This document shows positions 1 to 64,000 of a DNA stretch of 64,000 nucleotides, in pieces. The notes beneath the pieces were generated by a model. The model did not search any database and was not told where the DNA came from. It worked only from the letters and a program-made list of their open reading frames with translations. The stretch is from Bacillus sp. ISL-41 (GTDB taxonomy: Bacteria; Bacillota; Bacilli; Bacillales; Cytobacillaceae). The stretch covers positions 1 to 64,000 of the forward strand of contig NZ_JAGGQP010000013.1 of the NCBI RefSeq assembly GCF_018613235.1. Reading direction: 5' to 3'. Both the position numbers and the translations under genes were made by a program. Within the stretch, counting starts at the first letter, position 1. Every line of letters begins with the position of its first letter.

Positions 1-2
1 TC

Positions 3-42
3 AAAGCTGTCAAGAACCAGCCGTTATTGTGACAGCTTTTCA
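3..42. repeat. single copy of the 52-bp-family palindromic repeat
   Basis: AAAGCTGTCA and TGACAGCTTT form a perfect 10-bp inverted repeat around a 20-base loop containing CCGTTATTG. It is the same unit that is tandemly arrayed at 25143-25825 and 40276-40762. It lies just past the 3' end of the minus-strand LysE gene. The window edge cuts it, so it may be the end of another array. Confidence 0.85.
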
Positions 43-70
43 GAACATGCAAAGCATTGGGCACTCATTT

Positions 71-691
71 TTAAAGAAAGAGCTTTAATGCTTGATATCC
101 GAAAAAGAGGGCAAAGCCAATCAGCGAAATCCCGGATAATAGTGAAATGACCGTAAGTAACCTTGTTGTAAGCAGCTTTCGGAAGCTGCTGGAGATTGCC
201 GCCATAACGATATCCCAGAGAATAAGCCCAAGTATGATCCCAAAGCTGTAAATGACTAGTTCGCCAGTGCCATACGAAGAAGCAGTCTTGGCAAGGACTG
301 ATCCGTAAATTCCCAGCCAAAATAAAATAGTCAGCGGATTGGAAATGGACATGATAAACCCGGATAAAAATGACTTGAAACCCGATTCTTCGCTTCGATT
401 ATCCATGACGATTTTGCCAGAGCCGATAATTGTCTCTATACCTGTATACATCAAGACAAAGAATCCGAACAGCCAGAGAAAGGATTGCATGAATGGAGTC
501 TCGAGGTATTTAACTACACCAAGATAGACAGTCAGCATGTAAATAATATCAGCTGTCAGTGCGCCCAGACCAAGGAGCCATGCCTGAAAAAAACCGCTTT
601 TGATCCCTTTGTCCATCTGTGCTGCATTAACAGGGCCAATTGGGGCGGCCAGAGATAATCCAAGGAAAATATAACCCAAGAAGACATTCAC
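71..691 (-). CDS. LysE-family amino acid/metabolite exporter
   Basis: A 206-residue integral membrane protein with about six hydrophobic segments and the N-terminal LysE/RhtB signature APIGPVNAAQ near residue 16. Members export amino acids or small metabolites; the substrate cannot be told from sequence. The start is GTG at 689-691 with GGAGGT upstream. A second copy with the same signature lies on the opposite strand at 1674-2306, so the two are paralogs facing away from each other across ydjO and tRNA-Leu. No terminator is obvious at the 3' end other than the palindromic repeat at 3-42. Confidence 0.85.
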   Translation of the reverse strand: MNVFLGYIFLGLSLAAPIGPVNAAQMDKGIKSGFFQAWLLGLGALTADIIYMLTVYLGVVKYLETPFMQSFLWLFGFFVLMYTGIETIIGSGKIVMDNRSEESGFKSFLSGFIMSISNPLTILFWLGIYGSVLAKTASSYGTGELVIYSFGIILGLILWDIVMAAISSSFRKLLTTRLLTVISLLSGISLIGFALFFGYQALKLFL

Positions 692-870
692 TTTTTACAA
701 TACCTCCAATAGTCAATCGTAATTTGCTTGTACTATTTCTATTCATATTTATGTAGGTGTACAACCTGTTTTTGCAGAAATACAATATTTTTTTATGGCA
801 GTCTTAATAAATTTAAAATGAAAAGAATATACTAGTAACTGTTGCGCAGGCAACTGCTGGTGTGTCACTT

Positions 871-899
871 TTGGTAAAAATAAGAAAGTGTGGTAAAAT
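871..899 (+). promoter_or_regulatory. probable sigma-A promoter of the ydjO-like gene
   Basis: TTGGTA (871-876) and TAAAAT (894-899) are separated by exactly 17 bases. This predicts a transcript starting near 906 and a 5' leader of about 205 bases before the ydjO-like start codon. Confidence 0.6.
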
Positions 900-905
900 G
901 GAATA

Positions 906-1111
906 GATATCAACTTTCGGATCATTCATTTATTATAAAAAGTTTCATTTTGCCGGCTTTTTATAATAAATGAATTTTTTTATCAATCGAACGATGATAA
1001 GGTCTTTTAGGATGTTTTGCGGATTTTCGAATGATGATCCAGCAGTAACTGAATTATTGAAAGTCCGCAAAACGGAAAAGGACCATAATCAAACTATAGG
1101 AGCGTGAGGAA
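906..1111 (+). promoter_or_regulatory. structured 5' leader of the ydjO-like cold protein
   Basis: The leader holds two long hairpins. The first has perfect 18-base arms made almost only of A and U (924-941 with 958-975) and is followed by a run of T, so it looks like an AU-stem terminator. The second pairs GTTTTGCGGA (1014-1023) with TCCGCAAAAC (1064-1073), extended by GGTC...GGACC outer arms (1001-1084). Such a leader before a cold-induced family suggests temperature-dependent folding or termination; that is inference. Confidence 0.5.
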
Positions 1112-1318
1112 ATGGCATTTGGAAGAAAACCGCCTGAAGAGATCGTAACCGCTGAAACGAAAATATGGGTATGTACTTCTGATGATTGCAATTGCTGGGT
1201 TCGCGACAACTTTAAAAGCAGCAATGTCCCCGCATGCCCAATTTGTCAAAGTGATATGGAGCAGGAGACTAAGGTTCTTGAAGTAGTCAACAACCATAGT
1301 CAGAATTTAATTGGATAA
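1112..1318 (+). CDS. YdjO-like cold-inducible zinc-ribbon protein
   Basis: A 68-residue protein with two cysteine pairs, CTSDDC and CPIC, a compact zinc-binding layout. The pattern of a tryptophan before the first pair, C-x4-C-N-x-W, then PACPIC, matches my memory of the Bacillus YdjO family (cold-inducible, function unknown). The start ATG at 1112 is preceded by GTGAGGA. It is monocistronic, with its own promoter at 871-899, a long structured leader and a terminator at 1331-1364. Family assignment is from recalled pattern, not a search. Confidence 0.75.
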   Translation: MAFGRKPPEEIVTAETKIWVCTSDDCNCWVRDNFKSSNVPACPICQSDMEQETKVLEVVNNHSQNLIG

Positions 1319-1330
1319 TATTGTAGCCAA

Positions 1331-1364
1331 AACAGTCTGGATGGATATCCAGGCTGTTTTTTTT
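1331..1364 (+). terminator. terminator of the ydjO-like gene
   Basis: AACAGTCTGGAT and ATCCAGGCTGTT form a 12-base stem with one mismatch, followed by eight T residues. Confidence 0.85.
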
Positions 1365-1368
1365 GCAC

Positions 1369-1399
1369 AAAAAAAGTGCCCAATGTATAGGCACCTTTT
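1369..1399 (-). terminator. terminator of tRNA-Leu
   Basis: Read on the minus strand, AGGTGCC and GGGCACT form a stem followed by a run of seven T residues, immediately downstream of the tRNA 3' end. Confidence 0.75.
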
Positions 1400-1404
1400 C
1401 TGTA

Positions 1405-1488
1405 TGCGGATGAGAGGACTTGAACCTCCACGGTGTTGCCACCACTAGAACCTGAATCTAGCGCGTCTGCCGATTCCGCCACACCCGC
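1405..1488 (-). tRNA. tRNA-Leu (anticodon CAG)
   Basis: The acceptor arms GCGGGTG and CATCCGC pair over seven bases, and the T-arm contains GGTTCAAGTCC. The anticodon stem CTAGA/TCTAG closes the loop TTCAGGT, giving anticodon CAG, which reads CUG. The long variable arm expected of a leucine tRNA is present (GGTGGCAACACC). CCA is not encoded. It is a single gene with its own terminator. Confidence 0.93.
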
Positions 1489-1673
1489 GTATTTATACAA
1501 GAATTATAGCATAAAAACAATAGATTACAATGTGAAAATTTTCGTGCAGTGCATTAAGGAATTCCGTTTAAACATAGGTGCAATTTCTATTTTAAAAAAT
1601 TGGACAGGTAGTATTAGGATTGAATTTTCCAACATACAATGTAAAAAGTTTTTGTATGTTGGGGGACGAAGCC

Positions 1674-2306
1674 TTGAGTGTCAGTTTACTAGTCAGTTAC
1701 ATATTCCTTGGGTTAACGCTGGCTGCCCCAATCGGCCCGGTAAATTCAGCCAGGCTGGATAAGGGGATCAAAAATGGTTTCTGGCATGCCTGGATTGTAG
1801 GGACAGGCTCAATGATTGCCGACGCCATTTTTATGCTGTTAATCTATTTGGGTCTTGTGAATTTTTTGGACATGCCTATTATTCAAATATTTCTCTGGTT
1901 GTTTGGCGGATTCGTCCTGATTTACTCGGGAATAGAATCTATTATAAAGGCCAATACCATTGATCTCGCTTTCAGCCGCGGTAAAGAATCGATGCTAAAA
2001 TGTTTCCTTACCGGATTTATCATGTCGATCAGCAGCCCTTTATCCATTCTTTTTTGGCTGGGAATCTATGGTTCTGTGCTTGCAAAAACAGCCAGTAACT
2101 ATGGACGGACAGACTTGCTGATTTATAGCAGTATGATTTTTCTCGGACTGGCATTATGGGATATTTTTGTGGCAGCTATTACAACAGGTTTCAGAAGGTT
2201 CTTGAATTATGGCAGCTTGAGGGCCATTTCAATAATGTCAGGACTCTCATTGCTTGGTTTTGGCGTTTATTTCGGCTACCAGGGTATCAAGGCTTTATTA
2301 TTTTAG
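1674..2306 (+). CDS. LysE-family exporter, paralog
   Basis: A 210-residue membrane protein with the LysE signature APIGPVNSAR near its start, closely similar along its length to the exporter at 71-691. I chose the TTG at 1674 because GGGGGA lies at 1661-1666 and the resulting N-terminus aligns with the paralog; the longer reading frame from 1620 adds a non-membrane extension without a ribosome site. It is followed by a terminator. The substrate is unknown. Confidence 0.83.
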   Translation: MSVSLLVSYIFLGLTLAAPIGPVNSARLDKGIKNGFWHAWIVGTGSMIADAIFMLLIYLGLVNFLDMPIIQIFLWLFGGFVLIYSGIESIIKANTIDLAFSRGKESMLKCFLTGFIMSISSPLSILFWLGIYGSVLAKTASNYGRTDLLIYSSMIFLGLALWDIFVAAITTGFRRFLNYGSLRAISIMSGLSLLGFGVYFGYQGIKALLF

Positions 2307-2317
2307 TCATACTAGTA

Positions 2318-2347
2318 GAAAACCTCCATTCAGGAGGTTTTTTTATT
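2318..2347 (+). terminator. terminator of the second LysE gene
   Basis: AAAACCTCC and AGGAGGTTTT form a short strong stem around ATTC, followed by T residues. Confidence 0.85.
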
Positions 2348-2420
2348 TTCTGATAACAATCAAAAACGTTCAAATTAATTTCATATTTGATTAAAAGTGA
2401 TTGTTTTTGAAAGAAAATGA

Positions 2421-2449
2421 TTGATTTCTGAAATCGATTACATTATGAT
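2421..2449 (+). promoter_or_regulatory. fru operon promoter
   Basis: TTGATT (2421-2426) and TATGAT (2444-2449) have a 17-base spacer. TGATTG also occurs at 2398-2403 and 2418-2423, 20 bases apart, and TGATTA at 2388; these direct repeats are plausible sites for the DeoR-type regulator encoded next. Confidence 0.65.
2429..2442 (+). promoter_or_regulatory. cre site (CcpA operator)
   Basis: TGAAATCGATTACA matches the Bacillus cre consensus TGWNANCGNTNWCA at every position. It sits between the -35 and -10 boxes, so CcpA binding would block transcription: carbon catabolite repression of fructose use. Confidence 0.75.
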
Positions 2450-2480
2450 GATAATACGAAGCAAATAGGAGGAATGGCTC

Positions 2481-3233
2481 ATGTTGACGCCTGAGCGCCA
2501 CCAGCTCATCTTACAAATAATCAAAGAAAAACCAATAGTGAAGATACAGGAACTAGTTGATCTAACTGAGGCTTCGGAATCGACCATCCGCCGGGACCTG
2601 ACCATCCTTGAGGAAGGGAAGTTTCTGAAAAGAGTCCATGGCGGAGCAGCCAGGTTAAGGGGTAAACTCCAGGAGCCGAGCATGGTTGAAAAATCAACCA
2701 AATACCTTCAGGAAAAAAGACAAATCGCTCAATATGCTGCAAGTCTTGTGGAAGAAGGTGACAGCATTTATCTTGATGCCGGTTCGACTATTTTGGAAAT
2801 GGTCAGTTTCCTTCCGGTTAAAGATATTGTCGTGGTTACTAATGGTCTCATGCACTTACCGCAGCTTCTTGAAAGAAATATAGAAACGTATGTGATAGGC
2901 GGATATGCCAAGCCAAAAACGAATGCGGTCATTGGAAGAGGAGCTCTGGCTAGCCTTGAACAGTACCGATTCGATAAATGCTTCCTCGGAGTTAATGGAA
3001 TTCATCCGCACTCAGGGTATACGACGCCAGACCAGGAAGAAGCGCTGATTAAGCAAAAAGCGATGACATTGTCCCGAGAGACATTTGTCCTTGCTGATGA
3101 CACAAAGTTTTCTGAGATTACCTTCGCAAAAATTGCCGATTTGCATGAGGCTGCGATCATCACAAATACCATTGATGAGGATCATAAAGGACAATATACG
3201 AGCAAAACTTCAATAAAGGTTGTGACATCATGA
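2481..3233 (+). CDS. fruR: FruR, DeoR-family regulator of the fructose operon
   Basis: A 250-residue DeoR-family regulator. The N-terminal helix-turn-helix (about residues 20-45, ending STIRRDL) is followed by a sugar-phosphate sensing domain with the DAGST motif at 99-103. These proteins repress sugar operons and are released by a phosphorylated sugar, here most likely fructose 1-phosphate. The ATG has AGGAGGA upstream. It overlaps fruK by four bases (ATGA), so the three genes are one operon and fruR probably controls its own promoter. Confidence 0.92.
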   Translation: MLTPERHQLILQIIKEKPIVKIQELVDLTEASESTIRRDLTILEEGKFLKRVHGGAARLRGKLQEPSMVEKSTKYLQEKRQIAQYAASLVEEGDSIYLDAGSTILEMVSFLPVKDIVVVTNGLMHLPQLLERNIETYVIGGYAKPKTNAVIGRGALASLEQYRFDKCFLGVNGIHPHSGYTTPDQEEALIKQKAMTLSRETFVLADDTKFSEITFAKIADLHEAAIITNTIDEDHKGQYTSKTSIKVVTS

Positions 3234-4141
3234 TTTACACACTGACTCTCAATCCATCTGTCGATTACATCGTTGAAGCAGATGAAATCCAGTTAGGCAG
3301 TTTGAATAGAAGTTTAAATGAAACAAAACTTCCCGGAGGCAAAGGCATCAATGTTTCAAGGGTACTACGCTCCCTTGGAGTTGAAAGCAAGGCTACAGGT
3401 TTTATCGGAGGTTTCACCGGCAGGTATGTCGAGGAATTTCTAAACAGTGAAGATGTGCAAACGATTTTTGTCAATGTAGAGGGTGATACTCGAATCAATA
3501 TTAAGCTTAAGGCAGGATCAGAGACAGAAATAAATGCCCGGGGCCCTGAGATTTCAGCAATAGCAAAAAGTGCATTAAAAGAGCAAATTAAGCAGCTTGG
3601 TAAGGGCGATTACCTGGTCCTCGCTGGAAGCATTCCCTCCAGCATGCCTGATTCCATTTATGAAGAGATAGTTCGAATCTGTAAGGATACAGGAGCAGAA
3701 GTGATTGTGGATGCAGAAGGTGATTTGCTGAAAAACATCCTTGTTCACAGGCCTTTTCTGATCAAGCCGAATCATCACGAGTTAGGGCAGTTCTTCAACA
3801 AGGAAATCACCGAAGCTGATGAAGCGATTTTTTATGGAAAAAAACTTGTTGAAGCTGGTGCTAAAAATGTCATCGTTTCATTGGCTGAGAAAGGTGCCGT
3901 CTATATCAATGAAAACGAAGCCTATAAAGCTGATGTTCCACAAGGTGAGGTGAAAAGCTCAGTGGGTGCTGGTGACTCAATGGTGGCTGGTTTCCTGGCT
4001 CAGTATCTAAAAAGTGGTGACCGTAAAGAGGCATTCCGCTATAGTGTTGCTTCCGGAAGCGCTACCGCTTTTTCCATCGGATTATGTACACCTGAGAAAG
4101 TTGAAAAACTTCTTCAAGAAGTAAAAATACTAAACAGCTAG
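3230..4141 (+). CDS. fruK: 1-phosphofructokinase FruK
   Basis: A 303-residue PfkB/ribokinase-fold kinase that phosphorylates fructose 1-phosphate to fructose 1,6-bisphosphate. The first PfkB signature GGKGIN is at 36-41 and the anion-hole/catalytic motif GAGDS near 246-250. It lies between the regulator and the fructose PTS permease, overlapping fruR by four bases and leaving 15 bases before fruA, so it works on the product of FruA import. Confidence 0.95.
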   Translation: MIYTLTLNPSVDYIVEADEIQLGSLNRSLNETKLPGGKGINVSRVLRSLGVESKATGFIGGFTGRYVEEFLNSEDVQTIFVNVEGDTRINIKLKAGSETEINARGPEISAIAKSALKEQIKQLGKGDYLVLAGSIPSSMPDSIYEEIVRICKDTGAEVIVDAEGDLLKNILVHRPFLIKPNHHELGQFFNKEITEADEAIFYGKKLVEAGAKNVIVSLAEKGAVYINENEAYKADVPQGEVKSSVGAGDSMVAGFLAQYLKSGDRKEAFRYSVASGSATAFSIGLCTPEKVEKLLQEVKILNS

Positions 4142-4156
4142 TAAGGGGGAGAAAAC

Positions 4157-6013
4157 ATGAGAATCACAGAACTGCTGACAAGAGAGACGATTCTATTATC
4201 AATGAGTGCTGCATCAAAGCAGGATGCAGTAAATGAGCTTGTAGGAGTGCTTGAGCGGGCGGGGAAAATCACAGACCGCAATACATTTAAAGAAGCAATC
4301 CTAAAACGAGAACAACAGAGCACCACAGGCGTAGGGGATGGAATCGCCATTCCACACGCAAAAACTTCAGTGGTAAAGGAAGCGGCAATTGTATTCGGAA
4401 GATCTGAGGCTGGAATTGATTATGAATCATTGGACGGACAGCCTGCACATCTGTTCTTTATGATTGCAGCACCAGAAGGAGCGAACAATACCCACCTGGA
4501 AGCACTCGCGCGACTTTCTTCCATTTTGATGAAAGCTGATGCACGTGAAAAGCTTCTAGGAGCAAAGAATGCTGAAGATGTCATTGGAATCATTAACAGC
4601 TATGACAAGGATGAAAGCGAAGAGCAGGTTGAGAGGAATAATAAAAAGTTCATCGTTGCAGTTACTGCTTGCCCTACGGGAATTGCCCATACTTATATGG
4701 CCGCAGATTCCTTAAAAGCGAAAGCAGCCGAAATGGGCGTAGATATAAAGGTTGAAACGAATGGTTCGGGCGGGGCGAAAAATGTCCTTACGAAAGAAGA
4801 CATTGAAAACGCTGAAGCAGTCATCATTGCAGCTGACACAAAGGTGGATATGGATCGCTTTGCTGGCAAGCCTCTAATTGATGTTCCTGTTGCGGACGGA
4901 ATCCGCAAACCAAAGGACTTGATTGAAAAAGCTGTCAAAAAGGACGCTCCACTTTATAAGGCATCAGGCAATGCAACGACAGAAAAAAAGGAAAGCCGCG
5001 GCGGCATCTATAAGCATTTAATGAATGGCGTATCAAATATGCTGCCTTTCGTAGTCGGAGGCGGGATTTTAATCGCAATTTCGTTCATGTTCGGCTATAA
5101 CGCATTTAATCCAGATGATCCTTCCTATCACCCAATTGCCAAGGCATTGATGGACATTGGCGGAGGCGCCGGTGCCTTTGGATTGTTAGTGCCAATCCTT
5201 GCCGGCTTTATCGCACTAAGTATTGCTGACAGACCAGGTTTTGCACCGGGTATGGTGGGCGGTTTGCTCGCAGCAACTGGAGGCGGCGGGTTCCTAGGAG
5301 GTTTGGTTGCCGGATTCCTCGCTGGTTATCTAGTGTTAGGATTGAAGAAATTGTTCGCTGGACTTCCTGCATCACTTGAGGGAATTAAGACCATTCTCTT
5401 GTATCCATTGTTCGGTATTGCTTCAACAGGATTCATTATGCTGTTCTTAGTAAACAAACCAGTCGGTGCCCTGAACCAGGCAATCACTGATTGGCTTTCG
5501 GGCTTAGGAACAGGCAATGCTGTAGTGCTTGGGATCGTCCTCGGTTTAATGATGGCCTTCGACATGGGCGGTCCGGTAAATAAAGCAGCTTACGTCTTCG
5601 GAACAGGCTTGCTTGCAAACGGTGTTTATGAGCCAATGGCTGCGATTATGGCAGCTGGTATGGTTCCTCCGCTTGGCATTGCTTTGGCGACTACTTTCTT
5701 TAAAAATAAGTTTTCCAAGGAAGACCAGGATGCAGGGAAGGCAAATTATATCATGGGACTTTCTTTCATCACTGAAGGTGCCATTCCATTTGCAGCAGCC
5801 GACCCACTCCGTGTTATCCCTTCAGTAATGGCTGGATCAGCTGTTGCAGGCGGATTGACTATGATGTTTAACATTGGCCTGAGAGCACCTCATGGCGGAC
5901 TGTTCGTTGTCCCGCTTGTCGAGGGAGGGTGGCTGTTATACCTGGCCGCAATTCTCATCGGTTCAGTTGTCACAGCAATCTTGCTTGGAATATTGAAGAA
6001 ACCAGTTAAATAA
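4157..6013 (+). CDS. fruA: fructose PTS permease FruA (EIIA-EIIB-EIIC)
   Basis: A 618-residue multidomain phosphotransferase permease that imports fructose as fructose 1-phosphate. The EIIA domain (about 1-150) has its phospho-histidine at H67 in AIPHAKT. The EIIB domain (about 165-260) has its phospho-cysteine near C172 in TACPTGIAHTYMAA. The membrane EIIC domain fills about 285-618. Domain order and length are standard for the family. The start is supported by AAGGGGGAG, and a terminator follows the stop. Confidence 0.95.
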   Translation: MRITELLTRETILLSMSAASKQDAVNELVGVLERAGKITDRNTFKEAILKREQQSTTGVGDGIAIPHAKTSVVKEAAIVFGRSEAGIDYESLDGQPAHLFFMIAAPEGANNTHLEALARLSSILMKADAREKLLGAKNAEDVIGIINSYDKDESEEQVERNNKKFIVAVTACPTGIAHTYMAADSLKAKAAEMGVDIKVETNGSGGAKNVLTKEDIENAEAVIIAADTKVDMDRFAGKPLIDVPVADGIRKPKDLIEKAVKKDAPLYKASGNATTEKKESRGGIYKHLMNGVSNMLPFVVGGGILIAISFMFGYNAFNPDDPSYHPIAKALMDIGGGAGAFGLLVPILAGFIALSIADRPGFAPGMVGGLLAATGGGGFLGGLVAGFLAGYLVLGLKKLFAGLPASLEGIKTILLYPLFGIASTGFIMLFLVNKPVGALNQAITDWLSGLGTGNAVVLGIVLGLMMAFDMGGPVNKAAYVFGTGLLANGVYEPMAAIMAAGMVPPLGIALATTFFKNKFSKEDQDAGKANYIMGLSFITEGAIPFAAADPLRVIPSVMAGSAVAGGLTMMFNIGLRAPHGGLFVVPLVEGGWLLYLAAILIGSVVTAILLGILKKPVK

Positions 6014-6016
6014 AAC

Positions 6017-6051
6017 AAAAGGCCTGCAGGCTTAAAGTCTGCAGGCTTTTT
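6017..6051 (+). terminator. fru operon terminator
   Basis: GCCTGCAG and CTGCAGGC form the stem, with A residues before and TTTTT after. Confidence 0.85.
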
Positions 6052-6122
6052 GTGTGTATATGAATATTTCCACCGCTTAGCCTATAAGCTTTTATGAAGT
6101 GATTTGTGAAGGAGGTAAGAGG

Positions 6123-6923
6123 ATGGAAAGGGATTTCAACGCTGCTGCCTTGTATGAACACCGTTTTTGGCTTCAGGTTCTTGGTGACCATGGGAGATTC
6201 CTGCACGAGGCGCTTGTACCTGTAGAGCAGGAGGAAATTGAAACGGCGAAGTACTTCATTAATACCTTTGACAGACTGCTGCAAAGGGTGGAAACAACAG
6301 ATCTCATTCATTTGAGCATGAGAGCAGATGAAGAAGCAAAGAAAATCCGGCAATTTAAGCTGGACCTGATAGAAAAAATGCTGACTGGCAATGTCAAAAT
6401 CAATTTCGGCCCCACCTTTGTAAACCATATGGTAAATGAGGTTGAGGAGTATATCAGAGTTCTCGAGTATTTAAAAAGAGGAGAAGTACCGCCGGTATTC
6501 CATGAATTGCACCATCATACTGTCTGGCTGCTAGATGCTGCAGGTCATGCTGGTGCCATCCAAAGCAATCTTGACCAGGTTGAAAAACAATTGAAGGCAA
6601 AGAGTGAGAAATATATGAAGCATTTTGAGGATTTTTACTTAAAAGCTGTCGAAATGACGGGTTATCTGCGAACGAATTTAAGTTCATTTCCAGCTCTGCA
6701 AAGGATGAATCAAGAGGTATCATTAGAAATTCAGCTGTTCATGAAGTTTCTCGATGAACTGAAGGAACTCGAGTTAACTGAACAGGCACTGGGAAGCTTT
6801 GCTCCGCTTATGGCTGACCATATGTTCAGGGAAGAGTGCTATTATTTATCCAAAGTCGCTGAAGCGGCCTCAATGAATATGCCGGAATGTGATCCGGGGA
6901 AGCCGAGATTGAAGACATACTGA
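6123..6923 (+). CDS. DUF2935 domain-containing protein
   Basis: A 266-residue, all-helical protein that appears to be two related halves, each starting with a helix rich in H/E (EHRFWLQVLGDHGRF early, MADHMFREECYYL late). This fits the DUF2935 family, a four-helix-bundle group with conserved His/Glu that could bind metal; the biological role is not known to me. The ATG at 6123 is preferred over an upstream start because GGAGGT lies just before it. It stands alone between terminators. Confidence 0.8.
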   Translation: MERDFNAAALYEHRFWLQVLGDHGRFLHEALVPVEQEEIETAKYFINTFDRLLQRVETTDLIHLSMRADEEAKKIRQFKLDLIEKMLTGNVKINFGPTFVNHMVNEVEEYIRVLEYLKRGEVPPVFHELHHHTVWLLDAAGHAGAIQSNLDQVEKQLKAKSEKYMKHFEDFYLKAVEMTGYLRTNLSSFPALQRMNQEVSLEIQLFMKFLDELKELELTEQALGSFAPLMADHMFREECYYLSKVAEAASMNMPECDPGKPRLKTY

Positions 6924-6997
6924 AGGCGGGGATACTAGATAGAATTTATTCCGTCTAGTATCTTAGCCCTAATTTTGTTCTGACACAGAACAGATGT

Positions 6998-7026
6998 TCT
7001 TGTTTTGGACAAGGTTATGTTATACT
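6998..7026 (+). promoter_or_regulatory. possible promoter of the small toxin gene
   Basis: TATACT at 7021-7026 is a good -10 box. The best -35 candidate at 17 bases is TCTTGT (6998-7003), which is weak. Confidence 0.35.
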
Positions 7027-7081
7027 TGAGAAGCAATAGTCAATCTCGAGGTGGTCGGCTAAGCCCCGGAGGAAGGGGGTG

Positions 7082-7171
7082 ATGCCTTTGACGGTATTCG
7101 AAACCTTTATGGCTATGTTTTCATTTGCCAGTCTAATCCTCGCAATCCTAACGTTAAGCCAAAAAAAATAG
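7082..7171 (+). CDS. putative holin-like type I toxin (29 aa)
   Basis: A 29-residue peptide with a short N-terminus, one hydrophobic segment (about residues 10-25) and the end TLSQKK. This matches my memory of the Bacillus 'putative holin-like toxin' family, small membrane peptides of type I toxin-antitoxin modules in the style of TxpA. AAGGGGGT lies just upstream. A hairpin follows the stop and about 100 bases of structured sequence follow that, where an antisense RNA could start. No antitoxin RNA can be proven from sequence alone. Confidence 0.7.
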   Translation: MPLTVFETFMAMFSFASLILAILTLSQKK

Positions 7172-7200
7172 ACCTCACTACTGTAATACAGTGAGAGGTC
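7171..7200 (+). terminator. hairpin after the toxin gene
   Basis: GACCTCACT and AGTGAGAGGTC pair with a two-base bulge. No T tract follows, so it may be a processing or antisense-RNA hairpin rather than a terminator. Confidence 0.45.
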
Positions 7201-7412
7201 CATCTGCTTCTCTTGCCGAACCTCAGGCGGGAACGGCTATTGCGGAGACTGCTGGTGGGCCAACACCGGCAGTCATTCTTTACATTTATACAATACAAGA
7301 ATACCATAGGAGACTGTCATTGTCACGGTTATAAGGGTTTTATGCATGAGATGTTTTGCGATTTGGCTATACTAATGAAGTTGTATAATCCATGCATAGG
7401 AGTGAATGACGG

Positions 7413-8183
7413 ATGCCTAGATGCACATTAGAATATGGTGATCTCTTTTACGAAGAGATTGGGCAGGGAAATCCAATAATCTTTCTGCATCCACCTGGTA
7501 TGGGGAGGAAAGTATTTCAATTTCAGAAGCCACTAAGCGAACATTATAGACTTATTTTACCCGACTTAAGCGGTCATGGGGAGTCTTCGGCTTTACTAAA
7601 GAACGTTACCATTCAAAGGTATGCAAAAGAAGTATTGGAGCTGGCTGACTCTATTGGCCTGGAAAAAGTAACGTTATGCGGCTATTCCTCTGGAGGCAGC
7701 ATCGCTCAGGAATTCGCCCTTGCCTACCCGGAACGAACAGAATCGATTATCCTGTGTGGAGGCTTTGCTGAGGTACAATCGCCATCATTGAAATATGAAC
7801 ATATGCTAGGGATGTACTTCGTCAGGAATTCACCAAAAAACCTGGCCAAGGTGATTGCAACCGCTCACACATTCGATAAAGACTACAGGACCGACCTGAT
7901 TGAACATATGTTGAAGACAGATTTAAATACATGGTTCCATTTTTACCATGAGTCATTGAATTATTCTTGTATCGGCCGGCTGAAAAATTTGAATGTCCCT
8001 TTATTGCTTATTTATGGGGAGAGGGATTTTATCAACCAGCACCTAAGGGCCTATGAACGAGAGCTTGAAGATTTCCGGACAGCGATCATCCCAAAAGTCT
8101 CACATCAGGTACCTGTAAAGAAATGGCAGGAGTTCAATAATGAAGTGGCCAAATTTTTGGAAGAGCAATCAGCCAGACGTTAA
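7413..8183 (+). CDS. alpha/beta-fold hydrolase
   Basis: A 256-residue alpha/beta hydrolase. The oxyanion HPPG motif is near residue 26, the nucleophile elbow GYSSG puts Ser at 92, and an acid in YGERD and a His in KVSHQVP complete a likely triad. The substrate is unknown; the size and HxxG motif suit small ester or lactone hydrolysis. The gene is converging on the MFS gene and shares a bidirectional terminator with it. Confidence 0.85.
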   Translation: MPRCTLEYGDLFYEEIGQGNPIIFLHPPGMGRKVFQFQKPLSEHYRLILPDLSGHGESSALLKNVTIQRYAKEVLELADSIGLEKVTLCGYSSGGSIAQEFALAYPERTESIILCGGFAEVQSPSLKYEHMLGMYFVRNSPKNLAKVIATAHTFDKDYRTDLIEHMLKTDLNTWFHFYHESLNYSCIGRLKNLNVPLLLIYGERDFINQHLRAYERELEDFRTAIIPKVSHQVPVKKWQEFNNEVAKFLEEQSARR

Positions 8184-8216
8184 AAAACGCATTGTTCGAA
8201 AAACAATGCGTTTTTA
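8184..8216. terminator. bidirectional terminator
   Basis: AAAAACGCATTGTT and AACAATGCGTTTTT form a perfect 14-bp stem with A and T runs on both sides, serving the hydrolase on plus and the MFS gene on minus, whose stop codon lies inside it. Confidence 0.85.
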
Positions 8217-9482
8217 CGCTTCTTGTTTATCCGGTTTTATGGCAAGAAATGTTGCAAGAGCGGCAGCAATACTTAATACGGTCAGGATAATGAACATTAG
8301 CTTACTAGAATTTTTCATCATTAAAGCGATGACAGGCGGACCTGCAGCTACTCCGATGAATCTCATTGAGCTGTATAAGGATGTAATGGTCCCTCGTTCT
8401 TCTTTTTCAATACTCTCAGTAATCAATGCATCCAGTGGAGGCAGGCTAGCTCCGATACCAATACCGGCAACGAGGAACATGGAAATCAGAAACCATAGCT
8501 CTCTTGAAAAACTTAAGAGGGCCACTGAAATACCAAGCAACACTAAGCTCGAGAACGTTATCCACTTCATAAGAATCATGTTCTTCTTTATTACTTTTCC
8601 AGTAATAAATGATGAAAGGCACAGAGCCCCTAAAGGCAGGGCAAGGAACAGTCCTTTTTTCAAATCCTTTATTCCATATTTGTTCTCCAGAATATCGGAC
8701 AGGTAAAATAAGACTCCAAACAATACAAACATGACAATTGCACCAATAAAAAAGATGGCATAAAGCCAGCGCCCATTCTCGGTAAATGTCAGTTTTATTT
8801 TCTTAAGGAAATCCTTAAAAGGTAATGGTTTTTCTTTCTTTTTTGGACTTTTTACCAGGAAGATCATCATAATAATCGAAAGAGCACAGAACACTGGTAT
8901 TGAAAAAAATGGAATGAACCAGATGAATCCTGCAAGGAACGAGCCTAAAACCGGGCTGAGAACCTTCCCAAGCGTGTTTGCCGTTTCGATTTCTCCAAGG
9001 GCACCGCTCACTTCATCATCGTTTTTAAACATATCTCCAACCAGGGGCAAAACGATTGGAAAAGCTCCGGCTGCTCCCACACCCTGCAAGGCTCTTCCGA
9101 TTAAGACAACCCAGTATCCATCGTTCATTTGCCATGATGCCCATCCAGATATAGTTCCGCCAATTCCAGTGATGATCAGGCTGGGGATGATGACTTTTTT
9201 TCGGCCAATATGATCAGATAAATACCCGGCTATCGGGATTAAAAATATGGCTACTATTGAATATACAGTTATGATCAGGCTTGATTGGAAGGCAGAAATG
9301 CCCATTTTCTTTTCCATGACAGGCAAAACAGGAATCAGCATCGAATTGCCAAGTGTCATCACAAGTGGAATGGATGCGAGAGAGACAATTGCCCATTTTT
9401 GATTATTGACATTATCCTTTTTCGTATCTTTTTTATCCGAAACTCCACCGGATTTTGGAAACAAGCTTTCAATATAATTCAT
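8214..9482 (-). CDS. MFS transporter (drug-efflux type)
   Basis: A 422-residue major facilitator protein with about 12 membrane segments after a charged N-terminal tail of about 28 residues. Motif A (AGYLSDHIGRKK) follows the second segment, and the GRALQGVGAAGAFPI stretch resembles motif C-type antiporter sequence, which points to proton-coupled efflux. The substrate cannot be assigned. It is transcribed away from the MOSC gene. Confidence 0.85.
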   Translation of the reverse strand: MNYIESLFPKSGGVSDKKDTKKDNVNNQKWAIVSLASIPLVMTLGNSMLIPVLPVMEKKMGISAFQSSLIITVYSIVAIFLIPIAGYLSDHIGRKKVIIPSLIITGIGGTISGWASWQMNDGYWVVLIGRALQGVGAAGAFPIVLPLVGDMFKNDDEVSGALGEIETANTLGKVLSPVLGSFLAGFIWFIPFFSIPVFCALSIIMMIFLVKSPKKKEKPLPFKDFLKKIKLTFTENGRWLYAIFFIGAIVMFVLFGVLFYLSDILENKYGIKDLKKGLFLALPLGALCLSSFITGKVIKKNMILMKWITFSSLVLLGISVALLSFSRELWFLISMFLVAGIGIGASLPPLDALITESIEKEERGTITSLYSSMRFIGVAAGPPVIALMMKNSSKLMFIILTVLSIAAALATFLAIKPDKQEA

Positions 9483-9644
9483 GATAGTAACCTGCCTTTT
9501 TTCATACTATTTTTAGTTTGGACTTAAACAATAGAAAAAACAGATGTCTTTTTATGGGAAAATTTTTGATGTGAACAATCCTTATGGAGTTTTTAGAGTG
9601 AAAAGGATAAAATAATTGGAAAAGGCTTGAAGGTTGGTGGAGTC

Positions 9645-10286
9645 ATGACACAAATATTGTATCTGAATGTCGGGAAGCCGGAGCTTAAGACTTGGAACGG
9701 CAAACAAGAACGATCAGCAATTGGAAAAAAAAGAGTGACACAAGCGTTACTAACAAAACAATCCTTTCAGGGAGATGGCGTGGCAGCAACAGAATTTCAT
9801 GGAGGACCTGATAGGGCTGTTTGTTTTTATCCCGCAGAGCATTATTCAAAATGGTCAGTTGAATTCGGAAAGGAATTAGCTCCTCCAACCTTTGGCGAGA
9901 ATATTTCAGCCCCAGGCATGTTGGAAGCCGATATCTATATAGGTGATACATTCAAGCTTGGAGAATCTGTGATCCAGGTGACACAGGGAAGGATTCCGTG
10001 TTCAAAAATATCAAAGAATAACCAAATTGACCGGCTGCTGAAAAGGGTAGTCGATACTGGCTATACAGGCTATTTTTTCCGTGTTCTTCAAGAGGGAATG
10101 GTCTATGAAGACTCCGAAATTATTTTTTTGGAGAGGATACAAAATAACTTTTCGATTTTAAGGGCAAATGAAATTTATTTTCAGCAGAGAAAGGACTATC
10201 AGTCGATTGAAGAACTTATAGAAATCGAGGAATTGGCAGAAGACTGGAAGAAAAACCTTGAGAAGCTTTTAATGCAGAAAAATTAA
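9645..10286 (+). CDS. MOSC domain protein (YiiM-like)
   Basis: A protein of about 213 residues with the MOSC fold. EFHGGPDRAVCFYPAEHY and the conserved cysteine in GRIPCSKIS are typical of the YiiM branch. MOSC domains bind molybdenum cofactor or carry a sulfur/molybdenum centre; YiiM-type proteins reduce N-hydroxylated compounds. I chose ATG 9645 because GGTGG precedes it; a TTG at 9627 is an alternative. No partner gene is adjacent, though modB/modA lie elsewhere in the window. Confidence 0.85.
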   Translation: MTQILYLNVGKPELKTWNGKQERSAIGKKRVTQALLTKQSFQGDGVAATEFHGGPDRAVCFYPAEHYSKWSVEFGKELAPPTFGENISAPGMLEADIYIGDTFKLGESVIQVTQGRIPCSKISKNNQIDRLLKRVVDTGYTGYFFRVLQEGMVYEDSEIIFLERIQNNFSILRANEIYFQQRKDYQSIEELIEIEELAEDWKKNLEKLLMQKN

Positions 10287-10304
10287 AATATTTCTTTTTT
10301 TTGT

Positions 10305-10333
10305 TTGACATTTGTGAATCACCGCTTTATTAT
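10305..10333 (+). promoter_or_regulatory. trp operon promoter
   Basis: TTGACA (10305-10310) and TATTAT (10328-10333) are 17 bases apart. TATAAT overlaps at 10331 but with a 20-base spacer. The transcript would enter the first T-box almost at once. Confidence 0.65.
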
Positions 10334-10349
10334 AATGATTAATATATGA

Positions 10350-10625
10350 ATGAGCGATGACGAAGAGTAGTAACTGGATCAGGTACCTCAGAGAGCTGAT
10401 GGTTGGTGGGAATCAGTGTAACTGTTGCAGCGAATGGACTTCCGAGCTTCCGGACCGAACCCTTATGAGAGTAGGCTCTGGCGAAATGGCCTTATCGTTA
10501 TAAAAGGCAGGCATTAAGCATTCAATGCTCGATGCTGTTAAGTGAGCTGTTTTACAGCTAATTAAGGTGGCACCACGGGTCTCTCGTCCTTTTTGTATTC
10601 AATAAGGATGGGGGCCCTTTTTGTC
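10350..10625 (+). promoter_or_regulatory. T-box riboswitch 1, tryptophan specifier
   Basis: The T-box sequence AAGGTGGCACCACGG is at 10564-10578, followed by a terminator (10576-10624) whose 5' arm overlaps it. In Stem I, GCGAATGGACTTCCGAGC aligns with the specifier loop of known T-boxes, putting the specifier codon TGG (Trp) at 10435-10437, six bases before GAGC as in glyQS. Uncharged tRNA-Trp would stabilise the antiterminator. Confidence 0.9.
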
Positions 10626-10639
10626 TGCTGTTAAATATC

Positions 10640-10947
10640 GATAATAATATTATGTAAACTCGATGAACAAGAAGAGTAAGCAGGATATTTCTGTTGCAGA
10701 GAGCCGGGTATGGTGTGAACCGGTACAGAAATACTTGCCGAATGGCCTTGTGAGAGGCAGCCTGAAGTAACAGTAGGGCTGCCCGGACTCCTCCGTTAAA
10801 AGGATAGGGTATATCGAAAGCTTTTTTGGTTTTCCTGTACCTGAAAAGAGGGAGCTCTTAAAGCTCCAATTTGAGGTGGCACCGCGGTCCAATCGTAATC
10901 GTCCTCTATACAGCACAATCATTGTGCATGTATAGGGGACTTTTTTA
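10640..10947 (+). promoter_or_regulatory. T-box riboswitch 2, tryptophan specifier
   Basis: A second complete element: T-box sequence GAGGTGGCACCGCGG at 10872-10886, specifier TGG at 10743-10745 in CGAATGGCCTTGTGAGA, and a terminator at 10901-10947 with a long stem (GTCC-CTATA-GCACAAT arms) and six T. It lies between T-box 1 and trpE, so polymerase must pass two Trp-tRNA checks in series. Confidence 0.92.
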
Positions 10948-10965
10948 TTTCTAAGGAGGATTTAT

Positions 10966-12360
10966 ATGAATGTAGAAGCTCCAGATGTTTTTATTGAGGA
11001 AATTGAGGGAGATACATTAACGCCTATATCTGTATTTCAAATGATATCAGGAAAGAAAAAATTCCTTCTGGAAAGCTCTCATAAACATAATGATTCCGGC
11101 CGGTTTTCTTTTATTGGCTGCGATCCAGTTTACGAGCTTTTGAATGAGAAGGGCGAGACCTATCTTTCAAGGAAAGGGGTTAAGGAGCGAGTAAAGGAAC
11201 CATTTTCCAAGGCGCTGAAAGAAATGCTTCCTAAATTAAATACTGAATTCGATATTCCTTTTATAGGTGGAGGGGTAGGTTTTGTCAGCTATGATTTCAT
11301 TCGCGACTTTGAAGAAATTGGGCCGCTTAAGGAAGACCCTCTCGATATGCCAGAAGCACATTTGATGTTCTTCAATGAAGTCATCGTGTTTGACCATCTT
11401 AAACAAAAGATCAACCTGATCGGCATTCCGTTCCCAGGATACAGCAATGACGATCTTATAAAGAAAATAAAGAAACGAAAAGAAGAACTTGATTCGTCAG
11501 TCAAAAAACAACCTGTCAATCGATTTGCATTATCAGATTTTAGAACATCGCAAAACAGGGAGGAATTTGAAAAATCGGTCAGGACCGCAAAGAGCCTGAT
11601 TGAAGAGGGAGAAATCTTTCAGGTTGTGCTATCAAGAAGGCTTTCAGCGGATGCCAAAGGAGATCCATTTTCGTTCTATCGAAAGCTGCGAGTGGATAAT
11701 CCTTCCCCTTATATGTACTTCATTGACTTTGAAGGCTATGTTGTTGCCGGTACATCCCCTGAAAGCCTTGTGAAGTACAGGGATGGAACGATGATTACCA
11801 ATCCAATTGCAGGTACAAGGCCTAGAGGGAAAACAGCTGAGGAAGATATAAAACTGGAAATGGAATTAGCACAGGATGAAAAGGAATTGGCCGAACATAA
11901 GATGCTGGTCGACCTGTCGAGGAACGATTTAGGAAGGATTTGTGAGATTGGCAGTGTAAAGGTGGATAAATTCCTGGCTGTTGAGAGGTATCAGTTTGTC
12001 ATGCATCTCGTATCAGAGGTGAGCGGGAGGCTCTTGCCAGTAGCTCATCCTGTTGATGGACTGGCGGCTTGCCTGCCTGCAGGTACAGTGTCAGGAGCTC
12101 CAAAAATTCGTGCGATGCAAATCATCAACGAGCTTGAAGCTGAAAAAAGAGGTGTTTATTCAGGAGCAGTCGGTTACTTCTCTGCTTGTGGAAGCATGGA
12201 CTTTGCCCTCGCAATCAGAACATTGGTTGTCAAGGATGGCAAAGGGTATCTGCAGGCAGGTGCCGGTATTGTTTATGACTCTGATCCTGCAAAAGAATTC
12301 GATGAAACCAACCATAAATTAAAAGCATTGATGGAGGCAGCCAATGATTCTACTCATTGA
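10966..12360 (+). CDS. trpE: anthranilate synthase component I TrpE
   Basis: A 464-residue chorismate-binding enzyme that makes anthranilate from chorismate with TrpG. The LLES motif near residue 35 is the tryptophan feedback site of TrpE, which argues against PabB. The C-terminal catalytic domain (about 180-455) carries IAGTRPRGKT and the GAGIVYDSDP end motif. The start ATG follows AAGGAGGA, 18 bases after the second T-box terminator. It overlaps trpG by 17 bases, suggesting translational coupling. Confidence 0.95.
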   Translation: MNVEAPDVFIEEIEGDTLTPISVFQMISGKKKFLLESSHKHNDSGRFSFIGCDPVYELLNEKGETYLSRKGVKERVKEPFSKALKEMLPKLNTEFDIPFIGGGVGFVSYDFIRDFEEIGPLKEDPLDMPEAHLMFFNEVIVFDHLKQKINLIGIPFPGYSNDDLIKKIKKRKEELDSSVKKQPVNRFALSDFRTSQNREEFEKSVRTAKSLIEEGEIFQVVLSRRLSADAKGDPFSFYRKLRVDNPSPYMYFIDFEGYVVAGTSPESLVKYRDGTMITNPIAGTRPRGKTAEEDIKLEMELAQDEKELAEHKMLVDLSRNDLGRICEIGSVKVDKFLAVERYQFVMHLVSEVSGRLLPVAHPVDGLAACLPAGTVSGAPKIRAMQIINELEAEKRGVYSGAVGYFSACGSMDFALAIRTLVVKDGKGYLQAGAGIVYDSDPAKEFDETNHKLKALMEAANDSTH

Positions 12361-12946
12361 TAATTACGATTCATTTACCTATAACCTTTATCAGTATCTA
12401 AGCGAACTTGGGGCTGAAGTGAAAACGATCCGGAACGATAAAATATCGGTTCTGGAAATCTCACGTATGCAACCTGAAGCAATCGTTCTTTCTCCAGGTC
12501 CAGGCAGGCCGGAACAAGCCGGAATCTGTATTGAAACTGTTAAACAATTGGCTCCATCTATCCCGATCCTGGGGATATGTCTTGGCCATCAGGCGATAGC
12601 ACATGCATTTGGCAGCTCGATCATCAAGGCAAAAAAAATCAGGCATGGCAAGGAATCTAAGCTCAGACATACAGGAACTTCACTGATGAATCATCTGGAG
12701 GAACATCCTGAAGTCATGAGATATCACTCCTTGGTGATCGACCGGACGACGATGACTGAAGATTTTCAGGTTCTGGCTGAAGCAGCTGATGACGAAGAAA
12801 TCATGGCAATCAAGCATAAACATTATCCTTTATACGGACTTCAGTTTCATCCGGAATCCATTGGAACGAAGAGTGGAAAGCAGATTTTATCGAATTTTCT
12901 TACTGAAATCAGAGAGGGGACTTTAACTCATGAAACAATATCTTGA
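12344..12946 (+). CDS. trpG: anthranilate synthase glutamine amidotransferase TrpG
   Basis: A 200-residue class I glutamine amidotransferase. The catalytic cysteine is C79 in GICLGHQ and the His/Glu pair is in QFHPES near 168. It feeds ammonia to TrpE. It is inside the trp operon, unlike B. subtilis where the subunit is encoded in the folate operon and shared; it could still also serve PabB. Confidence 0.93.
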   Translation: MILLIDNYDSFTYNLYQYLSELGAEVKTIRNDKISVLEISRMQPEAIVLSPGPGRPEQAGICIETVKQLAPSIPILGICLGHQAIAHAFGSSIIKAKKIRHGKESKLRHTGTSLMNHLEEHPEVMRYHSLVIDRTTMTEDFQVLAEAADDEEIMAIKHKHYPLYGLQFHPESIGTKSGKQILSNFLTEIREGTLTHETIS

Positions 12947-13955
12947 AATGGTGGTCGAAGGAAAATCACTGTCGGAGCATGAAATGGAAGAAGCAGTCCA
13001 GGGAATTTTCACCCAGGATACATCCGATGCCGAAATCGCATCATTCTTGACTGGACTTAAGTTAAAAGGAGAAAGCGCAGAGGAAGTATCAGGTCTGGTA
13101 AAGGCAATCAGAAAACATGCACTGAATTTTACAAAAAATATACCGAATGTTTTGGATAATTGCGGAACAGGTGGAGATGGATCCAAAAGCTTCAACATTA
13201 GCACGACTTCCGCATTTGTCATAGCAGGGGTCGGAATTACGGTAGCAAAGCATGGAAACAGAAGCGTATCAAGCAAGACCGGAAGCGCGGATGTTTTGGA
13301 GGCGCTAGGTGTTGGTCTGGACTTATCTCCTGAAGCAACAGAAGAGGTCCTTGAACAGAATGGGATTGCATTTCTTTTTGCTCCCCATGTCCATCCAAAA
13401 CTAAAACAAATCATGAAGGTAAGAAGGGACTTGAAAATCCCTACGATCTTTAATTTAATCGGGCCACTGACAAATCCAGTACAGCTTGATTATCAGCTGC
13501 TTGGAATCTACCGCAGGGATATGCTTGATAAGTTTGCCCATGTGCTGGCAAACCTGAACAGGAAGCGGGCCATCGTCATTAACGGAGCAGGAGGAATGGA
13601 TGAAGCATCTCTAGCGGGTGAAAACGAAATGGTCCTCGTTTCTGAAGGAGAAACCAAGCGATTCACGCTTAATCCAGAAGAAGTCAACTTGCCCTTATAC
13701 GATAACAGCAGGATCAGGGGTGGAGATGCACGAGATAATGCTGACATATTGCTCCAAGTCCTTCAAGGTAAAAAAGGTGCACAACGGGATACAGTGCTGC
13801 TTAACGCTGGTATTGGAATCTATACCGCAGGGAAGGCTGAATCGATTCTGCAGGGAGTGAATCTGGCAGCGGAAAGCATCGATTCAGGCAGGGCAATGTC
13901 CAAACTGGAGAACTTAATCAGCATCAGTAATCAAAACAAAAAGGCGGTAGGATGA
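12930..13955 (+). CDS. trpD: anthranilate phosphoribosyltransferase TrpD
   Basis: A 341-residue enzyme joining anthranilate and PRPP. The PRPP-binding loop CGTGGDGSKSFNIST starts at residue 78, and KHGNRSVSSKTGSAD lies downstream, both family hallmarks. It overlaps the end of trpG by 17 bases, and trpC begins one base after its stop. Confidence 0.95.
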   Translation: MKQYLEMVVEGKSLSEHEMEEAVQGIFTQDTSDAEIASFLTGLKLKGESAEEVSGLVKAIRKHALNFTKNIPNVLDNCGTGGDGSKSFNISTTSAFVIAGVGITVAKHGNRSVSSKTGSADVLEALGVGLDLSPEATEEVLEQNGIAFLFAPHVHPKLKQIMKVRRDLKIPTIFNLIGPLTNPVQLDYQLLGIYRRDMLDKFAHVLANLNRKRAIVINGAGGMDEASLAGENEMVLVSEGETKRFTLNPEEVNLPLYDNSRIRGGDARDNADILLQVLQGKKGAQRDTVLLNAGIGIYTAGKAESILQGVNLAAESIDSGRAMSKLENLISISNQNKKAVG

Positions 13956-13956
13956 G

Positions 13957-14745
13957 ATGAGTACAATACTTGATTCAATAATAGAAAGAAAAAAAGTTGA
14001 GGTGGAAGAGCTGAGGAAGTCAGCCAAGGAAATACCTGAAATTCTTTCGAAGCCCCGGTCTCTGCTAAAAGCCCTAAGAGAGGCAAATAATGTTGCCATC
14101 ATTTCAGAATTTAAAAGGGCTTCACCTTCGAAAGGAGACATCAATCTTTCTTTGGACCCTGCTGAGCAGGCAAAACTTTATGCCCTGTCTGGTGCATCGA
14201 CTATATCTGTGTTAACGGATGAAAAGGGGTTTAAGGGGTCTTTCAGCGATTTGAAAGAAGTCAGAGAAGCCGTGGAGCTTCCGGTTCTCTGCAAGGATTT
14301 TATCGTTGATTCGATCCAAATAGACCTGGCCCTTTCCGCAGGAGCAGATATCATCTTGCTCATCGCATCGGCATTGCCCCTGGAAAAACTGGCAGAGCTA
14401 TACGAGTATGCCTCTGAAAAGGGACTTGAGTGCCTCGTTGAAATCCACGACGAAACAGATTTAGAAAAGGCACTCCATATAAAAGCTCAAATCATCGGAA
14501 TCAACAATCGTGATTTGAAAACATTCGAGGTCAATCTGGAAAATACCGAAAAACTTGGACCTCTTGTCAAAAAAGCAGGCGCCTTGCTGATCAGCGAAAG
14601 CGGTATAAGAACAAGGGAGGATGTACTCCGTGTCGCAGCTGCAGGTGCAAGCGGGGTATTGATTGGAGAAACTTTTATGACTTCAACAGATATCAAAAAT
14701 ACTTTCACTCAGTTCACTGTTCCTATTGTGAGGGATTTTACATGA
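13957..14745 (+). CDS. trpC: indole-3-glycerol phosphate synthase TrpC
   Basis: A 262-residue TIM barrel that closes the indole ring. Catalytic Glu51 and Lys53 are in SEFKRASPSKG, with a second lysine in LCKDF near 111 and the phosphate-binding SESGI and GVLIGE loops near the end. The stop overlaps the trpF start (ATGA). Confidence 0.95.
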   Translation: MSTILDSIIERKKVEVEELRKSAKEIPEILSKPRSLLKALREANNVAIISEFKRASPSKGDINLSLDPAEQAKLYALSGASTISVLTDEKGFKGSFSDLKEVREAVELPVLCKDFIVDSIQIDLALSAGADIILLIASALPLEKLAELYEYASEKGLECLVEIHDETDLEKALHIKAQIIGINNRDLKTFEVNLENTEKLGPLVKKAGALLISESGIRTREDVLRVAAAGASGVLIGETFMTSTDIKNTFTQFTVPIVRDFT

Positions 14746-15365
14746 AGGTTAAGGTATGCGGCATTAAAACGGTTGAAGCAGCAAGCCATGCTGTAGAGAA
14801 AGGTGCAGACGCTCTTGGATTTGTCTTTGCAGAAAGTAAAAGGCAAGTAACAGTTCTGCAGGCACAGCAGATTATTGCGGATATACCGGCACATGTCTGG
14901 AAGGTAGGAGTTTTTGTAAATGAGGATGCTGCAACAATACAGCAAATCGCCGGAACTGCAGGGCTTACACATATTCAGCTTCATGGTGACGAGGTTCCTG
15001 CTGAATATCGATCAATTGGGCTGCCGTTAATAAAGGCTGTTTCTGTTAAGTCACCGGGAGATCTCGAGAAAATTGATGATATAGAAGCAGATTATATCCT
15101 TCTTGACAGTCCTCCGGCGGAATATCGGGGAGGAAACGGGTTAAGTTTTGAGTGGGATCTGGCAAATGCATTAAAAAATTCAAACACCAAAGTAATTCTG
15201 GCAGGTGGCTTGGATTCTGTAAACGTCAGCAAAGCAATCTCAAAGATTAACCCCTTGATGGTTGATGTCAGCAGCGGTGTCGAAACAAACGGAGAAAAGG
15301 ATCTAGTGAAAATAAAAGAATTTATCAATAGCGCAAAAAAATCGAGGGAGGAAAATGCAGGATGA
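14742..15365 (+). CDS. trpF: phosphoribosylanthranilate isomerase TrpF
   Basis: A 207-residue TIM barrel. The catalytic Cys7 is in KVCGIK and the catalytic Asp near 126 in LLDSPP. It catalyses the Amadori rearrangement before TrpC. It overlaps both neighbours by four bases. Confidence 0.95.
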
Positions 15366-16567
15366 GTTTAACTACTTATAATTTACCAGACGAAAAGGGA
15401 CACTTTGGAAATTACGGAGGCAGGTTCGTACCAGAAACATTGATGCAGGCTGTCCTCGAATTGGAGAAGGAATACAAGAGGGCGCAGGAAGACGAGGAGT
15501 TCCATAGAGAATTACAAAAATTAATGAAGGATTACGTAGGGAGGGAAACGCCATTATATCTAGCGGGAAATCTCACGGAACATGCCGGCGGAGCAAAAAT
15601 ATATTTGAAACGGGAGGACCTTAACCATACAGGAGCCCATAAAATCAACAATACTGTCGGCCAGGCCTTGCTTGCAGTCAGAATGGGCAAACGGAAAATC
15701 GTAGCTGAAACAGGTGCTGGACAGCATGGAGTTGCTACTGCAACAGTCTGTGCCCTGCTAAATTTGGAATGTGTGATTTTCATGGGCAAAGAGGATATCA
15801 GACGGCAGCAATTAAATGTTTTCAGGATGGAACTCCTGGGGGCAAAGGTGGTCAGTGTAGATGCTGGTAGCGGCACATTGAAGGATGCGGTCAATGAAGC
15901 TCTTCGCTACTGGGTTACAAATGTCAGGGATACTCATTATATACTTGGGTCTGTAATGGGTCCTCATCCGTTTCCAAAAATGGTTCGTGACTTTCAGAGC
16001 GTCATCGGCAAAGAAACAAAACAGCAATTTTTCGAAAAAGAAGGGAAGCTGCCTGATGCCCTTGTAGCTTGCATAGGAGGGGGCAGCAATTCGATTGGTT
16101 TGTTTTATCCGTTCATTGAGGAGGAAAGTGTGTCAATTTATGGTGTAGAAGCTGCAGGTCTAGGCCTGGCAACTGACAAGCATGCCGCCTCACTAACCAA
16201 GGGCAAACCAGGAGTACTGCATGGTGCGATGATGTACCTTCTTCAGAATGAAGACGGTCAAATTCAGGAAGCACACTCGATTTCAGCTGGCTTGGACTAC
16301 CCTGGAATTGGTCCTGAGCACAGCTATCTTCATGATATTAATAGAATCATGTATGAATCCGTAACGGATGACGAAGCACTTCATTCATTTCAACTGCTTT
16401 CAAAATTAGAGGGAATCATCCCTGCTCTGGAAAGTGCACATGCCATTGCGTACGCAGTCAAGCTAGCCGCCGGGATGAGTAAGGATGAGAGTATCGTTGT
16501 CTGCTTATCTGGCCGCGGTGATAAAGATGTTCAGACAATTAAGGACAGAATCGGAGGACTGGAATGA
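15362..16567 (+). CDS. trpB: tryptophan synthase beta chain TrpB
   Basis: A 401-residue PLP enzyme that condenses indole with serine. The PLP lysine is K94 in TGAHKINN, and the phosphate-binding loop GGGSNSIG lies near 232. Full length. The stop overlaps the trpA start by four bases. Confidence 0.96.
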
Positions 16568-17349
16568 TGGATAAAATTCAGAAGGCTCTTACTGAAAAAG
16601 AAAAAAAGGCTTTTGTTCCATATATAATGGCTGGGGATGGAGGGCTAGAAACCCTCAAAGAGAAGCTGTTGTTTTTACAGGAGTGTGGTGCCGATGCGGT
16701 AGAACTTGGCATCCCCTTTTCAGATCCTGTTGCTGATGGGCCCACAATCCAGGAGGCCGGAATACGTGCGCTTAAAAAAGGAACTACCTTGAGAAAAGTA
16801 TTGGAGACGATACAAACCTTCAAAACTGAAATCTCAATTCCTCTAATTCTAATGACTTATTTGAATCCCCTTGTAGCATACGGGATCAACAAGTTTGCCG
16901 AAGATGCTGCGAACGCTGGTGTATCTGGGTGCATCATCCCCGATCTCCCTCTTGAGGAGGAAGATTTCATTCTTCCGGCGCTCGAGCAGCAGGAAATCGC
17001 CTTAATCAGGCTAGTAACACTCACAACACCAGTTGAGAGAATAAAGGAAATCGGCTCCAGGGCAACAGGGTTTATTTATGCCGTAACCGTAACAGGTATC
17101 ACAGGTGCAAGAAACAATTTCAGCGAGGATCTTGCTGCTTTCCTAAGTTCAGTTAAAAGTGTCAGTTCAGTCCCGGTGCTTGCAGGGTTCGGAGTATCAA
17201 ACGCTGAACAAGTTAGAGAAGTGTGCAAGCATTGTGATGGTGTGATCGTTGGAAGTAAGATTGTTGATTTATTTGAACAAAGAGACCTTGATGGAATAAA
17301 ACAGCTCGTTCATACTGCTGAAGAGGTTGGTTTACAAGTTTACAAGTAA
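16564..17349 (+). CDS. trpA: tryptophan synthase alpha chain TrpA
   Basis: A 261-residue TIM barrel that releases indole for TrpB. Catalytic Glu47 is in [10 protein letters not shown] and Asp58 in VADGP. The start ATG at 16564 is followed directly by a second ATG, either of which could be used. It is the last gene of the trp operon, followed by a bidirectional terminator. Confidence 0.96.
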
Positions 17350-17390
17350 CTCTTTTACGAAGAATCAATTAATCGCTAAAAAACAACAAA

Positions 17391-17426
17391 GAAATAGCCG
17401 CTGCCTTCCAAGCAGCGGCTATTTCC
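17391..17426. terminator. bidirectional terminator after trpA
   Basis: AAATAGCCGCTGC and GCAGCGGCTATTT form a 13-bp stem around CTTCCAA. It lies between trpA on plus and a methyltransferase gene on minus. Confidence 0.85.
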
Positions 17427-18027
17427 TTTCTGCAGTGACACATACTGTCAAAACAGGTCTTACCTGCAGATAGGATGTCTCTGGGTTTTTGAATCCAGCA
17501 TCTATTAAATCTTTTTTCATACGTTCTCCCAATTGCTTGGCTGTCTCTGCAGTCGAACCTTCTTCTCGAGGCTGGACAGTCAGGACGATTCTGCCTCCTA
17601 TTTTCGACAATCGAAATAAATGCCTTAAGGAAGTCTGCGGTTGGTCCCAAAGTGGGTAATTATTTACCGAAATGATCTTATTGTAACGATGATCGGGTTG
17701 GAAGTCGGCAACATCACCTAAAGTCAGTTGTACTTTCCCTGTTTCAATCCATTCTTTATTTCTCTTTGCCGCCTCCTCCTTCATTTTTGCAGATAAGTCA
17801 ATTCCATCCACTTCAATTCCGCGAAAATTTGACATTAAAGTCTTGATGCCATAACCGGGACCGAAGCCAACTTCCAAGATACGATCATTTTTATTCACTT
17901 GAAGTTTGTTTATACTCCATCGATTGATTTTGCGATTCTCAAAATACATTATAGTTCCTGCCAGCTTTCCAAGAATGCCTCTTGGCTTCTCGAACTGCTT
18001 TGCCATCGAATCTATCATATTCGTCAC
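17419..18027 (-). CDS. class I SAM-dependent methyltransferase
   Basis: A 202-residue methyltransferase with SAM-binding motif I, LEVGFGPGYG, at 51-60, and an acidic residue after the next strand (VDGIDLS). The substrate is unknown; the N-terminal part resembles small-molecule methyltransferases. It has its own upstream region and no operon partner. Confidence 0.82.
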   Translation of the reverse strand: MTNMIDSMAKQFEKPRGILGKLAGTIMYFENRKINRWSINKLQVNKNDRILEVGFGPGYGIKTLMSNFRGIEVDGIDLSAKMKEEAAKRNKEWIETGKVQLTLGDVADFQPDHRYNKIISVNNYPLWDQPQTSLRHLFRLSKIGGRIVLTVQPREEGSTAETAKQLGERMKKDLIDAGFKNPETSYLQVRPVLTVCVTAERK

Positions 18028-18400
18028 TCCTGATTATTTTACCCGGATTTATTCCTGGTTGTTCTTTTATACCAGTTATCGCTTATTTTTAAACTTTTCA
18101 ACCTGTAAATACCTATCATTTTAACCTCATGAAAAATGATGATAGCAACACGGGGTGGGAATAAAGACAGTCTATTCTGAAAATTATTTCTCGGGAAAGC
18201 GCAGAAACGGACAATATACAACAATAAAAGTATGGTAAATGAAAAAAATGACTAAATTTGTCAGGTGTGATAATGTATATTTTTTCTTAAAGCGTGCGAT
18301 TTGTTACAGTACATTCAATTATTTGTTGTATATACTTTACTTAAAGTTTTTCAAGGCTGGAAATAAAAGAGACGAAATAATTAGTTTTTAATAAAGGACG
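18028..18400. other. 373-bp intergenic region between divergent genes
   Basis: It holds the promoters of the methyltransferase (minus) and of the hypothetical gene at 18410 (plus). TATACT at 18330-18335 is a -10 candidate, but I cannot fix a convincing -35. No ORF, repeat or hairpin of note is visible. Confidence 0.4.
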
Positions 18401-18409
18401 TTGAACGAG

Positions 18410-18985
18410 ATGAAAATGTACGAAGCGATTCTCGATATTTTAGGTAAAAAGGGAAATGCGACAATACCAGTGATTTGCCAGGAAATGAGTGGACATGAAC
18501 AAAGCTTTGTAAGTGAGAATGATCTAGTGGAACCTTCTTATATAAAAACACTTGTTAGCAGCAATAAGGAATTATTTCTATTAAAAGATGACATCGTTTC
18601 AATAAGGCCTGATAAGGAGCCCCTTTTGATGACAGTGGTATTGCATGGATATCCGGGACCTGAAATGAGGGTGAGAATAGATTTTAAAAGGAACACCTTC
18701 ACTTACTTTGAATGGCATCTTGATGCTAAAGCTACCGAGCCGCTTGAAGTCGGCACCTATGGAAGCGTGGAGGATTTTAAAAAGAAGCTGTATTATTTGA
18801 AGTTATGGGAGTGGAGAAAAGATTATCAAACAGAAGGCATTGTAGTTGATGGAACCAGCTGGTCAGTAAAATTAAAAACAAAAGGCAGGACCTATGAAAG
18901 CAGGGGCCTTGATTCCTTTCCGGAACATTGGAAGGAATTTTGCCAGGCAGTCAGTGTACTCGTAGGCAAAAAGTTTTCATGTTAA
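18410..18985 (+). CDS. hypothetical protein with N-terminal winged-helix-like domain
   Basis: A 191-residue protein not recognised with confidence. The first 65 residues (YEAILDILGKKGNATI...IKTLVSSNKELF...DDIVSI) read like a small winged-helix module such as HARE-HTH. The rest is a mixed alpha/beta region rich in aromatic residues, ending in a helix with FPEHWKEFCQAV. ATG 18410 has AAAGGA 12 bases before it; a TTG at 18401 is possible. It is monocistronic with a terminator. Confidence 0.7.
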   Translation: MKMYEAILDILGKKGNATIPVICQEMSGHEQSFVSENDLVEPSYIKTLVSSNKELFLLKDDIVSIRPDKEPLLMTVVLHGYPGPEMRVRIDFKRNTFTYFEWHLDAKATEPLEVGTYGSVEDFKKKLYYLKLWEWRKDYQTEGIVVDGTSWSVKLKTKGRTYESRGLDSFPEHWKEFCQAVSVLVGKKFSC

Positions 18986-19015
18986 CCGCAGACCTTCTGC
19001 GGTTTTTTGTTTTTA
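18983..19015 (+). terminator. terminator of the 18410 gene
   Basis: AACCGCAGA and TTCTGCGGTT form a stem followed by TTTTTTG and further T residues. Confidence 0.85.
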
Positions 19016-19127
19016 AAAAATGATAGGATTAAGCTGATTTAAGGGAATAATGGTGAAAAATCTGCTTGTTTTAGGTACAATAAGTAGATGTAGTTTTAAA
19101 CATGCGACCATGGAGGTCAATCGAGAA

Positions 19128-20186
19128 ATGAAAGATATATCAGTACAACAATTAATCAGCTCAAAGGAATATATACCAGTCGATGTCAGAGCGCCAATCG
19201 AGCATCGTGAATCTGCCATACCCGGGTCAGTCAATATACCATTATTCACAGACGATGAAAGACAAGAAATTGGCACACTTTATAAGCGGTCTGGTGAAGA
19301 GGCGGCAAAATGGCGGGCTATGGAGATTGTTTCTCCAAAGCTTCCACGCTTGCTCGGTGAGATAAAGGATCTCAAAAAGACAGGTGCTGAACCTGTAATC
19401 CATTGTTGGAGAGGCGGAATGCGAAGCAGGTCTGTAGCATCATTCCTTGAATATGCCGGAATCCCCGCAATGCGTCTGGAAGGCGGTTACCGTGCGTACA
19501 GGGAATATATTTTGGAGAAAACTCCCCAGTTGCTGCCCGAAAAAGCCATCGTTTTGCATGGAATGACAGGTACTGGCAAAACGGATATCTTGCAGGCTCT
19601 CCAGGAAAAGGGATACCCTGTTGTCGATCTGGAAAAAATCGCAAACCATAGAGGATCCATTTTTGGAATGATTGGCAAGGGAGAGGCGCACAATCAGAAA
19701 ACATTTGACGCTTTACTGTTTGAAAGGCTGAATGAGCTGACAGGTTCCAACTACTTTATCATTGAAGCGGAGAGCAAAAGAATCGGGCGGTCAGCCCAGC
19801 CTGAAGAGTTGATCTATAAAAAACAAAACGGAATCCATTTCCTGGTTAAAAGCTCTATACCTAAAAGAGTTGAACGCATATACGGTGAATATGTTCAGCC
19901 TTTTATGGGAGAAGCCTGGTTTGAAGAAGAAGTCAGGGAGAAGGTAACAAAGCTGATAAGGCGGATCAATCATGAAATATCACCCTCTTTGGCTGTAGCT
20001 CTGGAAGAAAAAAATTATAAAGATTTGATTGAGATTTTACTGGTCCATTATTATGATCCCCGGTATAACCATGCACTGCTAGAGTATGATGGTCCTTTTG
20101 TAGAAGTTGATGCAGACGCCCCAGACGTCATTCAAAATATAGAAAAAGAAATACAAAAAACACTTTCTGGCTCAACAGCGGTTTAA
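19128..20186 (+). CDS. mnmH: tRNA 2-selenouridine synthase MnmH
   Basis: A protein of 352 residues. The N-terminal rhodanese domain carries the catalytic cysteine C93 in HCWRGGMRS, and the C-terminal P-loop domain has Walker A GMTGTGKT at 145-152. The enzyme exchanges sulfur for selenium at the wobble uridine of certain tRNAs, using selenophosphate from SelD, and can also add geranyl groups. ATG 19128 is preferred because GGAGGT precedes it; an upstream start at 19050 adds an unsupported 26 residues. It implies selenium metabolism in the host; selD is not in the window. Confidence 0.92.
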   Translation: MKDISVQQLISSKEYIPVDVRAPIEHRESAIPGSVNIPLFTDDERQEIGTLYKRSGEEAAKWRAMEIVSPKLPRLLGEIKDLKKTGAEPVIHCWRGGMRSRSVASFLEYAGIPAMRLEGGYRAYREYILEKTPQLLPEKAIVLHGMTGTGKTDILQALQEKGYPVVDLEKIANHRGSIFGMIGKGEAHNQKTFDALLFERLNELTGSNYFIIEAESKRIGRSAQPEELIYKKQNGIHFLVKSSIPKRVERIYGEYVQPFMGEAWFEEEVREKVTKLIRRINHEISPSLAVALEEKNYKDLIEILLVHYYDPRYNHALLEYDGPFVEVDADAPDVIQNIEKEIQKTLSGSTAV

Positions 20187-20211
20187 ACTGTCAGATAAAA
20201 GGTAATTAAGT

Positions 20212-20245
20212 AGGGAAGGCATATGAAATGCTTTCCCTTTTCTTT
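20212..20245 (+). terminator. mnmH terminator
   Basis: AGGGAAGGCAT and ATGCTTTCCCT form a stem followed by TTTTC. Confidence 0.75.
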
Positions 20246-20381
20246 TTGGCCTATAAGTAAGCTCTTCTTTTGGCAGAGTGAAATTATTTTGCAGTTTGGA
20301 CTTTAATTATGATATTTGTCACGCAAAATTCTGAATATTTGATATATAATTTGAATGAGGAACATTAACAGGAGGGTGAAT

Positions 20382-20618
20382 ATGCGCGAATCGAAAAATT
20401 GCCACCACCGTTTTTCTTTCCACGAGGAACATGTTGGATTTACAACCAATGATGGTGTAGACATTTTTACAGCCGGATCAAGATTCCAGAAGTGCATAAC
20501 ATGCGGGCATATTGAAATGCCTGTAGAACATAGTGAAATGATCGAGCCCAGTCAGATTGAAAAAAGAAATAATCTTTTTGCACCGAAAAACATGTTTGCT
20601 ACAATGATGAGTTTATAG
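20382..20618 (+). CDS. small hypothetical protein with CxxC
   Basis: A 78-residue protein with one CITC pair plus an N-terminal Cys-His-His (NCHHRF), possibly a small zinc site. ATG 20382 is chosen because AGGAGGGTG lies just upstream. I do not recognise the family. It stands between two terminators. Confidence 0.7.
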   Translation: MRESKNCHHRFSFHEEHVGFTTNDGVDIFTAGSRFQKCITCGHIEMPVEHSEMIEPSQIEKRNNLFAPKNMFATMMSL

Positions 20619-20636
20619 ATTATAAGGCAACAAACT

Positions 20637-20664
20637 CAAAAACCGGTATAACCGGTTTTTTTTA
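20637..20664 (+). terminator. terminator of the 20382 gene
   Basis: AACCGGT-ATA-ACCGGTT is a short perfect hairpin followed by eight T residues. Confidence 0.8.
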
Positions 20665-20891
20665 TTGTCCTTTTTAACAGTAATAGTTTTTTCGAAATAA
20701 TAAAACTATGCATTTAATTAACACTATCGCCATAGTCAAAACCTTTGGTTAAAAGGAAAAATCATGTTAAAATATTAATGTAAACGGTTGATATCTGAAT
20801 TATAATATTATTCTTTGAATTAACAGTTAGAAATAAGCACGACAGGGTAACAGATAATTAGCGAATATAGTATTGGCAAGGGGGTTTTTTT

Positions 20892-23732
20892 GTGAAAAAG
20901 CCAGTTACGGGGAATAAGGCAATATGGCCGGGATTTCATGGGCCAAACCAGGGGTATGTTGATGAATTATATGAAATGTACCTTAGAGATCCTGATTCCG
21001 TTGAAGCTGATATCAAGGAATATTTTGAACAGCATTCTAATCTTCAATTGAAAGAACCTGAAAAACGTAATGAAGAAACAATTGTAGAAAAACCAGCGGG
21101 GTCTCCGGCGAAAATCGCAGCTGCATTGAGATATGCTGATTATATCCGTTCTTATGGCCATTTATCTGCAAATATTTATCCATTGCAGTTTGGCAGCAAG
21201 GATCCTCAACTTGATGACTATGAAAAATGGGGATTGACTGATGCTGATTTGACGGACATTCCAGTAGATCTCATATGTCCGAGTGCCCCTACTTCTATAA
21301 AGAATGGGAAAGAGGCTTTTCAATTCCTTAAACAGGTTTACTCCGATACAATTGCGTACGAATTTGAACATGTAAATGAAATGGCTGAAAAGGAATGGCT
21401 AAGACAGAAGGTTGAGTCTGGTGAACTAATTCCTAAAGTTGAAGCAGAAAGAAAAATCAGTTTATATGAACGTCTTACAGAGGTCGAGAACTTTGAGAAG
21501 TATCTGCACCGTACTTTTGTCGGCCAAAAGAGGTTTTCAATCGAGGGTCTTGATTCAATGATTCCTCTTCTTGATGAGGTTATCGCTGGCGCAGTGAATA
21601 ATGGTGTTGAAACAATTAACATAGGAATGGCACACAGGGGTAGACTCAATGTCCTTGCCCATGTTCTCGGTAAACCGTATGAAATGATTTTTGCTGAATT
21701 CCAGCATGCACCAAATAAAGAGCTGGTTCCATCAGAAGGATCTATTGGAATTAATTTCGGCTGGACCGGCGATGTTAAATATCACCTTGGCCTTGACCGG
21801 AAGATAAAGTCAGACAATACAGCGAATGCAAGACTGACTCTGGCCAATAACCCGAGTCACCTGGAATTTGCAGGTGCTGTGGTTGAGGGCTTTACGCGAG
21901 CCGCTCAGGATGACAGGGACGAACCTGGTTACGCAAAATATGATCCAGTTAAAGCGATGGCGCTCCTGATCCATGGAGATGCTGCATTCCCGGGGCAGGG
22001 AATCGTGGCTGAAACGCTGAACTTGAGCCGTTTAAACGGATATAAGACAGGCGGAACCATTCACGTAATCGCCAATAACACCATTGGCTTTACTACCGAA
22101 TCAATGGATTCACGTTCCACTCGCTATGCGAGCGACCTGGCAAAGGGATATGAAATTCCGATCATCCACGTCAATGCTGATGATCCTGAGGCTTGCTTAA
22201 TGGCAGCCAGACTGGCTTTTGAATACAGAAAGACTTTCGGGAAGGATTTCTTGATTGACCTGATTGGGTACCGACGATTTGGCCATAACGAAATGGATGA
22301 GCCAATGACTACAAATCCTGAAATGTATGTACTGGTCCACAAACATCCGACAGTTAAGAAACTCTATGGCAATAAGCTTGTAGATCAGGGATCAATGTCT
22401 GATGAGAAAAGAAACGAGATTGAGCAAAGAGTCACGAACAGGCTGACAGAGGCATATGAAAAAGTCCCGAAGAAAGAAAAGGAAGTAACGAACGAACCCG
22501 ATATTCCAGAAGTAGTGGAAATGGGAATACCAGAGATAGAAACTGGGGTGCCAATCGAAGCATTAAGAAAAATGAATAGTGATCTCCTTAACTGGCCTGA
22601 AGGATTCAATGTTTTTAATAAATTGGAGAAAATTCTTCAGAGAAGGAAAGAAGCCTTTTCTGCGAGCGGTAAAATCGACTGGGGACTTGCGGAAACATTG
22701 GCGTTTGCTTCTATAATCAAAGACGGTACACCAGTCAGACTTACAGGACAGGATTCTGAGAGAGGAACCTTCGCACAGAGAAATCTAGTTTTGCATGATA
22801 GTGAAACTGGAGAGCAATTTTCACCACTCCATGTATTGCCTGATGCAAAAGCATCCTTCTCGATTCATAACAGCCCGCTATCCGAAGCTGCTGTAGTGGG
22901 CTTTGAATATGGCTATAACGTATTCGCCCCGGAAACCTTAGTACTCTGGGAAGCGCAATATGGTGATTTTGCCAACGCTGCCCAAGTATTGTTCGACCAG
23001 TTCGTGGCGGCTGGCAGAGCGAAGTGGGGACAGAAATCCGGTCTGGTCATGCTTCTGCCTCATGGTTATGAAGGCCAGGGCCCAGAGCATTCAAGCGGCA
23101 GAGTAGAAAGATTTTTAACACTCGCAGCTGAGAACAACTGGACTGTTGCCAACCTGTCTTCTGCAGCTCAATATTTCCATATCCTCAGAAGACAGGCGGC
23201 GATTTTAAGGCAGGAGGCTGTACGCCCGCTGGTGTTGATGACACCTAAGAGTCTGCTCAGAAATCCTACGGTTGCAGCGGACCCACAACAATTGGCCGAA
23301 GGCAGCTTCAAGCCGATCATTGAGCAGCCAGGACTTGGTGGCCAGCCGGAAAATGTCGAGCGCGTGGTTCTGTGCACTGGAAAAGTGAGCATTGATATCG
23401 CAGAAAAGATACAGCCGAAAGAGCATGGATGGCTGCATGTATTGAGAGTCGAGGAAATCTATCCTTTCCCGCTTGAACTTTTAAAAGAGAAGTTAAGGAG
23501 TTATCCGAACTTAAAAGAAATCGTCTGGGTCCAGGAAGAACCAAAGAATATGGGTGCATGGACTTTCGTCGAGCCGAGAATCAATGAAGCAGCACCAAAC
23601 GGGCTGGAAGCTTCGTATATTGGCAGAAGAAGACGATCAAGCCCGGCAGAGGGAGATCCGAACATCCACAAGTTGGAGCAGGCAAGAATTGTAAGAGATG
23701 CACTGACAAGGACAAATGGAGGAGGAATTTAA
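20892..23732 (+). CDS. odhA: 2-oxoglutarate dehydrogenase E1 component
   Basis: A 946-residue thiamine-diphosphate enzyme that decarboxylates 2-oxoglutarate in the TCA cycle and passes succinyl to OdhB. The N-terminal segment binds E2, GMAHRGRLN lies near 248, [10 protein letters not shown] marks the cofactor region, and the C-terminal transketolase-like half ends with the conserved [14 protein letters not shown]. The start is GTG at 20892 with AAGGGGG upstream. It forms an operon with odhB, whose start lies one base after its stop. Confidence 0.96.
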
Positions 23733-23733
23733 G

Positions 23734-25059
23734 ATGGCAGAGATTAAAGTTCCTGAATTGGCCGAATCAATCACCGAGGGAACGATTGCCCAATGGCTGA
23801 AAAAAAAGGGTGATCAAGTCGAGAAAGGTGAATATGTCGTTGAACTGGAAACCGATAAAGTGAATGTTGAGATTATCTCTGACTATGACGGAGTATTGAC
23901 GGAGCTGCTCGCTGAAGAAGGAGATACAGTGAAGGTTGGGGAAGCAATCGCAATTGTTGGTGAGCAGGGGAGTGCAGGAAACGATCAGAATACTGCGGAA
24001 GCAGGAAACAATCCGAATACTGCAGTAGCAGGAAGGGAGACTGAGTCACCTGATGAACGTGCTGGTGGTTCTTCTGAAGCAAAAAAAACCGAGACCAGTA
24101 AATCGGGTGAACAGTCTGGTGCCGAAGAAGCATCGGAGCGTATCATTGCATCACCAGCTGCCAGAAAGCTGGCCAGGGAAAAGGGCATCGATTTGAGCAA
24201 GGTAACCTCCCAGGATCCGCTTGGCCGAGTAAGGAAACAGGATGTGGAGTCTTTTACTCCAGGACAAAAGGCAACTGGTGAAAGTGCTGCACAAAAGCCA
24301 GTGGATGAAAAAGCTGCTGCGCCAAAGGCTGCTACTGCCGGAAATTCTGCTGATGACAGCCGGGTCGAACGTATCAAGATGTCACGAAGACGCCAGACTA
24401 TCGCGAACAGACTGGTAGAGGTCCAACAGACAGCAGCGATGCTAACGACTTTTAATGAAGTCGATATGACGGCTGTTATGGAATTGAGGAAGAAATGGAA
24501 GGATCGTTTCTATGAGGAGAACGATGTTCGTTTAGGGTTTATGTCATTTTTCACGAAAGCTGTTGTGGCGGCGTTGAAAAAGACTCCTTACCTGAATGCT
24601 GAAATCCAGGGAGACGAAATCGTCCTCAAAAAGTTTTATGACATTGGAGTCGCTGTTGCCGCAGACGAAGGACTTGTAGTGCCGGTCATCAGGGACGCAG
24701 ACAGAAAAAACTTTGCAGAGATCGAAAACGATATAAACGAATTGGCTGAAAAGGCACGAACAAACAAACTTTCCTTGAAAGACCTTCAGGGAGGAAGCTT
24801 TACGATTACAAACGGAGGCGTATTTGGATCATTGCTGTCCACACCGATCATCAATGGTCCGCAGGTAGGTATCCTCGGAATGCATACCATCCAGCTTCGT
24901 CCCGTAGCAATCGATAAGGACCGAATGGAAAACAGGCCGATGATGTACATCGCTTTATCCTATGACCACAGGATCGTGGATGGAAAGGAAGCCGTTACCT
25001 TCTTGAAGCGGATCAAGGAACTGATGGAAGATCCAGAATCTTTATTGCTACAGGGGTAA
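23734..25059 (+). CDS. odhB: dihydrolipoamide succinyltransferase E2 (OdhB)
   Basis: A 441-residue E2 core. The lipoyl domain (1-75) has the lipoylated lysine K42 in ETDKVN. A long Ala/Pro/Glu-rich linker and the E3-binding domain ([15 protein letters not shown], about 140-175) follow, then the acyltransferase domain with the catalytic His in SYDHRIVDG near the C-terminus. ATG 23734 has GGAGGAGG upstream, inside the end of odhA. It needs a lipoamide dehydrogenase encoded elsewhere. Confidence 0.95.
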
Positions 25060-25065
25060 TTAATA

Positions 25066-25100
25066 GAGCACTGCCGGGGATTATCGGCAGTGCTTTTTTT
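25066..25100 (+). terminator. odhAB terminator
   Basis: GAGCACTGCC and CGGCAGTGCT form the stem, followed by TTTTTT. The palindromic array begins 43 bases later. Confidence 0.85.
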
Positions 25101-25142
25101 GGTTTTGAAGGGTTTGGCGGAACAGTTTTCTTGTTGATCCTA

Positions 25143-25825
25143 GAGCTGTCAAAAAACCGCGGTTATTATGACAGGTTTTTGTGTGTAGAGGCCAAAGCTG
25201 TCAAGAAACCGCGGTTATTATGACAGGTTTCAGTGCATCGAGCCCAAAGCTGTCAAGAAAATGACGTTATTATGACAGGTTTAAGTGTTTAGAGCCCAAA
25301 GCTGTCAAGAAACCGCTATTATTATGACAGGTTTCAGTGTACAGAGCTCAAAGCTGTCAAGAAACCGCGGTTATTATGACAGGTTTTTGTGTGTAGAGGC
25401 CAAAGCTGTCAAGAATCCGTTGTTATTATGACAGGTTTCAGTGTATCGAGCTCAAAGCTGTCAAGAAACCGCGGTTATTATGACAGGTTTCAGTGCATTG
25501 AGCCCAAAGCTGTCAAGAAACCGCGGTTATTGTGACAGGTTTCAGTGCATCGAGCTCAGAGCTGTCAAGAAAATGACGTTATTATGACAGGTTTAAGTGT
25601 TTAGAGCCCAAAGCTGTCAAGAAACCGCGGTTATTATGACAGGTTTCAGTGCATCGAGCCCAAAGCTGTCAAGAAACCGCGGTTATTATGACAGGTTTCA
25701 GTGCATCGAGCCCAAAGCTGTCAAGAAACCAGCGTTATTGGGACAGGTTTCAGTATATCGAGCCAAAGCTGTCAAGAAACCGCCGTTAATGTGACAGGTT
25801 TCAGTGTTTAGAGGTCAAAGCTGTC
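25143..25825. repeat. tandem palindromic repeat array A, 13 full units, 52-bp period
   Basis: Units begin at 25143, 25194, 25246, 25298, 25350, 25402, 25454, 25506, 25558, 25610, 25662, 25714 and 25765, with a truncated unit at 25816. Each has AAAGCTGTCA and TGACAGGTTT arms, which pair except for one G-G mismatch. Most loops contain the palindrome AACCGCGGTT. The inter-hairpin part (CAGTGCATCGAGCCC and variants) is also conserved. Variants recur at a distance: units 3 and 9 share one form, units 1 and 5 another. The array fills the gap between the convergent odhB and NERD genes. Confidence 0.95.
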
Positions 25826-25860
25826 ATTAATTCTCGAAGATCCTTAAGTCAGCTTGCTTT

Positions 25861-26769
25861 TCACTCAAAATATACATCCTTGGTCTTTCCAACTGGACTA
25901 TAATACTTCTTCAACACCCTCAAAAACGTCCTCCTGCTAACCTTCCGATTACACCACTCATAAACGATTTGCGTAGTGATTTTCTCTTCAGGAAAAAGCA
26001 CTTTGATTTCCTCGATATGCCGCACAATCGCCTTTTCGATTCTTTCATGGGTTCCACATTTTCCGCAAACGAGGTCATATTGATCAATTTCGGTATTCAA
26101 GGACCCGCATTCACAGCAATGCATTCCTTTTTCCAGTTGTTCATATTGGTAGTGAGGCAGGGTGGAAAATGGATTTTTAACCTGGTGCAGTGAAAGCAAT
26201 GTTTGGGCGAGTTTCTTGTGGCTATCATCCATTTTGGAAGGAGTGTTGTTTAACTCTTTTAGAAACCGGTTAATTTGTGTTGGTAGAATGATCGGTTGAT
26301 CCATCGGGGCCTGGTAGAGGGTGAATTCAGGATTGTTGAAGATCACGGTGGCGCGGCCTAGGTGATTCATCCTGAGGTTTTGGAGCAGCTGACGGAACAG
26401 GGTCTCACTTCGTGTCAATTGAATGACGGGGTTTTTGTATTCTCGATTCGTACGGACTGAATATAATTTGTCTCCATCGAGATAGTAATCGCCTTCGTGA
26501 TATTTGACATCGATAAGATAAACTCCATCTTGCGCAATGATAACTTTATCCAGCTGGAAATAAGAGTTATTAACTTGAAGTAGGAGGTCATCGATGATAT
26601 ACCTTTCTTCAGCGAGATTTTCGGTCATCCGGTCGAAGATCATTTCTCCTGTAAAACCCTTTTCCATCTTCCAAAGCTGGAACTTATTCTCCGAAGATAA
26701 TTCCATTCTTCTGTTTAAATGCCTTAATGCAATTAATTCCATTGGCTCGGTACGTGCTTTTAGTAGCAT
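25861..26769 (-). CDS. NERD domain protein with zinc ribbon
   Basis: A 302-residue protein. The NERD (nuclease-related) domain spans about 35-150 with the motif YLIDVKYHEGDYYLDGDKL, whose D/E/K residues resemble a restriction-like nuclease core. A C-terminal CxxC...CxxC zinc ribbon (CCECGS, CGKCG) lies near 218-238, followed by a basic helical tail. NERD proteins are thought to process DNA, but no activity is established here. The gene is convergent with odhB across the 52-bp repeat array. Confidence 0.8.
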   Translation of the reverse strand: MLLKARTEPMELIALRHLNRRMELSSENKFQLWKMEKGFTGEMIFDRMTENLAEERYIIDDLLLQVNNSYFQLDKVIIAQDGVYLIDVKYHEGDYYLDGDKLYSVRTNREYKNPVIQLTRSETLFRQLLQNLRMNHLGRATVIFNNPEFTLYQAPMDQPIILPTQINRFLKELNNTPSKMDDSHKKLAQTLLSLHQVKNPFSTLPHYQYEQLEKGMHCCECGSLNTEIDQYDLVCGKCGTHERIEKAIVRHIEEIKVLFPEEKITTQIVYEWCNRKVSRRTFLRVLKKYYSPVGKTKDVYFE

Positions 26770-26888
26770 GGTCCACTTCCTTTCTATAAGCTCATTTTAA
26801 TCTAAACAGATAAGTAATTTTGTGAATTTTTTGTTAACATTTCTCCGCCAATAATTCAGCCGCGAATCAGTCATAATCTCTTTAAAAA

Positions 26889-26936
26889 AATTAAAAAAAC
26901 CGCTCTACTGCCAATATGGCAGCAAGCGGCTTTTGT
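26889..26936 (-). terminator. terminator of sda
   Basis: On the minus strand GCCGCT...GCTGCC and GGCAG...AGCGGT form a branched stem followed by TTTTTTTAATTTTTTT. Confidence 0.8.
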
Positions 26937-26968
26937 CATCAAGCGACAAATGTTTTTCTTGTTTCTGA

Positions 26969-27103
26969 TTAACGATTTTTAAATGGCTTGAGTCCTCTTT
27001 TGGAGATTTCTGTTTTAAGTATTTTTGCCCATTCTTTATCATGTTCCGACTTTAATGCATCACGATACGAGACCACCAACTGTTCATTGCTCATAATTTT
27101 CAT
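26969..27103 (-). CDS. sda: Sda, sporulation histidine kinase inhibitor
   Basis: A 44-residue helical hairpin protein. The pattern LVVSYRDAL...W.KILKTEISKRGL fits Sda, which binds sporulation kinases such as KinA and blocks autophosphorylation when DNA replication is disturbed. The ATG at 27101-27103 is chosen because GAGGAGGA lies six bases upstream; an ATG two codons earlier is too close to it. I see no DnaA box upstream. A minus-strand promoter candidate (TTTACA, 18 bases, TATAGT) lies in 27140-27175. Confidence 0.82.
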   Translation of the reverse strand: MKIMSNEQLVVSYRDALKSEHDKEWAKILKTEISKRGLKPFKNR

Positions 27104-27338
27104 TTGCATTCCTCCTCGGTAAGAATGGATTGAATTTTCAAACTATATTGTATAGTTTCATTCATTGTAAAGGTTTATTAAGGTTTTGAAAACCCATTAT
27201 GAAGAATTTTTATTAGAAATTTTTTCATATTCTGGACAGTTAAAAAACCGATGGAATCGTTAAGAAAATTGGACAAAACACCATAGTCACATTATTAAAC
27301 AAAAAAAGCTTGCAATTTATCATTCGAAATTATAATAT

Positions 27339-27354
27339 ATACCCATAAGGGTAT
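27339..27354 (+). promoter_or_regulatory. CstR/CsoR-like operator
   Basis: ATACCCATAAGGGTAT is a perfect palindrome of the form ATACCC-N4-GGGTAT, the arrangement recognised by CstR/CsoR-family repressors. It starts three bases after TATAAT (27331-27336). A second perfect palindrome, TATTAAAT-GGGG-ATTTAATA, overlaps its end at 27352-27371. Persulfide-sensing CstR is the best guess, given the downstream gene; the repressor gene is not in the window. Confidence 0.7.
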
Positions 27355-27408
27355 TAAATGGGGATTTAATACTCGACATAATCATTTTTATCAACGGGAG
27401 GAATTATT

Positions 27409-28542
27409 ATGGGAATGCAAGCAATCACTGCTGAAAAATTAAATGAATGGGTAGTAAACAAAAAAGAATTTTTCATTTTTGACGTAAGAAATGTTAAAGA
27501 CTTTGAAGACTGGAAGGTTGAAGGTGAAAAAATCGACTACCTTAATATCCCTTACTTTGACTTAATCGATGGTGTTGACGAAGTAGTTGACCAGCTTCCG
27601 AAGGATAAAGACATCGTGGTAATCTGTGCTAAGGAAGGTTCTTCAGTAATGGTTGCTGAAATGCTTTCTGATGCAGGTTTTGATGTTTCCTATCTTTCTG
27701 GCGGGATGAAATCCTGGAGCGAATACCTGTATCCAGTTGAAGTATATAAGGATGAAAAGGTCAAAGTCCTTCAGTTCATCCGTGTTGGAAAAGGCTGTCT
27801 TTCATATATGGTTCTTTCTGAAAATGAGGCACTTGTTGTGGATCCATCAAGGTTCACCAACCGTTATACTGAAGTTGCACAAAAGGAAAATGTAAAAATC
27901 ACACACATCGTTGATTCTCACCTTCATGCTGACCACCTATCCGGCGGAAAGGAACTGGCTGAGGTCACAGGAGCGAAATATTACCTGATGAAGAGTGAAG
28001 GCGCGGTATTTGACTTTGAAGCGCTAGAGCAGCATGATAAAATTGAATTCGAGAACATTACACTTGAAGTCTTGGCCGTTAAGACACCAGGACATACCCC
28101 GGGCAGTGTTTCGTTCTTTGTGAATAATAAACTTCTATTCTCAGGCGATACTATCTTTGTAAATGGCCTTGGACGCCCAGACCTTGGCGGAAAAGCTGCT
28201 GAGTGGGCAAAAGACTTGTATGATACTGTTTATAGCAAAGTATCCCAAATTGCGGATGATGTAATTGTATTGCCGGGACACTATGCTGCCTTTGATGACG
28301 AAGTAAATGAAGAAGGTTTCATTGGAAGCCAAATAGGTTTGATCCGCAAGCAAAATGAAATTATGGCAGGTAAAACAGTTGATGAGTTTGTCGACCATGT
28401 AGCTCAATCTGCATCAAGTGAGACACCGCCAAATTTTGAGGATATTGTTGCGATCAACCGCGGTGTAAAAGAAGTGACAGCAGAAGAAGCAATGGAGCTG
28501 GAAATCGGTCCTAACCGCTGCGCTGTACACCACACTCACTAA
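27409..28542 (+). CDS. rhodanese / metallo-beta-lactamase fusion, persulfide dioxygenase-like
   Basis: A 377-residue fusion. The N-terminal rhodanese domain (about 1-112) has its active cysteine C73 in ICAKEGSS. The C-terminal metallo-beta-lactamase domain carries H171-x-H173-x-D175-H176 (HLHADH), a later His in TPGHTPGS and an Asp in FSGDTIF, giving the single-iron site of persulfide dioxygenases. Such fusions oxidise or transfer persulfide sulfur. The order resembles Bacillus YrkH-type proteins; S. aureus CstB has a related but different order. GGGAGGA precedes the ATG. Confidence 0.88.
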   Translation: MGMQAITAEKLNEWVVNKKEFFIFDVRNVKDFEDWKVEGEKIDYLNIPYFDLIDGVDEVVDQLPKDKDIVVICAKEGSSVMVAEMLSDAGFDVSYLSGGMKSWSEYLYPVEVYKDEKVKVLQFIRVGKGCLSYMVLSENEALVVDPSRFTNRYTEVAQKENVKITHIVDSHLHADHLSGGKELAEVTGAKYYLMKSEGAVFDFEALEQHDKIEFENITLEVLAVKTPGHTPGSVSFFVNNKLLFSGDTIFVNGLGRPDLGGKAAEWAKDLYDTVYSKVSQIADDVIVLPGHYAAFDDEVNEEGFIGSQIGLIRKQNEIMAGKTVDEFVDHVAQSASSETPPNFEDIVAINRGVKEVTAEEAMELEIGPNRCAVHHTH

Positions 28543-28547
28543 AAAAC

Positions 28548-28580
28548 AAAAAGAGGGAAGCACTGCTTTCCTCTTTTTAA
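28548..28580 (+). terminator. terminator after the rhodanese/MBL gene
   Basis: AAAAAGAGGGAAGC and GCTTTCCTCTTTTT form a 14-base stem with one mismatch. The next translation signal begins only 18 bases later, so partial read-through is possible. Confidence 0.8.
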
Positions 28581-28608
28581 GTCTAATGATTGCTTGTGAG
28601 GTGAGAAC

Positions 28609-28779
28609 TTGGAAGAAAATAAGAAAAATAACCATTGTGCAGGCGGTTCCTGAGGAATCGGACCAAAGCGTACAGGTAATGAAGGGCAAGGGAAGTTTTC
28701 TGGCTTTCCGCCTATATGACCAGCCACGTACGTATGGCTCCTGGCAGGAGTCATTTATTTGATTTCTAAGTTATTCTAA
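28609..28779 (+). CDS. candidate recoded small ORF with two in-frame UGA codons
   Basis: GAGGTGA (28598-28604) is correctly placed before a TTG at 28609. The frame then stays free of UAA and UAG for 56 codons to a TAA at 28777-28779, but has UGA at 28651-28653 and 28717-28719. The first UGA follows HCAGGS, giving a CxxxxU-type motif; the second follows GFPPI. After it the frame encodes a clear membrane segment (VWLLAGVIYLISKLF). If both UGA are read, this is a C-terminally anchored protein with a redox-like motif, possibly a selenoprotein. It could instead be a pseudogene or a 14-residue peptide. No convincing bacterial SECIS is visible, though the first UGA sits in the triloop of a 7-bp hairpin (28644-28660). 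Confidence 0.35.
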
Positions 28780-28841
28780 AAAAAAGATAGCCTCCCAGTA
28801 GAAAAGGGGAGGATACATAAGATTCAGGAGGGAAAGTTTGA

Positions 28842-29411
28842 ATGCTAGATGTACTAGTGATTGGAGGCGGGATTTCAGGTGGATCAGCTGCGATTTACAC
28901 TTCCCAGGGCGGATTGAAAACTGCAGTCATCGATTCAGGGAAATCCCAAATCAAACAAGTTTCAAAGCTTTTTAATTATCCGGGAATCAAAGAAATTGCC
29001 GGTCCAGAACTTCTGGATAACATTAAAGACCAGGCAATTGATGGGGGCACTGAATGGCTTGAGGGTTCGGTTGAAACAGTCACACGGACCGATCATGGCT
29101 ATTCAATCAAATTGACTGATGGCAATGAAAGAGCTGCAAAGTACCTGGTTATTGCCACGAACCTTCAAACTTCATTGCTTGAAAGCCTAGGATTCGAGTT
29201 GGCAGTAAATGAGAAGGTACCTAGCGGGAAAATTAAAAAGGTATTGGGGATTGAGCACGATGGAACCACAAAACTCCCAAATCTTTATATCACCAGCTTG
29301 TTAGCAGGTCTGTCAAGTCAATCCGTCATAGCCGCGGGACATGGCGCTTCTATTGGCATATCGATTGTGTCCAAGGAAACTGGAAAATCCTATATGTGGC
29401 ATGACAAGTAA
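28842..29411 (+). CDS. thioredoxin-reductase-like FAD oxidoreductase, short form
   Basis: A 189-residue flavoprotein-like protein with an N-terminal FAD-binding GGGISGGSAA motif and a C-terminal AAGHGASIGISIV FAD-contact motif. It is much shorter than thioredoxin reductase (about 310 residues): the NADPH domain and the CxxC pair are both missing, as in some small stand-alone FAD-only oxidoreductases. AGGAGGG precedes the ATG. It follows the UGA-interrupted ORF by 62 bases, suggesting co-transcription. The function is uncertain. Confidence 0.78.
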   Translation: MLDVLVIGGGISGGSAAIYTSQGGLKTAVIDSGKSQIKQVSKLFNYPGIKEIAGPELLDNIKDQAIDGGTEWLEGSVETVTRTDHGYSIKLTDGNERAAKYLVIATNLQTSLLESLGFELAVNEKVPSGKIKKVLGIEHDGTTKLPNLYITSLLAGLSSQSVIAAGHGASIGISIVSKETGKSYMWHDK

Positions 29412-29416
29412 CTACT

Positions 29417-29443
29417 AAAGCGGGGAATTTTCCCTGCTTTTTT
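29417..29443 (+). terminator. terminator of the short flavoprotein gene
   Basis: AAAGCGGGGAA and TTCCCTGCTTT form a stem followed by TTTT. Confidence 0.8.
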
Positions 29444-29561
29444 ATTTGTATTTTTAGTAAAAAGGGAGGAATGTATTTTAAAAATATTGAATATTCAAAC
29501 TAGAGTGTTATAGTTATTAGTAAACGCTTACATAATTTAACTTAATTAGGAGGTTGGTTTA

Positions 29562-31211
29562 ATGGAAAATCTGCTGCCATACACGGTAGGTGAATTACTG
29601 GAAGTTCAAGCTAAGAAGTATCCAGAGCATGAAGCGGTTGTTTATGCGGACCGTGACCTGAGGATGAATTATAAGGAGTTCAACATGCTATGCCGCAAAG
29701 CTGCCAGAGGATTGATGAAGCTGGGAGTGAAAAAAGGAGAGCACATTGCTGCCTGGTCTTCTAATACGCCGGAATGGGTGGTGTCTCAGTTTGCCACAGG
29801 AAAGATGGGGGCAGTCCTTGTTACTGTCAACACAAATTATCGGACGGCGGAATTGGAGTATCTATTAAAACAGTCAGATTCCACGACCATCATATTGATG
29901 GAACAATACAAAGACGCTTCTTACATTGACATGGTATACGAGATTGTTCCAGAGTTGAAAACGAGTGAGCCAGGCCAGCTCGAAAGCAGCACTCTGCCAT
30001 ATTTGAAAAATGTGATTGTAATGGGAGAAAAGCGTTTTCCGGGCACATACAGCTGGCAGGACATCCTGGATATGGCTGATGGCGTGACAGAGGAAGAATT
30101 GGACGAGCAAATGGCAACGCTGAAGCAGAGTGAAGTCATCAACATGCAGTATACTTCAGGTACGACTGGATTTCCAAAGGGAGTTATGCTGACTCACAGC
30201 AATATTGTCAATAACGCGTATAATGTTGCGTCTGCAATGAAGCTTACGGATCAAGATAGACTGTGTATTCCTGTACCGTTTTTCCATTGCTTCGGCTGTG
30301 TAATGGGTACCCTTGCTTGTGCCACTGTTGGTGCAACAATGGTTCCTGTCCAGGAGTTCAGTCCAAAAGCAGTTCTTGAGACCGTCGAAAAAGAAAAGTG
30401 TACGGCCCTTCACGGTGTACCAACCATGTTCATCGCCGAGCTGAATGATCCTGAATTTGAAAAATATGACCTTTCATCCTTGAGAACGGGGATTATGGCT
30501 GGATCCAATTGCCCGATTGAAGTGATGAAAGCTTTGAATGAGAAAATGGGAGCTAAGGAAATAACAATTGCCTATGGTCAAACAGAATCGTCTCCAGTCA
30601 TTACGCAGACGAGGACGAACGATCCACTGGAATTGAGGGTGGAAACTGTAGGAAAAGCCCTTCCTGAGGTGGAGGTGAAAATCGTCAAGCCAGGTACGAT
30701 GGAGGAGGTTCCAAGTGGAGTCCAGGGAGAACTTTGCACACGCGGCTACCATGTTATGGACGGGTATTATAAAAATCCTGACGCAACGAGGGAAGCGATT
30801 GACGCAGAGGGCTGGCTCCACACAGGGGATTTGGCTGTTATGGATGAAAACGGCTATTGCCGAGTAACCGGCAGACTAAAGGATATGATCATCAGGGGTG
30901 GGGAAAACATCTACCCACGCGAAATCGAAGAATTCCTTTACAGACATCCGAAAGTCCTTGATGTCCAGGTTGTAGGAATCCCAGATAGTGTGTATGGCGA
31001 GGAAGTCATGGCATGGATTATTTTAAAAGATAGAGAATCTGCCACAGCTGAAGAAATCAAAGAATATTGCAAAGGCAAAATCTCAAGACACAAAATTCCA
31101 AGATATATCGAATTCACAGAAAGCTATCCTATGACCGCTTCAGGAAAAATTCAAAAGTTCAAGTTAAGAGAACAGGCGATGGAAGCTGTGGAAGAGCTTA
31201 AAAATGTATAA
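29562..31211 (+). CDS. AMP-binding acyl-CoA synthetase
   Basis: A 549-residue adenylate-forming enzyme. The phosphate-binding motif YTSGTTGFPKGV is near 197, AYGQTESSP near 340, GWLHTGDLAVMDENGY near 415, and the hinge/lysine end motif PMTASGKIQKFKLRE near 525. It activates a carboxylic acid to acyl-CoA, probably medium or long-chain fatty acid (YngI-like). TAGGAGG precedes the ATG. It is monocistronic with a terminator. Confidence 0.88.
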   Translation: MENLLPYTVGELLEVQAKKYPEHEAVVYADRDLRMNYKEFNMLCRKAARGLMKLGVKKGEHIAAWSSNTPEWVVSQFATGKMGAVLVTVNTNYRTAELEYLLKQSDSTTIILMEQYKDASYIDMVYEIVPELKTSEPGQLESSTLPYLKNVIVMGEKRFPGTYSWQDILDMADGVTEEELDEQMATLKQSEVINMQYTSGTTGFPKGVMLTHSNIVNNAYNVASAMKLTDQDRLCIPVPFFHCFGCVMGTLACATVGATMVPVQEFSPKAVLETVEKEKCTALHGVPTMFIAELNDPEFEKYDLSSLRTGIMAGSNCPIEVMKALNEKMGAKEITIAYGQTESSPVITQTRTNDPLELRVETVGKALPEVEVKIVKPGTMEEVPSGVQGELCTRGYHVMDGYYKNPDATREAIDAEGWLHTGDLAVMDENGYCRVTGRLKDMIIRGGENIYPREIEEFLYRHPKVLDVQVVGIPDSVYGEEVMAWIILKDRESATAEEIKEYCKGKISRHKIPRYIEFTESYPMTASGKIQKFKLREQAMEAVEELKNV

Positions 31212-31216
31212 AAGAG

Positions 31217-31246
31217 AGGATGGAATCACCTGATTCCATCCTTTTA
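31217..31246 (+). terminator. terminator of the acyl-CoA synthetase gene
   Basis: GGATGGAATCA and TGATTCCATCC form a perfect stem around a short loop, followed by TTTT. Confidence 0.85.
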
Positions 31247-31348
31247 ACGTTGTTGTAAGCATTTTGGACATCGGTGTGATAATTTGAACTATACAGAAAG
31301 GTTCTCAATGTCTAAAATTAAGCTAAGGTATATTTTGGAGGAAATTCG

Positions 31349-31906
31349 ATGCTGATAAGTGAAAAAGATTTTAATATTAGGGATTTAAAATACAAAATTC
31401 GATCTGCAGCCGATATTGATGCAGAAGCTTTGTCTGATTTAAGGCTGCAAATTGACGGAGAAACTGAAAATCTTGACCGGGAACCAGGCGAGGCATTCAT
31501 TGACCCCCAAAGCTTTCGATCCATTATAAAAGCAGACAGTGAGAGTCCTACAAACATCTTTTTGGTGGCTGAAACAAAAGGAAGGCTTATCGGGTTTTCA
31601 AGATGTGCTGGAACTGACCTAAAAAGGTTCAGGCATAAAGTAGAATTCGGGGTAGGCGTATTAAAAGAGTTTTGGGGCTATGGTATCGGCAAAAATTTGT
31701 TACAAGAATCGATTTCCTGGGCAGATGAAAACCAAATTAAGAAAATCACTCTGCATGTGATGGAAACTAATGAGGGTGCCAGGAGGCTCTATGAAAAGCT
31801 TGGATTTGAAATCGAAGGTGTCTTGAAGAATGATAAACTGCTGTCTGATGGCAATTTTTATAATATGGTTGTGATGGGGCGATTAAATAACGGAATGGAG
31901 GGATGA
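31349..31906 (+). CDS. GNAT N-acetyltransferase
   Basis: A 185-residue GNAT-fold protein. The acetyl-CoA pyrophosphate loop is in KEFWGYGIGKNLL (near 107-120), and the C-terminal NEGARRLYEKLGFEIEG is the standard motif B. It resembles RimI/RimJ-type enzymes that acetylate protein N-termini or small amines; the acceptor is unknown. It precedes the aldolase gene by three bases and is probably co-transcribed with it. Confidence 0.85.
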   Translation: MLISEKDFNIRDLKYKIRSAADIDAEALSDLRLQIDGETENLDREPGEAFIDPQSFRSIIKADSESPTNIFLVAETKGRLIGFSRCAGTDLKRFRHKVEFGVGVLKEFWGYGIGKNLLQESISWADENQIKKITLHVMETNEGARRLYEKLGFEIEGVLKNDKLLSDGNFYNMVVMGRLNNGMEG

Positions 31907-31909
31907 TTC

Positions 31910-33004
31910 ATGATTAATACATTGCAGGAAGCTTTTACTGAATCGACATACCAATTGACCGGCCACGGCAAGAGAAATGTCCAGGTCTTAAAGGACGCTT
32001 TTGAAAAAATCGAGGGACAGCTGGATAGTGATATTTATGGAACTGGAAAAGTTATAGAAGACTTTCAGGATAAAATGGCCGCATTCCTGGGCAAGGAGAA
32101 GGCCGTTTTCTTTCCGAGCGGAACGATGGCGCAACAAATCGCATTGCGTATTTGGTGTGATGAAAAAGAATTACCAAAAGTAGCTTACCATCCGTTAAGC
32201 CACCTGGAAATCCATGAGGAAGATGGACTGAAGGAATTACATAATATCAAAACGATTTTGATAGCAGACGAGACTCGTGTGATCGAGCTTGAAGACGTGG
32301 TATCCATGGAGGAGTCTGTTGCTTGCCTATTGCTGGAATTGCCTCAAAGGGAGATTGGTGGGCAGCTGCCAAGCTATGAGACTCTTGAAGACATATCCCG
32401 TTATTGCCGAAAGAATGGTATTAAGCTGCATCTTGATGGAGCAAGACTCCTTGAAGTGCTTCCCTATTATGAGAAGACAGCTTCTCAAGTGTGCGAGCTT
32501 TTTGACAGCGTCTATCTCTCTTTTTACAAGGGAATAGGAGGGATTTCTGGTGCAATCCTAGCGGGCGAGGAAGAATTCGTATCAAAATCAAAGATCTGGA
32601 AACGGCGGTATGGCGGAGATTTGATTAGCCTGTATCCATATATTCTTTCAGCAGACCACTATTTCAATCAGAAATCTCACAAAATGGGACAGTATTATGA
32701 AAATGCAAAGGAACTGGCTGGCTTTTATAACTCGTGCCATTCGGTTACAACACTGCCCGAAATGCCGGTTTCTAACATGTTTCATGTGCATTTTCGTCAT
32801 CCGAGAGAAGAAATAGAAACAGTTTTAATAGAGGCAATACGAAAAACAGGTGTAGGATTCATCAATCATCTAAAGTCAACTGGAGAACACTCTTGTTATT
32901 TTGAAGTAAGTATTGGTGACCGTTACGAAGAAGTTCCGAAAGAAACGGTAAAAAACGCATTTTTACAGCTGGATCATTTGATGAAGAGTAAATTTCCATT
33001 ATGA
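31910..33004 (+). CDS. threonine aldolase-family PLP enzyme
   Basis: A 364-residue fold-type I PLP enzyme. FFPSGTMAQQ is near the N-terminus, LHLDGARL before the PLP-binding Asp region, and SFYKGIGGISGA carries the Schiff-base lysine near 206. The family cleaves L-threonine or related beta-hydroxy amino acids to glycine and an aldehyde. It follows the GNAT gene by three bases. Confidence 0.85.
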   Translation: MINTLQEAFTESTYQLTGHGKRNVQVLKDAFEKIEGQLDSDIYGTGKVIEDFQDKMAAFLGKEKAVFFPSGTMAQQIALRIWCDEKELPKVAYHPLSHLEIHEEDGLKELHNIKTILIADETRVIELEDVVSMEESVACLLLELPQREIGGQLPSYETLEDISRYCRKNGIKLHLDGARLLEVLPYYEKTASQVCELFDSVYLSFYKGIGGISGAILAGEEEFVSKSKIWKRRYGGDLISLYPYILSADHYFNQKSHKMGQYYENAKELAGFYNSCHSVTTLPEMPVSNMFHVHFRHPREEIETVLIEAIRKTGVGFINHLKSTGEHSCYFEVSIGDRYEEVPKETVKNAFLQLDHLMKSKFPL

Positions 33005-33176
33005 TTGTTTTGAATTTAGCAAATAAAACACATTGAATTGAACAAATTTTGAACATCATTTTGAACATTTTGTTACAACTGTACCAGCATTATATTAATT
33101 AATACCATATCTCCCTATAATATAGTGTATATACCTGGACCTTGTTATGGTTTTGGGATTATGGGAGGATGGTCGT

Positions 33177-33446
33177 ATGAAATGGCTATGGGTTTTAGTG
33201 CTGTCGATCATAAGTGTTTTATTCCTTATTAAAGGAATTGAGCTTTGGTCGGTCATTGACCATGTGGATGGGGATGGCATTGGTATTACGTTTCTAGGGT
33301 TCAGCATAAACGATAGAGTTTTGAATGAAAGTATATCGGGGTATGCGATGGGTTTTACGATTGCGTCAATCATACCATTTCTGGTTGCAGCAAATATTGC
33401 TCTCAGGGCAAAAATAAAAAAGAATCTGAATGCAGAAAAGATATAG
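33177..33446 (+). CDS. small membrane protein, unknown
   Basis: An 89-residue protein with two hydrophobic segments (about 4-25 and 58-78) separated by a Gly/Asp-rich loop. ATG 33177 is chosen because GGGAGG precedes it; the longer frame from 33147 adds ten residues without a ribosome site. No family recognised. A terminator follows. Confidence 0.65.
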   Translation: MKWLWVLVLSIISVLFLIKGIELWSVIDHVDGDGIGITFLGFSINDRVLNESISGYAMGFTIASIIPFLVAANIALRAKIKKNLNAEKI

Positions 33447-33448
33447 AT

Positions 33449-33489
33449 CAAGCCTGGCTCAACAAAAAGCCTGGCTTATTTTTTTTTAC
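33449..33489 (+). terminator. terminator of the small membrane protein gene
   Basis: AAGCC-T-GGCT and AGCC-T-GGCTT pair over nine bases with one T-T mismatch, followed by a run of T. Confidence 0.75.
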
Positions 33490-33556
33490 AGGAGAAGATG
33501 TTACTTCCTTAACAGGTCGGGAATTATAGTAAAAAACACGTGATGGAGGAAGCGAA

Positions 33557-34225
33557 ATGTGCGGACGGTTTTCATTGTTTGAGGAACTAGATTCCTTGAA
33601 GGAACAATTTCAGTTTGATTTTTCGGATGATCTGGATGCCAGGTACAATATCGCACCCGGTCAGGACATCTTGACAGTAATTGATAATGGAGAAGGCAGG
33701 ATTGGGACCAATATGAGGTGGGGATTAGTTCCCTTTTGGGCGGATGATGAAAAAATTGGCTATAGAATGATTAATGCACGCGCAGAGACGGTCGATGAAA
33801 AAGCGAGCTTCAAGCATGCTCTCAAACAAAGGCGCTGCTTGATTCTTACTGATGGTTTTTACGAATGGAAAAAAGACGGCAAGCAAAAACAGCCATACCG
33901 ATTTGGAATGAAAAATAAAAAACCGTTCGCGTTAGCAGGGCTTTGGGAACACTGGAATAAGGGTGGGAAGGATATTACTTCCTGCACGATCATCACCACA
34001 AGTCCAAATGAAGTGACCGGAAAAATCCATGACAGGATGCCTGTGATTCTGCCGGAGGATAAGCTTGATATGTGGCTTGACCGTTCTATAGATAAAACTG
34101 AAAAACTAAAAAAAATGCTGGTTCCGTATGATGGCGACTTTATGGAATCATACCTGGTTTCAACCGCAATAAATTCGGCCAAAAATGAAGGAAAAGAACT
34201 AATTGCTCCGATTAACAGTCTATAG
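33557..34225 (+). CDS. SOS response-associated peptidase (HMCES/YedK family)
   Basis: A 222-residue SRAP-domain protein. The catalytic cysteine is Cys2 (MCGRF), which forms a thiazolidine cross-link to abasic sites in single-stranded DNA. Further family motifs are the NARAET block, the Glu in GFYEWKK and the His in IHDRMPVIL. It protects abasic sites during replication. Monocistronic; no LexA box is evident in the short upstream region. Confidence 0.92.
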   Translation: MCGRFSLFEELDSLKEQFQFDFSDDLDARYNIAPGQDILTVIDNGEGRIGTNMRWGLVPFWADDEKIGYRMINARAETVDEKASFKHALKQRRCLILTDGFYEWKKDGKQKQPYRFGMKNKKPFALAGLWEHWNKGGKDITSCTIITTSPNEVTGKIHDRMPVILPEDKLDMWLDRSIDKTEKLKKMLVPYDGDFMESYLVSTAINSAKNEGKELIAPINSL

Positions 34226-34332
34226 AAAAAATTTCCTTTAGTTCCGGGATGTTTAATACAAGTCTTGATTGTGGTAAAGAAAGACACAGCCAAACACCAA
34301 GATGAAATAACATCCTGGAAAGAGGGGTTAAC

Positions 34333-34536
34333 ATGAATGGGTTTACTAAAAACGGATTTTATGAATTGATTTACAAAAATGAACGTTTTTCTTTTTTACA
34401 ATATATTCGCAAAGATTTAATATGTGATGTTTGCTATATAACTTTAAAAAATGTAATTACTGGTGAAACAATGACTTTTGATCAAGCGGAAGTACGTGGT
34501 TTGCAAATAGCAGGTGAAGAAGCGAGTGCCAGCTAA
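34333..34536 (+). CDS. small hypothetical protein
   Basis: A 67-residue protein with AGAGGGG before the ATG. It has a CDVC pair in the middle and an acidic C-terminus. I do not recognise it. It lies between the SRAP gene and the DUF6501-like gene. Confidence 0.6.
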   Translation: MNGFTKNGFYELIYKNERFSFLQYIRKDLICDVCYITLKNVITGETMTFDQAEVRGLQIAGEEASAS

Positions 34537-34610
34537 CTATTGCCTATTCGATCATCTTTTCTTTATACTATACTATAGTATATGAAACTTACTTAAAGGA
34601 AGTGCAGAAG

Positions 34611-34817
34611 ATGATCCACACGAACTGGAACGAACGAGAAACAATCAAGACGCTAAAGTGCATTCACACAGATGCAAAAAAGTATATTGTAAATAACAAG
34701 CTTACATCTGGAAAGGTTTATGAAGTCAAAAACGAGACTGATGAATTTTACTTCATTATTGATAATTCCGGCAAGGTTGGCGGTTATTATAAAGATTATT
34801 TTGAAGAGGTAAAATAA
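34611..34817 (+). CDS. small conserved Bacillaceae protein (DUF6501-like)
   Basis: A 68-residue protein starting MIHTNW. The stretches KYIVNNKLTSGKVYEVKNET and YFIIDNSGKVGGYYKDYF match my memory of a small Bacillus family annotated DUF6501, of unknown role; it may be an SH3-like beta barrel. ATG 34611 has AAGGAAG eight bases upstream. A terminator follows. Confidence 0.72.
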   Translation: MIHTNWNERETIKTLKCIHTDAKKYIVNNKLTSGKVYEVKNETDEFYFIIDNSGKVGGYYKDYFEEVK

Positions 34818-34821
34818 GTTC

Positions 34822-34858
34822 GCAGGCTGCCCGGAAGACCGTGCAGCCTGTTTTTTTT
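34822..34858 (+). terminator. terminator of the DUF6501-like gene
   Basis: GCAGGCTGC and GCAGCCTG pair across a 12-base loop that itself contains CGG/CCG, followed by eight T. Confidence 0.85.
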
Positions 34859-35030
34859 ATAGTTACCTAATGAAGCATTTTTCACGTTGGCTAGTAAGAA
34901 ATACATATGCGGGATTACGTATGAATAGCGGCAATCAAGTGAGAAAGCAGCCTTCTCAAATAGGGCATTCCCAGATTATATTCGCCGGTGGTATGATAAA
35001 GGAATATACGACCAAATGGGAGTTGGGAAG

Positions 35031-35615
35031 ATGGATGAAAAAATCACCCTGGAAGGTATTACAGTAAAGCTGGCGCCAATGGAATCCCGTCAGCTTGATG
35101 GTTTGTGGGGAGCTGGGCAAGACCAGTCAATCTGGGAATTTACATCTTCGAAGGTCAGAAATAAAGACGAGATGAAAAGAGTCATTGAAACAGCGATGGC
35201 AGAAAGAGAAAAAGGAACGCAAATACCATTTACCGTCCTTGATAAGAAAAACGGTAAAATAGTTGGCAGTTCAAGATTTCTTGATATTTCAGAAGCACAT
35301 AGATCACTTGAGATAGGCTGGACCTGGTACAATCCTGAAAACTGGAGAACTAGTGTTAACACAGAAACGAAATTGCTCATGCTCCAATATGCTTTTGAAA
35401 GTATGGGGATGAACAGGGTGCAATTTTGTACAGATTCCAGGAATATACGCTCGCAAACGGCGATTGCCCGTCTCGGTGCCCAAAGAGAAGGGGTGCTGCG
35501 GAAACATCGAGTAATCGCCGACGGCTTTGTAAGAGATACAGTCGTCTTTAGCATTCTGAAAGAAGAATGGCCAAAGGTTAAAGCAGGTTTACAGGAAAAG
35601 TTGAATCGAGTATAG
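35031..35615 (+). CDS. GNAT N-acetyltransferase (RimJ/RimL type)
   Basis: A protein of about 194 residues resembling the RimJ/RimL branch: FTVLDKKNGKIVGSSRFL, IGWTWYNPENWRTSVNTETKLLML near the acetyl-CoA site, and the end motif QTAIARLGAQREGVLRKH. The start is uncertain: ATG 35031 has GGGAG eight bases before it, and ATG 35016 is in frame. It abuts the fluoride channel genes and may be read with them. Confidence 0.8.
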   Translation: MDEKITLEGITVKLAPMESRQLDGLWGAGQDQSIWEFTSSKVRNKDEMKRVIETAMAEREKGTQIPFTVLDKKNGKIVGSSRFLDISEAHRSLEIGWTWYNPENWRTSVNTETKLLMLQYAFESMGMNRVQFCTDSRNIRSQTAIARLGAQREGVLRKHRVIADGFVRDTVVFSILKEEWPKVKAGLQEKLNRV

Positions 35616-35638
35616 CGGTGCAAAAGGAAGGTTATTTT

Positions 35639-36028
35639 TTGGTATATTTAGGAGTAGGACTTGGAGGTATGTTAGGAAGCCTCCTGCGGTACTTAGTCAG
35701 TCTTAGCACAAGTAATTTTTTAAATAATGGGTTTCCCACGGGCACACTGATTGCCAATCTAGCAGGCTCATTGTTCTTAGGTTGGTTCACGGCCCGAATT
35801 ATAACGAGAAGTAATCTACACCCTGTACTGTCGGCAACAATTGGCACTGGTCTAACAGGATCATTCACGACTTTTTCAACCTTCAGTTTGGAAACCCTGT
35901 TAATGGTAGAGAACGGAAGTATAGGGATGGCAATATTCTATGTGCTTCTCAGTGCTGTTGGCGGGTTGTTCCTTGCAGCAGCAGGTTATAAGCTTGGTAC
36001 AGTGACCGGCAGGGAGGCGGGAAGATGA
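35639..36028 (+). CDS. crcB: fluoride channel subunit Fluc/CrcB 1
   Basis: A 129-residue four-helix membrane protein. ANLAGSLFLGW and GSFTTFSTFSLE are the Fluc signatures that line the fluoride pore. I prefer the TTG at 35639 with AAGGAAGG upstream; a GTG at 35618 is in frame. It overlaps the second Fluc gene by four bases, so the two probably form a heterodimeric channel exporting fluoride. No fluoride riboswitch is visible upstream. Confidence 0.88.
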   Translation: MVYLGVGLGGMLGSLLRYLVSLSTSNFLNNGFPTGTLIANLAGSLFLGWFTARIITRSNLHPVLSATIGTGLTGSFTTFSTFSLETLLMVENGSIGMAIFYVLLSAVGGLFLAAAGYKLGTVTGREAGR

Positions 36029-36375
36029 TTGGTTTTGTATGGGTAGCTTTAGGCGGAATGGCCGGAACCCTTTCAAGATTCGGTGTCCAAAAGTTATTGC
36101 CCCAAACCGTTTTGCCGGGTGCTACGCTTACGGTTAACCTTCTTGGATCTTTTTTGCTCGGATGGATTGTCGGTCAAGGAATTCAGGGGAATCTATACCT
36201 TTTTGCTGCAACAGGCTTTATGGGGTCATTTACTACCTTTTCCACACTTAATGTTGACGTAGTAAAACTGATCAACAACAAACAAAGTAAAGCCGTGGTG
36301 GTATATGTTGCAAGTACATATATCGGCGGTCTCCTCAGTGCAGCGGCAGGATTGTTTATTGGCAGATTATTATAA
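36025..36375 (+). CDS. crcB: fluoride channel subunit Fluc/CrcB 2
   Basis: A 116-residue Fluc homolog with VNLLGSFLLGW and GSFTTFSTLNVD. It is the second gene of a translationally coupled pair (ATGA overlap), as usual in Bacillaceae where two subunits assemble as an antiparallel dimer. Confidence 0.9.
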   Translation: MIGFVWVALGGMAGTLSRFGVQKLLPQTVLPGATLTVNLLGSFLLGWIVGQGIQGNLYLFAATGFMGSFTTFSTLNVDVVKLINNKQSKAVVVYVASTYIGGLLSAAAGLFIGRLL

Positions 36376-36379
36376 AAGG

Positions 36380-36412
36380 AAAAAACACCAGTTGAATTTT
36401 GGTGTTTTTTCT
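36380..36412 (+). terminator. terminator of the crcB pair
   Basis: AAAAAACACCA and TGGTGTTTTTT form a stem with A and T runs, so it could also serve the minus-strand ABC-F gene that ends at 36425. Confidence 0.8.
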
Positions 36413-36424
36413 ATGCATCATAGA

Positions 36425-38146
36425 TTATTCTAATTCTCTTTTCTTTCTCAATAGCTCGGAAAGGTCCTTGTCGAGCTGCTCATAACCAGGTTCATCCCTG
36501 GTCATGAAAGATAGCCTGCCAATAATGGCGTTGATTTCATTTTGGAGAACCATCAATCGCTCGGCTCTTTCCTTACTGCCTGGATCAGGCGACGATTTCC
36601 TGGTGTTAAATTCCTTCATGCCAAATTCTTTCCTGCTAAATTTTCCGTCATCAATCAATAATAATTTATCACTGATTTTCTCTTGAAAATAAACATCGTG
36701 TGATACCACCAGTAGCGAGCCCTGGAAATTCAATAAAGTTTTTTCGAGACTTTCCCTGCTGGCCAGGTCAAGATGATTGGTAGGTTCGTCTAGAATCAGT
36801 AAATCGAGTTCACCCAAGAGCATCATTACAAGTTTTATCCTCGTCCTCTCTCCGAGGCTTAGGTTGTTGATTGGGACCGTAAGCTTTTCTTCAGGGAGTC
36901 CAATATTGGCAAAAATCGTCCTCGCTCTGCCGATCGATTCTCTGTCTGTAAGTCCTGTATATTCTAGTGCTGTTTGATGGAGAGGGAGGTCTGATACATC
37001 CTGGCTGAGATAACCGATCTTTATTGTTTCGCTGACCCAAACCTCACCAGATGAAGCCGTTTCATCACCAAGCAGAATCTTGACAAGGGTTGTTTTTCCG
37101 CTGCCGTTTTTACCCAGAAGGGCCATTCTTTCTCCGTGGTTCATATAAAAATGGCTCTTATCAAACAAACAGCGGCTGCCGAAGGATTTTGAGAGCTCGC
37201 TGGCTTCTATAATCCGTTTTCCTTTCTTTCGGCTATCCTGGAACTCGAAACGGACCTTAGCTTCCTCCTTTGGCGCTTTGACCTCATTCTTTTCAAGCTC
37301 CTGATTCAGTCGTTTCGTCTTCGACTTTATTTGATTATCCATCTTCTTTGCTTTCATACGATGGTATTCCTTATATCCAATTTGTCGTCTTTCGGAGGCA
37401 GAACCTTGTTTCGTCGAATCCCGATGGGCTTTTTCCGACCAGTTTTTAAGATTAGCCATTTGCTGTTCGATTTGTTGTTTGTGTTTTTGCTGTATTTCGT
37501 AATGGTGAAGCTGAATTTCATACAGTCTTTCTTTTTCCTTGCGGTAAGAAGTGTAGTTACCTTTGAATAATTTTGTTGAGCCATCCTCGATTTCGATAAT
37601 TTCTGTCACGGTCCGGTCGAGGAAATATCGATCATGGGAAATAATGATCACGGCGCCTTTAAATGTTTTCAATTCGTCAATCAGCCACTCTACACCCTGC
37701 AAGTCCAAGTGGTTTGTGGGCTCATCGAGTATGAGAAGTTCTGGCCTGCTTGCCCATACACTTGAAAGTGAAATTTTCAACTTTTCGCCGCCGCTTAACT
37801 TACTCCAATCAGGATCAGCCCAATCAATATCCTTGTTAAGTCCTAACTGACTTGAAATCTGAAATAAATCACTACCCGTCAGAGAGTCAATATCCTCCAG
37901 TTCATGAATGGAATATTCCGTTGATTGTTTTAGATAACCGATGTTTAAGGTTTTGTTAAAAGTATCGATGAAACCTTTATCAGGTAAAAGACTTCCTGAT
38001 ATAATATTCGCCAATGTAGTCTTACCGGCGCCATTATTGCCGACCAGGCCAATACGGCTTTCTTGTTTTATATCAATTTCCGCATTTTGTAATATTTGCT
38101 TTTCATTAAAGCTCTTCTGAATACCTCTTATCTTCATGATTGTCAT
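36425..38146 (-). CDS. ABC-F ATPase, ribosome-protection type (VmlR/Vga-like)
   Basis: A 573-residue protein with two ABC domains and no membrane segments. Walker A motifs are GLVGNNGAGKTTL and ALLGKNGSGKTTL; signatures LSGGEK and LSLGERTR; both Walker B segments end DEPTNHLD. A long basic linker (about 190-300) would form the antibiotic-resistance domain reaching the ribosomal P site. ATG 38146 is preferred with AAAGGTGG upstream. The 310-base leader with a terminator argues for antibiotic-induced expression. The drug class cannot be told. Confidence 0.85.
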   Translation of the reverse strand: MTIMKIRGIQKSFNEKQILQNAEIDIKQESRIGLVGNNGAGKTTLANIISGSLLPDKGFIDTFNKTLNIGYLKQSTEYSIHELEDIDSLTGSDLFQISSQLGLNKDIDWADPDWSKLSGGEKLKISLSSVWASRPELLILDEPTNHLDLQGVEWLIDELKTFKGAVIIISHDRYFLDRTVTEIIEIEDGSTKLFKGNYTSYRKEKERLYEIQLHHYEIQQKHKQQIEQQMANLKNWSEKAHRDSTKQGSASERRQIGYKEYHRMKAKKMDNQIKSKTKRLNQELEKNEVKAPKEEAKVRFEFQDSRKKGKRIIEASELSKSFGSRCLFDKSHFYMNHGERMALLGKNGSGKTTLVKILLGDETASSGEVWVSETIKIGYLSQDVSDLPLHQTALEYTGLTDRESIGRARTIFANIGLPEEKLTVPINNLSLGERTRIKLVMMLLGELDLLILDEPTNHLDLASRESLEKTLLNFQGSLLVVSHDVYFQEKISDKLLLIDDGKFSRKEFGMKEFNTRKSSPDPGSKERAERLMVLQNEINAIIGRLSFMTRDEPGYEQLDKDLSELLRKKRELE

Positions 38147-38455
38147 AAAAATTTCCACCTTTCGTTTTGTATCTATTGAATGAAGGTGAGTATTTTATCC
38201 ATCAAAAAAACCTCCCAGGTGTTACCCGGAAGGTTCTGCAACGGCACTCACAACAGATTCAAAGGCCACAAAACAAAGCATTATATTGCCAAATGGCAAC
38301 ATGCCTTGGTTGAAAGGCTATAAATCGACTTGGAATGGCTAAAAGAGCAGACTAATCCTATTTTCGGGCAACACGTTTTTTCATATTAGAAAAATCGGGC
38401 AGAAAATAAGATTAGTATTTCATCGGCTCTTAACCATTCCCTTCGAATATCATTA
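38147..38455 (-). promoter_or_regulatory. attenuator leader of the ABC-F gene
   Basis: On the minus strand a 12-bp hairpin with two G-U pairs (38209-38235, AACCTTCCGGGT with ACCTGGGAGGTT) is followed by seven T (38204-38210) about 55 bases before the start codon: an intrinsic terminator inside the leader. Upstream, ACTAATCTTATTTTC and GAAAATAGGATTAGT (38351-38416) form a 15-bp stem whose loop contains the short ORF ATGAAAAAACGTGTTGCC...TAG. This is the layout of antibiotic-induced attenuation. Confidence 0.65.
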
Positions 38456-38461
38456 ATTCAC

Positions 38462-38491
38462 AGTATAGCTCGAGGGAAAGTCAGGTGTCAA
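38462..38491 (-). promoter_or_regulatory. promoter of the ABC-F leader transcript
   Basis: On the minus strand TTGACA (38491-38486) and TATACT (38467-38462) are 18 bases apart. It is a near-consensus promoter, which suits a constitutive leader whose read-through is controlled. Confidence 0.7.
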
Positions 38492-38505
38492 CCATATTAT
38501 TCCAC

Positions 38506-38536
38506 AAAAAAAACCTGGGAAGCTGGTTCCCAGGTC
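38506..38536 (-). terminator. yidC terminator
   Basis: On the minus strand ACCTGGGAA and TTCCCAGGT form a stem followed by eight T. Confidence 0.85.
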
Positions 38537-38545
38537 GATAAGAAA

Positions 38546-39316
38546 TTAAACTTGCTGTTCAACTTTAATGGAACTTTCGTTTTTGGCATACACCTTTCTT
38601 GCCAGCAGGGTCTGTACAATTAGAAACATCCCGCCAACTGCCCAGTACAGGGGAAGGGCAGAGGGGGCATTGATTGAGAACATGACAATCATGACTGGTG
38701 AAAGCAGTCCCATCAACTTCATCTGCTTCTTTTGCTCCTCCGTTACATTAGACATTGAGACTTTAAATTGCAAATAGTAGATCAGACCGGCAGCTGCAGT
38801 AATCCATATATCAGAATGTCCAAGATTGAACCAGAGAAATGAATGGCTGGCTATTTCAGCAGAACCACTTATTGCATAGTAAAGGCCCATTAAAATCGGC
38901 ATCTGGACCAGCATAGGCAGACATCCGACTGATAGCGGATTTACTCCATGCTTTTGATAGAGCCCCATCATTTCCTGCTGAAGCTTCCTCTGCTCCGCAG
39001 GATCTTTGGTTTCTTTTAGCTTCTTCTGGATGGCATCCATTTCTGGCTTCACTATTTCCATCTTTTCTTTCATGTTCTGCTGGTTTTTATACTGTTTTAG
39101 CATAAGCGGCATTAATACCAGTCTGATCAGCAGGGTAATCATAATAATGGCAAGTCCGTAACTGCCGCCGGTCAGCCCTGCAAAAAGGTGAATAAGCCAC
39201 GTGAATGGATTAACAAATGTTGACTGAAAAAATGAACCCTCACTGGTCATTGCCTGGCAGCCAGTTAAAAGGATTGGTATAAATAGAACAAATATCATGG
39301 TGAAAAGCTTTTTCAT
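38546..39316 (-). CDS. yidC: YidC/Oxa1 membrane protein insertase
   Basis: A 256-residue lipoprotein-type YidC. The lipobox LLTGC places the lipid cysteine at C20. Five membrane segments follow, with the hydrophilic-groove arginine region LLIRLVLMPLMLKQYKNQ and a coiled cytoplasmic hairpin. It inserts and folds membrane proteins with or without Sec. Bacillus genomes usually carry two (SpoIIIJ and YqjG); as it is not in the rnpA-jag operon it is more likely the YqjG-like copy. AGGAGGAG precedes the ATG. Confidence 0.92.
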   Translation of the reverse strand: MKKLFTMIFVLFIPILLTGCQAMTSEGSFFQSTFVNPFTWLIHLFAGLTGGSYGLAIIMITLLIRLVLMPLMLKQYKNQQNMKEKMEIVKPEMDAIQKKLKETKDPAEQRKLQQEMMGLYQKHGVNPLSVGCLPMLVQMPILMGLYYAISGSAEIASHSFLWFNLGHSDIWITAAAGLIYYLQFKVSMSNVTEEQKKQMKLMGLLSPVMIVMFSINAPSALPLYWAVGGMFLIVQTLLARKVYAKNESSIKVEQQV

Positions 39317-39336
39317 TTTTCTCCTCCTAATTGTTT

Positions 39337-39624
39337 CTAGTTATTAATTAAAGGAGAAAAATGGCTGTCTTCATCACCAGGTTCAATTTTTATTTTTATT
39401 ATCTTTAAAATTAGCAGGTGAAAGCTCAATCCAAGATCAGCTTTATTTTTAAAAGCTGTTTCAGAAGCGGAAGGCTTCATCCTGATCCGTAACAGACTAG
39501 ACTCGAGAATGGAGGTGTCACGCAATATCCAGAATACGGACATCGACATGCTGATGAGCAAAGTCAGATAAACACTATAAACGGCGGTTGCATCAACCGA
39601 CTGAGCATAAATTTCCAAAAGCAT
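39337..39624 (-). CDS. small membrane protein upstream of yidC
   Basis: A 95-residue frame with AGAGGTGATGG before ATG 39624 and one hydrophobic segment (about 17-36), followed by a basic tail. It ends 20 bases before yidC and would be co-transcribed with it. No family recognised; real but unverified. Confidence 0.5.
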   Translation of the reverse strand: MLLEIYAQSVDATAVYSVYLTLLISMSMSVFWILRDTSILESSLLRIRMKPSASETAFKNKADLGLSFHLLILKIIKIKIEPGDEDSHFSPLINN

Positions 39625-39805
39625 GCCATCACCTCTTTTCAATCATTGCTCAATTATAATTGATAAACGTAGTCTGAGCAATTCATATATTATATACGGA
39701 ATAAACGTTGAAAAGTTTCAGTTACCAGATAGTGGGGGTTTCGAAAATTAGAATAGTGGCTATGTATATAAAACAAACTTCCCAATCTGAAAAGGGGTGC
39801 CAAAC

Positions 39806-40126
39806 ATGAAAAAAGTCGTATATGGATTAATGGTCAATTCAGGTGACGCTGACGAGATGCTGTGGGACCATGGTGTATGGGAAACAGAAGAAGCAGCGAA
39901 TGAATATATCGAAAATGAAATGTCTACGGTTAGCGGCGTTTGGGCAGGAGAGCTCAAGGTTAATGACGCCATTCCAGATGCAGCAGACTATGATGAAGAA
40001 GAAATGGTAGAGTGCCCACAATGTGGGATCCAGTACAATCCAGAGGACGTCAACACTGTTGATTACGACGAAGCAGTCTGCATCAACTGTGAACCAGGAT
40101 ACAAGGAAAATATGAATATAGCATAA
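39806..40126 (+). CDS. acidic zinc-ribbon protein
   Basis: A 106-residue, strongly acidic protein with a C-terminal CPQCG...CINC zinc ribbon (about 75-95). ATG 39806 has AAGGGGTG upstream; a GTG at 39797 is in frame. The function is unknown. It converges on the CcdA-like gene across the second 52-bp repeat array. Confidence 0.75.
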   Translation: MKKVVYGLMVNSGDADEMLWDHGVWETEEAANEYIENEMSTVSGVWAGELKVNDAIPDAADYDEEEMVECPQCGIQYNPEDVNTVDYDEAVCINCEPGYKENMNIA

Positions 40127-40275
40127 GACCAATAGCCGTGAACTCGAGGTTCATGGCTTTTGTTTTGAAAAATGCTTTCAGGTAATGACATAGATATTGT
40201 AACTTCATTTCACAGGCTGATTGCGTTTCTTGAACTGGTAACTGTTCATTCATATCATCTGGTTCCGCAATCAAC

Positions 40276-40762
40276 ATAGTTATTGTGACAGCTTTTACCG
40301 GTATGAAGGCAAAGCTGTCAAGAAAAGCCCGGTATTGTGACAGCTTTTCAGGATAAGGAGGCAAAGCTGTCAAGAAAAGCCGGGTATTGTGACAGCTTTT
40401 CAGAGAAAGGAGGCAAAGCTGTCAAGAAAAGCACGTTATTGTGACAGCTTTTCAGGATAAGGAGGCAAAGCTGTCAAGAAAACCCCGTTATTGTGACAGC
40501 TTTTAACGGTATGAAGGCAAAGCTGTCAAGAAAGGCTCGTTATTGTGACAGCTTTTCAGGATAAGGAGGCAAAGCTGTCAAGAAAACCCCGTTATTGTGA
40601 CAGCTTTTCAGAATAAGGAGGCAAAGCTGTCAAGAAAAACCCGTTATTGTGACAGCTTTTCAGAATAAGGAGGCAAAGCTGTCAAGAAAAGCTCGATATT
40701 GTGACAGCTTTTCAGAATAAAGAGGCAAAGCTGTCAAGAAAAGCTCGTTATCTAGCTTTCAG
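40276..40762. repeat. tandem palindromic repeat array B, 8 full units, 52-bp period
   Basis: Full units begin at 40311, 40363, 40415, 40467, 40519, 40571, 40623 and 40675, exactly 52 bases apart. A half unit lies before (40276-40310) and a truncated unit after (40727-40762). The arms AAAGCTGTCA and TGACAGCTTT pair perfectly over 10 bases. The loop AGAAAAnCnCGTTATTG and the spacer CAGGATAAGGAGGC are conserved. It lies between two convergent genes. Confidence 0.95.
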
Positions 40763-40771
40763 TGAGTTAAA

Positions 40772-41506
40772 TTAAAAGCCCCAATAAGTGAGTGTATCAA
40801 ATATTCCAATGATGATTAAAGTGTACCCGGCAACCTTCTGTACAATTGCCCCCAGCTTGCGTCCTTTTTTCAACAATGCCCCATTCAAGCCGATGTATGA
40901 AATTACAACTGCAAAGATAATCAGCGGAATCGAAGTTCCAATGGCAAAAACAGATGGTAGGACTGCACCGTACGATGTATTCAGGACAATCGGCATAAGT
41001 GTGAAGAAGTATAGAGAAAACATCGTAGGGCAGAATGCGATTGAAAAGCTTACTCCCATTAAAAAAGATCCTGTTTTTCCGCTGCCAGTCCATTGTGGCA
41101 AAACTGAAGTGATACGATTGATCCAATTAAATGCGAAGAGGCCGATAAGTGACAGACCGATTAAAATGAAAAGAGGTCCCATCAGTTTACGGAACCAGGA
41201 AAAGAAGCCTGGCAAGACCTGCTGGAAGCTCTGGCCTACTATCCAGACTGCAAGGCCTAGAAGTGTAAAAACCAATATTTTGCCAAAGATGAAAAAGGCA
41301 ATTTCGATCCACTGGCTTTTTGTTTGCAGACTCCGGTTGCCATAATAGGTGATAGCACCGAGATTTCCTGTCAGCTGGCATGGAGCAAGGGCCCCGACGA
41401 GTCCTAAAAGGAAGCTTGCCAATAAGGGGATTTGTTCAGTCTGGTTCACAAGGGTGAAAAATGGTCCGCTCAAAAAATTGCTGATCTCTGTAAACAGTTG
41501 ATACAT
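40772..41506 (-). CDS. CcdA/DsbD-like membrane protein
   Basis: A 244-residue protein with six or more membrane segments. Two Pro-Cys motifs in membrane helices, APC43 and FC159P, are the redox pair typical of CcdA/DsbD electron carriers, which pass reducing power across the membrane for cytochrome c or thioredoxin-like partners; related annotations include TauE/SafE or UreH-like. ATG 41506 follows TGGAGG. No thioredoxin partner is adjacent. Confidence 0.78.
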   Translation of the reverse strand: MYQLFTEISNFLSGPFFTLVNQTEQIPLLASFLLGLVGALAPCQLTGNLGAITYYGNRSLQTKSQWIEIAFFIFGKILVFTLLGLAVWIVGQSFQQVLPGFFSWFRKLMGPLFILIGLSLIGLFAFNWINRITSVLPQWTGSGKTGSFLMGVSFSIAFCPTMFSLYFFTLMPIVLNTSYGAVLPSVFAIGTSIPLIIFAVVISYIGLNGALLKKGRKLGAIVQKVAGYTLIIIGIFDTLTYWGF

Positions 41507-41596
41507 AAAGAACCTCCACAAAAACTATTACCACTATGATACTAAAAAAATATCCAAATAGTATGCAGAAAAAAACAGCAGGTAGGAATCCTGCTG

Positions 41597-42337
41597 TTAA
41601 TTCACTGCTATATGGGCCGTCAATAGCTTATAGGCATTTTCCACTTCATCATCGGAAGGAGGTTCGACATCTTTAAGTGGATACTCAAGCCCTAATGCTT
41701 CCCATTTATAAACGCCAAGCTTATGATACGGCAATACCTCCAGCTTTTTTACATTTCCCAGTGTGCCAATAAATTCGCCTAATTTGGTAAGGTCCTCAAT
41801 TTCATTTGTGACTCCAGGGACCAGTACATGGCGAACCCAAATTGGAACTTGATGGTCTGATAAAAAACGGGCGAAATCCAGGATGTGATCATTGGCCATT
41901 CCTGTCAGTTTTATATGTTTTTTCCTATTGATATGCTTTAAATCTAATAGAATCAGGTCAGTGTAATTTAAAAGCTCTTCCAGCTGCTGCTGAAAAAGGG
42001 GAGCGGTTGAATAACATCCTCCTGAAGAATCAATAGTGGTGTGCACTCCAAGTTTTTTGCACTCCTTGAAAAGCTCAGTAATAAAAGGAATCTGTAAAAG
42101 CGGTTCACCGCCGCTTACTGTGATGCCGCCGCCAGAAGCTTCAATAAAAGGAAGATAGGCTTTCAAATCATCAATAATTTCGGAAACAGACATCTGTTTG
42201 CCCGTGCCGATCTCCCAGGTATCTGCATTATGGCAAAATTGGCACCGCAGCAGGCACCCCTGTGTAAAGATGACATAGCGAATCCCAGGTCCGTCTACGG
42301 TTCCAAAGGTTTCAATAGAATGAATGTTTCCGTTCAT
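41597..42337 (-). CDS. pflA: pyruvate formate-lyase activating enzyme
   Basis: A 246-residue radical-SAM enzyme. The [4Fe-4S] motif CLLRCQFC gives C28, C32 and C35; GGGITVSGGEPLLQ is the SAM-binding GGE motif. It abstracts hydrogen from the C-terminal glycine of PflB. ATG 42337 has AAAGGAGAA upstream. It is downstream of pflB on the same strand, 77 bases away. Confidence 0.94.
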   Translation of the reverse strand: MNGNIHSIETFGTVDGPGIRYVIFTQGCLLRCQFCHNADTWEIGTGKQMSVSEIIDDLKAYLPFIEASGGGITVSGGEPLLQIPFITELFKECKKLGVHTTIDSSGGCYSTAPLFQQQLEELLNYTDLILLDLKHINRKKHIKLTGMANDHILDFARFLSDHQVPIWVRHVLVPGVTNEIEDLTKLGEFIGTLGNVKKLEVLPYHKLGVYKWEALGLEYPLKDVEPPSDDEVENAYKLLTAHIAVN

Positions 42338-42414
42338 GATGATTTCTCCTTTCATTAAAACAGGAGTTCCCGCCATGGGGAGGGGCAACTCCTGTTTCGG
42401 TACGCTTGAATTAT

Positions 42415-44640
42415 TTACATTGTTTCATGGAAAGTACGGTTAATGACATCCAGCTGCTGCTCACGTGTAAGCTTGATGAAGTTGACTGCATATCCAGATA
42501 CACGGATTGTCAGCTGCGGATATTCTTCAGGATGCTCCATAGCATTTAATAGAGTTTCCCGGTTAAACACGTTTACGTTTAAGTGGTGACCGTCTTTGAT
42601 CGCATAGCCATCAAGGATGGATACAAGGTTATTTGTACGGCTGTCTTCATCTTTTCCAAGTGCTTTTGGCACGATGGAGAATGTGTTTGAAATTCCGTCC
42701 AGTGCATAGCTGTATGGAAGCTTTGCTACAGATGACAGGGAAGCGAGTGTTCCTTTCGTGTCACGTCCATGCATTGGGTTAGCACCTGGAGCGAATGGTT
42801 CGCCAGCGCGTCTTCCATCCGGTGTATTACCTGTCTTTTTACCATAAACGACGTTTGAAGTTATCGTTAAGATTGACATAGTATGGACAGAGTTGCGATA
42901 TGTCGGGTGCTTGCGCAGCTTTGTCATGAAGTTTTTCACGAGTTCAACTGCGATGCTGTCAACATGGTCATCGTTGTTTCCGTATTTAGGGAAATCGCCT
43001 TCTGTTTCAAAATCAACGGCAATGCCGTTTTCGTCCCGGATTACTTTTACCTTGGCATGTTTTATTGCACTTAATGAATCCGCTACTACACTTAAGCCAG
43101 CGATTCCAGTTGCCATTGTGCGAAGGACTTCTGTATCATGCAGCGCCATTTCAATTCTTTCGTAACTGTATTTATCATGCATGTAGTGGATGACATTAAG
43201 AGTATTGATGTAAAGGCCAGCAAGCCATTCCATTACAGTATCGAATTTAGCCATTACTTCTTTATAGTCAAGCACATCGGAAGTGATCGGGCTTAAAGCC
43301 GGAGCAACTTGAATTTTAAGCTTTTCATCGACTCCGCCATTGATTGCGTAAAGCAATGCTTTCGCCAGGTTGGCGCGCGCTCCGAAGAACTGCATTTGCT
43401 TGCCGATTTCCATCGCTGATACGCAGCATGCAATTCCATAGTCATCGCCATATTCGCAGCGCATCAAATCGTCATTTTCATATTGGATGGAGCTCGTTTT
43501 GATTGACATATCCGCACAATACTTCTTGAAGTTCTCAGGCAGGGCAGGTGACCATAACACTGTCAGGTTTGGCTCTGGAGCAGGTCCGAGATTATCAAGT
43601 GTATGAAGGAAGCGGAAAGAATTCTTCGTTACAAGCGATTGCCCGTTATGTGCCATACCGCCGATTGATTCAGTTACCCAGGTTGGGTCACCGCTGAATA
43701 ACTCGTTATAGTCAGGAGTACGTGCAAATTTCACGAGGCGGAGCTTCATGACGAAATGATCCACAACCTCCTGTGCTTCTTTTTCAGTAAGTGTTCCATT
43801 TTGCAAGTCTCTTTCAATATAGATATCAAGGAATGTTGCGACACGGCCAAGGCTCATTGCTGCACCATTCTGTTCTTTGATTGCTGCAAGGTATGCGAAG
43901 TAGACCCACTGGAAGGCTTCAACTGCATTGGATGCTGGCTTGGAAATATCATAGCCATAGCTCTGGGCAAGCTGCTTCAATTCATTCAGTGAACGGTATT
44001 GCTCAGAAATTTCTTCCCTTAGGCGCATTGTGTCCTCAGTCATGACACTGCTTGTCATTCCATGATCTTTCTTCTTTTGCTCCATCAGGAAGTCAACACC
44101 ATAAAGAGCTACACGGCGGTAGTCGCCAATGATGCGGCCGCGTCCATAAGCATCCGGCAGGCCAGTGATGATTCCTGCTTTACGAGCCTGGAGCATTTCT
44201 TTTGTATAAACATCAAATACACCCTGGTTATGCGTTTTACGAAAGTCAGTAAAGATTTTTTCTACTTCTTTATCCAATTCATAACCATATGCCTCGCATG
44301 CTGCTTTCGCCATACGAATGCCTCCAAAAGGCTGCATAGAACGTTTAAATGGCTTATCGGTCTGGAAGCCGACGACTTTTTCTTTGCTCTGGTCAAGATA
44401 ACCAGGTCCATGGGATGTAATGGTGGATACAACTTTGGTATCCATATCAAGAACACCACCATTGTCTCGTTCCTGCTTTGTCAATTCCATTACCTGCTGC
44501 CATAATTGAAGCGTTTCCTCAGTTGCACCTTCAAGGAAGCTTGAATCACCGGTATATTCAGAGAAGTTTTTTAGAATAAAGTCCCTAACATTGATATCTT
44601 CCTGCCAAGCACCATTTTTAAAGCCTTTCCATTGTTCCAT
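42415..44640 (-). CDS. pflB: formate acetyltransferase (pyruvate formate-lyase)
   Basis: A 741-residue glycyl-radical enzyme that converts pyruvate and CoA to formate and acetyl-CoA under anaerobic conditions. The radical glycine is G716 in RVSGYAVNF and the catalytic cysteine pair is in GIACCVSAM near 405. With pflA it forms an operon. The upstream region has a Rex-like site and four copies of TTATATAACAG, suggesting redox control; Fnr is encoded at 58239-58940. Confidence 0.96.
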
Positions 44641-44664
44641 TTAAATTCACCTCTAAAGTAGATG

Positions 44665-44837
44665 TTTATATAACAGTTGCTACACTTTTATCATACTACG
44701 GATATAACAGATTGAGTGTGACATATTTGTGAAATTATGAACAATACAATATTGGTATACGTTTTTCTCTTTTATCTGGATCTAAAATAAAATACTGTTA
44801 TATAATTGTGTGGATATTTTCTGGCGCTGTTATATAA
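44665..44837 (-). promoter_or_regulatory. pflBA control region: four TTATATAACAG motifs and a Rex-like site
   Basis: TTATATAACAG occurs at 44666-44676 and, as ATATAACAG, at 44702-44710. Its reverse complement CTGTTATATAA occurs at 44795-44805 and 44827-44837. TTGTGAAATTATGAACAA at 44727-44744 matches the Rex palindrome TTGTGAA-N4-TTCACAA with two mismatches in one half. The gene starts at 44640, so all lie within 200 bases upstream. Confidence 0.5.
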
Positions 44838-44934
44838 AAAAATCTTTATAGCTATAATTCTATCAGGAAACTTAGTACCGTGTTTATAGTGTTATGTATG
44901 TTTTGTGTCAATTTCAGAAGTGTAACCAAAAAAA

Positions 44935-44957
44935 AAACAGGATGCAATATCCTGTTC
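44935..44957 (-). terminator. terminator hairpin, distal copy at the IS left end
   Basis: AACAGGAT and ATCCTGTT form a hairpin that on the minus strand runs into ten T. The same 23 bases recur at 46697-46719 on the other side of the IS. It is probably the original terminator of the cupredoxin gene (46730), now separated from it by the insertion. Confidence 0.7.
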
Positions 44958-44969
44958 CAGTTTGTCGAC

Positions 44970-45008
44970 AAAAGGGGTTCGGAATGTTCTCATTCCGAAC
45001 CCCTTTTG
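44970..45008 (-). terminator. transposase terminator
   Basis: AAAAGGGGTTCGGAATG and CATTCCGAACCCCTTTT form a perfect 17-bp stem with a four-base loop. Confidence 0.85.
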
Positions 45009-45057
45009 GGATTTCATCTGATTTTTCAAAGGAAAATAAACTCTCTTCGCTATACTT

Positions 45058-46419
45058 TTAGGCCATTACTGGACTTCTCCAAGTCCAGTTGGCTATCTTC
45101 TTCAGGTTTAGGGCAGCGAAAGTAAGCATCGCCTGCATCGACAATTTTTTAAGTCCCCTCAGGGTTGTCCAACGCATGCCATGCTTTTCTTTTGCATCTG
45201 CGAATACGCGCTCTATGGTTTCTTTGCGCTTCGCATAGATTTCTTTTACTTCTTGCTTATGCCTCAAGTGGTCCGCTTCTTCCACATACTCCTGCCAGAT
45301 ATGGCGTGTTACCACCTTTTGGTGGTCTTTGCTTTCAGTACATTGCGCTAAAAACGGGCAGGTTGCACAGATGTTTTTTGGGGATTTATATTCACGATAT
45401 CCCTCTTTTGTGGTGGTCGAATACTTCAGGATCTCACCGGCAGGACACAAATAACAGTCGTAGAATTCGTCATATACATAGTCATATTTGCGAAAAAAGC
45501 CATCCTTCGTCCGCGGTCTGGTATAAGGCAGAGCTGGGGTCATTTCGTTTTCTATCAGAAACTTCGTAATAGCTGGAGTTTTATAGGCTGCGTCGGCCGC
45601 AACGCCATTAGGCTTTCCTACTTTCTCTATCACTTGTTCTACCAGTGGCTCAAGGATCAGGCTGTCATGCGTATTTCCAGGTGTCACAATTGTCCCCAGG
45701 ACAAATCCGTTACGGTCTGATGCGGCATGAAAGGAGTAGGCAAACTGTTTTGTCCGCTCGTCCTTGACGTAGTAACCACTCTCCGGATCGGTCGTGCTTT
45801 CCTTGATTTCTTTCGATTCTTCCTTGTCGAACTTATCAGGAGGAAAAGGCTTCTTCCCATGGTCTTCCCGATCCTGATTGATTTCTTCCTGGAGTTTCTC
45901 TTGATACGCCCGTGTTTCCTTTCGAACCACTTTCTTCTCAAATTTATGCTTATTCGCACTGGCTTTTACGTGAGTTGAATCAATAAAGACGTGTTCGGCA
46001 CTGATGAGTTTCTTTTCAGCTGCAGTCTTAAGGATTCGATAGAAAATCTGCTCAAACAAATCGGTTTCTTTAAAACGGCGTTCGTAATTCTTCCCGAAGG
46101 TGGAGAAGTGAGGCACTTTATCATGGAATCCATAACCTAAGAACCAGCGATAGGCCATATTCGTTTCTACTTCGGCAATAGTCTGCCGCATGGAACGGAT
46201 GCCAAAGGTATATTGAATGAAGGTGAGTTTTATTAAAATCACAGGGTCAATGCTTGGGCGACCAACTTCCGAATACACATCCTTCACCAAGTCGTAAATG
46301 AAAGAAAAATCAAGGGCTGCTTCCATCTTGCGGACTAAATGTTCCGGAGGAACAAGCTGGTCTAAAGCAACCATTTCTAATTGGTCTCGTTGGATTGGAT
46401 TGTTCTTCGTAAGCATCAT
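45058..46419 (-). CDS. IS1182-family transposase
   Basis: A transposase of 453 residues. The N-terminal domain (DQLVPPEHLVRKME...GRPSIDPVILIKL...GIRSMRQT) is typical of IS1182 transposases, followed by a DDE catalytic core with EHVFIDSTHVKA and GVAADAAYKTP, and a Cys-rich insert (CYLCP, CATCPFLAQC). GAGGTGA precedes the ATG pair at 46419/46416. The frame is full length, so the element may be active. Confidence 0.93.
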   Translation of the reverse strand: MMLTKNNPIQRDQLEMVALDQLVPPEHLVRKMEAALDFSFIYDLVKDVYSEVGRPSIDPVILIKLTFIQYTFGIRSMRQTIAEVETNMAYRWFLGYGFHDKVPHFSTFGKNYERRFKETDLFEQIFYRILKTAAEKKLISAEHVFIDSTHVKASANKHKFEKKVVRKETRAYQEKLQEEINQDREDHGKKPFPPDKFDKEESKEIKESTTDPESGYYVKDERTKQFAYSFHAASDRNGFVLGTIVTPGNTHDSLILEPLVEQVIEKVGKPNGVAADAAYKTPAITKFLIENEMTPALPYTRPRTKDGFFRKYDYVYDEFYDCYLCPAGEILKYSTTTKEGYREYKSPKNICATCPFLAQCTESKDHQKVVTRHIWQEYVEEADHLRHKQEVKEIYAKRKETIERVFADAKEKHGMRWTTLRGLKKLSMQAMLTFAALNLKKIANWTWRSPVMA

Positions 46420-46491
46420 TATCACCTCAAGCGTTATATGTATCTATTTTAAAATAGACTACGTTGTAGTTCCACGCTAAATTTAGAAGTC

Positions 46492-46627
46492 CTGTTGATT
46501 GGAGTGGAAGGCGCGTAGACTCCTGCGGGATCAGCTGGACAGGTGAGACCCCGCAGACGCCAACGGCGGCGAGGAGGCTCACCGCCGGCCCCGCGGAAAG
46601 CGAAGCGCCTGGAACGGAAATCAACAG
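46492..46627. other. 136-bp GC-rich structured element inside the IS
   Basis: The ends CTGTTGATT and AATCAACAG form a terminal inverted repeat. Inside, CTGCGGG/CCCGCAG, GGTGAG/CTCACC and GGCGC/GCGCC pairs could build a multi-branched RNA or DNA fold. Its GC content is far above the surroundings. I recall very similar sequence as a common dispersed repeat in Bacillaceae genomes. It lies between the transposase start and the IS right end. Confidence 0.6.
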
Positions 46628-46696
46628 CCCCCAATTTTCCACCAAACAAAAAGACTGTAGACAAGCTCGATTTCCATCGAGTTTGTCTACAGTCTG

Positions 46697-46719
46697 AAAC
46701 AGGATGCAATATCCTGTTC
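46697..46719 (-). repeat. target duplication of the IS, proximal copy
   Basis: This 23-base direct repeat of 44935-44957 holds the same AACAGGAT/ATCCTGTT hairpin but no T tract. It lies 10 bases past the stop of the cupredoxin gene. Confidence 0.75.
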
Positions 46720-46729
46720 TCCTTTTGGA

Positions 46730-47179
46730 TTAATCGACGACGATATAGGCGATCATGGGTCCGTTATGCTCAGCTGAAGGATGAGTCAGACAAATGAGCC
46801 TGTATGTCCCTTCTTTTTCAAATTGTAAAGGGACGACTGTTTCTTCCCCTTTTTTCACTACGCCTTTAATATCGGTTCCTTCAATGATGAAGGGATGTTC
46901 TTTTCCGTTGACCCCCAGGATCTTCAAACGAACCTTTTCCCCTTTTTCCAAAAAGATTGTTCCTGGGTCCCATCGGTATGCTTCAATTTCCTTGCCATCA
47001 TCTGTAGTAGATTTGAACTCGCCTGTCACCATATGAATTTCGCGGATTTGTTCATTCTGTCCGCCAATTGCCGGAGTGGCATCAGGCTTTAGGCTCAACC
47101 ATAGGGTACCGACGATGGCAATAAATACGATTAGTCCAAAAAAATATAATGTTCTTCTTTTAAACACAAAGAAATGCAT
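46730..47179 (-). CDS. membrane-anchored cupredoxin
   Basis: A 149-residue protein with an N-terminal membrane anchor (about 11-30) and an extracytoplasmic cupredoxin domain. Likely copper ligands are H95 (EHPF), C130, H133 (CLTH) and M142, an arrangement that fits a type 1 copper site. It may carry electrons or deliver copper, for example to cytochrome oxidase; a Sco-type copper chaperone is encoded at 57178. Its terminator was split off by the IS. Confidence 0.82.
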   Translation of the reverse strand: MHFFVFKRRTLYFFGLIVFIAIVGTLWLSLKPDATPAIGGQNEQIREIHMVTGEFKSTTDDGKEIEAYRWDPGTIFLEKGEKVRLKILGVNGKEHPFIIEGTDIKGVVKKGEETVVPLQFEKEGTYRLICLTHPSAEHNGPMIAYIVVD

Positions 47180-47323
47180 GTTTTCACCTCCTTACTATCC
47201 TCTTTAAATATCTATGCTCGTCCCCTTGCTGAACTTGTCTATTTTTTTTGAATTTCTCTTGTATAGATTAACTGGGCAACAACAAACTATAGATTAGATT
47301 AGATACAAACCAAGGAGGAAAGT

Positions 47324-48517
47324 ATGTACCGTTTATTTACGCATAATGACTTAGATGGAGTGGCATGCGGGATTTTATTCAGGCTTGCGTTCGGTGAAAA
47401 AGCCGATGTCCGTTATAATTCTGTCTCTGGACTTAACTTCCAGGTGGAGAAATATTTTGACAGAATGAATGATCGCATGAAAAAGGAGGACCACCTTTAC
47501 ATAACCGATTTATCTGTTAACCATGAGAACACTGAAAAAATCAATCAGTTTGTTAATGAAGGTGGAAAGGCAAAGCTGATTGACCACCATAAAACTGCAA
47601 TGCATTTTAATGAATACAGCTGGGGCAGGGTAAAAGTGGAGGATGAATCCGGGACGCTGACTAGCGCAGCATCACTCGTATATGACTATTTAGTCCAGGA
47701 AAACCATCTAGTTAAAAATGGATCTCTAGATGAGTTTGTTGAGCTTGTCAGGCAATATGATACCTGGGACTGGGACATCCTTAAGAATTATAAAGCAAAG
47801 AATTTGAACGACCTGTTTTTTATGGTTTCGATAGAAGAATTTGAAGAGCGGATGGTACCTCGTCTGACATCTGGAGATCGTTTTGATTATGATGATTTTG
47901 AAAAAAAACTGCTTGAGATGGAAGAGGATAAAATAGAGCGATACATCAGGAGGAAAAAACGCGAAATTATCCAAATTGAAACAGATGGTTTATTTGGAGG
48001 TGTCGTTCACGCGGAATCCTATCATTCGGAATTGGGGAACGAGCTTGGCAAGGAATATCCACATTTGGATTATATAGCGATTTTGAATTTAGGCGGAAAG
48101 AAAATAAGCTTCAGGACAATCCATGATGACGTGGATGTCTCTGCTGTCGCGGGCGAATTTGGCGGGGGCGGACACGCTAAAGCATCTGGATGCTCCATGA
48201 ACAAAGAGGCATATAATCGCTATATTGAGCAGGCTTTTCCGCTGGATCCAATCAAGCCGGACGCCTTTAGAAATACTTATAATTTAAAGGACAACAAAAA
48301 TGGATGTCTATATGAAAATCGCGACCGTGACTTTTATCTGATTTATACGGATGGTACCCGATATTTCGTTCAACAGGAGAGTAAGGAACGGCACGGACCC
48401 TTTGACGCTTTTGAATTAGCTGAACGATTTGTAAAAAGGGAGTATGGAGCCGCTCTAGCCAGGGATGACGTCTATATTTCCTATCTGGAAAATATCGTTT
48501 TCAACGGAGGCAATTGA
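47324..48517 (+). CDS. nrnB: NrnB-like DHH nanoRNase/oligoribonuclease
   Basis: A 397-residue DHH-family phosphoesterase. The metal ligands are in THNDLDG (near 6-12), ITDLS and DHHKTA (near 89), and the DHHA1 substrate domain has FGGGGHAKASG near 280. B. subtilis NrnB (YngD) is nearly the same length and degrades short oligoribonucleotides in the 3'-5' direction. AAGGAGGAA precedes the ATG. Monocistronic. Confidence 0.88.
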   Translation: MYRLFTHNDLDGVACGILFRLAFGEKADVRYNSVSGLNFQVEKYFDRMNDRMKKEDHLYITDLSVNHENTEKINQFVNEGGKAKLIDHHKTAMHFNEYSWGRVKVEDESGTLTSAASLVYDYLVQENHLVKNGSLDEFVELVRQYDTWDWDILKNYKAKNLNDLFFMVSIEEFEERMVPRLTSGDRFDYDDFEKKLLEMEEDKIERYIRRKKREIIQIETDGLFGGVVHAESYHSELGNELGKEYPHLDYIAILNLGGKKISFRTIHDDVDVSAVAGEFGGGGHAKASGCSMNKEAYNRYIEQAFPLDPIKPDAFRNTYNLKDNKNGCLYENRDRDFYLIYTDGTRYFVQQESKERHGPFDAFELAERFVKREYGAALARDDVYISYLENIVFNGGN

Positions 48518-48557
48518 GGGAGAACTCAGTCAATGGTAATGAATTATAGTTACAATT

Positions 48558-48595
48558 AGGTCACCGATAAATTTTATTGGTGACCTGTTTTTTCA
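48558..48595 (+). terminator. nrnB terminator
   Basis: AGGTCACCGATAAA and TTATTGGTGACCT form a long stem followed by GTTTTTT. Confidence 0.85.
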
Positions 48596-48787
48596 GGGGG
48601 AGGTATTTCCTGAAAATCTTCCATTCCTCTGCCCCAGTAAGCCACTGGTAAAAAGAAGAAGGCCCGGAGTTTTTTACGTTTACAATCTTTTCAGTTTATT
48701 CCATTTTAATTAAAAAATAATAACACTAAACATCTTTCGACAGGATTCTGCTAAAATAAGGGGAGAGATTAGGATACTGGAAGTGGT

Positions 48788-49960
48788 ATGATGAGGAAGT
48801 TTTTGGCCCTGTTTATGTTGTTATTAATGAGCGTGTATCTTTCTGCCGGAATAGTTAATGCAGAGGCAGATGATCCTGTTTTAACTTCTGAAGCCGCCGT
48901 TTTGATGGACACGGAGACGGGTGCGGTATTATTCGGGAAAAATGAAGAAACAAAGATGTATCCTGCGAGCTTGACGAAGATTGCTACGGCCATCTATGCA
49001 ATGGAAACAGCCGATCTTGATGAGCTAGTCATAGTAAGTGAGGAAATAGAGAATATCGATGGAACAAGGGTTTATCTCAACCCGGGAGAACAGGTTTCAT
49101 TAAGAAAGCTGATCCAGGGTATGCTTATTAATTCAGGAAATGACGCTGCATTGGCGATTGCCATCCATCTGGATGGATCGACGGAGAGCTATTCAAAAAA
49201 GATTAATCAGTTCCTGGAGACAAATATCGGGGTAGAGGATACTCATTTTGTCAACCCACATGGTTTGTTCGATGAAAATCATTATACAACAGCCAGGGAC
49301 CTTGGCTTAATCTTAAACTATGCGATGAACAATCAGGATTTTCGGGAGATTTTTGGCACTAAGCAAGTGGATTGGGATGGTGAGTCATGGGATACAACCA
49401 TTCACTCCCACCATCGTATGCTAAAAGGTGAAATACCATATGAAGGAATAACAGGGGGTAAGACAGGCTTTGTAGACCAGTCAAAACAAACGCTTGCCAC
49501 CACAGCTGATAACGGCCAGTTGAAATTGACGGCCATCCTGCTGAAATCAGAATACAAACGGAAAATCTATGAGGATACTGCCAAGTTATTCGACTATGGT
49601 TTCGCTGCTTTTAAGTCCTCTCAAATCAAAAAAGGGGAAACTTTCGCAAGTGGTAATCTGAAGTTCAAAGCAAGTGAAAATCTCCTTTTTACTGAACCGG
49701 TTGAAAATGGCAAGAGAGTCGTGGACAAAGATGGAATTTTAAAGATTTATAATAAGGGTGGGGAAATAATCCAGTCTATCGAACTTAAACCCCTGATTGG
49801 AAAAAAACCTGAAGTGAAAAAGGAGGCCGCACCAGAGCCGGAACAAAGCGGAGTGCTTTCTGTCAATACCTTAATAGCAGTAGTAGTGCTAGTGGCGGCC
49901 GCTGGAGTGTGGATGGCCAATCGAAAACAAAAAAAGAGCAGAAGGTTTCGAAGCAGGTGA
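48788..49960 (+). CDS. D-alanyl-D-alanine carboxypeptidase (PBP5/DacF type)
   Basis: A 390-residue S11-family peptidase. A signal peptide (about 1-25) precedes the catalytic domain with S61-x-x-K64 (SLTK), SGN near 118 and KTG near 222, followed by a beta-rich domain and a C-terminal membrane helix with a basic tail. It trims the fifth D-Ala from peptidoglycan stem peptides. It resembles DacF in length but is not followed by spoIIA genes, so its sporulation role is uncertain. Confidence 0.9.
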   Translation: MMRKFLALFMLLLMSVYLSAGIVNAEADDPVLTSEAAVLMDTETGAVLFGKNEETKMYPASLTKIATAIYAMETADLDELVIVSEEIENIDGTRVYLNPGEQVSLRKLIQGMLINSGNDAALAIAIHLDGSTESYSKKINQFLETNIGVEDTHFVNPHGLFDENHYTTARDLGLILNYAMNNQDFREIFGTKQVDWDGESWDTTIHSHHRMLKGEIPYEGITGGKTGFVDQSKQTLATTADNGQLKLTAILLKSEYKRKIYEDTAKLFDYGFAAFKSSQIKKGETFASGNLKFKASENLLFTEPVENGKRVVDKDGILKIYNKGGEIIQSIELKPLIGKKPEVKKEAAPEPEQSGVLSVNTLIAVVVLVAAAGVWMANRKQKKSRRFRSR

Positions 49961-49982
49961 GCAATCACCTGCTTTTTTATTT
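49952..49982 (+). terminator. terminator of the carboxypeptidase gene
   Basis: AGCAGGTGA and TCACCTGCT form a perfect stem overlapping the stop codon, followed by TTTTT. Confidence 0.85.
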
Positions 49983-49999
49983 TCTCAAGTGAGAGGGCT

Positions 50000-50063
50000 T
50001 TAACAAAAACTCAATGTTTTTTTACATTCAATTAATAAGAGATTAATAGATTCCCATTATATT
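50000..50063 (+). promoter_or_regulatory. Pho boxes and promoter of the alkaline phosphatase gene
   Basis: TTAACA (50000), TTTACA (50021), TTAATA (50032) and TTAATA (50043) match the PhoP half-site TT[ACT]A[CT]A closely (TTTACA and TTAATA exactly), repeating every 11 bases, with a weak TCAATG at 50011 in phase. TATATT at 50058-50063 is the likely -10 box. PhoP~P would activate the gene under phosphate starvation. Confidence 0.75.
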
Positions 50064-50100
50064 AAAAGGCGTAGTAAATAACTTTTCTGGAGGTCTTGAC

Positions 50101-51489
50101 ATGATTAAAGCAAATTTTAAAAAGAAGATTCTTCCGATTGCTGTTCTTTCAACTGTAGCGTTCGGAAGCTTAGCAGGTACTTTCAACGCAGATGCGAAAA
50201 ATGAGGCAAAAGAGAACTCTGCGAAAATCAAGAATGTTATTTTCTTGATTGGTGATGGGATGGGAGTTTCCTATACTTCAGCATACCGCTACTTGAAGGA
50301 CAATCCTGAAACAGTAGAAGCTGAGAAGACTGAATTTGACAAATACCTAGTAGGCAGCCAGATGACTTATCCAGAAGATCCCGAACAAAACGTAACTGAT
50401 TCCGCTTCAGCTGCAACAGCGATGTCAGCAGGGATTAAAACTTACAATAATGCAATTGCAGTAGACAATGACGGAACAGAAGTAAAGACAGTTTTGGAAG
50501 CTGCCAAGGAAAACGGCAAAGCTACAGGCCTTGTAGCTACTTCTGAAATTACGCATGCCACCCCAGCTTCTTTTGGAGCACATGATGAAAGCCGAAAGAA
50601 TATGAATGCGATTGCTGATGATTATTATGATGAATTGGTTAATGGCGAGCATAAAATCGATGTAATGCTTGGCGGGGGATTAAGTAACTTTGTTCGTAAT
50701 GACAGGAACCTTGCAAAGGAATTCCAGAAAGATGGCTTTAGCTATGTAACGAATAAGCAGGACTTGCTAAATAACAAAAACGAAAAGGTACTTGGCCTAT
50801 TTGCACCAGGTGGAATGGACAAGATGATCGATCGCAATCAAGAAACTCCATCCCTTGAAGAAATGACAAAATCAGCAATACAGCACCTGAATAAGGATAA
50901 GGATGGTTTCTTCCTGATGGTAGAAGGCAGCCAGGTCGACTGGGCTGGACATGACAACGATATTGTTGCTGCCATGAGCGAAATGGAAGATTTCGAGAAG
51001 GCATACAAAGCAGCTATCGAATTTGCCAAGAAAGACAAACACACATTAGTTGTGGCGACTGCTGACCATTCAACTGGCGGATATTCAATTGGTGCAGATG
51101 GAATCTATAACTGGTTTGGAGCGCCAATCAAAGCTGCAAAACGCACGCCGGATTTCATGGCTGCCGAAATTGCTAACGGTGCTGATGCAGAACAAACATT
51201 AAAGAAATATATTGACTTTAAATCTGTCGGTCTTCCTGAGTTGACTGCGGAAGAAATTCAGTCCGTAAAAGACGCAACTCAAACAAAGAAAGCCAGAGAC
51301 ATTGACAACGCTATTGAACAGATCTTCGATAAACGTTCCCACACTGGCTGGACAACAGGCGGACACACTGGTGAAGATGTACCTGTATATGCATTCGGTC
51401 CTGGGAAAGAGCGCTTCTACGGCCAGATTGACAATACTGACAATGCGAAAAACATTTTTGATATCCTTGCAAATGGCAAAAGAAAGTAA
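50101..51489 (+). CDS. alkaline phosphatase
   Basis: A 462-residue secreted phosphomonoesterase. A signal peptide (about 1-32) ends near ADAK. The metal ligand Asp51-Gly is in LIGDGMG, the nucleophile S101 follows D100 in TDSASAAT, and later metal-binding motifs are GSQVDWAGHDND, VVATADHSTGG and WTTGGHTGEDV. It releases phosphate outside the cell. Regulation by PhoP is supported by the upstream boxes. Confidence 0.95.
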   Translation: MIKANFKKKILPIAVLSTVAFGSLAGTFNADAKNEAKENSAKIKNVIFLIGDGMGVSYTSAYRYLKDNPETVEAEKTEFDKYLVGSQMTYPEDPEQNVTDSASAATAMSAGIKTYNNAIAVDNDGTEVKTVLEAAKENGKATGLVATSEITHATPASFGAHDESRKNMNAIADDYYDELVNGEHKIDVMLGGGLSNFVRNDRNLAKEFQKDGFSYVTNKQDLLNNKNEKVLGLFAPGGMDKMIDRNQETPSLEEMTKSAIQHLNKDKDGFFLMVEGSQVDWAGHDNDIVAAMSEMEDFEKAYKAAIEFAKKDKHTLVVATADHSTGGYSIGADGIYNWFGAPIKAAKRTPDFMAAEIANGADAEQTLKKYIDFKSVGLPELTAEEIQSVKDATQTKKARDIDNAIEQIFDKRSHTGWTTGGHTGEDVPVYAFGPGKERFYGQIDNTDNAKNIFDILANGKRK

Positions 51490-51497
51490 TGAATTTG

Positions 51498-51536
51498 AAA
51501 ATCTCCCGCGGAACCCCGGATCTGCGGGAGATTTAC
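51498..51536 (+). terminator. terminator of the alkaline phosphatase gene
   Basis: AAATCTCCCGC and GCGGGAGATTT form a perfect 11-bp stem. The T tract is short. Confidence 0.65.
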
Positions 51537-51554
51537 TGAAAAGGGGTTTTCAAA

Positions 51555-52208
51555 ATGAAAAAACATTTGCAGTTGATGCTGGCTGTTTCACTGCTGACAG
51601 GCTGTTCATTGGCACAGGCTGATTCAAATGAAGAGAAGAATCCTGTTGAAGCTGTTGCAGAGAAACCAATGAAGAAAAATACTGAAGTGTACGTACCGAA
51701 TCCACAAGTTACGGATGACAGGGAACTGACTAAAGCAGGGGAATCTTTGATTGACGTTAAAGGAGAATTAACACTTAAGGCGGTAAAAGAAGTCAATAAA
51801 ACATTCAATCATAATGGGATTGAATATAAGGTTAAAGATATTAAGTTGATGCACTTTATTCCTGATTACAGCCTGATCGATTTCTTCCATCCGTATACAC
51901 ATGATGAAGAATTTGATTTTGTGAAAATTGGCGTAGAAGTAAAAAATCATTCCAGTGGAAGCTATCATTTTGGGCCTGTGGCAATGGTTAATATCAATGA
52001 TAGTATCCACAAGACATGGGAAGACGATTTTTACTTGGAAGAATTACATGGAGAGATTTTATCAGGACAAAAGAAGCAAGGGAATCTCGGGTTTATCGTG
52101 GAGGAGCTTGAAAACCTTGAGAAAGTGGAAATCCTCTCAGGCGACCTGGTTGATAAGGACAAAAAGAAAATCGGCGAACCTATTAACCTCGTTGTAACCT
52201 TTGATTAG
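51555..52208 (+). CDS. lipoprotein, DUF4352/DUF5068-like
   Basis: A 217-residue lipoprotein with lipobox LLTGC (C17) and an acidic, disordered linker, followed by a beta-sandwich domain (about 70-217) in the style of DUF4352/DUF5068 extracellular proteins. The function is unknown. AAAGGGG precedes the ATG. Confidence 0.78.
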   Translation: MKKHLQLMLAVSLLTGCSLAQADSNEEKNPVEAVAEKPMKKNTEVYVPNPQVTDDRELTKAGESLIDVKGELTLKAVKEVNKTFNHNGIEYKVKDIKLMHFIPDYSLIDFFHPYTHDEEFDFVKIGVEVKNHSSGSYHFGPVAMVNINDSIHKTWEDDFYLEELHGEILSGQKKQGNLGFIVEELENLEKVEILSGDLVDKDKKKIGEPINLVVTFD

Positions 52209-52276
52209 AGGGTTAATAGTTTGTAATATAACCTTTTTTTCAAAATATACCACTTTATAGTCTAATAGAATGCAAA

Positions 52277-52305
52277 GAAGCCATGGTAGGTCCATGGCTT
52301 TTTCT
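52277..52305 (+). terminator. terminator of the lipoprotein gene
   Basis: AAGCCATGG and CCATGGCTT form a perfect stem around TAGGT, followed by TTT. Confidence 0.75.
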
Positions 52306-52384
52306 ATACGATTTGAAGGGGTTGGAAACTTTTCAATCAGGGGGTATATCTATTCGTTAACCCAGCGTTATAGGTATGCATCAT

Positions 52385-53050
52385 TTATTGTTTTAATAAT
52401 GAAGTCGAAAGGAGCATAAGGAACGATATTCCCACCATGGCAATTACCCATAGCCAGGCTGTCTGCATATTTCCAGACTCAAGCGCTACATAGATTGCTG
52501 TTGGGGCGGTCTGAGTCTTCCCGGGCAAGTTTCCGGCAAACATAAGGGTTGCGCCGAATTCCCCAAGGGCCCTGGCAAAGCTTAAAATTAGCCCGGTAAT
52601 CAATGTTTTTGCTGATAGGGGCAGAGTAACATATAAAAAAACCTTCCACTCATTTGCTCCATCTACTCTCGCTGCTTCCTCTGATCCAGGATCAATTGAC
52701 AGAAATCCTGTCTTGGCTGATTGATACATCAATGGAAACGCAACGACAGATGCAGCAATAACTGCTGCCCACCAGCTAAAGATAAGGGGACTGCCAAAAA
52801 CATGTTCAATAAATCTTCCGATTGGACTATTTATGCCAAAGACGACAATCAATAGAAATCCCACTACAGTAGGAGGGAGTACTAAAGGCAATGTCAACAG
52901 GGTCTCTACAGCTGTTTTGCCAATGAAACGCCTTCTTGCCATAAATCTTGCAGCAAATATGCCAAATAAGAACACGAATACTACCGACACTGAAGCAACC
53001 TCTAGGGAAAGTTTAATCGGACTCCAGAAATCACTGCTCATAAAAATCAT
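52385..53050 (-). CDS. modB: molybdate ABC transporter permease ModB
   Basis: A 221-residue permease with five to six membrane helices and the cytoplasmic EAA-type loop EEAARVDGANEWKVFLYVTLPL that docks the ATPase. It overlaps modA by four bases. No modC ATPase gene is present on either side, so the ATPase must be encoded elsewhere or be shared. Confidence 0.9.
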   Translation of the reverse strand: MIFMSSDFWSPIKLSLEVASVSVVFVFLFGIFAARFMARRRFIGKTAVETLLTLPLVLPPTVVGFLLIVVFGINSPIGRFIEHVFGSPLIFSWWAAVIAASVVAFPLMYQSAKTGFLSIDPGSEEAARVDGANEWKVFLYVTLPLSAKTLITGLILSFARALGEFGATLMFAGNLPGKTQTAPTAIYVALESGNMQTAWLWVIAMVGISFLMLLSTSLLKQ

Positions 53051-53829
53051 TCCAATGCTGCTTTAAAGCCATATTTTTTAAAAATGTTCATTGCTTCTTG
53101 TCCATTTAGGAAGTTGAAAAAGTCGATGGACTCATTAGGATGCTCAGTCCCTGCCACTACACCAACCGGATAAACAATAGGATCGTGAAGTGCTTTTCCA
53201 TTCAAAGGGATAATCCTGATTTTATCGGAAATCAGTGCATCTGTTTTATAAACAAAGCCAGCATCGACATTACCTGTTTCAACATAGGAAAGAACCTGGC
53301 GTACGTCCTTAGCAGGAATAACTTTTTGCTCAAGCTTTTCCCATAATTGCAACGATAGCAATGCTTGTTTGGTATACATGCCGGCAGGCACAGATTCGGC
53401 AGTGCCCATGGCAATTCTTTCAATATTAGCGCTAGTCAGCGCTTCAGCTGAGTCGATTTCCTTGTTTTCTTTCTGTGTGATCATTACAAGTTCGTTTCTG
53501 AGCAGTTTAACGCTGTGTTGCTGATCTATAAGCTTTTTGGAAAGTAAGGAATCGAATTTATCCTCAGCCGCGGAAATAAATAAGTCTACTGGGGCACCCT
53601 GGGAGATTTGCTGTTGCAGGGAACCGGATCCGCCAAAATTGAAGACAATATTAATTCCCGGATTCTGTTCCATATATAGTTGCCCAGCTTCTTCCATGAC
53701 TTCCCGGAGACTTGCTGCGGCAGAGATAGTCAGCTCCGTTTTCCTTGACTCACTGTCATCTGTACATCCTGAAATGTAGAGTGAGAGGGCTGTGAGAAGA
53801 ACAATATGTAATTTCCTCAATCCTGACAT
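53047..53829 (-). CDS. modA: molybdate-binding lipoprotein ModA
   Basis: A 260-residue substrate-binding lipoprotein (lipobox SGC, C22). AAASLREVMEEAG and FNFGGSGSLQQQI are the anion-binding signatures of ModA, and GNVDAGFVYKTDAL lies in the second lobe. It captures molybdate or tungstate for ModB. A perfect palindrome lies 35 bases upstream of the start. Confidence 0.92.
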   Translation of the reverse strand: MSGLRKLHIVLLTALSLYISGCTDDSESRKTELTISAAASLREVMEEAGQLYMEQNPGINIVFNFGGSGSLQQQISQGAPVDLFISAAEDKFDSLLSKKLIDQQHSVKLLRNELVMITQKENKEIDSAEALTSANIERIAMGTAESVPAGMYTKQALLSLQLWEKLEQKVIPAKDVRQVLSYVETGNVDAGFVYKTDALISDKIRIIPLNGKALHDPIVYPVGVVAGTEHPNESIDFFNFLNGQEAMNIFKKYGFKAALE

Positions 53830-53863
53830 CCTTTCAAACAGTCCTTTTTAAACATATACAATA

Positions 53864-53881
53864 GATATAACTGATTATATC
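53864..53881. promoter_or_regulatory. palindrome upstream of modA
   Basis: GATATAA-CTGA-TTATATC is a perfect inverted repeat with 7-base arms, placed where an operator of the modAB promoter would be. The binding protein is unknown. Confidence 0.4.
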
Positions 53882-53974
53882 GAAATTAGATTGATCCTAC
53901 ATACAGAAAATATCACAAGTTAGTGAAAATATCATGAATCAGGTGCAGGAAAAGAAAAATAGGGGGGGAAAAGA

Positions 53975-53999
53975 AAAAACTGCCTGGCCGGCAGTTTCA
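53975..53999 (-). terminator. ykuS terminator
   Basis: On the minus strand AAACTGCC and GGCAGTTT form a stem followed by TTT and further T residues. Confidence 0.8.
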
Positions 54000-54005
54000 T
54001 AAGTA

Positions 54006-54254
54006 TTATTGATTCTGTCCAGTTTTTTGATCAATCTGCCTGCAAACCTCATCTGCGGAAAGTCCGTTTGCCTCAATGACTGATCCTTGTGTTGAAACAT
54101 CCTGCATCCCCATGACGTTTGAGTCTATTCCAGTTACAACACAGCAGTCACAGCCTTGTGCATCAGCTTCTGAGCGTAACTCGACGACATCATGGCCTCT
54201 TTCACGCAAGGCTTCAGAAATATTCGTTAGTGATTGTTCTACACCTACTCTTGC
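54006..54254 (-). CDS. ykuS: YkuS family protein (UPF0180)
   Basis: An 82-residue protein closely matching my memory of B. subtilis Yku[22 protein letters not shown] at the N-terminus and a [12 protein letters not shown] cysteine cluster in the middle. The function is unknown. ATG 54254 has GGAGGTG upstream. Confidence 0.88.
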
Positions 54255-54360
54255 CATCAATAACACCTCCTCACTAATCTAAGTTGTCCGTCAGCAGTAT
54301 AAAATATTCTTTTCGCAAGACAATATTAAAGAAGACTATTTGTAAAGTGGAGGGGTATTT

Positions 54361-54495
54361 ATGAGCAATAAAAGAAAAAAGGATCCATCGACAATAGGGT
54401 TGAATTCATCCCAGGTTGAAGGACAGGGGACAACGGTGAGTGAAACAGGCAGCAGAACCGCTGCTTCTTCAAGAAAGAAACAGAAAAAAGATTAA
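54361..54495 (+). CDS. YuzL-like small basic protein
   Basis: A 44-residue, very basic, Ser/Thr/Gly-rich protein (starts MSNKRKKDPS, ends RKKQKKD), similar to the YuzL family as I recall it, small proteins of spore-formers. TGGAGGGG precedes the ATG, and a terminator follows. Too short for usual ORF cut-offs. Confidence 0.7.
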   Translation: MSNKRKKDPSTIGLNSSQVEGQGTTVSETGSRTAASSRKKQKKD

Positions 54496-54527
54496 GAAAG
54501 TTAATAAGATCCAAGCTTTAAACAGAG

Positions 54528-54559
54528 AAACCCTCGGGGATATTCCCGAGGGTTTTTGT
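54528..54559 (+). terminator. terminator of the yuzL-like gene
   Basis: AACCCTCGGG and CCCGAGGGTT form a perfect 10-bp stem followed by TTTG. Confidence 0.85.
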
Positions 54560-54609
54560 GATTATCCAGGAAATTATAAAAGCATTTAGGTTTGGATAAC
54601 TACAAGTAG

Positions 54610-54980
54610 TTGTCTTAATCCAGTTCCAGCGCCTAACCCCTCGAGACGCTTGTCTAGCTGCGGCTCCTAACTCCTCGAGACGTTTCGGTCCTGACAATGA
54701 AGTCAAAGAGCGACTTCACTGTCAGGACCTCCAACGCTTGTCGGAGTTGGGCAGTCGCCTCCGCTTTTCCAATTGTCCAGTGTCGCCTCCTAGAAACTCC
54801 GAAACTTCAACACCTCCGACAGAAGCAAAAAACGCTTCTTTGTCGGCGTCTCCAGTTTCTGTGTTTCTGGACAGTCGGCTATACTCTTCGGTTTCGGTCC
54901 TGCCAATGAAGTCAAAGAACGACTTCACTGTCTGGACCTCCAGCGCTTGTCGGGGCTGAACGAGGCGCTTGCGCTTATTG
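54610..54980. repeat. mosaic Bacillaceae intergenic repeat with two long hairpins
   Basis: The segment contains phrases I recall as dispersed repeats in Bacillus genomes (CGCCT...CCTCGAGACGCTTGTCTAG; CGCTTGTCGGGGCTGAACG). Two near-identical hairpins lie at 54687-54729 and 54896-54938: GGTCCTGACAATGAAGTC pairs with GACTTCACTGTCAGGACC around a 7-base loop. It fills the space between the convergent yuzL-like and ykpA genes and encodes no convincing protein. Confidence 0.65.
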
Positions 54981-54983
54981 TAC

Positions 54984-56603
<1,620 letters not shown>

Positions 56604-56907
56604 TTATTTAGTAGCCTCCATTAATATATATCCCAAAGATTATAACATGTTTAAATGCTATGAGCGAATGAATGGAACATTTTTTTGTTGAAAGGTGTTT
56701 TTAGAGGGAACAAAATGGGAAAAGGCGAGAGTAGTAACTAAATGAGATAATTTGTTTCTGATTTATCACAATGTTTACGGAGTGTCTATTGGGAAATTTG
56801 CGATTATTTTTGATAGCTACTGTCAATTTTTTTGCTCATTTTCACACATATTTCTTATTTTTCATGTAAAATAAGAATAGATAAAGATGGTAAAAGGAGT
56901 TTTTGAA
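56604..56907. promoter_or_regulatory. 304-bp divergent region between ykpA and the 45-aa gene
   Basis: The notable element is the perfect inverted repeat TTCTTATTTT-N6-AAAATAAGAA at 56852-56877, ending 30 bases before the plus-strand start codon and placed to act as an operator or a leader hairpin. Otherwise AT-rich with no ORF. Confidence 0.4.
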
Positions 56908-57045
56908 ATGGCTAAAAAGCAGCTGGTTGATTTTGTTAACCGTCTAAAGGAATCAGGGATAAAAGTCAGCTTCACTAAGCCAAAATCAGAATTTTTCTCC
57001 CTGCAAAAAACTGAGAAACATCCCACAACAGTGAATTCGCATTAA
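56908..57045 (+). CDS. small hypothetical protein, 45 aa
   Basis: A 45-residue basic peptide beginning MAKKQLVDFVNRLKESGIK with a helical N-terminus and a Ser/Thr/His tail. AAAGGAG lies eight bases before the ATG. I do not recognise it. The perfect inverted repeat upstream suggests specific regulation. Confidence 0.6.
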   Translation: MAKKQLVDFVNRLKESGIKVSFTKPKSEFFSLQKTEKHPTTVNSH

Positions 57046-57137
57046 GAGATAGACATGCTTATCATTATACAGATTCTGCATTCAAGAAGTATTAAAACAG
57101 ATATAATGAAAAGTAAACATGTAAGCTAAATAGAACA

Positions 57138-57172
57138 GCAAAAAAAGCGGTGCATTCAGCCGCTTTTTTTTC
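57138..57172. terminator. bidirectional terminator
   Basis: AAAAAAGCGG and CCGCTTTTTT form a stem with A and T runs, serving the minus-strand sco gene and perhaps the 45-aa gene. Confidence 0.75.
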
Positions 57173-57177
57173 GTGGT

Positions 57178-57777
57178 CTATAACTCATCCATTATTTCAT
57201 CGAAAACTTCATCTTTATTGAAATCTTCCCCCATCGGGAATTTTTTTATGAATTTATTGTTTTTATCAATCAGGTAAGTAAATGTACTATGGACATAGAA
57301 GCCATTCCCTGGATCACGAAACTGGAATTGGAATGTATCGGCAACCTGTTTGATTTTCTTTTGCTCTTCGAGAGTGTTGGCTTGATCACCAGTAAGGAAT
57401 ATCCAATTCCCATCATTTTCAAGTCCGAAATTGTCCATGTATTTTCTTAAAACTTCAGGGGTATCCCGGTAAGGGTCAATTGTAACAGTAACAAACTGAA
57501 CTTCCTTCCCATATACTCCTTCTTCGATCAAGTCTTTGCGCAGCAGGTTCATTTTTTGTGTGGTCGTTGGGCAGATATCAGGACAATGAGTATAGATGAA
57601 TTCCACAAGTTTGATGGTCTCTGTTTCTTCTCCAAAAGTGTAGAGTTCTTCATCCATGGTTACGAGCGTGATGTCCTCTGGAATCTGCGCATTGGCATCC
57701 CTGATTAGAAAGAATGAAATTCCCGATGTAATGCCTATTAACACAATTAATGAACTGATAAGATAGATTTTTTTCAT
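57178..57777 (-). CDS. Sco-type copper chaperone/thiol-redox protein
   Basis: A 199-residue SCO1/SenC protein with an N-terminal membrane anchor (about 4-26) and a thioredoxin-like domain. The copper/redox motif C65-PDI-C69 and the later His near 161 (FYVHSTF) are all present. It matures the CuA centre of cytochrome c oxidase (B. subtilis BsSco/YpmQ). Monocistronic. Confidence 0.9.
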   Translation of the reverse strand: MKKIYLISSLIVLIGITSGISFFLIRDANAQIPEDITLVTMDEELYTFGEETETIKLVEFIYTHCPDICPTTTQKMNLLRKDLIEEGVYGKEVQFVTVTIDPYRDTPEVLRKYMDNFGLENDGNWIFLTGDQANTLEEQKKIKQVADTFQFQFRDPGNGFYVHSTFTYLIDKNNKFIKKFPMGEDFNKDEVFDEIMDEL

Positions 57778-58057
57778 AACACAATCCTCCCCCTTATTAA
57801 GATATAAAAAATATAAGGAAAATCATATGGACATTGTGTGAACTATGTTTAATATGGCACTTTCGAAAAAAATCAGTGAATATTCTTGAAATAAAATGAA
57901 TGAGATATAATGAATTGTAAAAACATTTTCAATGTCCATGGGAATACAAAGGGGACTAAAACTTGAAAGTTGATAAGATTTTAAAATACATATTATAAAT
58001 TGCAAGATTGCTCCTGATTAACAAAGCTGGTTTTTATCTTGTAGAGAGGAAAAGCAA
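57778..58057. other. upstream region of sco
   Basis: It carries the sco promoter on the minus strand. It is AT-rich, with no ORF or strong hairpin visible, and ends at the 53-bp repeat array. Confidence 0.35.
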
Positions 58058-58202
58058 CATAAGGGTATAGCTTGGCCTGAACGGTACCCTTATGAGGAAC
58101 GGGAAGACTGCATAAGGGCATAGCTCGCCCCGAACGGTGCCCTTATGAGGAGTGGAAAGGCAGCATAAGGGTATTGTTCGAACCTGATTGTACCCATGCT
58201 TG
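58058..58202. repeat. tandem palindromic repeat array C, three units, 53-bp period
   Basis: Units begin at 58058, 58111 and 58164. Arms CATAAGGGTA and TACCCTTATG (unit 1) or CATAAGGGCA and TGCCCTTATG (unit 2) pair perfectly; the change in unit 2 is compensated on both sides. Unit 3 is degenerate. Loops contain TAGCTxGxCCxGAACGG. The period and hairpin size are nearly those of arrays A and B, but the sequence is unrelated. Confidence 0.9.
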
Positions 58203-58238
58203 AATCTTTGTGCTTTATGTTGCTTCCATTTTCCGTAA

Positions 58239-58940
58239 TCACTCAATATTGCAATACTCGATTGGACAATTTTCACAGTCGATTTGTTGTTTTAAGTAGT
58301 CCAGGTTATGGATGATGATCCTCTTCTTGTGTATGGAGATGATTCCTTCATCACGCAGTTCACCGAGCATGCGGCTGACGCTTTCCCGCGCGGTTCCACA
58401 ATAGTTAGCTAAATCTTGGTTTGTGATTGGTACATTGATGTGAATGCCATCCTCCTGTTTAGTGCCATAACTATTGCTTAGCCTGATCAATGTTGAATAC
58501 AACGCTCCTTTTTTACCGTTCAAGACAAGGTCGCGGAATTTAGTTATCGTTCTTCGGATATGGTCATTCATCCACTTAAGGAATTGGTACGCAAGCTGGC
58601 TGTTATTGAATAATACTTGTTCCAGATTTTCAATATTTACAGCTGCTGCTTCACCATCTTCAACTACTCGTGCATTGAATAAGTATCTAGGGCCTGCTGT
58701 AAAGAGGGTTAGTTCACCTACAATGTCTTTTTTATTACATAATCTTAAATACAATTCTTTTCCCTCGGCGTTCATTTTTGAGATTTGTACCTTGCCGGAC
58801 AGAATAACATACATCTCCTTTGCTTCCTGCCCCTCGCGGAATAAAAAAGTTCCTTTCTTGAATTTAATGATTTTTTCGGATGCTTTTATTAATTCGCTCA
58901 TCTCATAAGTTAGGTTAGTTTGATTTTCCTGGCTGGCCAC
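58239..58940 (-). CDS. fnr: Fnr, anaerobic Crp-family regulator
   Basis: A 233-residue Crp/Fnr protein with a cyclic-nucleotide-fold sensor (about 25-140), a dimer helix and a C-terminal HTH (LANYCGTARESVSRMLGEL, about 176-194). The extra C-terminal cluster C222-x2-C225-x4-C230 has the same spacing as the [4Fe-4S] ligands of B. subtilis Fnr. It activates anaerobic genes when oxygen is absent. A perfect Fnr box lies at 61624, before the FNT gene. Confidence 0.9.
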   Translation of the reverse strand: MASQENQTNLTYEMSELIKASEKIIKFKKGTFLFREGQEAKEMYVILSGKVQISKMNAEGKELYLRLCNKKDIVGELTLFTAGPRYLFNARVVEDGEAAAVNIENLEQVLFNNSQLAYQFLKWMNDHIRRTITKFRDLVLNGKKGALYSTLIRLSNSYGTKQEDGIHINVPITNQDLANYCGTARESVSRMLGELRDEGIISIHKKRIIIHNLDYLKQQIDCENCPIEYCNIE

Positions 58941-59076
58941 ACAATCTCCACCTTTTCCGTCCGTTGTTTAACCCTAATTTAAAATGAAATATAAACAATA
59001 GGTCAATAGAGAAAATGTGAACAATCTGTTTTGGACTGGTTGTTTCTAACTTTATAACTTAATTGGATAAATGTGG

Positions 59077-59106
59077 TTGACTATTCTGGTGTAATCGAAG
59101 TATTCT
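59077..59106 (+). promoter_or_regulatory. promoter of the mutS2-like leader transcript
   Basis: TTGACT (59077-59082) and TATTCT (59101-59106) are 18 bases apart, predicting a transcript start near 59113 and a leader of about 310 bases. Confidence 0.55.
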
Positions 59107-59425
59107 ATTGTTGAAGATAATTTTTTTATATTAGGGAGTATGTTTTATGTTAGGTGTCGTTCTTAACTAAACCGTTAATTTCATACGGTCAATCCGGATT
59201 TTTTATTAGGCCTGCTATAGGTTTATTTAATTATGCGCTGGATTGAATGTTAAGAACAATGAACATAGTAAAGCATGCTTGATATCCGTAAGCAGAAGCT
59301 GTGTACTTGTACACAGCTTTTTCTTTTGGAAAGGAGTGCCCGCAGCCATGTCTGCGAGGTATTTTAGAAGCCGCTGTGGACTTGTTCCATTGCGGCTTTT
59401 TTATATTTAAAAGGAGGAAACTAAC
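59107..59425 (+). promoter_or_regulatory. attenuator-like leader with two short ORFs and two terminators
   Basis: Short ORF 1 (59147-59170, M-L-G-V-V-L-N) has GGGAG eight bases upstream. Its GTTCTTAAC codons (59159-59167) pair perfectly with GTTAAGAAC at 59249-59257. Terminator 1, AAGCTGTGTAC/GTACACAGCTTTTT, is at 59293-59322. Short ORF 2 (59348-59410, 20 codons) has AAGGAG upstream, its ATG in the loop of CGCAG/CTGCG, and its codons run through terminator 2 (AGCCGC/GCGGCT plus inner stem and T6, 59367-59403), ending just before the gene's own ribosome site. Translation and termination appear coupled. Confidence 0.6.
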
Positions 59426-61354
59426 TTGAACGAACAAACATTTACGGTTCTTGGTTATGACAAAATAAAGGAAGAAATCGCCGGGTTTGCTTTAACGGAA
59501 TCAGGGCGAATAAAAGCAAGGGATATGCAGCCTTCCACCAATCTGCAGCAGATCACATCATGGCAGGCGGAAGTTTATGAAGCAATTGAAATTCTCAGGA
59601 TTAGTTCCAGTGTTCCCATCCATGGACTTGAAGGGATGGAAACAGTGCTTAAGGGATTTAACAAAGGAATTCCGCTTCGGACAGAGCAACTGGTGCTGCT
59701 GCTTTCCTTCTTGGAGACTTGCAACAAGATTCGCCGTTTTATGAAGGATAAGGAGTATGTCGCTCCCAGAGTTTCTTCGTATGTCCATGGAATCGAAGAA
59801 CTTCCCGAACTTGCTGCTGAGATACAAAGGTGTATTCGAAACGGGCAGATTGATGATTACGCATCCAGGGAACTATTGAGGGTCCGGAAACAAATAGGAA
59901 TCCAGGAAGAACGTTTAAAAGAGAGGCTAAACCAGTTGTTGAAATCTGCAAAAATAAAACCATATCTTCAAGAAGCTGTCATCAGCCAAAGAAACGGCAG
60001 GTATGTTGTTCCTGTAAAGAAGGAATATCGCGGCAAGGTAAGAGGAGCGGTCCTTGATACATCGGCATCAGGCTCAACCCTTTTTATGGAACCAGAAGAA
60101 ATTGGCTCATTCCAGGACCAAATGGAATGGCTTTATCTAGATGAGCAAACCGAAGTGGAGAAAGTGCTGTTCGCCTTGACTGGTCTGGCTGAGGAGAAAG
60201 AAAAGGAGATCCGGATGGCCATGGAGACGATGGTTCACTATGACTTCCTGTTTGCAAAAGCGAAATATTGCAGGGTTATTGACGCAAAAAAAGTTGCCAT
60301 TATTGACGACCCAGTCATTTTATTCAATGAAGCGCGCCATCCGCTGCTTGGTGAAAAAGCGGTTCCGTTAAATATTGAAATCGGAACAGATTATCATGCT
60401 CTTATCATTACTGGACCGAATACAGGCGGGAAAACCGTTTCCATCAAGACAGCAGGGCTGCTTTCATTAATGGCACAAAGCGGTCTGCTTCTGCCGGTAG
60501 ACGAGGGGAGCACTGCGGGAATTTTTCATAAAGTCCTTGTCGATATAGGAGATGGGCAAAGCATTGAGCAAAATCTGAGCACTTTCAGTTCCAGGATTGT
60601 CAATATAATAGAGATCTTGAAGGAAACCAATGACAAGACGCTTGTCCTCCTTGATGAGCTGGGCTCAGGGACTGATCCGGGTGAAGGGATGGGGCTTGCC
60701 ACAGCCATTCTTGAGAACCTGAACAATAAGGGAGCGACTATATTTGCGACAACGCACTACAGCGAGATTAAGGACTTCGCTGACAATCATGATGATTTCA
60801 TGAATGGTTCAATGGAATTTAATCTTGATACACTTAAGCCAACTTATCGTCTGCGGATCGGAAAGGGTGGGGAAAGCCAGGCTTTTGCGATTGCGCTGAA
60901 ACTGGGCGTTCATCCAAAGCTGCTTGAACGGGCTCATGAAATAACCTACAAAGCAGAGCATGATTACACTTCGTTATTTGCAGATGATCCTGCTGCCTTG
61001 AAAGCAAGAGAGCGGCAAATCACTGCAAACAGACATAAAAGACAGAAGCGTTCTAAGGTTTCAAAGAAGCCAGTGGTAAAGTTTGAAATGGGTGATAGTG
61101 TTCATGTATTAAACACTGGGGAACTGGGTGTTGTTTATAGGGGACCAGACATTCAGGGGAATTACCTCGTCCGGGTCAGGGAGCGAAAAGTCGAGGTGAA
61201 TCATAAACGCCTAAAGCTGAACTTGCCTGCGTCAGAGCTTTATCCGGAAGACTATGATTTCAATATTATTTTTGAGTCCAAAGTCCATCGGAAGCTGTTG
61301 AATAGAATGGATAAAAAACATATCCAAGAAAGTGTTATGCGTGAAGATACTTGA
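59426..61354 (+). CDS. MutS2-like ATPase lacking the Smr domain
   Basis: A 642-residue MutS2-type protein: lever/clamp region (about 1-300), ATPase with Walker A GPNTGGKT near 330-337, Walker B LVLLDELGSGTDPGEG near 410, and a KOW-like domain (FEMGDSVHVLNTGELGVVYRG, about 547-595). Full MutS2 is about 785 residues; here the long coiled coil between ATPase and KOW is shortened and the Smr nuclease domain is absent, replaced by a basic tail. Full-length MutS2 binds collided ribosomes and lacks a mismatch-repair role. The start is TTG with AAGGAGG upstream. It is probably a specialised paralog; a ribosome-linked role is inference supported by its attenuator-like leader. Confidence 0.82.
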   Translation: MNEQTFTVLGYDKIKEEIAGFALTESGRIKARDMQPSTNLQQITSWQAEVYEAIEILRISSSVPIHGLEGMETVLKGFNKGIPLRTEQLVLLLSFLETCNKIRRFMKDKEYVAPRVSSYVHGIEELPELAAEIQRCIRNGQIDDYASRELLRVRKQIGIQEERLKERLNQLLKSAKIKPYLQEAVISQRNGRYVVPVKKEYRGKVRGAVLDTSASGSTLFMEPEEIGSFQDQMEWLYLDEQTEVEKVLFALTGLAEEKEKEIRMAMETMVHYDFLFAKAKYCRVIDAKKVAIIDDPVILFNEARHPLLGEKAVPLNIEIGTDYHALIITGPNTGGKTVSIKTAGLLSLMAQSGLLLPVDEGSTAGIFHKVLVDIGDGQSIEQNLSTFSSRIVNIIEILKETNDKTLVLLDELGSGTDPGEGMGLATAILENLNNKGATIFATTHYSEIKDFADNHDDFMNGSMEFNLDTLKPTYRLRIGKGGESQAFAIALKLGVHPKLLERAHEITYKAEHDYTSLFADDPAALKARERQITANRHKRQKRSKVSKKPVVKFEMGDSVHVLNTGELGVVYRGPDIQGNYLVRVRERKVEVNHKRLKLNLPASELYPEDYDFNIIFESKVHRKLLNRMDKKHIQESVMREDT

Positions 61355-61387
61355 ATCAAACCTGGGAATTTATTTATAGAATTCCGC

Positions 61388-61422
61388 TAGAGAGCCTTTT
61401 TAACAGAAAGGGCTCTTTTAGC
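61388..61422 (+). terminator. terminator of the mutS2-like gene
   Basis: AGAGCC and GGCTCT with adjoining TTT/AAA pairs form a stem followed by TTTT. Confidence 0.7.
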
Positions 61423-61623
61423 GTTTGCAATGCTTGTAAAAGGAAGGATTCTGTCAAACACCTAAGGGATTTCCCCTATTCATTTATAGGGTTAAAAGGC
61501 TGTTCTTCATAAAAACGCTCCAAAATGCAAATGAAAACGCTTCGAAAATGGACATAAACAGTTCATGGTGTTATCTATTAACAAACTCTGATTTCGGGTT
61601 TAAGATTAATCTATCAGCAAAAA

Positions 61624-61639
61624 TGTGATTTTATTCACA
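61624..61639 (+). promoter_or_regulatory. perfect Fnr box upstream of the FNT gene
   Basis: TGTGATTTTATTCACA matches TGTGA-N6-TCACA exactly. It lies only 18 bases before the ATG, overlapping the leader rather than the -41 position expected for activation. Confidence 0.7.
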
Positions 61640-61657
61640 AATAGAGGAGTCTTAATA

Positions 61658-62494
61658 ATGAGTGAACAGCCAATGGAACTAGCCATCAACACTGCATTAA
61701 AAAAGAAAGAGTATCTTAGTCAATCAAAGGGTAAATACCTCTTGCGAGCAGCTCTTGCTGGTGTGTATATCGGCTTTGGCCTCATGGTCTCTTACCGGCT
61801 GGGTGAATATTTTTTTGATGCTCATTCAGCTGCAACACCTATCGCCAGCTCGATCTTCTTCGGATTGGCACTTGTCCTGATTTTGTACGGCGGCGGAGAA
61901 CTGTTCACAAGCAACACAATGATGATGACAATCAGCTCTTTGAAAAAAGCAACGACGTGGAAGGATACCATTGAAAACTGGATAGCATGTTATTCCGGAA
62001 ATTTACTGGGAGCATTTTTCTTTGGCATTCTTGTTATGCTGTCGGGAATATTTTTGTCCCCAGAAAAAACACAGTATATGATGGAAACTGTGAGCATGAA
62101 AATGAATACACCGGCTTATCAATTGTTCTTTCGTGCTATCCTGTGCAATTGGCTCGTTTGTCTTGCTGTCTGGGTTCCATTTAGTATAAAAGGAGATGGA
62201 GCAAAAATCGGAGTCATAATGCTTTTGGTCTTTGCTTTTGTTGTCTCTGGATTCGAGCACAGTGTAGCAAATATGGTCCTCTTTTCAATCGCGCTTCTCG
62301 TACCACATCCTGAAACAATCAGTATTGCCGGCAGTTTGTACAACCTTATGCCTGTGACCTTGGGAAATATAATAGGCGGAGGCTTTTTCGTTGGCACTCT
62401 CTATGTATACCTGAATGCCAAAGGGGCAGCGAAAGAGGAGAGCGAATCTGCAAACCGGGCAGTATATGGACAAAATGCATTAAAGCGAATGTAA
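61658..62494 (+). CDS. formate/nitrite transporter family channel
   Basis: A 278-residue FNT channel with six membrane segments. Family marks are GGGELFTSN near 85 and GNIIGGGFFVGTLY near the end. With pflB in the genome it is likely a formate channel, though nitrite or hydrosulfide are alternatives. ATG 61658 follows GAGGAG. Control by Fnr is suggested by the box at 61624-61639. Confidence 0.88.
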   Translation: MSEQPMELAINTALKKKEYLSQSKGKYLLRAALAGVYIGFGLMVSYRLGEYFFDAHSAATPIASSIFFGLALVLILYGGGELFTSNTMMMTISSLKKATTWKDTIENWIACYSGNLLGAFFFGILVMLSGIFLSPEKTQYMMETVSMKMNTPAYQLFFRAILCNWLVCLAVWVPFSIKGDGAKIGVIMLLVFAFVVSGFEHSVANMVLFSIALLVPHPETISIAGSLYNLMPVTLGNIIGGGFFVGTLYVYLNAKGAAKEESESANRAVYGQNALKRM

Positions 62495-62499
62495 AAGAA

Positions 62500-62533
62500 T
62501 AAAAAATCCGCGGAACTTTCCGTGGATTTTTTG
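62500..62533 (+). terminator. terminator of the FNT gene
   Basis: AAAAATCCGCGGAA and TTCCGTGGATTTTT pair with one G-T, followed by T. Confidence 0.85.
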
Positions 62534-62674
62534 TTTAGGCTTTTCGCTGCATTGGCAGTTCAATTTGAGCAGATCTTTGCAGCCGTATTCCTATTCGCAT
62601 CGTGGTCTATTCAATAAGTATATGAAGTGCCTGAAGTGAGGATTACAGAAAGAGCCCTCTACATTAGTGACCGA

Positions 62675-62845
62675 TCAACCTTTAAAGGAATTAATAATCC
62701 ATTCTCCAACAACTCCGCCTAAATAAACTCCGACAATTCCGAGTACACCTGCAAGAACTGGAGGTGCTGGAAGAGGAAGCTTCAGGAATTTAAAAAGGAT
62801 TCCTACTACTAAACCAGCAACTAAGCTTAAGATGATTTCTTTCAT
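62675..62845 (-). CDS. XapX domain protein
   Basis: A 56-residue membrane protein of two helices. LVAGLVVGILFKFLKLPLPAPP and AGVLGIVGVYLGGVVGE match the XapX small-protein family, of unknown function. ATG 62845 is used instead of the longer frame because the upstream part is hydrophilic and unsupported. Confidence 0.8.
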   Translation of the reverse strand: MKEIILSLVAGLVVGILFKFLKLPLPAPPVLAGVLGIVGVYLGGVVGEWIINSFKG

Positions 62846-63053
62846 GTTTTTCACCGCCTCTTTTGGCAAGATGGTTAATGAATTATTACAGTGAGCAGAC
62901 GTCTGATCACATAGCAACATTATTTTAACATGACCTAGATGAAATGAAAACGCTTTATTTATTCTTTTATAATGCATAAAACAATATGAACTATTCTTAT
63001 ATTAAAATAGTGGTAAAATATAGCTTTATAACTCGTCAGTACGGAGGATACAG

Positions 63054-64000
63054 ATGGACATGCACGTTAAGCGCAATATCTTTACTTTGCAAGGCTTTTA
63101 TCTTTTTGTTTTTTTTGGCATAGGCAGTTTATTTCCTTTGTTAAGTGTTTACTTAAGCGAAGTTGAAAATTTAAATGGATATCAGATTGGGATCATTCTG
63201 TCCATTGGTCCAGTCATTATGATTTTCTTCCAGCCGTTTTGGGGAATGCTCGCTGACATGAAAAATGTCCATAATATGCTTCTAACTTTAACTACCTTGA
63301 TAACAGGTGTTGCCGCTTTGGGTTATGTTTTCTTCGATGGATTTATTTCGTTCTTGATCATTGCAACGCTCCTCGCGATTTTTCAGAGTGCCATCATCCC
63401 TTTATCAGATAGTATTTCCTTAAAGTACACTAGCAAAGCAGGAGTCAATTATGGAAATGTCCGATTATTTGGTTCACTGGGATTTGGATTGGCGGTCTTT
63501 GCAATGGGCCGGTTGTCCGAGTGGAACCCACAAGTGATATTTTTCGCTTTTTTCCTGACATTATTAATCTCGGCAGCTTTTTCAATGAAAATGCCCAAAG
63601 AACCATCAGGACGGCCTATAGGGCTATTCGCTGGCATGAGGGATTTAATGCAGATGAAGAAGTTTCTAATTTTCCTCGGAGTAACATTCATGATTTTCGG
63701 TCCTAATTTGGCCAATAACTTTTACTTCAGCCTGTTTGTGGAGGACCGGGGAGGCACTTATACAGGGATTGGTATCGCCTTTCTTATTGCGGTGTTATCT
63801 GAAATTCCATTTATGAGGGTTGCAGGAAACTGGATCCGTAAATTTGGGCTGCTTCAGGTCGCTTTTATTGCAGCGATCGTTTCATTAATTCGATGGTTTT
63901 TTTATTTTACAGAACCTTCCTTATCTCTTGTGTACGCCTCAGCTGTTATCCAGGGCTTTTCGCTTGGATTGTTCATTCCTGCAGGTTTGCAGTACATTCG
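63054..64000 (+). CDS. MFS transporter, truncated by the window end
   Basis: The first 315 codons of a membrane protein starting MDMHVKRNIF, with CGGAGGA six bases before the ATG (63060 is a second ATG). About nine membrane helices are visible, with GMLADMKNVHNMLL in the motif A position and the sequence EVENLNGYQIGIILSIGPVI. It resembles the MFS_1-like group of nucleoside or sugar permeases. The 3' end lies outside the window. Confidence 0.85.
   Translation, partial: MDMHVKRNIFTLQGFYLFVFFGIGSLFPLLSVYLSEVENLNGYQIGIILSIGPVIMIFFQPFWGMLADMKNVHNMLLTLTTLITGVAALGYVFFDGFISFLIIATLLAIFQSAIIPLSDSISLKYTSKAGVNYGNVRLFGSLGFGLAVFAMGRLSEWNPQVIFFAFFLTLLISAAFSMKMPKEPSGRPIGLFAGMRDLMQMKKFLIFLGVTFMIFGPNLANNFYFSLFVEDRGGTYTGIGIAFLIAVLSEIPFMRVAGNWIRKFGLLQVAFIAAIVSLIRWFFYFTEPSLSLVYASAVIQGFSLGLFIPAGLQYI

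Follow-up and report, generated by a model that had tools for sequence, protein, structure and literature searches.

The window analysed here, the whole stretch of 64,000 nucleotides from Bacillus sp. ISL-41, includes a short reading frame that raises two questions: whether 56 codons interrupted by two UGA triplets are a gene and, if so, how both triplets could be decoded. The sequence is exactly as the preliminary description had it, with a GAGGTGA, a TTG start and 56 codons whose only stops are the UGA at 28651 and 28717; HCAGGS before the first and PPI before the second agree with the translation. The list of open reading frames of at least 50 residues (translation table 11) contained none in the 28609-28779 frame. 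The features of the gene, with both UGA codons assigned to selenocysteine (Sec, U), are the following.

28598..28604, + strand: Shine-Dalgarno sequence GAGGTGA (direct reading of the sequence)
28609..28779, + strand: gene of a putative double-selenocysteine tail-anchored protein; TTG start, 56 codons, UGA1 and UGA2 as Sec, TAA stop
28651..28653, + strand: UGA1, Sec15, in the motif C-x(3-4)-G-S/T-U-G-I; in all intact copies examined
28717..28719, + strand: UGA2, Sec37, in the motif P-P-I-U-P-A/G at the membrane edge; TGA in 106 of 107 sequences, TGT (Cys) in one (L107)
28720..28776, + strand: codons of the transmembrane helix (AlphaFold2 model helix, residues 38-55), with the SECIS inside them
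28777..28779, + strand: TAA stop of the frame (direct reading)

The translation of the frame is LEENKKNNHCAGGSUGIGPKRTGNEGQGKFSGFPPIUPATYVWLLAGVIYLISKLF. Relatives were sought by a search that reads through stop codons in 193 genomes of the family, 397 of the order and a sample of 398 of the phylum. In the family 77 genomes matched, 75 of them genuinely, and the 79 match rows comprised 74 with exactly two TGA, two with two TGA plus a TAA (apparently broken), one partial row whose full frame has both UGAs, and two chance matches inside frames of 1516 and 1556 codons. In the order there were matches in 53 genomes (52 genuine) and in 29 of 135 genera, the chance match included; the 54 rows were 48 with two TGA, one with three TGA, two with two TGA plus a TAG (apparently broken), one partial with both UGAs in its full frame, one with a TGA and then Cys, and one chance match. 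The chance matches (G165 and G169 in the family, G568 in the order) were removed; L042/L151 were dropped as broken, as was a spurious second match in L185. Exactly two TGA were found in 74 of the 77 genuine family rows and 48 of the 53 order rows, in searches unbiased toward TGA. Only three of the 398 genomes of the phylum sample matched, two of them belonging to the window genus and the third (L186) sharing only the phylum. A DNA pattern that requires UGA2, and is TGA-biased by design, retrieved 71 stretches among 84,980 species, in Mesobacillus, Neobacillus, Cytobacillus, Robertmurraya, Schinkia, Virgibacillus, Aneurinibacillus and other genera.

All intact copies keep both UGAs except L107, which has Cys at UGA2. 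Homologs with Cys at the UGA positions, which the preliminary description had proposed to look for, are represented at UGA2 solely by this sequence and were seen at UGA1 in no relative. A separate pattern search for Cys homologs gave 23 matches and no relative; it read TGA as a stop, and its pattern was too narrow for L107. The linker between the UGAs is 14 to 22 codons long and varies in whole codons. Among the relatives listed, a start codon lies mostly 12-16 codons 5′ of UGA1, usually behind a G-rich site, and 3 of 76 frames had no start codon within the range tried. L045 and L141 have a second tandem copy without the Cys and with a damaged SECIS hairpin, apparently decaying, and L211 (G194) has a third in-frame UGA near the N terminus.

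Substitutions were compared in 20 loci (L008-L027), which are the window genus in all tests of pN/pS and synonymous divergence. From codon -11 to codon +21 around UGA1, all before UGA2, pN/pS was 0.25, while the shifted frames of the same 20 sequences gave 1.8 and 2.3. The objection that so short a frame can lack UAA and UAG by chance fails on this value and on the two TGA kept in the family and order rows. The stretch 28609-28779 is a real gene under clear purifying selection, and the comparisons demonstrate a coding pattern on both sides of both UGAs.

Decoding of UGA as Sec requires a dedicated machinery, and the preliminary description had suggested a search of the genome for selA, selB, selC and selD. 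All were found in the window's own genome: selB (359.6 bits, above the cut-off), tRNA-Sec (67.4 bits against a gathering score of 47), selA (563 bits) and selD (394 bits, with one in-frame TGA). The Sec machinery is complete in the host genome. The TGA of selD lies in KAG-U-GCK (L188, G000:C48:6196-7122, with selA on the same contig about 0.5 kb away), so that SelD itself looks like a selenoprotein. A lack of selB and selC, together with random stops in the homologs, had been named as evidence against the proposal; the opposite was found, selB and selC being present, the UGAs kept and broken copies few. Carriers of the gene are also enriched in selB: in the order it was detected in 49 of 52 carriers and 130 of 345 non-carriers (p = 1e-15), and in the family in 73 of 75 and 97 of 118, respectively (p = 8e-4).

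Five carriers stand apart. G389 gave no selB match in an assembly of about 480 contigs and has tRNA-Sec. G171, G175, G452 and G523 gave neither selB at E<=1e-60 nor an above-cut-off tRNA-Sec. Each of these four has one subtype of the gene (L040, L041, L101 and L104), with 93-100% DNA identity over 3.1 kb to pBO1, a plasmid of Cytobacillus oceanisediminis; over this length the sequences from G171 and G175 are identical to the plasmid. The agreement between L127 and pBO1 extends over 6.2 kb (99.98%), and a further copy in G452, which belongs to another subtype, bears a TAG. In these four genomes the gene looks like an arrival by mobile cassette. A sulfane-sulfur cassette carrying the selenoprotein gene (L146, L040, L041, L127) is shared by pBO1, G171 and G175.

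Insertion of Sec in bacteria also depends on a SECIS hairpin in the message. The preliminary description saw no standard one; it was mistaken in this, for one follows UGA2.

28734..28754, + strand: bacterial SECIS hairpin AUGGCUCCU-GGC-AGGAGUCAU, with the apical GG at +24/+25 after UGA2

The hairpin has a GGY triloop closed by U-A, a stem of 8-9 bp, an apical loop 23 nt past UGA2 and an energy of -11.2 kcal/mol. The criteria for bSECIS elements (PMC13188914, here and below from a part of its text) are an apical loop of 3-9 nt, a stem of 4-16 bp, a G in the first two loop positions, a spacing of 16-37 nt and an MFE <= -7.5; checked by hand, the UGA2 hairpin falls within all of them. Its consensus in 107 sequences, UGGCUCC-U-GGY-A-GGAGYCA, is near-invariant, synonymous sites included. 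The hairpin codons CTC, CTG and GGA occur in 102, 105 and 104 of the 107 sequences, respectively, while a mostly-Leu codon seven codons 3′ varies freely (TTG 35, TTA 21, CTG 16, CTT 10, CTA 8) and neighbouring genes use CTC at about 0.09 and CTG at about 0.15. In the window genus synonymous divergence was 0.013 over hairpin codons 27-35 and 0.42-0.71 over most of the gene. Across the relatives the best hairpin energy averaged -10.4 kcal/mol versus -3.5 kcal/mol for synonymous versions. In an alignment of 69 rows, 97.5% of the cells pair and no pair is altered on both sides. A set of 24 rows (19 later loci and 5 earlier ones) had five both-side cells (0 of 500 shuffles), all from L212, L213 and L231, which are divergent members of one family and may represent one or two events. 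These comparisons establish a canonical predicted bacterial SECIS after UGA2, with its apical GG at +24. A terminator scan flagged 28734-28754 as terminator-like, and the hairpin could be read as a transcription terminator beside a spurious frame. This reading was rejected as practically negligible: the loop letters and synonymous sites stay the same from genus to genus, a conservation that a terminator would not require, the U-rich tail is not conserved (e.g., in L040), the reading frame runs on past the hairpin, and the frame is under coding constraint.

The situation at UGA1 is different. The hairpin of 7 bp with UGA1 in its triloop that had been pointed out in the preliminary description exists, but it is no stabler than shuffled sequences (z -0.07), and it was rejected as a decoding signal. 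The window has no local hairpin of bSECIS type right after UGA1. Across the relatives, the best local hairpin at UGA1 had -1.8 kcal/mol versus -1.1 kcal/mol for synonymous versions, with p<0.05 in 14 of 106 stretches. A strong local hairpin (-5 kcal/mol or better) with a loop G 16-37 nt after UGA1 was found in 13 of 107 sequences. A rule resembling the bSECIS criteria hardly beat synonymous versions, and a general local SECIS for UGA1 was rejected. In the window genus, codons +3 to +8 after UGA1 had a synonymous divergence of 0.165, the lowest of 27 six-codon blocks. These codons contain one strand of a predicted long-range helix.

28668..28673, + strand: 5′ strand of the long-range helix, GCGUAC, +15 to +20 after UGA1 (pairing tests, synonymous constraint)
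28728..28733, + strand: 3′ strand of the long-range helix, GUACGU, +9 to +14 after UGA2 (pairing tests; in the MFE fold, 0 nt from the SECIS hairpin)

The complementarity was first spotted by inspection of sequences that also served for the tests, so that only held-out loci provide an independent test. In 107 sequences the strands pair better with their own partners than with swapped ones (-11.7 versus -8.6 kcal/mol, z -11.6). The difference persisted within linker classes (p = 0.011, 0.0013 and 0.0003) and in 52 representatives with less than 75% identity (z -8.1). Pairs from the partition function numbered 8.9, compared to 3.6 in synonymous shuffles, and were higher in 96 of 107 sequences. 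All 24 held-out loci gave z -4.8; among these L218 has the same element as an earlier locus, L215 is 97% like one and L186 had been seen earlier. The 19 intact held-out loci whose element is less than 80% identical to any earlier one gave z -4.9 (p = 5e-5). L217 and L227, which bear TAG, were kept in the test with n=24 and left out of those with n=22 and n=19. In the subfamily with a linker of 21 codons, 16 both-side cells (cells, not events) and the covariation score in a fixed register were each reached in 0 of 500 shuffles. The linker-16 subfamily in one fixed register gave 114 of 500 for both-side cells and 15 of 500 for paired cells, a weak test, as the register varies. In the window genus the helix hardly varies, and its support there comes from synonymous constraint and folding. 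The position of the best helix discriminated modestly, falling at 20-28 nt in 54% of own and 41% of swapped pairs. Taken together, the pairing tests establish a predicted long-range helix that pairs the region about 13-25 nt past UGA1 with the interval from UGA2 to the hairpin.

A helix in this position would bring the hairpin close to UGA1. Helix (at least 5 pairs) and hairpin occurred together in 88 of 107 folds, and 19 of the 107 did not have both. In the 88 folds the effective spacer between UGA1 and the hairpin, counted as the nucleotides from UGA1 to the helix plus those from the helix to the hairpin, was 14.8 nt (sd 3.3, median 14), and that between UGA2 and the hairpin was 14.8 nt (sd 0.8, median 15). 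The two agree within 2 nt in 60% of cases, compared to 32% of synonymous controls. In the window both are 14 nt and the helix abuts the hairpin. L107, with Cys in place of UGA2 and UGA1 kept, retains helix and hairpin with spacers of 15 and 15, as expected if UGA1 needs them. A helix above chance and equal spacers suggest that one SECIS probably serves both codons. In the proposed mechanism, a ribosome at UGA1 would find the helix intact, with the linker and UGA2 looped out; the SelB-bound hairpin would then lie about 14 nt from UGA1 and Sec would be inserted. As the ribosome advances it would unwind the helix, leaving the same hairpin 14-15 nt from UGA2, where Sec would be inserted again.

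Other readings of UGA1 were weighed against this one. Both UGAs could encode Sec with UGA1 relying on a weak or non-canonical local SECIS of its own, the helix merely shaping the message or timing the exposure of the UGA2 hairpin. The 13 sequences with a strong, suitably spaced local hairpin, the constraint on codons +3 to +8 in the window genus and the existence of bacterial SECIS elements that do not fit the model (PMC13188914, in the part available) speak for it. However, local hairpins at UGA1 barely beat synonymous versions (-1.8 versus -1.1, 14/106), the constrained codons are those that hold the 5′ strand of the helix, and this reading predicts neither the equality of the spacers nor L107. 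The sequences with strong local hairpins are also those without long-range excess (-0.6 versus -3.6, p = 0.001). We consider it unlikely. Alternatively, UGA1 could be the true stop of a short leader, only the part with UGA2 being a selenoprotein, or it could be read by near-cognate read-through. Termination competes with Sec insertion at UGA, few codons precede UGA1, a standard SECIS for it is missing in most sequences, and 16 of 107 offer a possible in-frame start (ATG, GTG or TTG) in the linker. Against this, frame and residues are kept on both sides of UGA1 (pN/pS 0.25, codons -11 to +21), the linker changes its length by whole codons (14-22), and 91 of the 107 sequences, the window included, have no in-frame start between the UGAs; such a leader is very improbable. 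The product is almost certainly a double selenoprotein, as far as comparative evidence goes, and the sharing of one SECIS through the predicted long-range helix is quite probable.

The 73 proteins extracted are 45-64 residues long. An AlphaFold2 model built with 48 relatives and Cys in place of Sec has one helix, residues 38-55, directly after the second Sec, with a mean pLDDT of 66.8, rising from about 50 in residues 1-30 to about 94 in the helix (the final two blocks). This one confident helix bears out the membrane helix that had been proposed at the end of the frame. The part before the helix carries a net charge of about +3.2, the part after it one of about 0. Positive charges flanking a membrane helix favour the cytoplasmic side (the positive-inside rule), and by this rule the cytoplasm is the expected side for the tail that bears the Cys and both Sec. 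The protein is thus probably an unstructured, positively charged tail of 35 residues in the cytoplasm, anchored by the helix. In the tail, the Cys and the first Sec lie in C-x(3-4)-GSU-GI, and the second Sec in PPIUPG at the membrane surface. The Cys can be missing, as in L076 and in the second copy in L045. The idea of a C-terminally anchored Cys/Sec protein gained support from the Sec machinery, the conserved UGAs, the constraint on both sides of them and the helix.

What such a protein might do was approached through its neighbours. Those in the window are as the preliminary description had named them, the flavoprotein with a sub-cut-off match.

27409..28542, + strand: rhodanese / MBL-fold persulfide-dioxygenase-like fusion (Pfam Rhodanese and Lactamase_B)
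28548..28578, + strand: 14-bp terminator-like hairpin between the persulfide-dioxygenase-like gene and the selenoprotein gene (MFE -17.6 kcal/mol, z -4.43)
28842..29411, + strand: 189-aa thioredoxin-reductase-like flavoprotein with 0 Cys (best NCBIfam match TRX_reduct, 69.9 bits, far below cut-off)

The hairpin at 28548-28578, which the terminator scan did not list, separates the two genes, so expression of the selenoprotein gene may be set by read-through. The Cys-free flavoprotein could exchange electrons in trans with the Sec/Cys tail; its gene directly follows the selenoprotein gene in 22 of 106 loci, and these 22 were set apart in the comparison of neighbourhoods, leaving 84. Up to four genes on each side were counted (fewer at the ends of stretches), grouped into BLAST clusters, each labelled after one or a few of its members. 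Genes of the rhodanese/TusA/DsrE/persulfide dioxygenase (PDO) clusters occur in 71 of 106 loci and in 52 of the 84. Other neighbours among the 106 loci are TauE (27), TlpA-like proteins (23), glutaredoxin (14), CsoR/CstR-family regulators (12), a TehB-like methyltransferase (10), the selD cluster (4) and the selA cluster (3). The TlpA-like label comes from the annotation "redoxin" of one member; the member tried against Pfam had no match. The regulators had sub-cut-off NCBIfam matches only, and some of them we take to be CstR-like from the Cys present and the His missing. A rhodanese/TusA/DsrE/PDO gene, TauE or a CsoR/CstR-family regulator is found in 56 of the 84 loci; 16 of the 84 have neither a sulfur neighbour nor a TlpA-like, CcdA or glutaredoxin neighbour in view, partly because the stretches end. 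As a control, 20 arbitrary stretches of 8 kb (one per genome, at one coordinate) had the rhodanese class once, the sulfite/nitrite-reductase class once and the others 0 times.

Neighbours such as rhodanese, TusA, DsrE, persulfide dioxygenase, TauE, CsoR/CstR, glutaredoxin, TlpA-like proteins and CcdA point to the handling of sulfane sulfur or persulfide, and from the neighbours alone such a role is somewhat favoured. The peptide would then most likely be a membrane-bound selenol relay or reductase for sulfane sulfur or persulfide. It could instead serve selenium supply (to SelD) or the detoxification of oxyanions (selenite/tellurite). The selD-cluster (4/106), selA-cluster (3) and TehB-like methyltransferase (10) neighbours fit that alternative, and so does the presence of the gene in Mesobacillus selenatarsenatis. 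It is nevertheless doubtful: sulfur-carrier genes are far commoner neighbours (71/106), and the products annotated in the pBO1 cassette are those of a yrk-like sulfane-sulfur cluster. A selenoprotein gene with two Sec codons and one SECIS is very probably the best explanation of the locus. That one SECIS serves two UGAs in turn in a new family of tail-anchored double-Sec relay proteins, found in sulfane-sulfur clusters of Bacillales and spread in part by plasmids, we regard as likely.

Elsewhere in the window, 7032-7271 matches Rfam BsrG (56 bits, gathering score 55) and may be a type I toxin-antitoxin RNA, and 10348-10909 has two T-box leaders in tandem, with a downstream operon that presumably encodes tryptophan biosynthesis. 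The ORF of 455 aa at 45058-46425 on the - strand is one that we take to be an IS transposase.

The family was compared with what has been described. At E<=1, 48 members gave two matches in NCBIfam (June 2026), each of one member (E 0.13 and 0.17) and both to unrelated families. None of the 48 matched TsoA, TsoB, TsoC, TsoX, TsoY, MbdU or the other NCBIfam selenoprotein models at that threshold, and none had a supported match in Pfam. Table 1 of PMC13188914, a 2026 catalogue of 119 families, has nothing like a double-Sec peptide, and the part of that review's text available holds no word beginning with "Bacill". A literature search of titles and the beginnings of abstracts, with most subscription papers and all preprints outside its scope, retrieved no such family. 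The authors of deep-Sep state, in the available part of their paper, that selenoproteins without Cys homologs may be missed (PMC12013277), which could explain the omission of the family from the catalogue.

Among known selenoproteins, MbdU (NF045648), TsoB (NF045694) and Selenobacteriocin (TIGR04081) also have more than one Sec per chain, and TsoB shares the rhodanese/DsbD theme. Unlike them, the new peptide has about 50 residues, one helix and a long, variable spacing between its Sec residues. A close genetic setting is the yrkD/CstR cluster of B. licheniformis, which responds to sulfane sulfur (PMC9918477, a paper with 0 counted uses of "selenoprotein"). The pBO1 cassette has a similar cast of annotated products: a metal-sensitive transcriptional regulator, DsrE, TusA, an MBL-fold hydrolase, TauE, a glutaredoxin and a rhodanese. 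It differs in the extra, unannotated double-Sec gene between the rhodanese and the hypothetical/CcdA/redoxin genes. This plasmid is the one annotated record that was inspected; the gene falls between its annotated features, in a gene table that declares itself incomplete. The TlpA/ResA-CcdA thiol relays also invite comparison, as TlpA-like/CcdA genes lie near 22 of the 84 loci without a flavoprotein neighbour; unlike those relays, the protein is small and has no thioredoxin fold, AlphaFold2 giving one helix. The family would tie selenium to persulfide chemistry at the membrane and offer a small, testable system.

With the canonical bSECIS (PMC13188914, in the part available) the UGA2 hairpin shares all criteria and the favoured N1-GG-N-N2 loop. 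The difference is that the canonical element stands directly 3′ of its UGA, whereas here one hairpin apparently serves a second UGA 42-66 nt upstream as well. If the SECIS is indeed shared, the rule of one SECIS directly downstream of each UGA would not cover all bacterial cases, such genes would escape programs that depend on a local SECIS or a Cys homolog, and a compact design with multiple Sec would be possible.
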